Shown here: in pieces, positions 1 through 39,043 of the stretch
How positions within the stretch are numbered: the stretch's first letter is position 1
Layout of the letters: the number at the start of each line of letters is the position of its first letter
Source: Hyphomicrobiales bacterium
GTDB taxonomy: Bacteria; Pseudomonadota; Alphaproteobacteria; Rhizobiales; Xanthobacteraceae
Direction of reading: 5' to 3'
DNA length: 39,043 nucleotides
Assembly (NCBI GenBank): GCA_003140315.1
Contig: PLJS01000032.1
Location: 36,481-75,523, forward strand
Translations under genes and position numbers: made by a program
The notes under the pieces: generated by a model
Seen by the model: the letters and a program-made list of their open reading frames with translations, nothing else
What the model was told of the DNA's origin: nothing
The model's database searches: none

Positions 1-1
1 C

Positions 2-652
2 CCGGACGAACGAAACTGGCTCGAGAAAGTCGTCGCTGCCGATAATGCGCAAGCCTTGAAGGTCGGCTACGAGGACATTTGGAAGGCGATGCTCTCCGGG
101 CGCGTCCTTCTGATCAACGCGCTGTACTTTTGCACCGTCATCGGAATCTACGGCATCGGCTTGTGGCTCCCGACGATCGTCAAGAGTTTCGGCCTCTCGA
201 ATATGGCGGTCGGCTGGGGCGTAGCGGGGCCCTATCTTCTCGCCACCATCACGATGGCGATCTGGACACGAAGGTCCGATCGGCTGGGCGAACGCAGGTG
301 GCATCTCGCGGTGCCCGCCTTCGTCGCCACGGCGGCCTTCGTGGTCAGCGCGCTGCTGGGAACGCAACTGATCGCACTCATACCGCTGGCGATCGCGGCG
401 GCGGGCATCTACGCGGTTCTGCCGCTGATATGGACGCTTCCGAACAAGTTCCTGACGGGGTTGGCCGCCGCGGGCGGCATCGCCTTCATCAACTCCATCG
501 GCAATCTGGGCGGCTTCGTCGGGCCCTATATCGTCGGATATATCCGGGAAGCGACCGGAAGCTTCACCTGGGCCTTGATGGCGCTCTCGCTTGGAATGTT
601 CCTCGCCGGCGTGATCGCGCTTTCTCTCCCGAGCGGCCTGCGAAACAAGTAG
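2..652 (+). CDS. MFS transporter, C-terminal part (5' end outside window)
   Basis: Frame is open from base 2 (PDERNWLEKVVAADNAQALKVGYEDIWKAML...) into the 56..652 ORF; multiple hydrophobic helices typical of ACS/phthalate-type MFS carriers. Confidence 0.8.
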   Translation, partial: PDERNWLEKVVAADNAQALKVGYEDIWKAMLSGRVLLINALYFCTVIGIYGIGLWLPTIVKSFGLSNMAVGWGVAGPYLLATITMAIWTRRSDRLGERRWHLAVPAFVATAAFVVSALLGTQLIALIPLAIAAAGIYAVLPLIWTLPNKFLTGLAAAGGIAFINSIGNLGGFVGPYIVGYIREATGSFTWALMALSLGMFLAGVIALSLPSGLRNK

Positions 653-819
653 GTCCGCTTGAGGCGGCGCGACGATAAAGGCGACTCGGAGACGGAGGAC
701 TTGCGGTGCCCGCGATCCTTGGCGCCGCGCAAGCCGCCTCGGCGTCATGACGGCCGAAGCAAAACTTGCGCTTCCGACGTCATCCAAATATTATAATACA
801 GAGTAAAATATAATAGCGG

Positions 820-2886
820 GTGATCATGGCGATCTGGGTTGGCGTTGACGTCGGCGGCACGTTCACCGATTTCATCGCGTATGACGATGACACCGGCGAG
901 AACGTCACCTTCAAGACGTCGTCGACGCCGAAGGACCCGGCGAACGCCATCGTCGACGGCCTCAAGACCATGATGGAGCGCTTCGGGACCTCCGCGGATT
1001 CCGTCGCGCAGGTCGGCCATGGCACGACGGTCGGCACCAACACGCTGATCCAGCGCAAGGGCGCGCGGGTCGCGCTGATCACCACCAAAGGGTTCCGCGA
1101 CGTGCTCGAGATCGGCCGCCAGACGCGGCCCGGCTTCTTCGACATGTATTCCGATTGGCCACCGGCCGTGGTGCCGCGCACGCGGCGCTTCGAGATCGAC
1201 GAGCGCGTGGGCGCCGATGGCAAGGTCCGCGTGCCGCTCACCGACGCCGAGATCGAGCGGGTGGTGAAGCTCGCGCTCGAGAGCGATGTCGATGCATTCG
1301 CCGTCAGCCTGTTGTTCGCTTATCTGACGCCGGATCATGAACGCCGGATCGGCGCTGCTCTCGCGCAAGCCGCGCCGGGAAAATTCATTTCGCTGTCGTC
1401 GGACGTGCAGCCCGAGTTTCGCGAATACGAGCGCACCTCGACGACAACGCAGAATGCCTATCTGCAACCGATGATGCAGCGCTACCTCACCAATCTGGCG
1501 GACCGGGTGGGGGCGGCCATTCCGCAGGCCGATATCGTGATCAGCCAGTCGAGCGGCGGGCTGATGTCGATCGATAAGGCGCAGCGTTTCCCCATCCGCA
1601 CCGCGCTGTCGGGTCCGGCGGCGGGCGTACTCGGCGCGCTCGAGATCGCCCGGCTCGCGAACCGCCCTCACGTCGTCACTTTCGACATGGGCGGCACCAG
1701 CGCGGACGTCGCCCTGGTGCGCGACCTGATGCCGGCGCAAAGCTACGACAAGCTGATCGGCGGCCTTCCGGTCCGGCTGCCGTCCGTGGACATCAGCACG
1801 ATCGGTGCCGGCGGCGGCTCGATCGCGCATTTCGACCGTGACGACCGGCTGAAAGTCGGCCCGATCAGCGCCGGCGCGGATCCGGGCCCCGCCTGTTACG
1901 GCCTCGGCGGCGAGCGCGCGACGGTGACGGACGCCAATCTGGTGCTCGGACGATTGAGTCCGGACGGCCTGCTGGATGGCTCGATGAAGCTCGACCACGA
2001 CGCGGCGGTGCGCGCCGTCCAGCCGATCGCCGACCGCCTCGGACTGACGCTCGAGCATACTGCGCACGGCATCATCGAGATCGTCGTCTCCAACATGGCG
2101 AGAATCATCCGCGCGATCTCGGTCAATCGCGGCTACGATCCGCGCGATCTGTCGCTGCTGGCCTTCGGCGGCGGCGGGCCGCTGCACACCAGCGCAGTCG
2201 CGGCGAGCCTCGACATGCGCGAAGTGATCGTGCCGCCGGCGCCCGGCATCCTGTGCGCGGCGGGGCTGAACGTCTCCGATCTGAAGGAGGACTTTGTCCG
2301 CACGTCGCGCGTGCTCGTGCGCGAAGACGCATCGATCGCGGAGCTGGAAGCCAATCTGCGCGCGTTGCATGCGCGTGCCGGCCAATGGTTCGAGGACGAG
2401 CGCATTCCGACCGAGCGCCGCTACGTGCAGGTCTCGCTCGACATGCATTATGTCGGGCAGAATTTCGAACTGTCGGTGCCGATTACGGGCGGCACGCGCG
2501 GCGAGCTGCCGCCGCTGCCGGCGATGGCCGAGCTGCAGAAGATGTTCTTCGCCGAGCATGAGCGCACCTACGGCTTCTACAATCCGCGCGATCCGGTCCA
2601 GATCCTCAATTGCCGCATGAAGGCGGGCGGCCGGCGCCATCGCCAGCACGCGGCGCGCAAGGCGAAGGCCGGAACGCCCGGGCAGCCGATCGGGCAGCGC
2701 AAGGTCTGGTTCGCGCCCGACGCGCCGCTCGACACGCCGATCTATCGCCGCGAGCAATTATCGGTCGGCCAGGAGATGCACGGGCCGGCCGTGATCGAGC
2801 AGATGGACACGACGACGCTCGTCTTCCCCCGCGACGTGGTGCGGGTGGACGATCACCTGAACCTCCTGATCGAGATCAACCGATGA
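820..2886 (+). CDS. Hydantoinase/oxoprolinase family protein, subunit A (N-methylhydantoinase A-like)
   Basis: N-terminal WVGVDVGGTFTDF, GHGTTVGTNTLIQRKGARVALITTKGFRDVLEIGRQ, TFDMGGTSADVALV, SIGAGGGSIA-like motifs; 688 aa. Start may be GTG 820 or ATG 826. Confidence 0.93.
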   Translation: MIMAIWVGVDVGGTFTDFIAYDDDTGENVTFKTSSTPKDPANAIVDGLKTMMERFGTSADSVAQVGHGTTVGTNTLIQRKGARVALITTKGFRDVLEIGRQTRPGFFDMYSDWPPAVVPRTRRFEIDERVGADGKVRVPLTDAEIERVVKLALESDVDAFAVSLLFAYLTPDHERRIGAALAQAAPGKFISLSSDVQPEFREYERTSTTTQNAYLQPMMQRYLTNLADRVGAAIPQADIVISQSSGGLMSIDKAQRFPIRTALSGPAAGVLGALEIARLANRPHVVTFDMGGTSADVALVRDLMPAQSYDKLIGGLPVRLPSVDISTIGAGGGSIAHFDRDDRLKVGPISAGADPGPACYGLGGERATVTDANLVLGRLSPDGLLDGSMKLDHDAAVRAVQPIADRLGLTLEHTAHGIIEIVVSNMARIIRAISVNRGYDPRDLSLLAFGGGGPLHTSAVAASLDMREVIVPPAPGILCAAGLNVSDLKEDFVRTSRVLVREDASIAELEANLRALHARAGQWFEDERIPTERRYVQVSLDMHYVGQNFELSVPITGGTRGELPPLPAMAELQKMFFAEHERTYGFYNPRDPVQILNCRMKAGGRRHRQHAARKAKAGTPGQPIGQRKVWFAPDAPLDTPIYRREQLSVGQEMHGPAVIEQMDTTTLVFPRDVVRVDDHLNLLIEINR

Positions 2887-4625
2887 ACGCCCAATCTGTC
2901 GAACTCGACCCGATCACGCTTGAAGTCGTCCATAACGGATTGCTGTCGATCGCGGACGAAACGTTTTACGCGCTGATGAAAAGCGCCTACTCGACGAACA
3001 TCAAAGAGCGGCACGACCACTCTACGTGTCTCGTCGACATCGACGGGCGGACCATCGTCCAAGCGACTCGCACCCAGGTGATCCATATCAGCTCCATGCT
3101 GGGGCACATCAGCACGATCCTGAAGACCGTTCCCCGCGAAGATATCCGCGAGGGCGATATCTTCATCTCCAACGACCCTTATGTCGCGGGCGGAAGCCAC
3201 CTTCCCGACATCAATTACGCCGCGCCCATCTTCGTCGACGGCGAGCTCGCCGCCTTTTCCTGCAACATCGCCCATCACGCCGATATCGGCGGCATGGTCG
3301 CCGGCAGCATGTCCAGCAACATGACGGAGATTTTCCAGGAGGGACTGCGTCTGCCGGTCGTGAAGCTGTTCAGCGAAGGCAAGCTGAACGAGGATATCCT
3401 CAACATCGTGCTGCTCAATATTCGGAACCCGGAAGAGCGGCGCGGCGATTATTTCGCCCAGATCGCGGCATGCCGGTTGGGGATCGAGCGCTTCCGGGAG
3501 CTTGCCGCGAAGCATGGCGTCGCCGAGATCAAGGCCGCATCGAGCGAAATCATCAAGCGGACAGAGGCGCGGATGCGGCGCGCCATCGACACGATTCCGG
3601 ACGGCGATTACGTCTTCGAGGACGTTCTTGATGATGACGGCGTCGGCACCAAGAACATCCTGCTCAAGCTGAAAATCTCGGTCCGCGGCTGCAGCATCAA
3701 ATTCGACTTCGCCGGGACCTCGCCGCAGGTGAAGGGCAATATCAATTCTCCCTTGCGGGCCGTTGAGGCCTCCATCGCCTATGTGCTGATGGCGCTCCTC
3801 GATCGCGAGATTCCGTGCAACCAAGGTATCTTGAACGCGATCGAGGTCATCGCCGAGCCCGGCTCGCTTCTCAACCCGACCTTCCCGGCTCCCGTGGCGG
3901 CGCGAACCCACACCTGCCAGCGCGTCGTCGACCTCGTCATCGGCGCGCTCGCGCATGCGTTGCCGCATGCGGTTGCGGGCGCAAGCAACGGCTCCAACAC
4001 GATGGCGATCGTGTCGGGGACCGACCCGCGCAACGGCAAGGACTATCTCTATTTCGAGACCTATGGCGGCGGGTGCGGCGGTCGCTCCTTCAAGGATGGG
4101 AAGGACGGCGTTCAGGCGCATATCCCGAACACGTCCAACACGCCGATCGAGGTGATGGAAACGGAATTTCCGTTACTGGTCGAGGAATACAGCCTGCCGC
4201 AGGACACCGGCGGCCCGGGGAAATACCGCGGCGGGCTCGCGCTCAGGCGGGTGATCCGGCCCCTCGGGCATACCTGCATCTTCACCGGAGCTTGCGAGCG
4301 ATACCACAACCCTCCTTGGGGCATCCATGGCGGAGGAGCCGGCGCTCCGGGGGACTATCTGCTGATCGACGACAACGGAACGATCACCAAGCTGGAATCC
4401 AAACCCGCACCGATCGAATGCGGACCGAACCTGCGGATCGTCGTCCAAAGTCCTGGCGCGGGCGGCTACGGCGACAGCAAGGAGCGCGATCGCAAACTAC
4501 TGGCGCTGGATTGGACCAGCGGCAAGTTTTCCGCGGACTACATGCAGCGTCATTACGGCCTAGACGGCGTAAAGCTCGCGGCGCTGAAAGCCGACCGCGA
4601 CGCCTTCGACTATGCCGAGGACTGA
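2883..4625 (+). CDS. Hydantoinase B/oxoprolinase family protein
   Basis: MNAQSVELDPITLEVVHNGLLSIADE..., SNDPYVAGGSHLPDI, and C-terminal GGxGAPG/GGGYGD-like region. ATG overlaps the HyuA-like stop (ATGA). The ORF-track start at 2610 is an in-frame extension. Confidence 0.93.
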   Translation: MNAQSVELDPITLEVVHNGLLSIADETFYALMKSAYSTNIKERHDHSTCLVDIDGRTIVQATRTQVIHISSMLGHISTILKTVPREDIREGDIFISNDPYVAGGSHLPDINYAAPIFVDGELAAFSCNIAHHADIGGMVAGSMSSNMTEIFQEGLRLPVVKLFSEGKLNEDILNIVLLNIRNPEERRGDYFAQIAACRLGIERFRELAAKHGVAEIKAASSEIIKRTEARMRRAIDTIPDGDYVFEDVLDDDGVGTKNILLKLKISVRGCSIKFDFAGTSPQVKGNINSPLRAVEASIAYVLMALLDREIPCNQGILNAIEVIAEPGSLLNPTFPAPVAARTHTCQRVVDLVIGALAHALPHAVAGASNGSNTMAIVSGTDPRNGKDYLYFETYGGGCGGRSFKDGKDGVQAHIPNTSNTPIEVMETEFPLLVEEYSLPQDTGGPGKYRGGLALRRVIRPLGHTCIFTGACERYHNPPWGIHGGGAGAPGDYLLIDDNGTITKLESKPAPIECGPNLRIVVQSPGAGGYGDSKERDRKLLALDWTSGKFSADYMQRHYGLDGVKLAALKADRDAFDYAED

Positions 4626-4637
4626 GGCACCGCGGGT

Positions 4638-5417
4638 TCAGTTCGCTTGCGGCATGTCGTCCAGCGGGGTTTTCTCCGCCAGGTCAAGGTTCATCAGCCG
4701 CATCACCTTGGCGCGGAACAAGCGCAAATGCTGTCCGGCGAGCCTGTCGGCGCCCGCGGCGTCGCCGGATTCGATCAGCCCGATCAGCTCGTCATGCTCG
4801 GCGAGGATTTGATTGAAGCCGCCGGGAAACATGTCCGTGATGGTCGATCCGCGGGCCAGCGTCATATAGGCGTAACGCACGGTGATCGAGAGCAACGAGT
4901 CTAGGAGCTTCAGGAAATGGCGGTTACCCGCCGCCTGGGCGATCGCCAGATGATAGCCGCGATTGGCATCGCTCATATTGTCGAAGTGATCGGCTGCCGC
5001 AGCCTCGGCGAATTCGCGGCTGTGTTGCCGGATAAGCTCCAGGTGCTGTGGCGTGCGCCGCAGCGCCGCCCATCGCGACGTGATGCGGATGGCGATTTCC
5101 AGCGAATCGAAGATCTCACCCACCTCGTGAAATTGCAACGTCGCGACGCGCGTGCCGCGATTGGGGATGATCTCGACCAGTTCCTCATGCGCGAGCTTCA
5201 GCAGGGCCTCGCGTACGGGGGTCCGTGACAGCTTGAACTCGCGCACCAGCGCCTGCTCGTCCAAATCGACGCCCGGCGCGAGGTCGAGCCGCAGGATGCG
5301 GCGCCGCAACTCGACGTAGATCGCGTGCGTGCCGGTGCCCTTGGGACGGCCGCGAATCCCCGTTCGTACGCGTTTTTGCGGCGGACGTGCCGGACGTGAC
5401 TTCTTAAATTTGGCCAT
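4638..5417 (-). CDS. GntR family transcriptional regulator (FCD/FadR-type)
   Basis: N-terminal wHTH (LRRRILRLDLAPGVDLDEQALVREFKLSRTPVREALLKLAHEELVEIIPNRGTRVA) followed by a helical FCD-like domain with a conserved YHLAIAQAAGNRHF segment. Confidence 0.92.
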   Translation of the reverse strand: MAKFKKSRPARPPQKRVRTGIRGRPKGTGTHAIYVELRRRILRLDLAPGVDLDEQALVREFKLSRTPVREALLKLAHEELVEIIPNRGTRVATLQFHEVGEIFDSLEIAIRITSRWAALRRTPQHLELIRQHSREFAEAAAADHFDNMSDANRGYHLAIAQAAGNRHFLKLLDSLLSITVRYAYMTLARGSTITDMFPGGFNQILAEHDELIGLIESGDAAGADRLAGQHLRLFRAKVMRLMNLDLAEKTPLDDMPQAN

Positions 5418-5529
5418 GGGTCAGACAAACTATTATCGCAACGCTCGGTCGTCCAGCCGCGCGGATGCAAATGCTCCCCGCTTTCCTCGCAAGCCGACGT
5501 CCTATATTCCCGCAAGAGGCCTCGCGCGC

Positions 5530-5557
5530 TTGAGTCATAATTTAGCGTGTGTAATAA
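5530..5557 (+). promoter_or_regulatory. Candidate sigma70-like promoter upstream of the FAD oxidoreductase
   Basis: TTGAGT (5530-5535), 16-nt spacer, TAATAA (5552-5557) in the divergent intergenic region between the GntR gene and the FAD oxidoreductase. Confidence 0.3.
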
Positions 5558-5642
5558 TCTTCGGCGACACCGCGTGTCTTTTTGCAGCGCGCAATCGGGG
5601 CAGCCTCGATGCGGATTTCGATCGCGGAGCGGAGGGGAAGAG

Positions 5643-6812
5643 ATGGCTCAAAGCTATGATGCGATCGTCGTCGGCGCCGGAGTAAGCGGCACCGCCACCG
5701 CCTATCATCTCAAGAAAGGCGGCATGAAGCGCGTCCTCCTCATCGATCGCGAGCCCGGCGTCGCCAACGGCCCGACGCGCGATAGCGCCGCCGTCGTCCG
5801 CATGCATTATTCCGAGCCGGTGCTGGTGCGCATGGCGATGGAAAGCCTCGACATGTTTGCCAACATGAAGGAACTCCTGGGCAAGGACGGCGGCTTCAAG
5901 AGGAAGGGCTGGTTCCTCGCGCTTCCGCCGGACATGGTCGAGGCCGCCGAGCGCAATATCACGATGCAGCGCGGACTTGGACTGAAATGCGGACTCCTTA
6001 CGGAGCGCGAGACCGCCGAGAAGGCGCCGTGGCTCAACACCGAAGGCGTGGGCGGTCTGCTTTACGAGCCGGACAGCGGTTACGCCGATCCGGTGCAGAC
6101 GACCGAGGCCTTTCATTTTGCATTCGAAAATCTCGGGGGTGAAAGCCGCTTCCGCACGCCTTGTCGCAGCCTTACGCGAGACAGGAACCGCATCACCGGG
6201 ATCATGCTCGACGATGGTCCAATCGAAGCCGGCATTGTGGTGAATGCCGCAGGCCCGTGGTCCAAATTTCTTGCCGCCACCGCGGAGCTTGAGCTTCAGC
6301 TCCGCGCGGTGCGCGAGCAGGACGCGATCTGGCAGGTTCGCCCCAACCGGCCGATGCCGGAATGCTCCTTCTCGACCGCCATCGAGGCCGCCTATTGCCG
6401 AGCACTCGGCGACGGCCGCTTTATCCTCGGACTCGGATATCCAAAACCCTATTTCGACGTCGATCCTTATAACTACAAGCGCACGATGGACGACGACTTC
6501 CGCATGCTGGCTTTCGAGAAGAATGCCAAGCGCCTGCCAAATCTCGAAGGCGCGAAATTCATGAGTGCGTACGCGGCGCTTTACGACATCACGCCCGATT
6601 TCTATCCGTTCGTCGGACCGCGTGCCGGGCTCGAAGGTTACGCCGACTTTTGCGGTGGCAGCGGGCATGGCTTCAAGATCGCTCCCGGCCTGTCGCGGCA
6701 CCTCTCGCAGTGGCTGCTTGACGGCAGGACAGACGATGAGTTCGCCGATCTGAGCTACGATCGCATCGCTAAAGGCAAACGGTTTGGCGGGCTGGGCGGA
6801 AATCGCGGATAG
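5643..6812 (+). CDS. FAD-dependent oxidoreductase (DAO family)
   Basis: MAQSYDAIVVGAGVSGTATAYHLKKGG dinucleotide-binding motif; C-terminal DFCGGSGHGFKIAPGLSRHLSQWLLDG typical of D-amino acid oxidase/sarcosine oxidase-like enzymes. ATG 5643 follows GGAGGGGAAGAG. Confidence 0.9.
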   Translation: MAQSYDAIVVGAGVSGTATAYHLKKGGMKRVLLIDREPGVANGPTRDSAAVVRMHYSEPVLVRMAMESLDMFANMKELLGKDGGFKRKGWFLALPPDMVEAAERNITMQRGLGLKCGLLTERETAEKAPWLNTEGVGGLLYEPDSGYADPVQTTEAFHFAFENLGGESRFRTPCRSLTRDRNRITGIMLDDGPIEAGIVVNAAGPWSKFLAATAELELQLRAVREQDAIWQVRPNRPMPECSFSTAIEAAYCRALGDGRFILGLGYPKPYFDVDPYNYKRTMDDDFRMLAFEKNAKRLPNLEGAKFMSAYAALYDITPDFYPFVGPRAGLEGYADFCGGSGHGFKIAPGLSRHLSQWLLDGRTDDEFADLSYDRIAKGKRFGGLGGNRG

Positions 6813-6885
6813 GCTGTCAGCTATAAGCCGGAAACAATCCCAAGATGACGAATGGGTTGAAAACCTCGGGCTTTTTCATAGCCGG

Positions 6886-8361
6886 CTAACCCGTGGCGAT
6901 GGCTCGCCGCGGCTCCGACGCCATCGTGGCGGCGAACAGGTCGGCGACGCTGCGCTGCTCCAGATGCATCGCGACGTCGAACAGCGCCGCCTCTCCGGCC
7001 TCGCCGAGACATGGGCTCACGAGCGACGCAAACTTGCCGCGCACCTCTTCGGCCGTCACGAAGTTCTCCGGATCGCCTTTCGGCACGCGCTGGAAGCTCT
7101 CATGCACCGTTCCGTCGCGCATCACGATCTTGAGCGAGCCTGACAGCAGGTTCGGGTAGTTGGCTTCGACGCGCGGGTCCTCGAACGCGGTCACGCGCCG
7201 CGTCAGCGCTAGCGTGCGCTGGTCGGCGAGCTGCCTGTTGTAGTCGTCCCATTCGAGCTTTCCCTGCCGCAGCATCACGGCGGCCGTGAAGTGCGTGGAG
7301 AACTGGCCGTCGACGACGCTCTTGGGCTCGCGCTTCTGTTCTTGCGGTGCCCCGGTCAGCACCATCCCGGTATTGCTCAGCCCGACGGCGATCTCGGCGA
7401 TGTCGTCGCTGCGATCTCCATGCTCGGTGTAAAACCCCGCCGCGAGGTCGGCGGGTGCGTGCGACAGGCGGCACGCCGGATAGGGCTTGATGCCCGTGGT
7501 CGCGACTTCCCAGATTTCGCGCAGTCCGGCGACGGCAAATTCCGGCTTCGCGTCCGGCACGTACGCGTGGAACAGCCCGAACCGGCCTTCCAGCGGATCC
7601 ACCGCGCCGGTGAAGCCGTGTTTCGCGAACGTCGCGGCGACGAGGCCGTTGCGGCCCGCGTTGCCGGCCTGGAAGCGCTTGGTCCACGCGCCGTTGCGCA
7701 AGTACTGCATCGAGCCTGCCGCCTCCGACAGCGCGATCCCGAACGCGTGCATCATCTGCTCGACCGAAAGTCCGAGCACGCGCCCCGCTGCGGCCGTGGC
7801 GCCGAAACAGCCCGCGACCGCGGTCGGATGGAAGCCGCGCTCGTACATGGCGGCCGGACCGAGCGCCTGGCTGATCTTGCAGGTCACGTCGTAGCCCGCG
7901 ACGATCGCGGTCAGGACGTCGCGTCCGCTCGCGCCGCACATTTCCGCGGCGGCGAAAGCCGCCGGCATGGTGGACGGGCTCGGCGCGAGCGATGCCGGCG
8001 TGTTCATCGGGTCGAAGTCCATCGAGTGTCCGATGGCGCCGTTGACCAGCGCGGCGACCGGCGGGGCGAAACGGCCGCGCGTGGAGAAGATCGTCGCGCC
8101 CGCGCCGTCCTTCCCGGCGCCGCCGAGCGCTTCGGCCGCGGCGATCATCGGCGGCGTCGACGCGGCGTCATAGGCCGCGCGCACCGCGATGCCGACGAAG
8201 TCGGCGACGAACAGCTTGGCCCGTTCGATGACGGACGGCGGTATGTCCTCGTAGCGCAGCGTCGCGACGTGCTCCGCCAGACGCCGCGTGATGTTCTCGC
8301 CGATATTCTCGCTCATCGCCGTCTCCGTTTTGGTTCTTTCACGGGTGTTTTCGTCATTCAT
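6886..8361 (-). CDS. MmgE/PrpD family protein (copy 1)
   Basis: NITRRLAEHVATLRYEDIPPSVIERAKLFVADFVGIAV..., NGAIGHSMDFDPMNTPASLAPSPSTMPAAFAAAEMCGASGRDVLTAIVAGYDV, YPACRLSHA; typical family layout. Likely start at the internal MSENIG (8316). Confidence 0.9.
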   Translation of the reverse strand: MNDENTRERTKTETAMSENIGENITRRLAEHVATLRYEDIPPSVIERAKLFVADFVGIAVRAAYDAASTPPMIAAAEALGGAGKDGAGATIFSTRGRFAPPVAALVNGAIGHSMDFDPMNTPASLAPSPSTMPAAFAAAEMCGASGRDVLTAIVAGYDVTCKISQALGPAAMYERGFHPTAVAGCFGATAAAGRVLGLSVEQMMHAFGIALSEAAGSMQYLRNGAWTKRFQAGNAGRNGLVAATFAKHGFTGAVDPLEGRFGLFHAYVPDAKPEFAVAGLREIWEVATTGIKPYPACRLSHAPADLAAGFYTEHGDRSDDIAEIAVGLSNTGMVLTGAPQEQKREPKSVVDGQFSTHFTAAVMLRQGKLEWDDYNRQLADQRTLALTRRVTAFEDPRVEANYPNLLSGSLKIVMRDGTVHESFQRVPKGDPENFVTAEEVRGKFASLVSPCLGEAGEAALFDVAMHLEQRSVADLFAATMASEPRRAIATG

Positions 8362-8382
8362 CCAGGAAATCGTCGCGCCGCG

Positions 8383-10038
8383 CTAGCCATGAACGGTCCG
8401 CTGCGGCCAGAGGAATTGCACAGCCTGTAGCACCGTCACGCCGATGACGAGCTGAAGCAGCGACAGGCTCGCGACCTGCGAGAAGTTGCCGACGTTCCAG
8501 ACCTCGAACGACAGGACCGAGAACGTCCGTGTTTCCGCCGTGTAGAGCAGGATCACCATCGACAGCTCCGTGATGAAGATGCTGAAGAGCAGCATCCAGC
8601 TCGCCACGATGCTCGGACGGATCAGCGGCAGCGTGATGTGCGTGAACGTGCGGACCCAGCCATACCCGGCGATCCGCGCGCTCTCCTCGAGTTCGGGATG
8701 GACCTGAACGATGCTCGACGAGATGCTGCGCACCGCATAGCCCGAGAAGCGGCCGATGAAGGCGAGCACGATGATCCAGAGCGTGCCGTAGACCGCGACC
8801 GGCATGCGCATCCAGAACAGCGCGACGCCGACGCCGAACGCGATGCCCGGCACCGCGACGGGAAGCACCGCGAGATATTCCAAAACCTGACGATACGGCA
8901 GCCGCGTGCGCTGCGTCGTCCACGAGATCGCGATCCCGATCACGGTTCCGATCGTGGCCGCGACGAGCGCGATCGCGAGACTGTTCTGCAGCGTCTCGCG
9001 CACGTCCTGCGAGCTCCAGAGATACTGGAAGTTCGTCATCGTGAACCGCCCCGACCAGGTGAATGTCGAGAGCGCGGCCGCGATCAGAACCGCGATGGGC
9101 GCGATGATCGTGAAGAAGCAGTAGAGCCAGACCGAAGCGGCCGCGAGATATCGCGATGTGCCGAGCATGATCGCTCGTGCGCGAAAGCCCTTGCCCGACA
9201 CGGTGACGAAGGAGCGTCCCTTGAGCAGCCACCGCTGCAGCATCGTGGCGAGCAGCGACAGCGCGATCAGGTAGAGAGCAAGGATCGCCATGACGCCCAG
9301 CGCCGGCGGCACTTCCTGCGACGCGAGATAGATGCGCGAGGTCACGAAATAGAGCTGCCGCGCCCAGCCGATGACGACCGGCGTCCCGAACAGACCGATC
9401 GTGATGACGAACGCCAGCACGGCCCCGGACAGGATCGCGGGCGCGACCAGCGGCAACGTCACCGTGGTCGCGGTGCGGAACCGGCTCAAGCCGGAAACCT
9501 GCGCCGCCTCCTCGAGGCTCGGGTCCATGCTGCGCAGCGCGGCGGCCACGATCATCATCACGTACGGCGCGAGATAAATGCCGACGACCCAGCCGATCCC
9601 CACGAGCGTGTAGACGTTGAACGGCTCGGCGCCGATCAGGACACGGAACGGATAGTTGAAGGCGCCGATGCGCGGCGCCGCCAGCAGAATCCACGCGACC
9701 GCGCCGACGAACGGCGGAATGAAGATCGGGATCGTGGCGAGATTTTCCAGCAAGCCGCGTCCCGGCAGATTCGTCCGCGCGAACAGCCAGGCCATGGGGA
9801 CGCCGGCCATGCAGGCGATCGCCGTCGCGCCGAGCCCGATGATCATCGTGTTCAGGAGTGCGATCCAGTAAGGCCAACGTCCGAGCACCACCGCCACATG
9901 GCTCAGCGTGAAATGCCAGGCGCCGGCGTCGTAGACGATGAATCCCTGGATCAGCACGATCGCAAGCGGGACGACGACGATGAGAAACATTGCCGCCGTT
10001 GCCAATCCGAACAGGCCGTAGCGCCGGATGTATCGCAT
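8383..10038 (-). CDS. ABC transporter permease, fused duplicated permease (iron/polyamine/2-AEP type)
   Basis: 551 aa, two repeats of a BPD permease domain: EEAAQVSGLSRFRTATTVTLPLVAPAILSGAVLAF and EESARIAGYGWVRTFTHITLPLIRPSIVASWML EAA loops. Confidence 0.92.
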   Translation of the reverse strand: MRYIRRYGLFGLATAAMFLIVVVPLAIVLIQGFIVYDAGAWHFTLSHVAVVLGRWPYWIALLNTMIIGLGATAIACMAGVPMAWLFARTNLPGRGLLENLATIPIFIPPFVGAVAWILLAAPRIGAFNYPFRVLIGAEPFNVYTLVGIGWVVGIYLAPYVMMIVAAALRSMDPSLEEAAQVSGLSRFRTATTVTLPLVAPAILSGAVLAFVITIGLFGTPVVIGWARQLYFVTSRIYLASQEVPPALGVMAILALYLIALSLLATMLQRWLLKGRSFVTVSGKGFRARAIMLGTSRYLAAASVWLYCFFTIIAPIAVLIAAALSTFTWSGRFTMTNFQYLWSSQDVRETLQNSLAIALVAATIGTVIGIAISWTTQRTRLPYRQVLEYLAVLPVAVPGIAFGVGVALFWMRMPVAVYGTLWIIVLAFIGRFSGYAVRSISSSIVQVHPELEESARIAGYGWVRTFTHITLPLIRPSIVASWMLLFSIFITELSMVILLYTAETRTFSVLSFEVWNVGNFSQVASLSLLQLVIGVTVLQAVQFLWPQRTVHG

Positions 10039-10071
10039 GTGCGCTTCGAGCCTCGCGACCGGTCGTCGCTC

Positions 10072-11121
10072 TCACTGGATGCCGGTGACGTCCTGCCACC
10101 AGGCGATCAGCTTCTTCTGGTCGGCGAGCGCCTTCGTCAGATCGAAATGCATGAGCTTGACCTTGTCGAGCGGCGGCAGGCCCTGCGGCGCGGGCGCGCC
10201 ATTGCGCAACGCGTATTCGCCGCGCGAGATGATGACGTCCTGTCCCTCGCTCAGCATGAATTCGAGATAGAGCTTGGCGGCATTGGGATGGCGCGCATTC
10301 TTCAGCACGCCGGCCGAAAAATAGAAGGGGATCGCGCCGGACGCCGGAATCTTGAACTCCAGCGGCGCACCATTGCGCAACGCGTCGCCGAGGTGGTTGG
10401 TGAGGATGTACATCATCAGCGGCCGCTCGCCGGACACGACCTTGGCGACGCTGCCCGGCGTGTTCATGGAGACTTCGGAGCGCATGCTCTTGAGGCCGAG
10501 ATAGATCTGGCGCGTCTTCTCCTCGCCGTAGTTCTGCACCAGCGCGGCAAGAACCATGAACGCCACGGACGATCCACGCGGATCGACATAGGCGATCCGG
10601 TCTTCCCAGGCCTTCGGCGGCGTCGCGAAGCTCGTCCAATCGTCGGGAACAGGCAGCCCCTTCATCTGATCCGTGTTGGCGACCAGCGCCGCATATCCGA
10701 GCTTCGTCCTGACGGTATTGCCGACCAGGATATCGGCGGGGAAGTTCTTCGCGGCGTCGGGACGGTAGGGAGCGATATGTCCGCCGGCATCGAGCGTGAG
10801 GAGCGTGTCTTCGACATTGGTGAAGACGTCCGCGACCGCCTGCCCGGCGGAGAATTCCGACATGTAGCGATTGTAAAGCTGCCAGCCGCCGGCGACGACG
10901 AACGTCGCCTTGATTTTCGGATAGAGCTCCATGAAGCGCTTAACCTGATGCGGCGTCTCGCTGATGTCGCCACCGTAGACGACGATCTGGCCCTCCTGCT
11001 CGGCCGCCGCGATCAGCGCGGGGTCGGCGGCCCTCGCCGCGCCGGACATCGCGAAAATGGATGCCAGCACGACCGCGGCGAGCCGCGCCGGCCACGTGCA
11101 ATGCTGAATTGATGATTTCAC
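10072..11121 (-). CDS. ABC transporter extracellular solute-binding protein
   Basis: Signal peptide (VKSSIQHCTWPARLAAVVLASIFAMSGAARAADP), then LIAAAEQEGQIVVYGG... and NARHPNAAKLYLEFMLSEGQ typical of family 1/AfuA-like SBPs. Likely GTG start at 11121. Confidence 0.88.
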   Translation of the reverse strand: MKSSIQHCTWPARLAAVVLASIFAMSGAARAADPALIAAAEQEGQIVVYGGDISETPHQVKRFMELYPKIKATFVVAGGWQLYNRYMSEFSAGQAVADVFTNVEDTLLTLDAGGHIAPYRPDAAKNFPADILVGNTVRTKLGYAALVANTDQMKGLPVPDDWTSFATPPKAWEDRIAYVDPRGSSVAFMVLAALVQNYGEEKTRQIYLGLKSMRSEVSMNTPGSVAKVVSGERPLMMYILTNHLGDALRNGAPLEFKIPASGAIPFYFSAGVLKNARHPNAAKLYLEFMLSEGQDVIISRGEYALRNGAPAPQGLPPLDKVKLMHFDLTKALADQKKLIAWWQDVTGIQ

Positions 11122-11353
11122 GTTCGTTCCCTCTCCGGAATCGGGATGCTCGAAACGTCGCCTCCGCGATGAGGCACCGCCGGCTCCCATTGGCCGCTCC
11201 TGCGTTATCCGAGCGGCATCACGGACTTTACGCTGAACGTGGCGGATAGCGAGACGGAAGCCGGTATGGCAGATATCCACCGGCGGATTGACGGCGACAT
11301 GCGCAAGGCCGCGACCCGCTCACGCTCTAGTTTTTCCGACGCCGGACCCCGCC

Positions 11354-12475
11354 ATGTCAGCGACTGAGCGTTCATCGACACAAACCTCGCAGGGAGCCGC
11401 TGCGAGCGTCGCTATCGAACGCCTCGCCAAGTCGTTCGGCAACGTCGAGGTGATCTCCGATCTCACGGTCTCGTTCCGCGCGGGCGCGATATCGGTGCTG
11501 TTGGGCGCCAGCGGGTGCGGCAAAACGACGATCCTGCGCTGCATCGCGGGTTTGGAGGAACCGAGCGCTGGAGCGATCCGCATCCATGACCGGACGGTGT
11601 TCTCCTCGCACGAGCGGATCAACGTGCCGCCGGAGCGCCGCAACCTTGGAATGGTTTTTCAATCTTATGCGATCTGGCCGCACATGACGGTCTATGAGAA
11701 CGTCGCGCTGCCGCTCCGAGCCCACGGCGTGCCGAGTGCGCAGGCACGGCCGCGCGTGCTAGAAGTCTTGCGGCTGGTCGGTCTCGAAGGGCTGGAGCAG
11801 CGCAGCGCCACGCAACTGTCGGGCGGCCAGCAGCAACGCGTCGCCATCGCGCGCTGTCTCGTCAACCAGCCGGAACTCGTTCTTCTGGACGAGCCGCTCA
11901 GCAATCTCGATGCGAAATTGCGCGTCGGTATGCGAACCGAATTACGCGAGCTGCAGCGGCGCCTCAACGCCACGATGATCTTCGTCACCCACGATCAGGA
12001 AGAGGCGATGTCGCTTGCCGACGATATCTTCCTGTTCCGCAACGGCCACCTCGAGCAGAGCGGGCCGGGCGAAGCGCTCTATCGGCGCCCCAACACGCGC
12101 TACGTCGCCGAGTTCTTCGGCAAGGCGAACATATTCGAGGCCGCCGCGCGCGATGCGGCGGGCGCTGACGAGCTCGTGCCGGTTCGCGCGAGTGCCATCA
12201 TCGCGCGCGGCTCGTTCGCCGGACGCGCCGCCGCCGGGCGCGACGTCGCCTGCATGGTTCGGCCCGAAGCCTGGCGCATCGGACTGCCGGACGGCGCCGG
12301 ACTCGCGGGCCGCATCGCCGAGATCACGCTGCTGGGCGATCGGCTCGAGCTGCAAGTGGAGACCGAGATCGGCCGGCAATGCGTGATGGTGCTCGGCTAT
12401 GCGCCCGTGCGCGTCGGCGAGCAGATCACGCTTTCGGTGGCGCCGGAGCACGTGCACTTTCTGCCCGGCGAGTGA
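11354..12475 (+). CDS. ABC transporter ATP-binding protein (PotA/FbpC/AfuC-like)
   Basis: Walker A LLGASGCGKTTILR, signature LSGGQQQRVAIARCL, Walker B LVLLDEPLSNLD, H-loop FVTHDQEEAMSLAD, TOBE-like C-terminus. Confidence 0.95.
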   Translation: MSATERSSTQTSQGAAASVAIERLAKSFGNVEVISDLTVSFRAGAISVLLGASGCGKTTILRCIAGLEEPSAGAIRIHDRTVFSSHERINVPPERRNLGMVFQSYAIWPHMTVYENVALPLRAHGVPSAQARPRVLEVLRLVGLEGLEQRSATQLSGGQQQRVAIARCLVNQPELVLLDEPLSNLDAKLRVGMRTELRELQRRLNATMIFVTHDQEEAMSLADDIFLFRNGHLEQSGPGEALYRRPNTRYVAEFFGKANIFEAAARDAAGADELVPVRASAIIARGSFAGRAAAGRDVACMVRPEAWRIGLPDGAGLAGRIAEITLLGDRLELQVETEIGRQCVMVLGYAPVRVGEQITLSVAPEHVHFLPGE

Positions 12476-12481
12476 GAAAAA

Positions 12482-13660
12482 TCACCGAGCGGCTTCCCGC
12501 CCGGCAAACCACAGCTTCGGATCGGCTGCGCGCACGCGCGCTTCCGGCAGGCCGAGCTCGCGCCGGACGATATTGGTGCCCTCGACCAGCGCCACACACT
12601 TGTAGAACGCGATGCGCCGCGACAGGCCCTCGCGGCCGAAGCCGCAATCGGTTGAGATGATGAGCTGCTCCTTCGGGATGAATTCCAGCGCCTTGCGGAT
12701 CAGCGCCGCGACGTGCTCGGCCGGTTCAACCACCGTGTCGCAATGGTTGACCACGCCGATCGCGATCTTCTTGTCGGTCTTGATGTGCTTGAAGAGCGGC
12801 AGATCCTTGCCCTCCGAGCTCGCGCATTCGAGCGTCAGCACATCGCAGTTGAGCTGCAGGAGATGCGGCAGCGCGCGTTCGTAACTCGGGACCTTCCAAT
12901 GCACGCGCTGCTGGTTCGGATTGCCCCAGCAGGTATGCACCCAGATCTCGGCGTTGACGCCGGTAAGCTGCCGATTGAAGGCCTCAGTGAGAAACTCGAG
13001 ATCGGCATCCGTGGTTTCTGCCTGCTGCGCGCGCATATGATGCGGCGGCTCCTCCACCTGGATCAACGGGCAGCCGGCCGCCGCCATGTCGCGCAGCTCG
13101 GCGTTCATGATGTCGCAAAGGTCGAGCATCATCTCCTTGTCGTCTTTGTAGTACGCGTTCCACAGCATCCCGGCCATCGAGGGCGCGCAGATCGCGCCGA
13201 ACTTCACCGGCCGGTCGGTCATGCGTTGCGCCACCTGCCAGATTGCGGCGTATTCGAGCGGCCCGCGCGTGAGCTTTTCGCCGACCACGCCGGGCTGATA
13301 GGCTTCCTGCACCTCCCAAAGAATCTTGCCGGGGCGCAGGCCATGGCGCGACATCCAGCCCCGCGAGGTGTCACGATGGCCGGTGATGCCACCGAGACGC
13401 TCGATCGGATAGAAGAACCAGGACTTGCCGCCCACGGTCAGATCAAAGCGGCTGTCGCCGTCCGTCACGATGTCGAGCCCGGCGGACTCCTGCTCGGCGA
13501 TGATGCTGGCGACCGCGTCGAGATACTGTTCGCGGAACAACGAATCGCCGAGCGCGGACTTGAACGACCGGCCCTCCAGGCTGCGGTCGAACCAGAGCGG
13601 CCGCGGATAGGAGCCGGTGATGGTGGTGGGCAAAATCATGTCGCGCGTGACGGTGAGCAC
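12482..13660 (-). CDS. Cobalamin-independent methionine synthase II family protein (core-MetE/UROD-like methyltransferase)
   Basis: MILPTTITGSYPRPLWF start, HTCWGN and STDCGFGREGLSRR zinc-ligand motifs of the MetE C-terminal domain; 385-392 aa, no MetE N-terminal domain. Confidence 0.85.
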   Translation of the reverse strand: MLTVTRDMILPTTITGSYPRPLWFDRSLEGRSFKSALGDSLFREQYLDAVASIIAEQESAGLDIVTDGDSRFDLTVGGKSWFFYPIERLGGITGHRDTSRGWMSRHGLRPGKILWEVQEAYQPGVVGEKLTRGPLEYAAIWQVAQRMTDRPVKFGAICAPSMAGMLWNAYYKDDKEMMLDLCDIMNAELRDMAAAGCPLIQVEEPPHHMRAQQAETTDADLEFLTEAFNRQLTGVNAEIWVHTCWGNPNQQRVHWKVPSYERALPHLLQLNCDVLTLECASSEGKDLPLFKHIKTDKKIAIGVVNHCDTVVEPAEHVAALIRKALEFIPKEQLIISTDCGFGREGLSRRIAFYKCVALVEGTNIVRRELGLPEARVRAADPKLWFAGREAAR

Positions 13661-13706
13661 GGTGGCCTCCGTGAGTTACGGGTGATGCGGCAAGGCAGGA
13701 GCGGCC

Positions 13707-14750
13707 TTATTGGCGATAGCCGTAGGCCTTGTTCCAGTCGTCGGTCCAGGACTTGATTATCTTTTCGACCTCGTCGTCGGGGTACCAGGTCTTGATCGTC
13801 GCGGCGTCGACGCCCGGTGGCATCGGGGCCTGGGCCATGCTGGAGAACGACCCGAGCTCGACCATCAGCGCCTGACCCTCGCGCGACAGCGACCAGTCGA
13901 GAAACAGCCGCGCGGCATTGGGATGCGCGGCGCCCTTCGCCATCCCGGCGCAGAACACCGTGACCGGAACGCCCTCCGGCGCAAAGAACCACTTCAGCGG
14001 CGCGCCCTGAGCGGTCAGCGGAATGGCGAGCACGGTGACCAACGGCGCAATGCCGATCTCGCCGCGGATCATGGCATCGACCATTGGGGCCTGGCTCGGA
14101 AACAGCGCCGGCTTGAGCGCGGCCTGCTTCACCCAGTAGTCCTCGCCCAGCACCTTGCGTTCGAACATGGCCCGGGCGAAGGGACCTCCACCGGCCGCGA
14201 CCACGGTCTGCCCCAGATGCATCTTGCCGAATTCCGGCTTCGCCAGATCGGCCCAGGACTTCGGCGGGTCCTTCACAAGCTCGGAGTTGTACGTGATCGT
14301 CCAGGCGTTGCCGGATCGTGGCCACAACCGGTCGGTCGTGCGGGCGATATCGGGATAGTCGGCGGCATTCGGCGGCGCATAAGGCGCGAACAGCTCGACC
14401 ATCGCCCGCGCCTGTGGACGGTCGGTAAAATCAATGACGTCGGCGATCATCCGGTTGGCAGCCGCCTCGGTCTGGATGCGTGTGACCAATGAGCCGGTCG
14501 GCGCTCGCAAGATCTCGATCTGTATGCCGGGGAAGCGCTCGGAAAAGCGCTTTGAGACGGCCTGCTCAGTGTCGAGGAAGTTGGCAGTGTAGAGGACGAT
14601 CTTGCCCTCCATCCTGGCGGCGGCGAGCAACTCCGCCGAGGGCACGAACTGCGGCTCGGCCGCATGAGCGGTGCACGCAAGCGTCCATGCAAAGAAGACG
14701 ACCGCAAACGTCGCAGCGCGAGCGCGCCGACGCGGCGTGCAATCGTCCAT
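13707..14750 (-). CDS. Extracellular solute-binding protein (AfuA-like, ABC type)
   Basis: Signal peptide MDDCTPRRRARAATFAVVFFAWTLACTAHAAEPQ; ARMEGKIVLYTANFLDTEQAVSKRFSERFPGIQIEILRAPTGSL; HPNAARLFLDWSLSREGQ. Confidence 0.88.
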   Translation of the reverse strand: MDDCTPRRRARAATFAVVFFAWTLACTAHAAEPQFVPSAELLAAARMEGKIVLYTANFLDTEQAVSKRFSERFPGIQIEILRAPTGSLVTRIQTEAAANRMIADVIDFTDRPQARAMVELFAPYAPPNAADYPDIARTTDRLWPRSGNAWTITYNSELVKDPPKSWADLAKPEFGKMHLGQTVVAAGGGPFARAMFERKVLGEDYWVKQAALKPALFPSQAPMVDAMIRGEIGIAPLVTVLAIPLTAQGAPLKWFFAPEGVPVTVFCAGMAKGAAHPNAARLFLDWSLSREGQALMVELGSFSSMAQAPMPPGVDAATIKTWYPDDEVEKIIKSWTDDWNKAYGYRQ

Positions 14751-14875
14751 GAGCACGGTTCTCCCTGACCCTTCCGGTTTGGTGGCAGCATAAGCCGCTT
14801 TCGACAGGGATTGAAACGCGCTGCGCGGCGCGCGACCATCGTCCGAACACGTCAGATTATCGCGGGAGAGAAGCA

Positions 14876-16339
14876 ATGGGACGGACCGATCGCCTGTCGC
14901 GCCGCAAGCTGCTCGGCGGCGCCGCCGGCCTGCTCGCCTGCGCATCGATTCCCGCCACACGCGCTCTCGCTGAAAGCGCGCCGACCGAGGCGCAACGGCT
15001 CGCGCGGTTCGCCGCCGACATCGCATTCGACAAGCTGCCGGCGAGCACCATCACGGCGGTGAAGCGGCTCGTGCTTGATACGCTTGGCCGCGCGCTCGGT
15101 GCGATCGACAGCGAGCCGGTGCGCATCGCCGAGGCGATCACGCCCTCGGTCGCCGCGACCGAGCGCGGCGCAACGATCATCGGGAGCGGCCGCCACACTA
15201 CGGCGTCCGGCGCCGCCTTCGTCAACGGCACACAGATCCGCTTTCTCGACTTTCTCGATGTGTATTTCACCAAGGACGTTTGCCATCCAAGCGAAAACAT
15301 CGCGCCGGCGATGGCCTGCGTCGAGGAGGCGGGCGGCTCCGGTCGCGACCTGATCGAGGCGATCGTTGTCGGCTATGAGGCGGAGGCGCGGCTGTGCGAC
15401 GTCCTCGCGTTCCCGTCGATCAAACTGCATCCTGCAAGCGCCGCCGGCTTCGTCGTGCCGCTCGTCGCCGGAAAGGCGTGGCGCCAAAGCGCCGAGGTGA
15501 TGGCGCATGGCTGCGTGCTTGGCGGTGCCCGGCATCTCACCTTGAACTCGCTTCTGGCCGGCGACCTCAGCATGGCGAAGGCGCTCGCCTACTCGCTCAG
15601 CGGAGCCGAGGCGATCACGGCGGCGCGGCTTGCGGGACAAGGCTTCACCGGACCGCTCGCCTCGCTCGAATGGCTGTTCGACAAGGTGGCGCAGGCAAAA
15701 CCCGGATCGATCTCGCTCGCCCTGGAACTTTCCGACTGGCGCTGTGAGCGCGCGAGCCTCAAGCGCTATCCGGTGCAGTATGCGCTGCAGGCCCCGGTCG
15801 AGGCGGCCGTTGAGCTGCATGCGAAACTGAAGGGAAGATTGGATCAAGTCACCGGAATCGTCGCGACCATGAGACCGGCGCAGCTTGCAAACATCGCCGA
15901 TCCGTCGAAATTCCGGCCGGCCAATCGCGAGACCGCCGATCATAGTCTCCCGGCCTGCGTCGCGATGGCGCTCCTGGACGGAAAGCTGACGGATCAGCAG
16001 TTTGCGCGCGAGCGCTTTCGTGACGCCGACATTGTCGCGATTCTCGGCAAGACAAAGGCCGTCGGCAGCGAGGATCTGAACCAGCGTTTCCCGCGCGGCC
16101 GGCCGGCTCTGATCGAGATCGAGCTAGCCGACGGTACGCATCATCGCGCCGAAATCGAGGTGCCGCTCGGCGATGCCGCGCGGCCCTTCGACGAGAAGAC
16201 CGTGACGGCAAAATTCCGCGAGCAGGCCGAGCCTGCAATCGGAGTGGCCGGTGTGCAAACTGCGATCGAAGTCATCGACCGGCTCGATACGCTCGCAACG
16301 ATCGAGCCTCTGATTAAAGTGCTCCGTCGATCGAGCTAG
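14876..16339 (+). CDS. MmgE/PrpD family protein with an N-terminal twin-arginine signal (copy 2)
   Basis: N-terminus MGRTDRLSRRKLLGGAAGLLACASIPATRALAES (SRRKLL, hydrophobic stretch, AxA-like site), then MmgE/PrpD body (ITAVKRLVLDTLGRALG..., NRETADHSLPACVAMALLDGKLTDQQF). RBS-like GGGAGAGA upstream of ATG. Confidence 0.88.
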   Translation: MGRTDRLSRRKLLGGAAGLLACASIPATRALAESAPTEAQRLARFAADIAFDKLPASTITAVKRLVLDTLGRALGAIDSEPVRIAEAITPSVAATERGATIIGSGRHTTASGAAFVNGTQIRFLDFLDVYFTKDVCHPSENIAPAMACVEEAGGSGRDLIEAIVVGYEAEARLCDVLAFPSIKLHPASAAGFVVPLVAGKAWRQSAEVMAHGCVLGGARHLTLNSLLAGDLSMAKALAYSLSGAEAITAARLAGQGFTGPLASLEWLFDKVAQAKPGSISLALELSDWRCERASLKRYPVQYALQAPVEAAVELHAKLKGRLDQVTGIVATMRPAQLANIADPSKFRPANRETADHSLPACVAMALLDGKLTDQQFARERFRDADIVAILGKTKAVGSEDLNQRFPRGRPALIEIELADGTHHRAEIEVPLGDAARPFDEKTVTAKFREQAEPAIGVAGVQTAIEVIDRLDTLATIEPLIKVLRRSS

Positions 16340-16400
16340 AGTCGGCTCTCTGAGCTTCGGGACCGCCCCTTCACTGTGCTTCGGCGCGGAGCGATCAGAG

Positions 16401-19118
16401 TCATTCGAGCTTATGCGGCGGTGCGGGCGCGTCCTTGGTCAGCTCGTTGAGCACATAGGGCATGATGCCGCCTTGGCGGACGTAGTCGAGCTCCATCGCG
16501 GTATCCAGCCGGAGCGTGAGGGGAATGTTTTCAACCGCTCCGCCGGCGCGTCGAATAACCAGCGTCAAAATCTGGCCGGTCGTCACATGATCGTCCAACC
16601 CGACGACATCGAATGTTTCCGTTCCGTCCAGCCTCAAGCTTGCGGCGTTCATCCCCGCTCCAAACTGGCACGGCAGCACGCCCATGCCGACGAGGTTGCT
16701 GCGATGGATCCGCTCGAAGCTGCTCGCAATCACGGCGCGGACGCCGAGAAGGCATGACGCCTTGGCGGCCCAATCCCGCGCGCTGCCGGTGCCGTATTCC
16801 TCGCCGGCGATGATGACCAAGGGCACTTGTTCGGCTTTGTAGCGCATGGCGGCATCATAGATGCTGGTGCGCTCTCCATCGGGTTGATGCACCGTGACGC
16901 CGCCCTCGACGCCCGGCACCATGAAATTCTTCAGTTGCTGGTTCGAAAATGCGCCGCGGATCATGACGTCGTGATTCATGCGGCGCGCGCCGTAATTGTT
17001 GAAGTCGATCGGGGCCACACCGAGGCCGCGTAGATAGATGCCGGCCGGGGACGTCCCTTTAATGCTCCCGATCGGGCTGATGTGATCGGTCGTCACGGAA
17101 TTTCCCAGGATCGCGAGCGCCCGCGCGCCGAGAATATTCCGCAACACGATCCGTCCCATCTCCGGACCGAGAAACGGCGGCTCCTTGATGTAGTTGGAGC
17201 GATCGTCCCAGGGATAGATTTCCCCGGATGCCTGCGGGACCGCCGACCATAGCGGATTTCGCGCCGCGATATCGGCGCCGTAGGCCTCGCGATAAAATTC
17301 CGGCCTCGACGCGATCGCCAAAGCCGCATCGACCTCGTTCTGGGCGGGCCATAGATCGCGCAGAAAGACCGGGCTGCCGTCGCTTCCGATGCCGATCGGT
17401 TCGAGCTGCATGTCGATGTTGACGGTGCCGGTCAGCGCGAACGCAACGACCAGCGGCGGACTTGCCAGAAATGCCGCTCGTACGGCGGGATGAATGCGCG
17501 ATTCGAAGTTGCGATTTCCCGACAGCACGGCGCAGGCGACGACGTCATCGTCGAGTATCGCTTTCTCGAGTGTCGCGTCGATCGGCCCGGAGGCCCCGAC
17601 GCACGTCCCGCAGCTATAGCCCGCGACGACGAAGCCGAGTTCGTCGAGATAGCGCTGCAGGCCGGCTTCTTCCAGATACTTGCTGACCACCGTCGATCCG
17701 GGCGTGAGCGAGGTCTTCACCCACGATTTGGCCGCGAGACCGCGCTCGACGGCCTTCTTGGCCACCAGACCGGCCATCACCATCACGCCCGGATTGGACG
17801 TGTTGGTGCACGACGTGATGGCGGCGATCACCACGTCCCCGTGTTCGGGCCGGCTTGCGCCTGCGACACGGGGAGCGGACGATTTCGCCCCCGCCGCCAC
17901 CGCATAGCCGCCCGCGCTCACCGGCCGCTTCAGCGTATCGTCGAATCTCGCCCGCAATTCGAAAAGCGGCACGCGGTCCTGCGGCCGTTTGGGCCCGGCA
18001 AGGCAGGGCTCGACCGCGCCGAGATCGAGATCGATGACGGCCGTGTAATCCACCTCTCCGGGCATCGGCGCGCCGAAGCAATTCTGCGCGCGGAAATAGG
18101 CCTCCACGGCCTTGACTTGCTGTTCGGACCGCGCGGTCTGCCGCAGATAGCGGCAGGTCTGCTCGTCGACCGGGAAAAACCCGATCGTCGCTCCGTATTC
18201 GGGTGACATGTTGGAAATCGTCGCGCGATCCGGCAGCGTCAGATTGCGAACGCCGGCGCCGAAGAACTCCACGAACTTGCCGACGACTTTGGAACGGCGA
18301 AGTAATTCAGTCACGTGCAGCACCAGATCGGTCGCGGTGACGCCGGCTTTCAGCGCTCCGGTCACATTCACGCCGACGACGTCGGGGGTGAGGAAATACA
18401 CCGGCTGTCCGAGCATCGCGGCTTCCGCCTCGATGCCGCCGACGCCCCATCCCACCACGCCGAGGCCGGCGATCATGCCGGTGTGCGAATCCGTGCCGAC
18501 CAGCGTGTCGGGAAAGCACACGCCGTCCTTGAACAGGATGCCGGTGGCCAGAAATTCGAGATTGACCTGATGCAGGATTCCGGCGCCGGGCGGAAAAAGC
18601 CGGATGCCCCGATAGGCCTGCATCGCCCATTTGACGAAGCTGAATCGCTCGGAATTGCGGCTGATTTCGAGTTCCATGTTGCGCGCGAGCGCATCACGCG
18701 TCCCGTGGAAGTCGACAGTCAGGGTATGGTCGAGCAACATGTCGACGGGGACCTTCGGCTCCACGCGGCTCGCCGGGTAGCCAAGACGCTTCATCGCGCC
18801 GCGGATCGCCGTGAGATCGCCGAGCAACGGGATGCCGGCGGCGCAATTGAGAACGATGCGGCCGACCGTGAACGGAATTTCGCCTTCGCGCGGCGCGCGC
18901 GCCTGCCAGCCCGCAAGAGCGCGAACCTGACTCTCCGACACGCGCCGCCCGTCGCAATGCCTGACAAGCGACTCCAGGACGATGCGCAGCGAAACCGGCA
19001 GCCTGGAGATCTTGCCGAAGCCGCTCTCTTCGAGCGCGGCAAGCGAAAAGAAGCGGCTCTTGCCTCCAAGCCCGAGATCGATCTCGCGTTCGCACGCGTC
19101 TTTGAGAAGAGATGTCAT
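16401..19118 (-). CDS. acnA: Aconitate hydratase, AcnA type
   Basis: ~905 aa; LVGTDSHTGMIAGLGVVGWGVGGIEAEAAMLGQP, ITSCTNTSNPGVMVMAGLVAKKAV, YSCGTCVGASGPI, SGNRNFESRIHP, AGEEYGTGSARDWAAK. Start MTSLLKDACEREI at 19118. Confidence 0.93.
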   Translation of the reverse strand: MTSLLKDACEREIDLGLGGKSRFFSLAALEESGFGKISRLPVSLRIVLESLVRHCDGRRVSESQVRALAGWQARAPREGEIPFTVGRIVLNCAAGIPLLGDLTAIRGAMKRLGYPASRVEPKVPVDMLLDHTLTVDFHGTRDALARNMELEISRNSERFSFVKWAMQAYRGIRLFPPGAGILHQVNLEFLATGILFKDGVCFPDTLVGTDSHTGMIAGLGVVGWGVGGIEAEAAMLGQPVYFLTPDVVGVNVTGALKAGVTATDLVLHVTELLRRSKVVGKFVEFFGAGVRNLTLPDRATISNMSPEYGATIGFFPVDEQTCRYLRQTARSEQQVKAVEAYFRAQNCFGAPMPGEVDYTAVIDLDLGAVEPCLAGPKRPQDRVPLFELRARFDDTLKRPVSAGGYAVAAGAKSSAPRVAGASRPEHGDVVIAAITSCTNTSNPGVMVMAGLVAKKAVERGLAAKSWVKTSLTPGSTVVSKYLEEAGLQRYLDELGFVVAGYSCGTCVGASGPIDATLEKAILDDDVVACAVLSGNRNFESRIHPAVRAAFLASPPLVVAFALTGTVNIDMQLEPIGIGSDGSPVFLRDLWPAQNEVDAALAIASRPEFYREAYGADIAARNPLWSAVPQASGEIYPWDDRSNYIKEPPFLGPEMGRIVLRNILGARALAILGNSVTTDHISPIGSIKGTSPAGIYLRGLGVAPIDFNNYGARRMNHDVMIRGAFSNQQLKNFMVPGVEGGVTVHQPDGERTSIYDAAMRYKAEQVPLVIIAGEEYGTGSARDWAAKASCLLGVRAVIASSFERIHRSNLVGMGVLPCQFGAGMNAASLRLDGTETFDVVGLDDHVTTGQILTLVIRRAGGAVENIPLTLRLDTAMELDYVRQGGIMPYVLNELTKDAPAPPHKLE

Positions 19119-19148
19119 TGAATGGCGCCTTCCGGGCATGCCGTCTCG

Positions 19149-20138
19149 CTATTCGACGTGGATTTCATTGGTCTTGATGACGGACAGCCATCGTTCGAAA
19201 TCGATCTTCAGGATTTCGGCGAACTGCTCGGGGGTGGATGTCGAAACCGCGCCGGCCTGGTCGAGCATCCGCGCCGTCATCGTCGGCGTGTTCATGATCT
19301 TCACGATCTCATCGTGCAGCTTTTGGACGATGTCGCGCGGCGTTCCGGCGGGCGCGAGCACGCCGTTGAAGCTGATCACTTGAACTTCGGGAAGGCCGGC
19401 CTCCGGCGCGCTCGGAACGTCCGGTATCGCGGCCCAGCGCTTCGTATCCGTCACCATGAGGGCACGGATCGCGCCGCCATTGATGAGGCCGGTCGAGGAC
19501 GGCATCGTGGCGAACATGGCCTGGATCTGCCCGCCGAGCAGATCCGCCATGGCGGGCGCGCCGCCGCGGTACGGGACGTAGTTGAGCTCGACCTTGGTCG
19601 CGAAGCGATACAGCTCGGTCGTGAGATGATTTGTGCTGCCGGTCCCGCTTGTGCCGTAACTGATCTTTCCGGGCCGCGCGCGGGTCAATGCGACAAGCTC
19701 CGAGGCCGAGTGCACCGGCAAGTCCTTGTTCACGACCAGCACGTTCGGAAACAGGACGAGGGTGGTGATCGGCTCGAAATCGCGGACCGGGTCGTAGGGC
19801 AACTTCGCGTAAAGCCCCGGGCTCATCGTCAATTCGTTGCTGGTTCCGAGCAGCAGCGTGTATCCGTCCGGAGCTGACTTTGCGACGAACGCCGCGCCGA
19901 TCGTTCCGCTTGCGCCGGGCTTGTTGAGGATCACGACCGGCTGTCCCAGCGCTGCCATCAGCCGCTCTGCCAGCGGCCGCGCGACGATGTCCGCCGGCCC
20001 GCCAGGCGGAAATGGCACGACGAGATGGATGGGCCGGTCGGGATAGGTCTCCGCTCGCGCCGGCGTCGCGCCCACCGCGGCCGCGCCAAGCGCCGTGGCA
20101 AGCAAGACGGCATGCACCATGCGACGGACCGGCGTCAT
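19149..20138 (-). CDS. Tripartite tricarboxylate transporter substrate-binding protein (Bug/TctC family)
   Basis: Signal peptide, YPDRPIHLVVPFPPGGPADIVARPLAERLMAALGQPVVILNKPGASGTIGAAFVAKSAPDGYTLLLGTSNELTMSP; canonical Bug protein. Confidence 0.95.
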   Translation of the reverse strand: MTPVRRMVHAVLLATALGAAAVGATPARAETYPDRPIHLVVPFPPGGPADIVARPLAERLMAALGQPVVILNKPGASGTIGAAFVAKSAPDGYTLLLGTSNELTMSPGLYAKLPYDPVRDFEPITTLVLFPNVLVVNKDLPVHSASELVALTRARPGKISYGTSGTGSTNHLTTELYRFATKVELNYVPYRGGAPAMADLLGGQIQAMFATMPSSTGLINGGAIRALMVTDTKRWAAIPDVPSAPEAGLPEVQVISFNGVLAPAGTPRDIVQKLHDEIVKIMNTPTMTARMLDQAGAVSTSTPEQFAEILKIDFERWLSVIKTNEIHVE

Positions 20139-21550
20139 GCCGTCTTCCGTTTATTGGGCGCGGTGACGCCGACGGCGCGCAACGGACCGGTCAGATCGCG
20201 CAGCGAGGGCAGAGCGGCGGTCATGTCGACCAAACGCGCGAGATCGGACACCGCATCGGCCGGCAGGCGGGAGGCCGCGAGCAGGCGAAACTTGTCTGCC
20301 AGTTCTTGATGGCTGCACGGATCGGCCGGCGTTCCGTGACAGTCGAGCACCATGCGTTGCGACACCGATCCGTCCGCGCGCGTCAGCGCCACGCTGGCGC
20401 CGAACTGTGCCGGATAGACGGCTTCGACGGCCGGATCGACGACGATCTCCACCTTGGCGGCGAGCGCGCGCGTCCTCGGATCGTTCACGGCGTCCGGGCT
20501 GAAGCCGGCGGGGTCGCGCGGATCGCCGGTCAAGGCGACGGCCGCGCAATAGGGAATGCTGTATTGCGCGCCCATCGTATCGATCGGCGCGGGCTCGCCA
20601 TTGTTCTGCGCCGCATAGCGGCTGACGCCGACCCGAATGCTTTTCACGTCGTCTGATGTCAGCGGCCGCGGCCCGCGAAGCTCGACGACGAGCTGCACGA
20701 CCGGCTGGATCCATCCGCAGATCGGATAGACCTTGAACCAGACGTCGCGCACGACCCAGGTTTGCCCGAGATCGCGGCTCATCTTCTCAGGACTCGCCCC
20801 AGTGCCGCCGAACACGTCCAAGAGGCCGAAGCGGCTATCGAGCGCCGACGGAGGACCGAGGAAGCCGCGACTCGCGAGCTGCGCCATGCGTACGCCGGCT
20901 TCCGCCGAGCGTCCGAGATGCAGGCGCTTGACCATTCCTCCGCCGTGGCCGGCGGCGAAGCTCTTGATCCCCGAAGAGGCCGAACAGGCAAGACCGACGG
21001 CCGAAAGAAGCTGATCGAGCGACAGGTCCAGGATCTTGCCGGCCGCGACCGCGCAGGCGATCGGCGCGACCAGGCTGGTGGTGTGAAATCCGCGCTTCGC
21101 CGGCTCGACGCCGAGGGCGGCCCCGACCCGGTGCATCACCTCGTAGCCGGCAATGATCGCCTCGATCAGCCGCGCGCCCGAAGCACCCACGGATTCGCCC
21201 GCCGCAATGGCGGCCGGGATGACGCAGCCCGCCGGATGCGTGATCGACTCGGCAATCAGATCGTCGAGCTCGAATCCGTGGATCGCGGTGCCATTGCAGA
21301 GCGCGGCGGCCGGTGCGGAAAGGAGCTCCGGCCTACCGATCACCGTGCTCCGACCGGCGGACGCTTCCGCCACCATCTCGTCGGCGAGAATCTGCGACCA
21401 AGCCTGGCCGGAGCCGAAAATCCCGCAGCCCAGCGCATCCATGAGACAGGTCTTGGCGCGCTCGACCATATCGGCGGGCACGTCGCCGAGGCGCAGGCCG
21501 TGGGCAAACGCGACCAATTCCCGCCCGTGACTCTTTTCTGGCGCGTTCAT
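20135..21550 (-). CDS. MmgE/PrpD family protein (copy 3)
   Basis: MNAPEKSHGRELVAFAHGLRLGDVPADMVERAKTCLMDALGCGIFGS..., NGTAIHGFELDDLIAESITHPAGCVIPAAIAAGESVGASGARLIEAIIAGYEVMHRVG. Stop overlaps the start of the Bug gene by 4 nt. Confidence 0.93.
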   Translation of the reverse strand: MNAPEKSHGRELVAFAHGLRLGDVPADMVERAKTCLMDALGCGIFGSGQAWSQILADEMVAEASAGRSTVIGRPELLSAPAAALCNGTAIHGFELDDLIAESITHPAGCVIPAAIAAGESVGASGARLIEAIIAGYEVMHRVGAALGVEPAKRGFHTTSLVAPIACAVAAGKILDLSLDQLLSAVGLACSASSGIKSFAAGHGGGMVKRLHLGRSAEAGVRMAQLASRGFLGPPSALDSRFGLLDVFGGTGASPEKMSRDLGQTWVVRDVWFKVYPICGWIQPVVQLVVELRGPRPLTSDDVKSIRVGVSRYAAQNNGEPAPIDTMGAQYSIPYCAAVALTGDPRDPAGFSPDAVNDPRTRALAAKVEIVVDPAVEAVYPAQFGASVALTRADGSVSQRMVLDCHGTPADPCSHQELADKFRLLAASRLPADAVSDLARLVDMTAALPSLRDLTGPLRAVGVTAPNKRKTA

Positions 21551-21561
21551 CGGCCGGCCTT

Positions 21562-22158
21562 CTAGTCGAACGCCTTTTGGCCCAGGAGATTTTCGCGGAA
21601 TCGATTCTTGATGTGCGCGCCGTCGCGCATCCGGATCGACATCGGATAGCGCTTCATGTCCACCTTGACGTCGCGGAACATGAGCGCCGAGCCGCCGAAC
21701 AGGTCCGGAATCGTTGCAGCAAGCTCCTGCTCGGTGTAGATCGTCTCGGCGCTGGGAAAGCTGCAGGCCGTGGCGATGCCGGCGAGGCTGACGCCGCGAT
21801 GCGTGTGTGTCGGCTGCATGCCGGTCTCGCTGTAGTGCTCGTTGTCGATGACGATAAGCGCGAGATTGCGCGGCGACTTGGCGCCGATGGTGGCGAAGGC
21901 GCCGAGACCCATCAGCATCTCGCCGTCGCCGGTAATGACGACGACCCGGCGGCTGGGCTGCGCCAGCGCGAGGCCGAGCCCGACCATCGCGGCGGAACCC
22001 ATTCCGCCCCACAGATAGAATGTGTTCGGATGGTCGGCGGTGCCGGCGTCGTAACAGGTCGATCCGAGGCCCGCGACGATCAGCGCGTCCTTGCGGCCCG
22101 CGAGCATCGCGGCAATCACGGCGCGCCGGTCCATCGTTGCTTGATTGCGACTCGGCAT
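21562..22158 (-). CDS. Thiamine pyrophosphate-dependent decarboxylase, TPP-binding (beta-like) subunit, sulfopyruvate/phosphonopyruvate decarboxylase-like
   Basis: MPSRNQATMDRRAVIAAMLAGRKDALIVAGLGSTCYDAGTADHPNTFYLWGGMGSAAMVGLGLALAQPSRRVVVITGDGEMLMGLGAFATIGAKSPRNLALIVIDNEHYSETG: GDGE...(N) TPP motif. Confidence 0.88.
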   Translation of the reverse strand: MPSRNQATMDRRAVIAAMLAGRKDALIVAGLGSTCYDAGTADHPNTFYLWGGMGSAAMVGLGLALAQPSRRVVVITGDGEMLMGLGAFATIGAKSPRNLALIVIDNEHYSETGMQPTHTHRGVSLAGIATACSFPSAETIYTEQELAATIPDLFGGSALMFRDVKVDMKRYPMSIRMRDGAHIKNRFRENLLGQKAFD

Positions 22159-22160
22159 GC

Positions 22161-22691
22161 CTATTTGCTCCAGTCCTTGAACCCGATCAGACGCTGGCCA
22201 AGCAGCACCGCGATCGGCCGGTTTGAGCTGAATGTCATGACGGCCGCCGCATGCACCACGTCGCGGACGTCCTCCTTGTGATCCACGCGCTGCACGATGA
22301 CGCCCGCGTGCTCGAGCGTCTGCGGCGTCGCCTGCCCCATCGGGAGTTGCCACGGATTGAACTCGCCCCACTCGCCGCGCATCGTGACGATCATCAGCAG
22401 CGGAAAGCGGCATTCCTGAATGATGCTGAGCGTGTTGATGCAGTTGCCGACGCCGGAGGATTGCATCAGCAGCGCGCCGCGCTTGCCGCCGAGCCAGGTG
22501 CCCGCCAGCATGGCGACGCCTTCTTCCTCCGACGTCAGCGACACCGTGGAGATCGCATCGTCGGCCTCGCAATCCTTGATCAGCTGCGTGTGCCCGGCAT
22601 CGGGCACGTAGGAGATCTGCTCGATCGCGACCTGCTTGAAGACGTCATAGATGTCGCGTGGCCAATCCCGCGCTAGCGCTTCTGGTTTCAC
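22161..22691 (-). CDS. Thiamine pyrophosphate-binding protein, alpha-like (PYR) subunit, sulfopyruvate decarboxylase-like
   Basis: EQISYVPDAGHTQLIKDCEADDAISTVSLTSEEEGVAMLAGTWLGGKRGALLMQSSGVGNCINTLSIIQECRFPLLMIVTMRGEWGEFNPWQ; PYR-domain-like with a conserved Glu. Ends 2 nt before the beta-subunit start. Confidence 0.87.
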   Translation of the reverse strand: MKPEALARDWPRDIYDVFKQVAIEQISYVPDAGHTQLIKDCEADDAISTVSLTSEEEGVAMLAGTWLGGKRGALLMQSSGVGNCINTLSIIQECRFPLLMIVTMRGEWGEFNPWQLPMGQATPQTLEHAGVIVQRVDHKEDVRDVVHAAAVMTFSSNRPIAVLLGQRLIGFKDWSK

Positions 22692-22734
22692 TGGTGCTCC
22701 GTTGATTGAAAGAACGGGTGAGAGAGGCGGTCCG

Positions 22735-23724
22735 TCAGTTCTGAGTCATGCCGGCGGATTTGAAGACCGCCGCCCACTTCTCCAAGTCTTCCTTGATGAC
22801 CTTCGCGAATTCGTCGGGTGCGCTTCCGACCAAGATCGTCCCGGACGACTCAAAGCGTGCCCTGATGGCCGGATCCGCAAAGGCGTGAACCGCAGATTGG
22901 TGGAGCTTCTGCACGATGGCGGGGTCGGTTCCTGCCGGCGCCAGGAGACCGTACCAGAGATCGGCCTCGAATTTCTCCAGCCCTGGATACTCGGCCACGG
23001 CCGGAACATCAGGCATCGATGGATTGCGGGTCTTGCTCGTGACGGCGAGCACGCGCAACCGCCCGTCGTCGACAAAGGGCTTGGCGGTCAAGATCGCGGC
23101 GAACATGAAGTCGAGATGACCCGCGACCACGTCCTGCAATGCGGGCGCCACGCCTTTGTAGGGCACATGCGTCATCTTCAGATTGAGGAACGTCTTGAGC
23201 ATTTCGCCCGACAGATGCGCGCCGCCGCCAGCGCCCGAGGAGCCGAAGTTGAGCTTATCGGGATGCGCGCGCGCGTAGTCGATCAGCTCGCCGAGCGTCT
23301 TCACCGGAAGGCTCGGATTGACGACGAGCAGGAACGGCTGCCGCGCGAGCAGGCTGACCGCCGCGAAGTCCTTCACGGGATCGAAGTTGATGGCGCTCTT
23401 GAAAAGCTGCGGATTGATGACGATCGTCGCGTTGGTCGTCACCAGCAGCGTGTGTCCATCCGGGGCCGCATGCGCAACATAGTTGGTGGCGATGTCGCCG
23501 TTGCCGCCGGTCTTGTCTTCGACGATGACGGTCTTGTTCCATTCTTCGCCGAATTTGTGCGCGAGCTCGCGCGCCATGAAGTCGTTGCCGCCGCCGGCCG
23601 CAAACGCCGAAATCAACCGTACCGTTTGGGTCGGATAGGCGGCATCTTGCGCGCGACACGGATAGGCGCACTGCAAGAGCGCGAAGATGGCCAGTACGGT
23701 GCAGGGCAACGGCGACTTCGGCAC
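22735..23724 (-). CDS. Tripartite tricarboxylate transporter substrate-binding protein (Bug/TctC family)
   Basis: YPTQTVRLISAFAAGGGNDFMARELAHKFGEEWNKTVIVEDKTGGNGDIATNYVAHAAPDGHTLLVTTNATIVINPQLF. Likely GTG start at 23724 (VPKSPLPCTVLAIFALLQCAYPCRAQDA); in-frame extension to 23817. Confidence 0.92.
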   Translation of the reverse strand: MPKSPLPCTVLAIFALLQCAYPCRAQDAAYPTQTVRLISAFAAGGGNDFMARELAHKFGEEWNKTVIVEDKTGGNGDIATNYVAHAAPDGHTLLVTTNATIVINPQLFKSAINFDPVKDFAAVSLLARQPFLLVVNPSLPVKTLGELIDYARAHPDKLNFGSSGAGGGAHLSGEMLKTFLNLKMTHVPYKGVAPALQDVVAGHLDFMFAAILTAKPFVDDGRLRVLAVTSKTRNPSMPDVPAVAEYPGLEKFEADLWYGLLAPAGTDPAIVQKLHQSAVHAFADPAIRARFESSGTILVGSAPDEFAKVIKEDLEKWAAVFKSAGMTQN

Positions 23725-23772
23725 GAGATCCTCCACATCCGTCTTCTTGATCGAGAGACGTTCTAACGGTCT

Positions 23773-23825
23773 CCAGTATGCAGATAAAAGCCGAAGATAA
23801 GATACTGGCATGCGCATGCCAGCAT
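23773..23825. promoter_or_regulatory. Inverted-repeat array with an 18-bp perfect palindrome (CTGGCATGCGCATGCCAG, 23805-23822)
   Basis: CCAGTAT at 23773-23779, ATACTGG at 23802-23808, CCAGCAT at 23819-23825; the last two are half-sites of the palindrome. Lies between the tcuA-like stop and the Bug gene. Confidence 0.55.
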
Positions 23826-23847
23826 AGTCAGAACTCGCCCGTCTCGA

Positions 23848-25356
23848 TCAGGCGACGTTCGCCGCGCGGTTGGCGGCGAGCGCGGATTGAGCAGCGTTGC
23901 GTCCGGCGATCCGCCCGAACACCGCACCGCTGGTCAGGCCGGTCGCGCCCGGGTAGTTGAAATAGAACAACCCACCCAGCATTTCGCCTGCCGTGTACAA
24001 CCCGGAGATCGGCTGATGGCCGGTGTCGAGCACCTGGGCGTTCGTCGTCACCTTGAGGCCGCCGAACGTGAACGTGATGCCGCACGTGATCGCGTAGGCT
24101 TCGAACGGCGGGTTCTCCAGTGCGATCGCCCAGTTCGACTTTGGAATGGCGAGCCCTTGCGTGCGGCGTCCGTCCTTGACGTTCGCGCTGAACAGCACCT
24201 CCCGCGTGATCGAGGCATTGAACGCCTTGATCGTCTCGATCAGCGCATCGCGATTGACGTCGCCGAGCTTGTCGGCGAGCTCCTCGATCGTGTTCGCCGT
24301 CACCTTCGTCACGCGCCTGGCGCGATATTCCGGACGGAGCAGGTGTGTGACCGATGAGTCGAAAATCTGCCAGGCAAACTGATCGGGCTGCTGCAGGATG
24401 ATGCGCCCGTATTTCGCATAAGTGTAATTTCGGATGTCGGCGCCCTCGTCGAGAAAGCGCTTGCCCTCCGCGTTGACCATGATCGAGAACGGATAGTTGT
24501 CGCGCTCGTAGTCATCCATGGTTTCGAAGCTGCCGAAGTCGTCGGCATAGCGTTCCCAGCCGACCGCGTGGCATCCAGACCAATGGCCGGCGGGCTGCGC
24601 GCCGATGCGCAAGGCCATCTCGAGCCCATCGCCGCAATTGTATTTGCTGCCGCGCACCTTTGCGAGATCCCAGCCCGGACCGAGGTGGCGCGCGCGCCAG
24701 GCCGCATTCGCCTCGAACCCGCCGCAGGCCAGGATGACGCTCCTGGCGGAGAACTCCCGCGTCACGTCGTCGAGCTTAACCACGATGCCGGTCACGCCGT
24801 CATCGCAGTGAATGAGATCCCTCGCCCACGCATTGTAGCGGATGTCGACGCCGGCTCTTTCGGCCGCGCGATAGAGTTGATCGACCAGGCCCCGCCCTCC
24901 GCCGACGGCCGCCAATGTGGCGCCGCCCCAGAACGTGAACTTTCCGTCGACCTTGAAAGCTTGACGTCCGAATTGGGGAAGGAAGCGCACGCCCTGGCGA
25001 GCCAGCCAGTGCATGGTGGCGTTGCTTTGCCTGACGAGGATCTCGCACAGATCCGGATCGGTCCGGTTCTGCGTGACCCGCGCCATGTCGTCGAAGAACT
25101 TGTCTTCCGTATAGCGGCCGAAATCGCTTGCAAGCTCGTCCGGCGTCAGGTCCGGCGAGAGCGCGCGGATGTCTTCCGTGCCGCCATAGGCGAACCGCAT
25201 CAGGCCTTCGGTGAAGGAACTGTTGCCGCCGCGTTCCTCCTGCGGGGCGCGCTCGAGGAGCAGGACCTTCGCGCCTTCTTCGCGCGCGGTGAGGGCCGCG
25301 CAAAGCGCCGCGTTTCCGCCGCCAACGACGATCACGTCGTAACCGCTGGTGTTCAT
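23848..25356 (-). CDS. FAD-dependent tricarballylate dehydrogenase (TcuA-like) / fumarate reductase-type flavoprotein
   Basis: MNTSGYDVIVVGGGNAALCAALTAREEGAKVLLLERAPQEERGGNSSFTEG...; C-terminal TFGGLKVTTNAQVLDTGHQPISGLYTAGEMLGGLFYFNYPGATGLTSGAVFGRIAG. In-frame ORF extends to 25455. Confidence 0.88.
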   Translation of the reverse strand: MNTSGYDVIVVGGGNAALCAALTAREEGAKVLLLERAPQEERGGNSSFTEGLMRFAYGGTEDIRALSPDLTPDELASDFGRYTEDKFFDDMARVTQNRTDPDLCEILVRQSNATMHWLARQGVRFLPQFGRQAFKVDGKFTFWGGATLAAVGGGRGLVDQLYRAAERAGVDIRYNAWARDLIHCDDGVTGIVVKLDDVTREFSARSVILACGGFEANAAWRARHLGPGWDLAKVRGSKYNCGDGLEMALRIGAQPAGHWSGCHAVGWERYADDFGSFETMDDYERDNYPFSIMVNAEGKRFLDEGADIRNYTYAKYGRIILQQPDQFAWQIFDSSVTHLLRPEYRARRVTKVTANTIEELADKLGDVNRDALIETIKAFNASITREVLFSANVKDGRRTQGLAIPKSNWAIALENPPFEAYAITCGITFTFGGLKVTTNAQVLDTGHQPISGLYTAGEMLGGLFYFNYPGATGLTSGAVFGRIAGRNAAQSALAANRAANVA

Positions 25357-25481
25357 GATCGGGCCGTTCCTAATACCAGCATGACCTACCATGGCCGGAC
25401 CATCGTAGTAAGGTGACCGGATGCGGCGGCGCTGATGAGAATTGACTGAGCACAAACAAACGCCAGGGACGGAGGAAGACC

Positions 25482-26474
25482 ATGAGAATTGCCGGCAACA
25501 AATTCCTGATCACGGGTGGCGTCAGCATGATCGGAGCCCAGATTACTGAGCATCTTCTCAAGGCGGACGTGCGGGAGGTCGTCCTATTCGACAATTATTC
25601 GCTGAGTTCGCCCGAGATGGTGGGGGAGCTTGCACGCGATCCCCGCGTGAAGCTCGTCCGCGGCGACATCCTGCGCGTGAATGAGCTGTTCGATGCGCTC
25701 GACGGCGTTGGCGGCGTCTTCGCGACCGCGGGTTTCCTGACGCTGCCGCTGACGCTCAATCCGTGCCTCGGGATCGCGGTGAATGTGCAAGGGATGGTCA
25801 ACGTCCACGAGGCGTGCCGCTACCGCAAGGTCGACAAGGTCGTGTTCTCCTCGTCGGTCGCCACCTATGGCGAGACCGGTGCGGACACGACCGAAGAAAG
25901 CTCGCCGTGGAACTGGAGCAAGCAGCAGCCCGGGGCCGCGCTCTACGGTGCCTCGAAGATCATGGGCGAGAACATCGGGCGGCTCTACGAGGACCGCTAT
26001 GGCGTGAAGTCGATCTCGCTGCGCTATTCCTCGGTCTATGGCGAGCGCCAGCATCTGCGCGCCGTGAACTCGGTCTACATCGTCGACACCTACGACCGGA
26101 TCGCCCGCAGCGAGCGGCCGATCATCCCGGATGACGGCCTCGAAGTGCACGACTACATCCATGTGGCCGATATCGCGCGCGCCAACCTGATGGCCATGGA
26201 GAGCGACGTCTCGCGCGAAAGCTTTACCGTCGCGACCGGAGAAGCCACGACCCTCAATCGCCTCGTTGAGATCATCCTGAAGATCACGGGCTCGAACCTG
26301 AAGCCCGAATACAAGACGCTGCAAGGCAAGATTCGCGCGGCGACGTCGAAGACGATGCGCTTCTCGAACGCGAAGATTGCCCGGATGATCGACTGGCGGC
26401 CCGAGATACCGTTGGAAGACGGGATCGCGCGGTTGATCCGCTGGCGTGAGAACGAGGCGCGGCAGGTCAGGTAG
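25482..26474 (+). CDS. NAD-dependent epimerase/dehydratase (extended SDR)
   Basis: NKFLITGGVSMIGAQITEHLL, SSSVATYGE, YGASKIMGEN active-site YxxxK, RYSSVYGERQ. RBS GGACGGAGGAAG. Confidence 0.9.
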   Translation: MRIAGNKFLITGGVSMIGAQITEHLLKADVREVVLFDNYSLSSPEMVGELARDPRVKLVRGDILRVNELFDALDGVGGVFATAGFLTLPLTLNPCLGIAVNVQGMVNVHEACRYRKVDKVVFSSSVATYGETGADTTEESSPWNWSKQQPGAALYGASKIMGENIGRLYEDRYGVKSISLRYSSVYGERQHLRAVNSVYIVDTYDRIARSERPIIPDDGLEVHDYIHVADIARANLMAMESDVSRESFTVATGEATTLNRLVEIILKITGSNLKPEYKTLQGKIRAATSKTMRFSNAKIARMIDWRPEIPLEDGIARLIRWRENEARQVR

Positions 26475-26522
26475 CGGTTTTGGCCGCGGGGTGACTGAGC
26501 GAAAAAAAAGCGTGACGGAGCC

Positions 26523-28450
26523 ATGTCCGAAGTCAAGTCCATCGCGCTTACGGGTTCCTCGCCGGCGCGGTTGCCGGAAGCGAGCGCGGGTGAGGACGTC
26601 TGGCTGTCCGATGGATCGGACGGTGAGCGCGCGCCGCGCTGGCTGCGGCACATCGATGCCGCAACGATTACCCTGATCAATCTGTCGCTGGTTGCGGAGG
26701 TGATGATCGTTTTCCTGAATACCGTACTCAGGAACACGCTCAACGCGACACTGATGCCGGGTGTGGAGGAGACGTCGCGACTGTTCCTGGTGATGATGGC
26801 CTTCTTGGGTGGCGCCGTGGCTTACGGCCGCGGCCGCTTCATGGCCATCAACTACGTCACCGACAGGCTCGATCCGGCGTGGCGCGATTTTTTCGCCGCC
26901 ATGGTCGCCTGGATGGTCATCCTCATCACGGGCGTGATCGGAGGATTCGCGATACCGCTGCAGCTCGCCAATGCGGGCGAACGCACGACCATGCTCGGCA
27001 TCGCCTACATCTGGATGACGCTGCCGGTGATCCTGGGCTGCGCGCTGTTCATCGCGCACGCGGGCGTGGTGCTCTCGCGCAAGCCGGTGCGGGCGATCGG
27101 CCTCTCAGGCGTAGCGATTGCGGCGATCGCATGCGCTTTCATCGCGTCGCGGAACGGGACCTGGGTCGACACCTCGTGGCTCTACGCGATCCTCGCCGGC
27201 GTTTTCATCCTGCAGATCGCGGTCGGCTTGCCGGTCGGCTTCGTGCTCGCGACCGTCGGACTTGTCTACGTCTACGTCACCGCCACGGCACCGCTTATCG
27301 CGGTGCCGATGAATGCCCAGCGCGGCGTCGGCGGCTTCATCTTCCTCGCCTTGCCGTTCTTCATCCTGGCCGGCTTCATTATGGATCGCGGCGGCATCGG
27401 CTCACGCATCGTCGATTTCCTGTCGACCTTGATCGGCCATTTCCGCGGCGGGCTGATGCAGGTGCTGATCGTCGGCATGTATATCGCGTCGGGCATATCC
27501 GGTTCGAAGGCCGCTGACATGGCGGCGATCGGCATACCGATGAACCGGACGCTGCGCCGCGCCGGCTACGATCCGCATGAGGCGGCGGCCGTGCTCGCAT
27601 CCTCGGCGGCGATGGGGGAGAGCATCCCGCCGAGCATCGCCATCCTGGTGCTCGGCTCGGCGACGTCGGTCTCGACCGGAGCGTTGTTCCTCGCCGGTCT
27701 CCTGCCGGCCGCGACGATCGCGGCCTGCCTCATGATCGTGGTCTATGTTCGCGCGCTGATGTCGGGAATGCCGAGGGTGCCTCGCGCGCGAGCCGTCTCG
27801 GCGCGGCCGCGCAGGCCGTCATCCCGCTGTTGATGCCGATCCTCTTGATCGGCGGGATCCTCGCCGGCATCGGAACGCCGACCGAGATCTCGTCATTTGC
27901 GGTCGTCTACGGGCTCCTGCTCGGCGTCGGGCTCTACCGTCAGATCGGTCTCGGCGACCTCTGGCGGGTCTTGACCGAAGCGAGCCTGATGAGCGGGATG
28001 ATCTTCTTCACCTTCAGTGGTGCGACTGTCTTTTCCTGGGCGCTGTCCCTGGAGGGCGTTCCGGATCTCGTCGCCTCGGCGTTGCGCGGGCTCGGGCCCA
28101 CCGCGTTCTTGCCAGCCGTCATCCTCATCACGATCGTGATGGGTGCCGTGCTGGAGAGCATCGTCACGATCATCATCCTCGGCCCGCTCCTGCTGCCGGT
28201 CGCGGTCCAGCTCGGGATCGATCCTCGGCAATATGGCATCGTGCTGATAGAAGCGTTTGGGATCGGGTCGATCGTGCCGCCGGTGGGGCTCGCGGTCTAC
28301 ATCGCCTGTTCCATCTGCCAGACGGACGTGGATCGCACCACACGACCACTCCTGTTGTATCTTGTCGTATTGTGCCTTGGACTGCTGCTGGTCGCTTTCG
28401 TGCCGTGGATCACGCTGGTGCTGCCCGACCGCTTTCACTTTAATGGCTGA
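26523..28450 (+). pseudogene. TRAP transporter fused permease (DctQ-DctM), interrupted by an apparent 1-nt deletion
   Basis: ORF 26523..27833 carries DctQ plus the first half of DctM (GISGSKAADMAAIGIPMNRTLRRAGYDPHEAAAVLASSAAMGESIPPSIAILVLGSATSVSTGALFLAGLLPAA); the rest (AVIPLLMPILLIGGILAGIGTPTEISSFAVVYGLLLG...) continues in another frame (ORF 27830..28450). Frame switch near GGG at 27764-27766; total length 1928 = 3n-1. Confidence 0.85.
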
Positions 28451-28480
28451 TCAAAGCCACGAACAAAACGGGAGGACGAC

Positions 28481-29506
28481 ATGCAAATCGGAGGTGGCGA
28501 CAAGACGCGATGCGCCGTAACGCGCAGGACGCTGCTGCGGGGAGCCGCAGCGGCCGTTCCGGGACTTCTTCTGAGCCGACCGGCGTTATCCCAAGGCCGT
28601 GCCAAGCGCATCCGCTATGCGCATTCGACGCCGACCACGCATGGCTGGCATCTCTGGGGCGAGCGCTTCAAGAGCGCGGTCGAGGAGAAGACGGCCGGCA
28701 AGATCCAGGTGACGATCTTCCCCAACGCGCAGATGGGCAACGAGCAGGACATCGCCAAGGCGGTGCGGCTCGGCTCGATCGAGATGGCGTCCGTCGGCGT
28801 CGCACTGATGAACTGGGTGCCGTCGATCTCGGTGACGGATGCGCCGTTTCTGTTCCGCTCGCGCAAGCAGGCCTATGCGGCGATCGACGGAGCGCTCGGC
28901 GACGAGTTGAAGACACGGGCGCTGGCGCAAGGCTTCCGCATCGTGGGTTGGAACGATCTCGGCTCGCGCTCGATGACCAACAACAAGCACCCGATCAATT
29001 CGGTCAAGGACATGCGCGACCTGAAGATGCGGGTCCCGGATTCGCGGTCCTACAACGCCATGATGGCGGCGACCGGAGCGGCCGTGGTCGCGATCGATCT
29101 CAGCGAGCTCTATCTTGCGCTCAGCCAGGGCGTGGCGGACGGGCAGGACACGCCGCCGTCGGTGGTCAAATCCAACAAGTTCTACGAAGTGCAGAAATTC
29201 ATTTCCAAGACCGACCACGTGCTGACGAACGCCTACTCGATCATCAATGCCTCGACGTTCGACGGCCTCACGAAAGACGAGCAGGATGCGGTGCTCGCCG
29301 CGGGGACGGACGCCACCAAATGGCTGCGCCAATACACCTAGAAGGACGAGGCCGAGGCCTACACTTTCCTCAAGGGCAAGGGGATGCAGGTCAATCTCGA
29401 CGTGGATGTCGCGTCGTTCCGCGAGGCTTGCAGCGGCGTCATCACGAAGTTTCCCGATCTCTTCCCGCCCGACCTCGTGAAGCTCGCGCAGTCGGCGGAA
29501 GGCTAG
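28481..29506 (+). pseudogene. TRAP transporter DctP substrate-binding protein, interrupted by in-frame TAG (29339-29341)
   Basis: Tat-like signal RRTLLRGAAAAVPGLLLSRPALSQ, RIRYAHSTPTTHGWHLWGERFKSAVEEKTAGKIQVTIFPNAQMGNEQDIAKAVRLGS. After TAG the same frame continues as KDEAEAYTFLKGKGMQVNLDVDVASFREACSGVITKFPDLFPPDLVKLAQSAEG then TAG. Confidence 0.85.
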
Positions 29507-29541
29507 GGCATGATTCTCAAACGAACCGAAGGTCGCTTGCA

Positions 29542-30273
29542 ATGATCGAGAAGGATGTCCTCGTCACGACGAAGTACGGCGCGATGCCGTGCTTTGCGGC
29601 GTGTCCCGAAGCGCCCGGCCAATATCCGCCGGTGATCCTGTTCATGGACGCGCCCGGAATACGCGAGGAGTTGCGGCACATGGCACGGCGGATCGCGGCG
29701 CGCGGATATTTCTGCCTGCTGCCCGACCTCTACTATCGGCTGGGACACCTGCGCTTCGACATTCCCCGCCGCAATGACGCGATGTCGGTCGTAATCCGCG
29801 GCGCCATGAACAGTCTGAGCAATGCTTTCGTCGCCGACGATACCGGCGGGATGATCGCGTTCCTGGACGGGCAGGACAGGGTGAAGCCCGGCGCGGTCGG
29901 CTGCGTCGGGCACTGCATGAGCGGCTCGTTCGTCACGACGATCGCGGCGCGCCACGCTTCGCGGATCGCGGCCGCGGCATCGCTCTATGGAGTCGGCATC
30001 GTCACCGACAAGGAAGATTCGCCCCATCTTCTGCTCAACGAGGTCAAGGGTGAGCTCTATTTCGCCTTCGCCGAGGTCGATCCGTCGGTTCCGGCCAATG
30101 TTATCCCGGCGCTGGAGGCGGCGCTGAAGAAGGCCGGGACGCGCTACGCGCTCGAGACCTATCCGGACACGCACCACGGCTATTGCTTCTCGGCGAGGCC
30201 GGATTTCAATCCGAAGGCCGCTGAGCAAACGTGGGTCAAGCTGTTCGACCTGTGGGAGCGTAATCTCAGGTGA
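29542..30273 (+). CDS. Dienelactone hydrolase family protein
   Basis: MIEKDVLVTTKYGAMPCFAACPEAPGQYPPVILFMDAPGIREELRHMARRIAARGYFCLLPDLYYR; nucleophile region GAVGCVGHCMSGSF; C-terminal DTHHGYCFSARPDF. Start inside ORF 28510..30273. Confidence 0.93.
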   Translation: MIEKDVLVTTKYGAMPCFAACPEAPGQYPPVILFMDAPGIREELRHMARRIAARGYFCLLPDLYYRLGHLRFDIPRRNDAMSVVIRGAMNSLSNAFVADDTGGMIAFLDGQDRVKPGAVGCVGHCMSGSFVTTIAARHASRIAAAASLYGVGIVTDKEDSPHLLLNEVKGELYFAFAEVDPSVPANVIPALEAALKKAGTRYALETYPDTHHGYCFSARPDFNPKAAEQTWVKLFDLWERNLR

Positions 30274-30358
30274 GCGCGCAAGCGAGCAGACCGGGCGGCT
30301 TGCTCGCGACACATCGAGCGCGTGACCGGACAACACGCGCCGCCTGGGAGGCAACGGA

Positions 30359-31318
30359 ATGAGCGTCATCGTCGGCAGCGGCGCCTACACGTATCGCGTG
30401 GTCGAAGGCTGGGAGAAGCTGCCGCCCGGGTGGGAATTCGGCGACGTCGCCGCCGTCGGCGTCGATCGGCAGGATCGCGTCTACGTGTTCAATCGCGGCG
30501 CACACCCGATGTGCGTGTTCGACCGCGACGGCGAATTCCTCACCTCCTGGGGCGAAGATATCTTTCATCACGCGCACGGCATCCATATGGGGCCGGACGA
30601 CACGATCTGCTGCACCGATGACGGCGACCATACGGTGCGCAAATGCACGCTGGCGGGAAAAGTCCTGCTCGAGATCGGTATCCCGGGCCGCCCGTCCGCC
30701 TTCATGAGCGGCCTTCCGTTCAGCCGCTGCACGCACACGGCGTCGTCGCCGAAAGGCGAGATCTACGTTTCGGACGGCTACAGCAACGCGCGCGTGCACA
30801 AGTACGATCCCGCCGGGCGGATGCTTCTCTCCTGGGGCGAGCCTGGCTGCGAGCCCGGCCAGTTCAACCTGCCGCACAACATCTGCTGCGACGAGGACGG
30901 CTGGGTTTACGTCGCGGACCGCGAAAATCACCGCGTGCAGGTCTTCGACGGCGACGGAAAATACCAGACGCAGTGGCATAACCTGCATCGTCCGAGCGGG
31001 CTCTACATGCCGGCGGGAAAATGCCCGATCTGCTACATCGGCGAGATCGGGCCTTATCTCGGCTTCAATCGCGGCGCGCCCAATCTCGGGCCACGCATCA
31101 CGATCGTCGACAACAAGGGCAAGGTCCTGTCGCGCCTCGGCAAGGAGCCGACCGCGGGAATAAAGCCGGGACAGTTCCTCTCCCCGCACGGCATCGCGGT
31201 CGATTCACACGGCGATCTCTATGTGGGAGAAGTCGCCGTTACCGCCTGGCCGTCGCTGTTTCCGGGCGAGCCGGTGCCGAAGCCGATCCGCAGCCTGCAG
31301 AAATTCATCAAGCTGTAG
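30359..31318 (+). CDS. NHL-repeat protein (peptidyl-alpha-hydroxyglycine alpha-amidating lyase-like beta-propeller)
   Basis: Repeated blocks such as GQFNLPHNICCDEDGWVYVADRENHRVQVFDGDGKYQTQW and GQFLSPHGIAVDSHGDLYVGEVA. Confidence 0.88.
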   Translation: MSVIVGSGAYTYRVVEGWEKLPPGWEFGDVAAVGVDRQDRVYVFNRGAHPMCVFDRDGEFLTSWGEDIFHHAHGIHMGPDDTICCTDDGDHTVRKCTLAGKVLLEIGIPGRPSAFMSGLPFSRCTHTASSPKGEIYVSDGYSNARVHKYDPAGRMLLSWGEPGCEPGQFNLPHNICCDEDGWVYVADRENHRVQVFDGDGKYQTQWHNLHRPSGLYMPAGKCPICYIGEIGPYLGFNRGAPNLGPRITIVDNKGKVLSRLGKEPTAGIKPGQFLSPHGIAVDSHGDLYVGEVAVTAWPSLFPGEPVPKPIRSLQKFIKL

Positions 31319-31352
31319 GGCACACGCGATGGGTCACGCTTCACCGATCGGG

Positions 31353-32098
31353 TTACGGCCGATGCGCAACGAAGAACTCCTTGACCCGCCGCATGGCGCC
31401 TTCCTTGTGCTGTTCGCCCTTCCACGGCGCCAATGTCTGCGCGTTCGGCGCGATCTCGGCGATCTCGGCGGAAATTTCGGCCGGGTGGACGAGATCGTCG
31501 CCCGGCATGATCAGCATCGGAATGTCGCAGGAGGCGACGAACCCGCGCGACACCGCAAACAGAAGTCGCCGCCGAACAGCCGCCGGTTGAAGTCCGGCAA
31601 GCGGCTGGAATCGATGCCGGGAAAGTCCGCAACCTGGGTGGCCCAGGATTTGAACTCGGTATCGAGCGCGTCCCGATTGCGTGCCGACAGCCCGATCGGA
31701 TTTTGCAGCACCATTGCTGTGACAAGACCCGGACGAGCCTGCGCAAGCGCGAGCGCGAAGGATACGCCGATGCAAGCGCCCATGACGTGACAGCGGCCGA
31801 TCCGCAAATGATCGAGCAGCGCCAAATGGTCCGCCGTATAACTCGCCCAGCCGTCGTCCGGTCCGACCGCTCCGCGCGATTGCCCGGCGTTGCGGATATC
31901 GAGCGCAATCGTCCGGAAATCCGGCGACAGGCCCGCGATGGGATCGAGGAAATCCTGCGGTACGCCGGGACGAGCCGGATTGGTGCGCCAGCGCTCGATG
32001 CGCGAGCTCAGGAACCCGGGTGCGAACAGGAGGACGGGGTAGCCTTCGTCCTGCAGCTCGTAGTGAATGCGGCTGTCCGCGAGTTCGAGCGTTGACAT
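31353..32098 (-). pseudogene. Alpha/beta hydrolase, interrupted by an apparent 1-nt deletion
   Basis: N-terminal part MSTLELADSRIHYELQDEGYPVLLFAPGFLSSR...GRCHVMGACIGVSFALALAQARPGLVTAMVLQNP...FNRRLFGGDF in one frame; C-terminal part FAVSRGFVASCDIPMLIMPGDDLVHPAEISAEIAEIAPNAQTLAPWKGEQHKEGAMRRVKEFFVAHRP in another. Switch near 31558-31563; span 746 = 3n-1. Confidence 0.82.
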
Positions 32099-32219
32099 CG
32101 GTCCTCCCGCGCGCGCGAATCCGTGGCTGGCTTGCGCGCCCGCCCAAGGTGAAGAGATTCGCCGCGCCGCGCAATTCGCGGGCGACACGCGGTCACGGCG
32201 CAACGGCGAGCGTGCCGGC

Positions 32220-34046
32220 ATGACCGCACGCGCTCGCCTCGTGAACGGGCTCGCAACCGGTGCCGAGGCGATCGTCGTGCTGGCGCTGATCGTCAACATC
32301 GTCACGACCTTCGCGAACACGCTCGCGCGATACCTGTTGCAGCAGGACTTTCCGTGGGCGACCGACATTTGGGCGATTCTGATATCGATCATCACGTTCC
32401 TCGGCGCGCCGGCGAGTTTCCGCCGCAGCGCCGGCATGGCCTATACGGCGCTCCTCGATCAGGCGCAGGGCATCAGGCGCGACATGATCGAGGCCTGTGG
32501 CCTCTCGATCTTTCTCGGGGTCTGCCTGGTCGCGCTCGCGGCGTTCCCGAAGTTCTTCGCCGGCCAGCGGACGCAGCTTCTGCCGGTGCTGGAGATCAGC
32601 TCGGGCTTCGTCGCGATCTGGCTGGGCGCCGGTCTTTTGCTGTTCTGCCTCTTCACGATCGAGAAACTCGCGATGCTGCGGCGCGAGGCGGTCGCGGTCG
32701 GTCTCGCCGTCGCGCTGGCAATCGGTTTCGCGTCGATCGCATTGCGCTATTGTCACATTGAGGGGCTGATCGACATCGATCCCTTCATCCCGATCCTTCC
32801 GGTCCTCGTCGCGGCGTTCCTCACCGGCACGCCGATCGCCGGCATCCTCGCGCTCGCAGGCGTTCTGTTCTTCGTGATCACTGGTACGGCGCCCTTGGCC
32901 GCCATTCCGTCCGCGCTCCAATACGGCGTCGCCAGCTTCGTTCTGCTCGCCATTCCGTTCTTCATGGTCGCCGGCACGCTGATGGAAGTCACCGGCATGG
33001 CGCGGCGCATGATCGACATGGTCGGGCACTGGACCGGAGGGCTGCTGATCGCCGAGGTCCTGGCGATGTATATCTTCTCGGGCATCAGCGGCTCGAAAGC
33101 CGCCGACATCGCGACCGTCGGCAGCATCATGAAGGTCCCGTTGCGGGAGCACGGCTATCCGCCGACCGAGTCGGTCGCGGTGCTTGCCGCGAGCGCTGCC
33201 ATGGGCGAGACGATCCCGCCCTCGCTCATGCTGCTCGTGCTCGGCTCGATCACGACGCTGTCGGTCGGCTCGCTGTTCGTCGCGGGTCTGCTGCCGGCGG
33301 CCGTCTTGGCGCTCGCCCTGATCATCGCGGTTGTCGTGCGCAGCCGCCTGAATGGCTATCGCAAGGGCGAAGCATTCAACTTCCGGCGCGCCTTGCGCAG
33401 CACGCCACCCGCCATCCCGGCTTTTCTCGTCCCGATCATCGTGGTCGGCGGCATCGTCGGCGGCATCGCGTCGCCGACGGAATCGGCGACCTTCGCGGTG
33501 GTCTATGGTTTCATCGCGGCATCGATCGTCTACCACAGCATCGGTCCGCGACTGGCCTGGACCGCGTTGCGCGACGCAGCATTGACCGCCGGAATGGTGC
33601 TGTTCATGGTCGCCGCATCGAACCTGCTGTCGCAAGCGATCGTCATCGATGGTCTCGGGCGTGCGCTCGCCAACGGCTTTGCGGCGCTCGAGAGTCAGAC
33701 CGCCTTTCTGTTCGTCACGATGCTGGTGATGATCGTCGTCGGCTTCGTGCTGGAGGGTCTTCCCGCGGTCCTGATCGCGGCTCCGATTCTCCTGCCTGTC
33801 GCGACCCGCATCGGCATCGATCCGCTGCAATACGGGATCGTGCTGACGATGGCGGTCGGGATCGGGGTTTTCCTGCCCCCGGTCGGGATCGGCTATTTCA
33901 TCGCCTGCGCGATCGGAGAGGCACCGGTCAATGCCACGATGCGGCCGAGCCTGATCTACAATATTGTTCTCGTGCTGGGGCTGATCCTGGTGATCGTGTT
34001 TCCGCAGATCACGGTCTGGCTTCCGCATCTGTTTGGCATGCACTGA
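32220..34046 (+). CDS. TRAP transporter fused permease (DctQ-DctM), intact
   Basis: DctQ-like N-terminus and DctM body: SGISGSKAADIATVGSIMKVPLREHGYPPTESVAVLAASAAMGETIPPSLMLLVLGSITTLSVGSLFVAGLLPAAVLA; IPAFLVPIIVVGGIVGGIASPTESATFAVVYGF. ATG 32220. Confidence 0.93.
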   Translation: MTARARLVNGLATGAEAIVVLALIVNIVTTFANTLARYLLQQDFPWATDIWAILISIITFLGAPASFRRSAGMAYTALLDQAQGIRRDMIEACGLSIFLGVCLVALAAFPKFFAGQRTQLLPVLEISSGFVAIWLGAGLLLFCLFTIEKLAMLRREAVAVGLAVALAIGFASIALRYCHIEGLIDIDPFIPILPVLVAAFLTGTPIAGILALAGVLFFVITGTAPLAAIPSALQYGVASFVLLAIPFFMVAGTLMEVTGMARRMIDMVGHWTGGLLIAEVLAMYIFSGISGSKAADIATVGSIMKVPLREHGYPPTESVAVLAASAAMGETIPPSLMLLVLGSITTLSVGSLFVAGLLPAAVLALALIIAVVVRSRLNGYRKGEAFNFRRALRSTPPAIPAFLVPIIVVGGIVGGIASPTESATFAVVYGFIAASIVYHSIGPRLAWTALRDAALTAGMVLFMVAASNLLSQAIVIDGLGRALANGFAALESQTAFLFVTMLVMIVVGFVLEGLPAVLIAAPILLPVATRIGIDPLQYGIVLTMAVGIGVFLPPVGIGYFIACAIGEAPVNATMRPSLIYNIVLVLGLILVIVFPQITVWLPHLFGMH

Positions 34047-34130
34047 CGAGGTGACGTCTATACAAGACCGGAAATTCGAAAACGACCGCCGCCTGAGAAG
34101 TCCAAAGAGCGGCAAAAGGAGGGAAGCATC

Positions 34131-35168
34131 ATGAACGGCAAGCATCGAGACGTTCGACCCGGACTAGCAAGGCGAGAGTTCCTGGCGCTGTCCGCCGGGG
34201 CCGCGGGCGCGTCGTCGTTGGGGATCGCATCGCCGGCGATCGCCCAGCGTGCGCGCGTGCTGCGTTTCGGCAGCATGATGCCCGCGGACTCCATCTATCA
34301 CAGGGCCTGCGTGATGTTCGGCGATGAGCTTGCCAAACTCTCCTCGCAGAAGATCAAGATCGAGGTCTACCCCAATTCGCAATTAGGCAGCATCGCCGAA
34401 ATGCTGTCGGCCGTGCAGGTGGGTTCGCTGCCGATCACACTCGCGGTGCCCGCCTGGTATTCGAAATTCATGAAGCCGATCGACGCCTTCACGCTGCCCT
34501 ACATCGTCAGCTCGGTGGATCGCCTGCGGCCCGCCATCGACGGCGTGCTGGGCAAGGAGATCGCCAAGCTCGGTGAGGCGGCGGGCTTCGAGATCATCGG
34601 CTATTGGCTGGTCGGCGGACGCCACATCGTCAACCGCGTGCGCCCCATTAATACGCCGTCCGACTGCGCCGGACTGAAGCTGCGCGTCATCAACAGCCAA
34701 GTCTACATCCAGTCCTTCCGCGCGCTCGGCGCCAACACGGTCGCGATGGACCCTTCGGAACTCTACCTCGCCCTGCAGCAGGGCGTGGTCGACGGATTCG
34801 AATATCCGCTCCCCGATCTCGTCTCCTATAAGCTTTACGAGGTCTCGAAGTATCTCTCGCTCGACAATCATACCACCGACATCTTCATCATCTCGATCAA
34901 CAAGGGACTGTGGGACGAGATGGCCGCCGAAGAGCGGGGCATGGTCAGCCAGGCGATGCGCACCGCGATGGACTGGCAATGGAAGACGCAGCCGGATGAA
35001 ATTGCGACAGCGCTCGGGAAGCTCAGGACCTTGATGCAGGTCAACGACATCACGCCGGAGAACAGGGAGCTGTTCATCAAGGCGACGCGGCCGGTCTATC
35101 AGCAGTTCCAGGGCTCGATCGGGAAGGACTTCCTCGATCTTGCGATGCGGGAACTGGGGCCAGCGTGA
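34131..35168 (+). CDS. TRAP transporter DctP substrate-binding protein with Tat-like signal
   Basis: LARREFLALSAGAAGASSLGIASPAIAQ; SQKIKIEVYPNSQLGSIAEMLSAVQVGSL; SELYLALQQGVVDGFEYPLPDLVSYKLYEVSKYLSLDNH. Confidence 0.94.
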   Translation: MNGKHRDVRPGLARREFLALSAGAAGASSLGIASPAIAQRARVLRFGSMMPADSIYHRACVMFGDELAKLSSQKIKIEVYPNSQLGSIAEMLSAVQVGSLPITLAVPAWYSKFMKPIDAFTLPYIVSSVDRLRPAIDGVLGKEIAKLGEAAGFEIIGYWLVGGRHIVNRVRPINTPSDCAGLKLRVINSQVYIQSFRALGANTVAMDPSELYLALQQGVVDGFEYPLPDLVSYKLYEVSKYLSLDNHTTDIFIISINKGLWDEMAAEERGMVSQAMRTAMDWQWKTQPDEIATALGKLRTLMQVNDITPENRELFIKATRPVYQQFQGSIGKDFLDLAMRELGPA

Positions 35169-35541
35169 TGCGTGAGGAAGACGAGATCGTCGCGGCCGAG
35201 CTCGCACTCTATCGGGCCATGATCGCGCAGGACTTCGACGCCCTGCGCCAACTGCTCGCGGACGATCTCGTCTACATCCACTCGACCGCGGTCGCCGAAT
35301 CGAAGGAGGCGTATCTCGCCGGCGTCGCGGCGGCCTCTACGACTACGGCGAGATCGAAACCAGGCACGCCAGGACCTGGAGCCATGGCGACGTGGCGATC
35401 CGGACCGGCCTGTTGGACATGCTGGTCGGCGAACGCGGCAAGCCAAAGGATATGACGCATCTGCTGTTCACCACGACCTGGAGACGCGAGACGGGGCAAT
35501 GGAAGCTCGTGCTGCGCCAGGCGACCCGCATCCGCTCATAG
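35168..35541 (+). pseudogene. SnoaL-like/DUF4440 nuclear transport factor 2 family protein, interrupted by an apparent 1-nt deletion
   Basis: MREEDEIVAAELALYRAMIAQDFDALRQLLADDLVYIHSTAVAESKEAYLAGVAA in one frame, then GLYDYGEIETRHARTWSHGDVAIRTGLLDMLVGERGKPKDMTHLLFTTTWRRETGQWKLVLRQATRIRS in another; switch near 35328-35334; span 374 = 3n-1. Start overlaps the dctP stop. Confidence 0.83.
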
Positions 35542-35569
35542 CGCAAGACAACCTGCCCCGGAAGCGATC

Positions 35570-36919
35570 ATGCCGTCGACCGTTCTCGACAGTGACATCT
35601 TCAAGGACATGTTCGGCACCGCCGAGATGCGCGTGGTGTTCTCCGACGACAATCTACTCGGCCGTTATGTCGAGGCCGAGGTCGCGCTCGCGGTAGCGCA
35701 AGGCCGCGTCGGCGTCGTCCCGCGCGAGGCCGCCGACGCGATCGCTACGCTCGCGCCTTCGGTCGTGCTCGACCGCGCCGCGCTCAAGCAGGAGACGGAG
35801 AATGTCGGCTATCCGATCCTGGGTCTGGTACGGCAGCTTTCCGCCAGGGTCGGCGATGCCGGACGCTACGTGCACTGGGGCGCGACGACGCAGGACATCA
35901 TGGATACCGCGACCGTGCTGCAGGTGCGCGCGGCGCTCGCCATCATCGAGCGCGACGTCGCGGCGGTGTCGGCGGTGCTCATGCGGCTCGCGGAGAAGTA
36001 TCGCGATACGCCGATGGCCGGGCGCACCCATCTCCAGCAGGCGCTTCCGATCACGTTCGGCTACAAGTGCGCCGTGTGGCTCTCCGCCCTGGACCGCCAC
36101 GCCGAGCGCCTGCGCGAATTAAAGCCGCGCGTGCTCGTCGCCCAGCTCGGCGGGGCCGTCGGCACGCTCGCGTCGCTCGGCGACAAGGGCCTTGAGGTGC
36201 GGCGCGAATATGCGCGCGAACTTGGGCTCGCCGATCCACCAATCACCTGGCATGTGGCGCGCGATGCGCTGGTCGAGACCGTCAATCTTCTCGGGCTCAT
36301 CACCGGCTCGCTCGGCAAGATCGGCTTCGACGTGATGCTGATGATGGCGACCGAGATCGGCGAGGCGTTCGAGCCGTTCGCAAGCCATCGCGGCGCGTCG
36401 AGCACGATGCCGCAGAAGCGCAATCCGATTTCCTCGGAAATCCTGGTCGCCAACGCCAAGGCGGTGCGTCAGCACGCCGGCCTGATGCTCGACGCCGTGA
36501 TCCAGGATTTCGAACGCGCGACCGGCCCGTGGCACGTCGAATGGATCGCGCTGCCGGACAGTTTCATTCTGGCGGCGGGCTCGCTCGCCCAGGCAAAATT
36601 CATGCTCGAGGGTCTCGTGGTCGACGAAAGTCGTATGCGACGGAACCTCGATCTCACCCGGGGACTGATTGTCGCAGAGGCCGTCATGATGGGGCTCGCG
36701 CCGCATCTCGGACGGCAGCAGGCCCATGACGTGGTCTACGAGGCGTGCCGCGAAGCGCTGCAAGAAAGCCGCGCGCTGATTGATGTTTTGATGCTCAATC
36801 CCGCGATTGCGCAGGCGCTGCCGGCCGAGCGACTGCGCGCGTTATGCGACCCCGCCAACTACTTGGGCACCGCGTCCGCCATGGTGGACAACGTTGTGCG
36901 CAAGCGGCCCAACCCCTAG
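35570..36919 (+). CDS. Aspartase/fumarase superfamily lyase (PcaB / adenylosuccinate lyase-like)
   Basis: YVHWGATTQDIMDTA, MAGRTHLQQALPITFGYK, and signature ASSTMPQKRNPISSE. Confidence 0.92.
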   Translation: MPSTVLDSDIFKDMFGTAEMRVVFSDDNLLGRYVEAEVALAVAQGRVGVVPREAADAIATLAPSVVLDRAALKQETENVGYPILGLVRQLSARVGDAGRYVHWGATTQDIMDTATVLQVRAALAIIERDVAAVSAVLMRLAEKYRDTPMAGRTHLQQALPITFGYKCAVWLSALDRHAERLRELKPRVLVAQLGGAVGTLASLGDKGLEVRREYARELGLADPPITWHVARDALVETVNLLGLITGSLGKIGFDVMLMMATEIGEAFEPFASHRGASSTMPQKRNPISSEILVANAKAVRQHAGLMLDAVIQDFERATGPWHVEWIALPDSFILAAGSLAQAKFMLEGLVVDESRMRRNLDLTRGLIVAEAVMMGLAPHLGRQQAHDVVYEACREALQESRALIDVLMLNPAIAQALPAERLRALCDPANYLGTASAMVDNVVRKRPNP

Positions 36920-37031
36920 GATGCGTACAACAATCGGCCGCGGGACGGGGGCGTCACCCGCGGGCGATTTGGAGGAAACCAACACGGTCCAGCCTTGCCG
37001 CTGCCGCGTGCCCAACAGGAGTTACGTCCCC

Positions 37032-38048
37032 ATGAAGCTTTCCCGCCGCCAGTTCGGAACGACCGCCGCCGGTGCCGCTCTCGCGTTGGCCTATGGCAAG
37101 CCCGGCTGGGCGCAGTCGCCGCTCATCATCAAATACAGCCACGTCGTCGCGAACGACACGCCGAAGGGCAAAGGCTCGCTCAAGTTCAAGGAGCTCGCCG
37201 AGCAGTACACCGGTGGCAAGGTCAAGATCGAGATCTATCCGAACTCGTCCTTGTACAAGGACAAGGAAGAGATCGAAGCGCTGCAGCTCGGCTCGGTGCA
37301 GATGCTTGGGCCGTCCACGGCGAAGTTCGCGCCGCTCGGCGCCAAGGAATTCGAGGCGCTCGATCTGCCGTGGCTGTTCAAGGACGACGCAACCTACGAC
37401 AAGGCCATGAAAGGCGAGCTTGGAACATGGCTGTTCAAGAAACTCGAGTCGAAGGGCATCACGGGGCTCGCCTACTGGGACAATGGTTTCCACATGGTAT
37501 CGGCGAACCGGCCGCTGCTCGCGACGGCCGACTTCCAGGGCCTCAAGATCCGCATTTCGGGTTCGAAGGTCGCTGACCGCTATTTCCGCGACCTCGGCTC
37601 GATCCCGCAGATCATGGCCTTCTCGGAAGTCTATCAGGCGCTCCAAACCGGCGTCGTGGACGGCTGCGAGAACACGCCGTCGAACTACGTGACGCAGAAA
37701 TTCCACGAGGTGCAGAAGCACATCACGGTCTCGTATCACGCGCATCTGCAATACGCCGTGATCGTCAATTCCAAGTTCTGGAACGGAATGCCGGCCGACA
37801 TCCGTACGCAAGTCGACAAGGCGATGAACGAGGCGACCGATTACACCAACTCGATCGCCCAGAAGGAAAACGAGGACGCGCTCGCCGAGATCAAGAAGTC
37901 CGGCAAGACCGAACTGCACTATCTGACGCCCGAGCAGCGCAAGACTTGGCAGACCGCGATGGCGCCGACCTATCAATGGGCGAAGGGCCGCGTCGGCCAG
38001 GAAGTGCTCGATGTCGTCGCCAAGCAGCTCGACATCAAGATGAACTGA
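37032..38048 (+). CDS. TRAP transporter DctP substrate-binding protein with Tat-like signal
   Basis: MKLSRRQFGTTAAGAALALAYGKPGWAQSPLIIKYSHVVANDTPKGKGSLKFKELAEQYTGGKVKIEIYPNSSLYKDKEEIEALQLGSVQM; YQALQTGVVDGCENTPSNYVTQKFHEVQKHITVSYH. Confidence 0.95.
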   Translation: MKLSRRQFGTTAAGAALALAYGKPGWAQSPLIIKYSHVVANDTPKGKGSLKFKELAEQYTGGKVKIEIYPNSSLYKDKEEIEALQLGSVQMLGPSTAKFAPLGAKEFEALDLPWLFKDDATYDKAMKGELGTWLFKKLESKGITGLAYWDNGFHMVSANRPLLATADFQGLKIRISGSKVADRYFRDLGSIPQIMAFSEVYQALQTGVVDGCENTPSNYVTQKFHEVQKHITVSYHAHLQYAVIVNSKFWNGMPADIRTQVDKAMNEATDYTNSIAQKENEDALAEIKKSGKTELHYLTPEQRKTWQTAMAPTYQWAKGRVGQEVLDVVAKQLDIKMN

Positions 38049-38077
38049 CGGCCGGTCCGCTGGTCCAATAAAATAAA

Positions 38078-38101
38078 CGGCCGGGAGTAAGCTCCCGGCC
38101 G
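38078..38101. terminator. Perfect 10-bp stem hairpin between dctP and the downstream TRAP permease (attenuator/mRNA stabiliser, or minus-strand terminator)
   Basis: CGGCCGGGAG-TAAG-CTCCCGGCCG. No T-run follows on +; an A/T-rich CAATAAAATAAA precedes it, giving TTTATTTTATTG after the hairpin on the - strand. Confidence 0.6.
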
Positions 38102-38120
38102 AGTCACATGGGGGGATCGC

Positions 38121-39043
38121 GTGATCTTGCGCGTGCTGGATCGGCTTGAGGAGTGGATCATCGCCACCCTCATTGCTGCCGCGACCGGGCTCATATTTCT
38201 CGCCGTACTGCACCGTTACGGCACCGGAGTTTCCATCGATCTCGCCAAATGGACCGCGGCGCACGGCGTGCCCGTGATCCCCGATATCCTGCGCGCGATC
38301 TATTCCTGGCTCGCCTCGCTCGACGTCTCCTGGGCGCAGGAACTGTGCATCTACATGTTCATCTGGATGGCGAAGTTCGGCGCCGCCTATGGCGTGCGCA
38401 CCGGCATCCATGTCGGCGTCGACGTGCTCGTCAACCTGCTGCCGCCGAACAAGCGCAGGAGCGTGATCCTGTTCGCGATCGGATGCGGCGCGCTGTTCAC
38501 CGCGACCGTCGCCGTGTTCGGCATCGCGTTCGTCGGCCAGATGTGGTCGACCGGCCAGCATTCGAACGATCTCGAAGCGCCGATGTGGGTGGTTTATCTG
38601 GCGATTCCGCTCGGCTCGGCGTTGATGTGCTTCCGCTTCCTGCAGGTCGCCTGGTGGTTCTACTGGACCGGCAACCTGCCGCACCACAACGAAGCCGAGG
38701 TCGAGGGCGTCGAGGGGACGGACAACCTGCATCCTGCGACCGACGCGCACGGGACGGTGCCGAGCCGTTGGTCGACGCCGCTGATGTGGATCCTGATCCT
38801 GCTGCCGATCCTGATCCTCGGCGTCTGCCTGACCCACAAGGCCGGCATTCTCGTGCTGCCGCAGGAAGTGCGCGCAATCGTCGTCTTCGTCCTGCTCATC
38901 GCGTTCATGATCACCGGCATGCCGATCTCGATCGCGCTCGGCCTGACGGTGCTGACGTTCCTCTTTGTGCTCACCGACGTTCCGATCGAGTCGGTGTCGA
39001 TGAAGCTTTTCACCGGGCTGGAAAGCTTCGAGATCATGGCGAT
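38121..39043 (+). CDS. TRAP transporter permease, fused DctQ-DctM (3' end outside window)
   Basis: Hand translation from GTG 38121 stays open to the window end: VILRVLDRLEEWIIATLIAAATGLIFLAVLHRYGTG...SWAQELCIYMFIWMAKFGAAYGVRTGIHVGVDVLVNLLPPNKRR... then VRAIVVFVLLIAFMITGMPISIALGLTVLTFLFVLTDVPIESVSMKLFTGLESFEIMA (DctM start). Not in the supplied ORF track, probably because it has no stop within the window. Confidence 0.88.
   Translation, partial: MILRVLDRLEEWIIATLIAAATGLIFLAVLHRYGTGVSIDLAKWTAAHGVPVIPDILRAIYSWLASLDVSWAQELCIYMFIWMAKFGAAYGVRTGIHVGVDVLVNLLPPNKRRSVILFAIGCGALFTATVAVFGIAFVGQMWSTGQHSNDLEAPMWVVYLAIPLGSALMCFRFLQVAWWFYWTGNLPHHNEAEVEGVEGTDNLHPATDAHGTVPSRWSTPLMWILILLPILILGVCLTHKAGILVLPQEVRAIVVFVLLIAFMITGMPISIALGLTVLTFLFVLTDVPIESVSMKLFTGLESFEIMA

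Follow-up and report, generated by a model that had tools for sequence, protein, structure and literature searches.

The window, a 39,043-nucleotide stretch of a Hyphomicrobiales contig, carries on its plus strand a gene for a member of the MmgE/PrpD family with a twin-arginine (Tat) type signal at its N-terminus, which we call Tat-MmgE. The gene lies between a divergent solute-binding protein (SBP) gene and a convergent aconitase gene, and the features of this region are as follows.

13707..14750, minus strand: divergent periplasmic SBP, SBP_bac_1/PhnS-like, with a signal-like N-terminus of its own
14861..14875, plus strand: probable ribosome-binding site region, GGGAGAGAAGCA immediately 5' of the ATG (sequence reading)
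14876..16339, plus strand: MmgE/PrpD family protein with Tat signal (Tat-MmgE), 487 amino acids (domains, alignment, fold)
14876..14971, plus strand: Tat-type signal peptide, residues 1-32 (motif, single start, shuffles, pattern check, model)
14936..14941, plus strand: alternative lipoprotein-type (SPII) cleavage site in L-L-A-C, between Ala21 and Cys22 (PROSITE PS00013 match)
16401..19139, minus strand: aconitase AcnA, convergent with the Tat-MmgE gene
19149..20138, minus strand: TctC-type periplasmic receptor
20135..21571, minus strand: second MmgE/PrpD protein, without export signal
21562..22691, minus strand: two-subunit thiamine-diphosphate (TPP) decarboxylase, its alpha subunit sulfopyruvate-decarboxylase-like but below the curated cutoff
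22735..23817, minus strand: second TctC-type periplasmic receptor
23848..25392, minus strand: TcuA-like FAD-dependent tricarballylate dehydrogenase (NCBIfam NF006130, 589 bits, cutoff 369)

The N-terminal signal

The translated frame begins MGRTDRLSRRKLLGGAAGLLACASIPATRALAES, which divides into an n-region (MGRTDRLSRRK), an h-region (LLGGAAGLLACASIPA) and a c-region (TRALA, cleaved before E). The full signal, MGRTDRLSRRKLLGGAAGLLACASIPATRALA ahead of ES, contains SRRKLL, a hydrophobic stretch and an Arg before the A-L-A site. The N-terminal sequence is exactly that given in the sequence-only reading, whose account of the frame as an MmgE/PrpD enzyme with a twin-arginine signal is borne out by this complete anatomy and by both Pfam domains; the ribosome-binding site that it placed directly 5' of the start is likewise present. 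That reading had also raised a true start downstream of the RR motif, which is ruled out: apart from the ATG at 14876, no ATG, GTG or TTG lies in frame from the preceding stop codon to the domain. Third-position GC over codons 1-39 is 0.79, the same as in the domain, and the codon-position pattern is flat 5' of the ATG, suggesting that coding starts there.

When residues 2-60 were shuffled with composition preserved, 273 of 20,000 sequences (1.4%) passed our Tat rule; on this low rate and the clade-wide presence of the feature elsewhere, a chance motif was rejected. Generic TAT profile HMMs gave no significant match to Tat-MmgE, and the Tat call is based on the motif, the h-region, the c-region Arg, conservation in other clades and the structure model. 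The N-terminal segment, which lies outside the fold, has the features of a Tat substrate (RR motif, moderate h-region, AxA site), and TatC is encoded in the genome (226 bits). Export of Tat-MmgE is a prediction, one that the sequence supports well and that we consider probable. A signal borrowed from another gene of the same genome was rejected, as a DNA search gave just short scattered matches.

Family, fold and catalytic residues

Downstream of the signal, Pfam MmgE_PrpD_N matches from residue 40 with 161.9 bits (2e-47) and MmgE_PrpD_C with 126.2 bits (1.5e-36), against a cutoff of 32.1 for each. The AlphaFold model (mean pLDDT 91, pTM 0.90) leaves the first ~31-38 residues outside the fold, with residues 1-31 nearly all at pLDDT <50. 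All 23 PDB matches with E <= 0.001 are members of the MmgE/PrpD family, the best being human and mouse cis-aconitate decarboxylase, Bacillus subtilis MmgE, PrpD and iminodisuccinate epimerase, with a target-normalised TM of 0.74-0.87 for whole-chain matches. The catalytic-type residues of Tat-MmgE are D125, D128, H137, H185, K235 and K296; D128, H137, K235 and K296 do not vary across an alignment of 49 sequences and are kept in 24 of 24 Tat-bearing homologues. As judged from sequence, the Asp/His/Lys/Lys catalytic core is intact. By comparison, a paralogous MmgE/PrpD protein in the window (6886-8361, minus strand), which adjoins a PhnU2-like permease gene, has neither Asp nor His at the aligned catalytic positions (DFDPMNTPASLAPSPS) but keeps both Lys, and may be inactive or carry out other chemistry.

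Among the characterised relatives, cis-aconitate decarboxylase/IRG1 (6r6u, 7br9, 6r6t) gives the best fold matches (TM 0.84-0.87). Equivalents of IRG1 D93, H103, H159, K207 and K272 are present in Tat-MmgE, but T97 is replaced by Val129 and H277 of hIRG1 by Gln301, and IRG1 has no bacterial Tat signal. B. subtilis MmgE (5mux) and PrpD (1szq, 6s62) have the fold, both domains, the catalytic core residues and the DH motif in common with Tat-MmgE, but show ~20% identity to it in structural alignment and are not known as exported, and Tat-MmgE scores far below the equivalog cutoffs. Iminodisuccinate epimerase (2hp0) and (S)/(R)-methylsuccinate isomerase (PMC12290011) have a common core with it, with C4 dicarboxylate binding and enolate stabilisation; neither is described as exported, and Pro180 of Tat-MmgE lies near their second base (Tyr145/Tyr148), in a gappy region aligned without reference sequences of these enzymes. 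Within the same genus there are the Tat-MmgE proteins of clade A (L021, L065 and L001, the last from the window's own genome), which likewise have a Tat signal, an intact core and the same family membership, yet are 35-36% identical to Tat-MmgE, form a separate Tat clade and are encoded ahead of a ModA-like SBP gene.

Distribution of the signal among homologues

A Tat-type N-terminus was found in 24 of 115 homologues, a sample chosen by similarity to the window protein, so that these counts are not family-wide frequencies. Two proteins were assessed by eye: L157, which has RR with a slightly short uncharged run and is missed by the Tat rule, and L048, in which the rule flags an RR lying within the domain. 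On the tree, the Tat label changes 7 times, compared with 22.1 changes expected for shuffled labels, and at least five of the 7 are forced by well supported branches, giving at least five tree-separated Tat groups and ruling out a single Tat clade. Domain-defined clades of 10, 6 and 3 members are uniformly Tat, and the genome of the window itself encodes three Tat-type MmgE/PrpD paralogues: Tat-MmgE, L001 and L013.

In a closer tree, Tat-MmgE falls in a clade of 14 (support 99/97), in which it alone bears a signal; since the other 13 members are without one, the basic role of the enzyme does not need export. The nearest orthologues, at 45-58% identity (Roseomonas, Pararoseomonas, Bordetella petrii and Burkholderiales), begin at the domain. 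In the sister clade, which was delimited from the domain alone and includes Bradyrhizobium and a Herminiimonas MAG among others, 14 of 14 members carry RR close to the N-terminus. By the Tat rule, no signal is seen in the outgroups, which come from Planctomycetota and Nitrospirota among others. Conservation of the ~33-residue extension, a question posed in the sequence-only reading, therefore has a divided answer: the sister clade and a number of further clades have it, but the nearest orthologues are without it. Being unique in its own clade, the signal of Tat-MmgE is probably a separate gain. Two gains are the simplest account, and one gain followed by several losses is possible. A search of plasmids found only relatives of ~27-34% identity; a profile search of the genome contigs gave no match with a single-protein query and succeeded with an alignment-based one.

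That all close orthologues begin at the domain, and that the generic TAT models are silent, would fit an extension that resembles a signal but goes unused, the enzyme being cytosolic like those orthologues and its N-terminus a neutral or recently acquired tail. We regard this as unlikely given the complete signal anatomy with Arg before the A-L-A site, the lack of an alternative start codon, and a sister clade and other clades that uniformly carry Tat signals. A further possibility is Tat export as a lipoprotein cleaved before Cys22, which would make the enzyme membrane-anchored rather than soluble. L-L-A-C at residues 19-22 fits PS00013, but Leu at -2 is uncommon in lipoboxes, the A-L-A site follows Cys22, and none of 12 other Tat homologues checked fits the pattern, all having AxA sites; we hold this mode of anchoring to be quite improbable.

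Gene neighbourhoods and proposed function

The ATG of Tat-MmgE lies 125 bp from the divergent SBP gene, as first described, provided that the SBP start at 14750 is right. On the other side, 61 bp separate it from the convergent AcnA gene; the genome has another AcnA-type gene at a different place, its coding sequence interrupted across several frames. From 25392 down to 16401 the minus strand carries a tight run encoding the TcuA-like enzyme, TctC, TPP decarboxylase alpha and beta subunits, MmgE, TctC and AcnA. This run looks, by its predicted gene content, like a tricarboxylate catabolism cluster. The TcuA-like protein scores 285 bits against TIGR02485, below its cutoff of 372. The Tat-MmgE gene is convergent with the run and lies outside it. 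Further along the plus strand, DctM is divided between two ORFs and the adjoining DctP looks truncated (26523-29341), probably through frameshifts or assembly errors, and a Lyase_1 protein of PcaB/adenylosuccinate-lyase type is encoded at 35570-36919. Two TRAP DctP binding proteins (28481-29341 and 34131-35168, plus strand) also begin with Tat-type sequences, which may mean that proteins handling organic acids are commonly exported through Tat in the lineage.

The non-Tat orthologues adjoin PrpF, together with TctC or a PhnU2-type permease and ATPase, and also CoA-transferase III genes, while a relative, L020, adjoins genes for LeuC- and LeuB-type enzymes; these neighbours point to branched tri- or dicarboxylates rather than to one substrate. 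In two same-genus genomes, a ModA-like SBP gene (L131:10301-11056 and L130:11239-11994) lies 7-31 bp downstream of the gene for a clade-A Tat-MmgE, and its product has a Sec-type N-terminus. In the window's genome, orthologous pieces of this pair occupy two contig ends (the start of C308, the end of C317), as expected of an operon split by assembly. Beside L013, which belongs to another clade, is a ModA-like gene remnant (L140:13960-14241, minus strand). The aconitate isomerase of Pseudomonas sp. WU-0701 is reportedly a periplasmic ModA-type protein, and the ModA-like protein encoded beside the clade-A Tat-MmgE is possibly a periplasmic aconitate isomerase.

From the family, signal, core residues, TatC and neighbours, all read in the sequence, we infer export, a reaction, a substrate and an order of steps: Tat-MmgE would be a Tat-exported PrpD-like isomerase/dehydratase acting in the periplasm on a tri- or dicarboxylate before uptake (probability about 0.55). 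An intact core joined to a Tat signal is most simply read as a folded, exported enzyme that converts an acid before uptake. The cofactor-free enzyme would fold in the cytoplasm, be exported by the Tat system, lose its signal after A32 (or possibly be anchored as a lipoprotein at C22) and work in the periplasm. Family members are considered to form an enolate from acids that contain a C4 dicarboxylate core (PMC12290011; PMC7347537), and through such chemistry Tat-MmgE would most likely isomerise or (de)hydrate a tri- or substituted dicarboxylate. The product would then be imported through a binding-protein transporter encoded nearby, of the TctC type or that of the divergent ABC-type SBP, and fed to cytosolic aconitase. 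We lean towards this reaction class. Isomerisation before uptake had been suggested from the SBP gene; the divergent arrangement stands, but it is thin evidence by itself, and the convergent TcuA-like/TctC/aconitase run and the neighbours of orthologues are the stronger grounds.

The neighbourhood is also the basis on which a tricarboxylate, rather than a substituted succinate, is considered as substrate, though with a fairly low probability. An iminodisuccinate-like aminopolycarboxylate or methylsuccinate-like compound might instead be epimerised and passed to a lyase of the aspartase/fumarase superfamily or to a CoA transferase, the tricarboxylate neighbours being unrelated. A 64% homologue of the Lyase_1 protein is encoded 0.8 kb from the B. 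petrii orthologue, CoA-transferase III genes adjoin orthologues, and a characterised family member epimerises methylsuccinate (PMC12290011). However, Lyase_1 is 19 kb off in the window, with AcnA and the TcuA-like enzyme nearer, PrpF partners point to unsaturated carboxylates, and the epimerase Tyr base is not obvious at the aligned position; we find such a substrate rather unlikely. Weak matches to PrpD models and a TADHSLP motif resembling the PrpD/MmgE motif might suggest an ordinary 2-methylcitrate dehydratase of the propionate pathway. The NCBIfam PrpD equivalog scores (119.5 bits against a cutoff of 950, 82.8 against 575 and 66.6 against 458) exclude an ordinary PrpD, no PrpB or PrpC was found among the neighbours examined, and an export signal is present; this assignment is highly improbable.

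In searches of open-licence full texts, no account of an MmgE/PrpD member that is exported came up, in agreement with the sequence-only reading that such enzymes are not known as exported; MmgE in one Tat paper (PMC10924467) is merely a neighbouring gene, which rules it out as such a report. We put forward, as a speculative proposal, that MmgE/PrpD enzymes moved to the periplasm several times independently, yielding periplasmic modules in which tri- or dicarboxylates are made ready for uptake; in one version the partner is a ModA-like periplasmic protein, possibly acting as an aconitate isomerase and not as a transport receptor. Some 19% of prokaryote species have MmgE/PrpD homologues, which are for the most part uncharacterised (PMC12290011). 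If a recurrent periplasmic branch is real, part of organic-acid metabolism (citrate, aconitate, tricarballylate and succinate derivatives) would precede uptake, compartment and neighbours would be available for guessing substrates, and assays of MmgE/PrpD proteins should cover extracellular acids.
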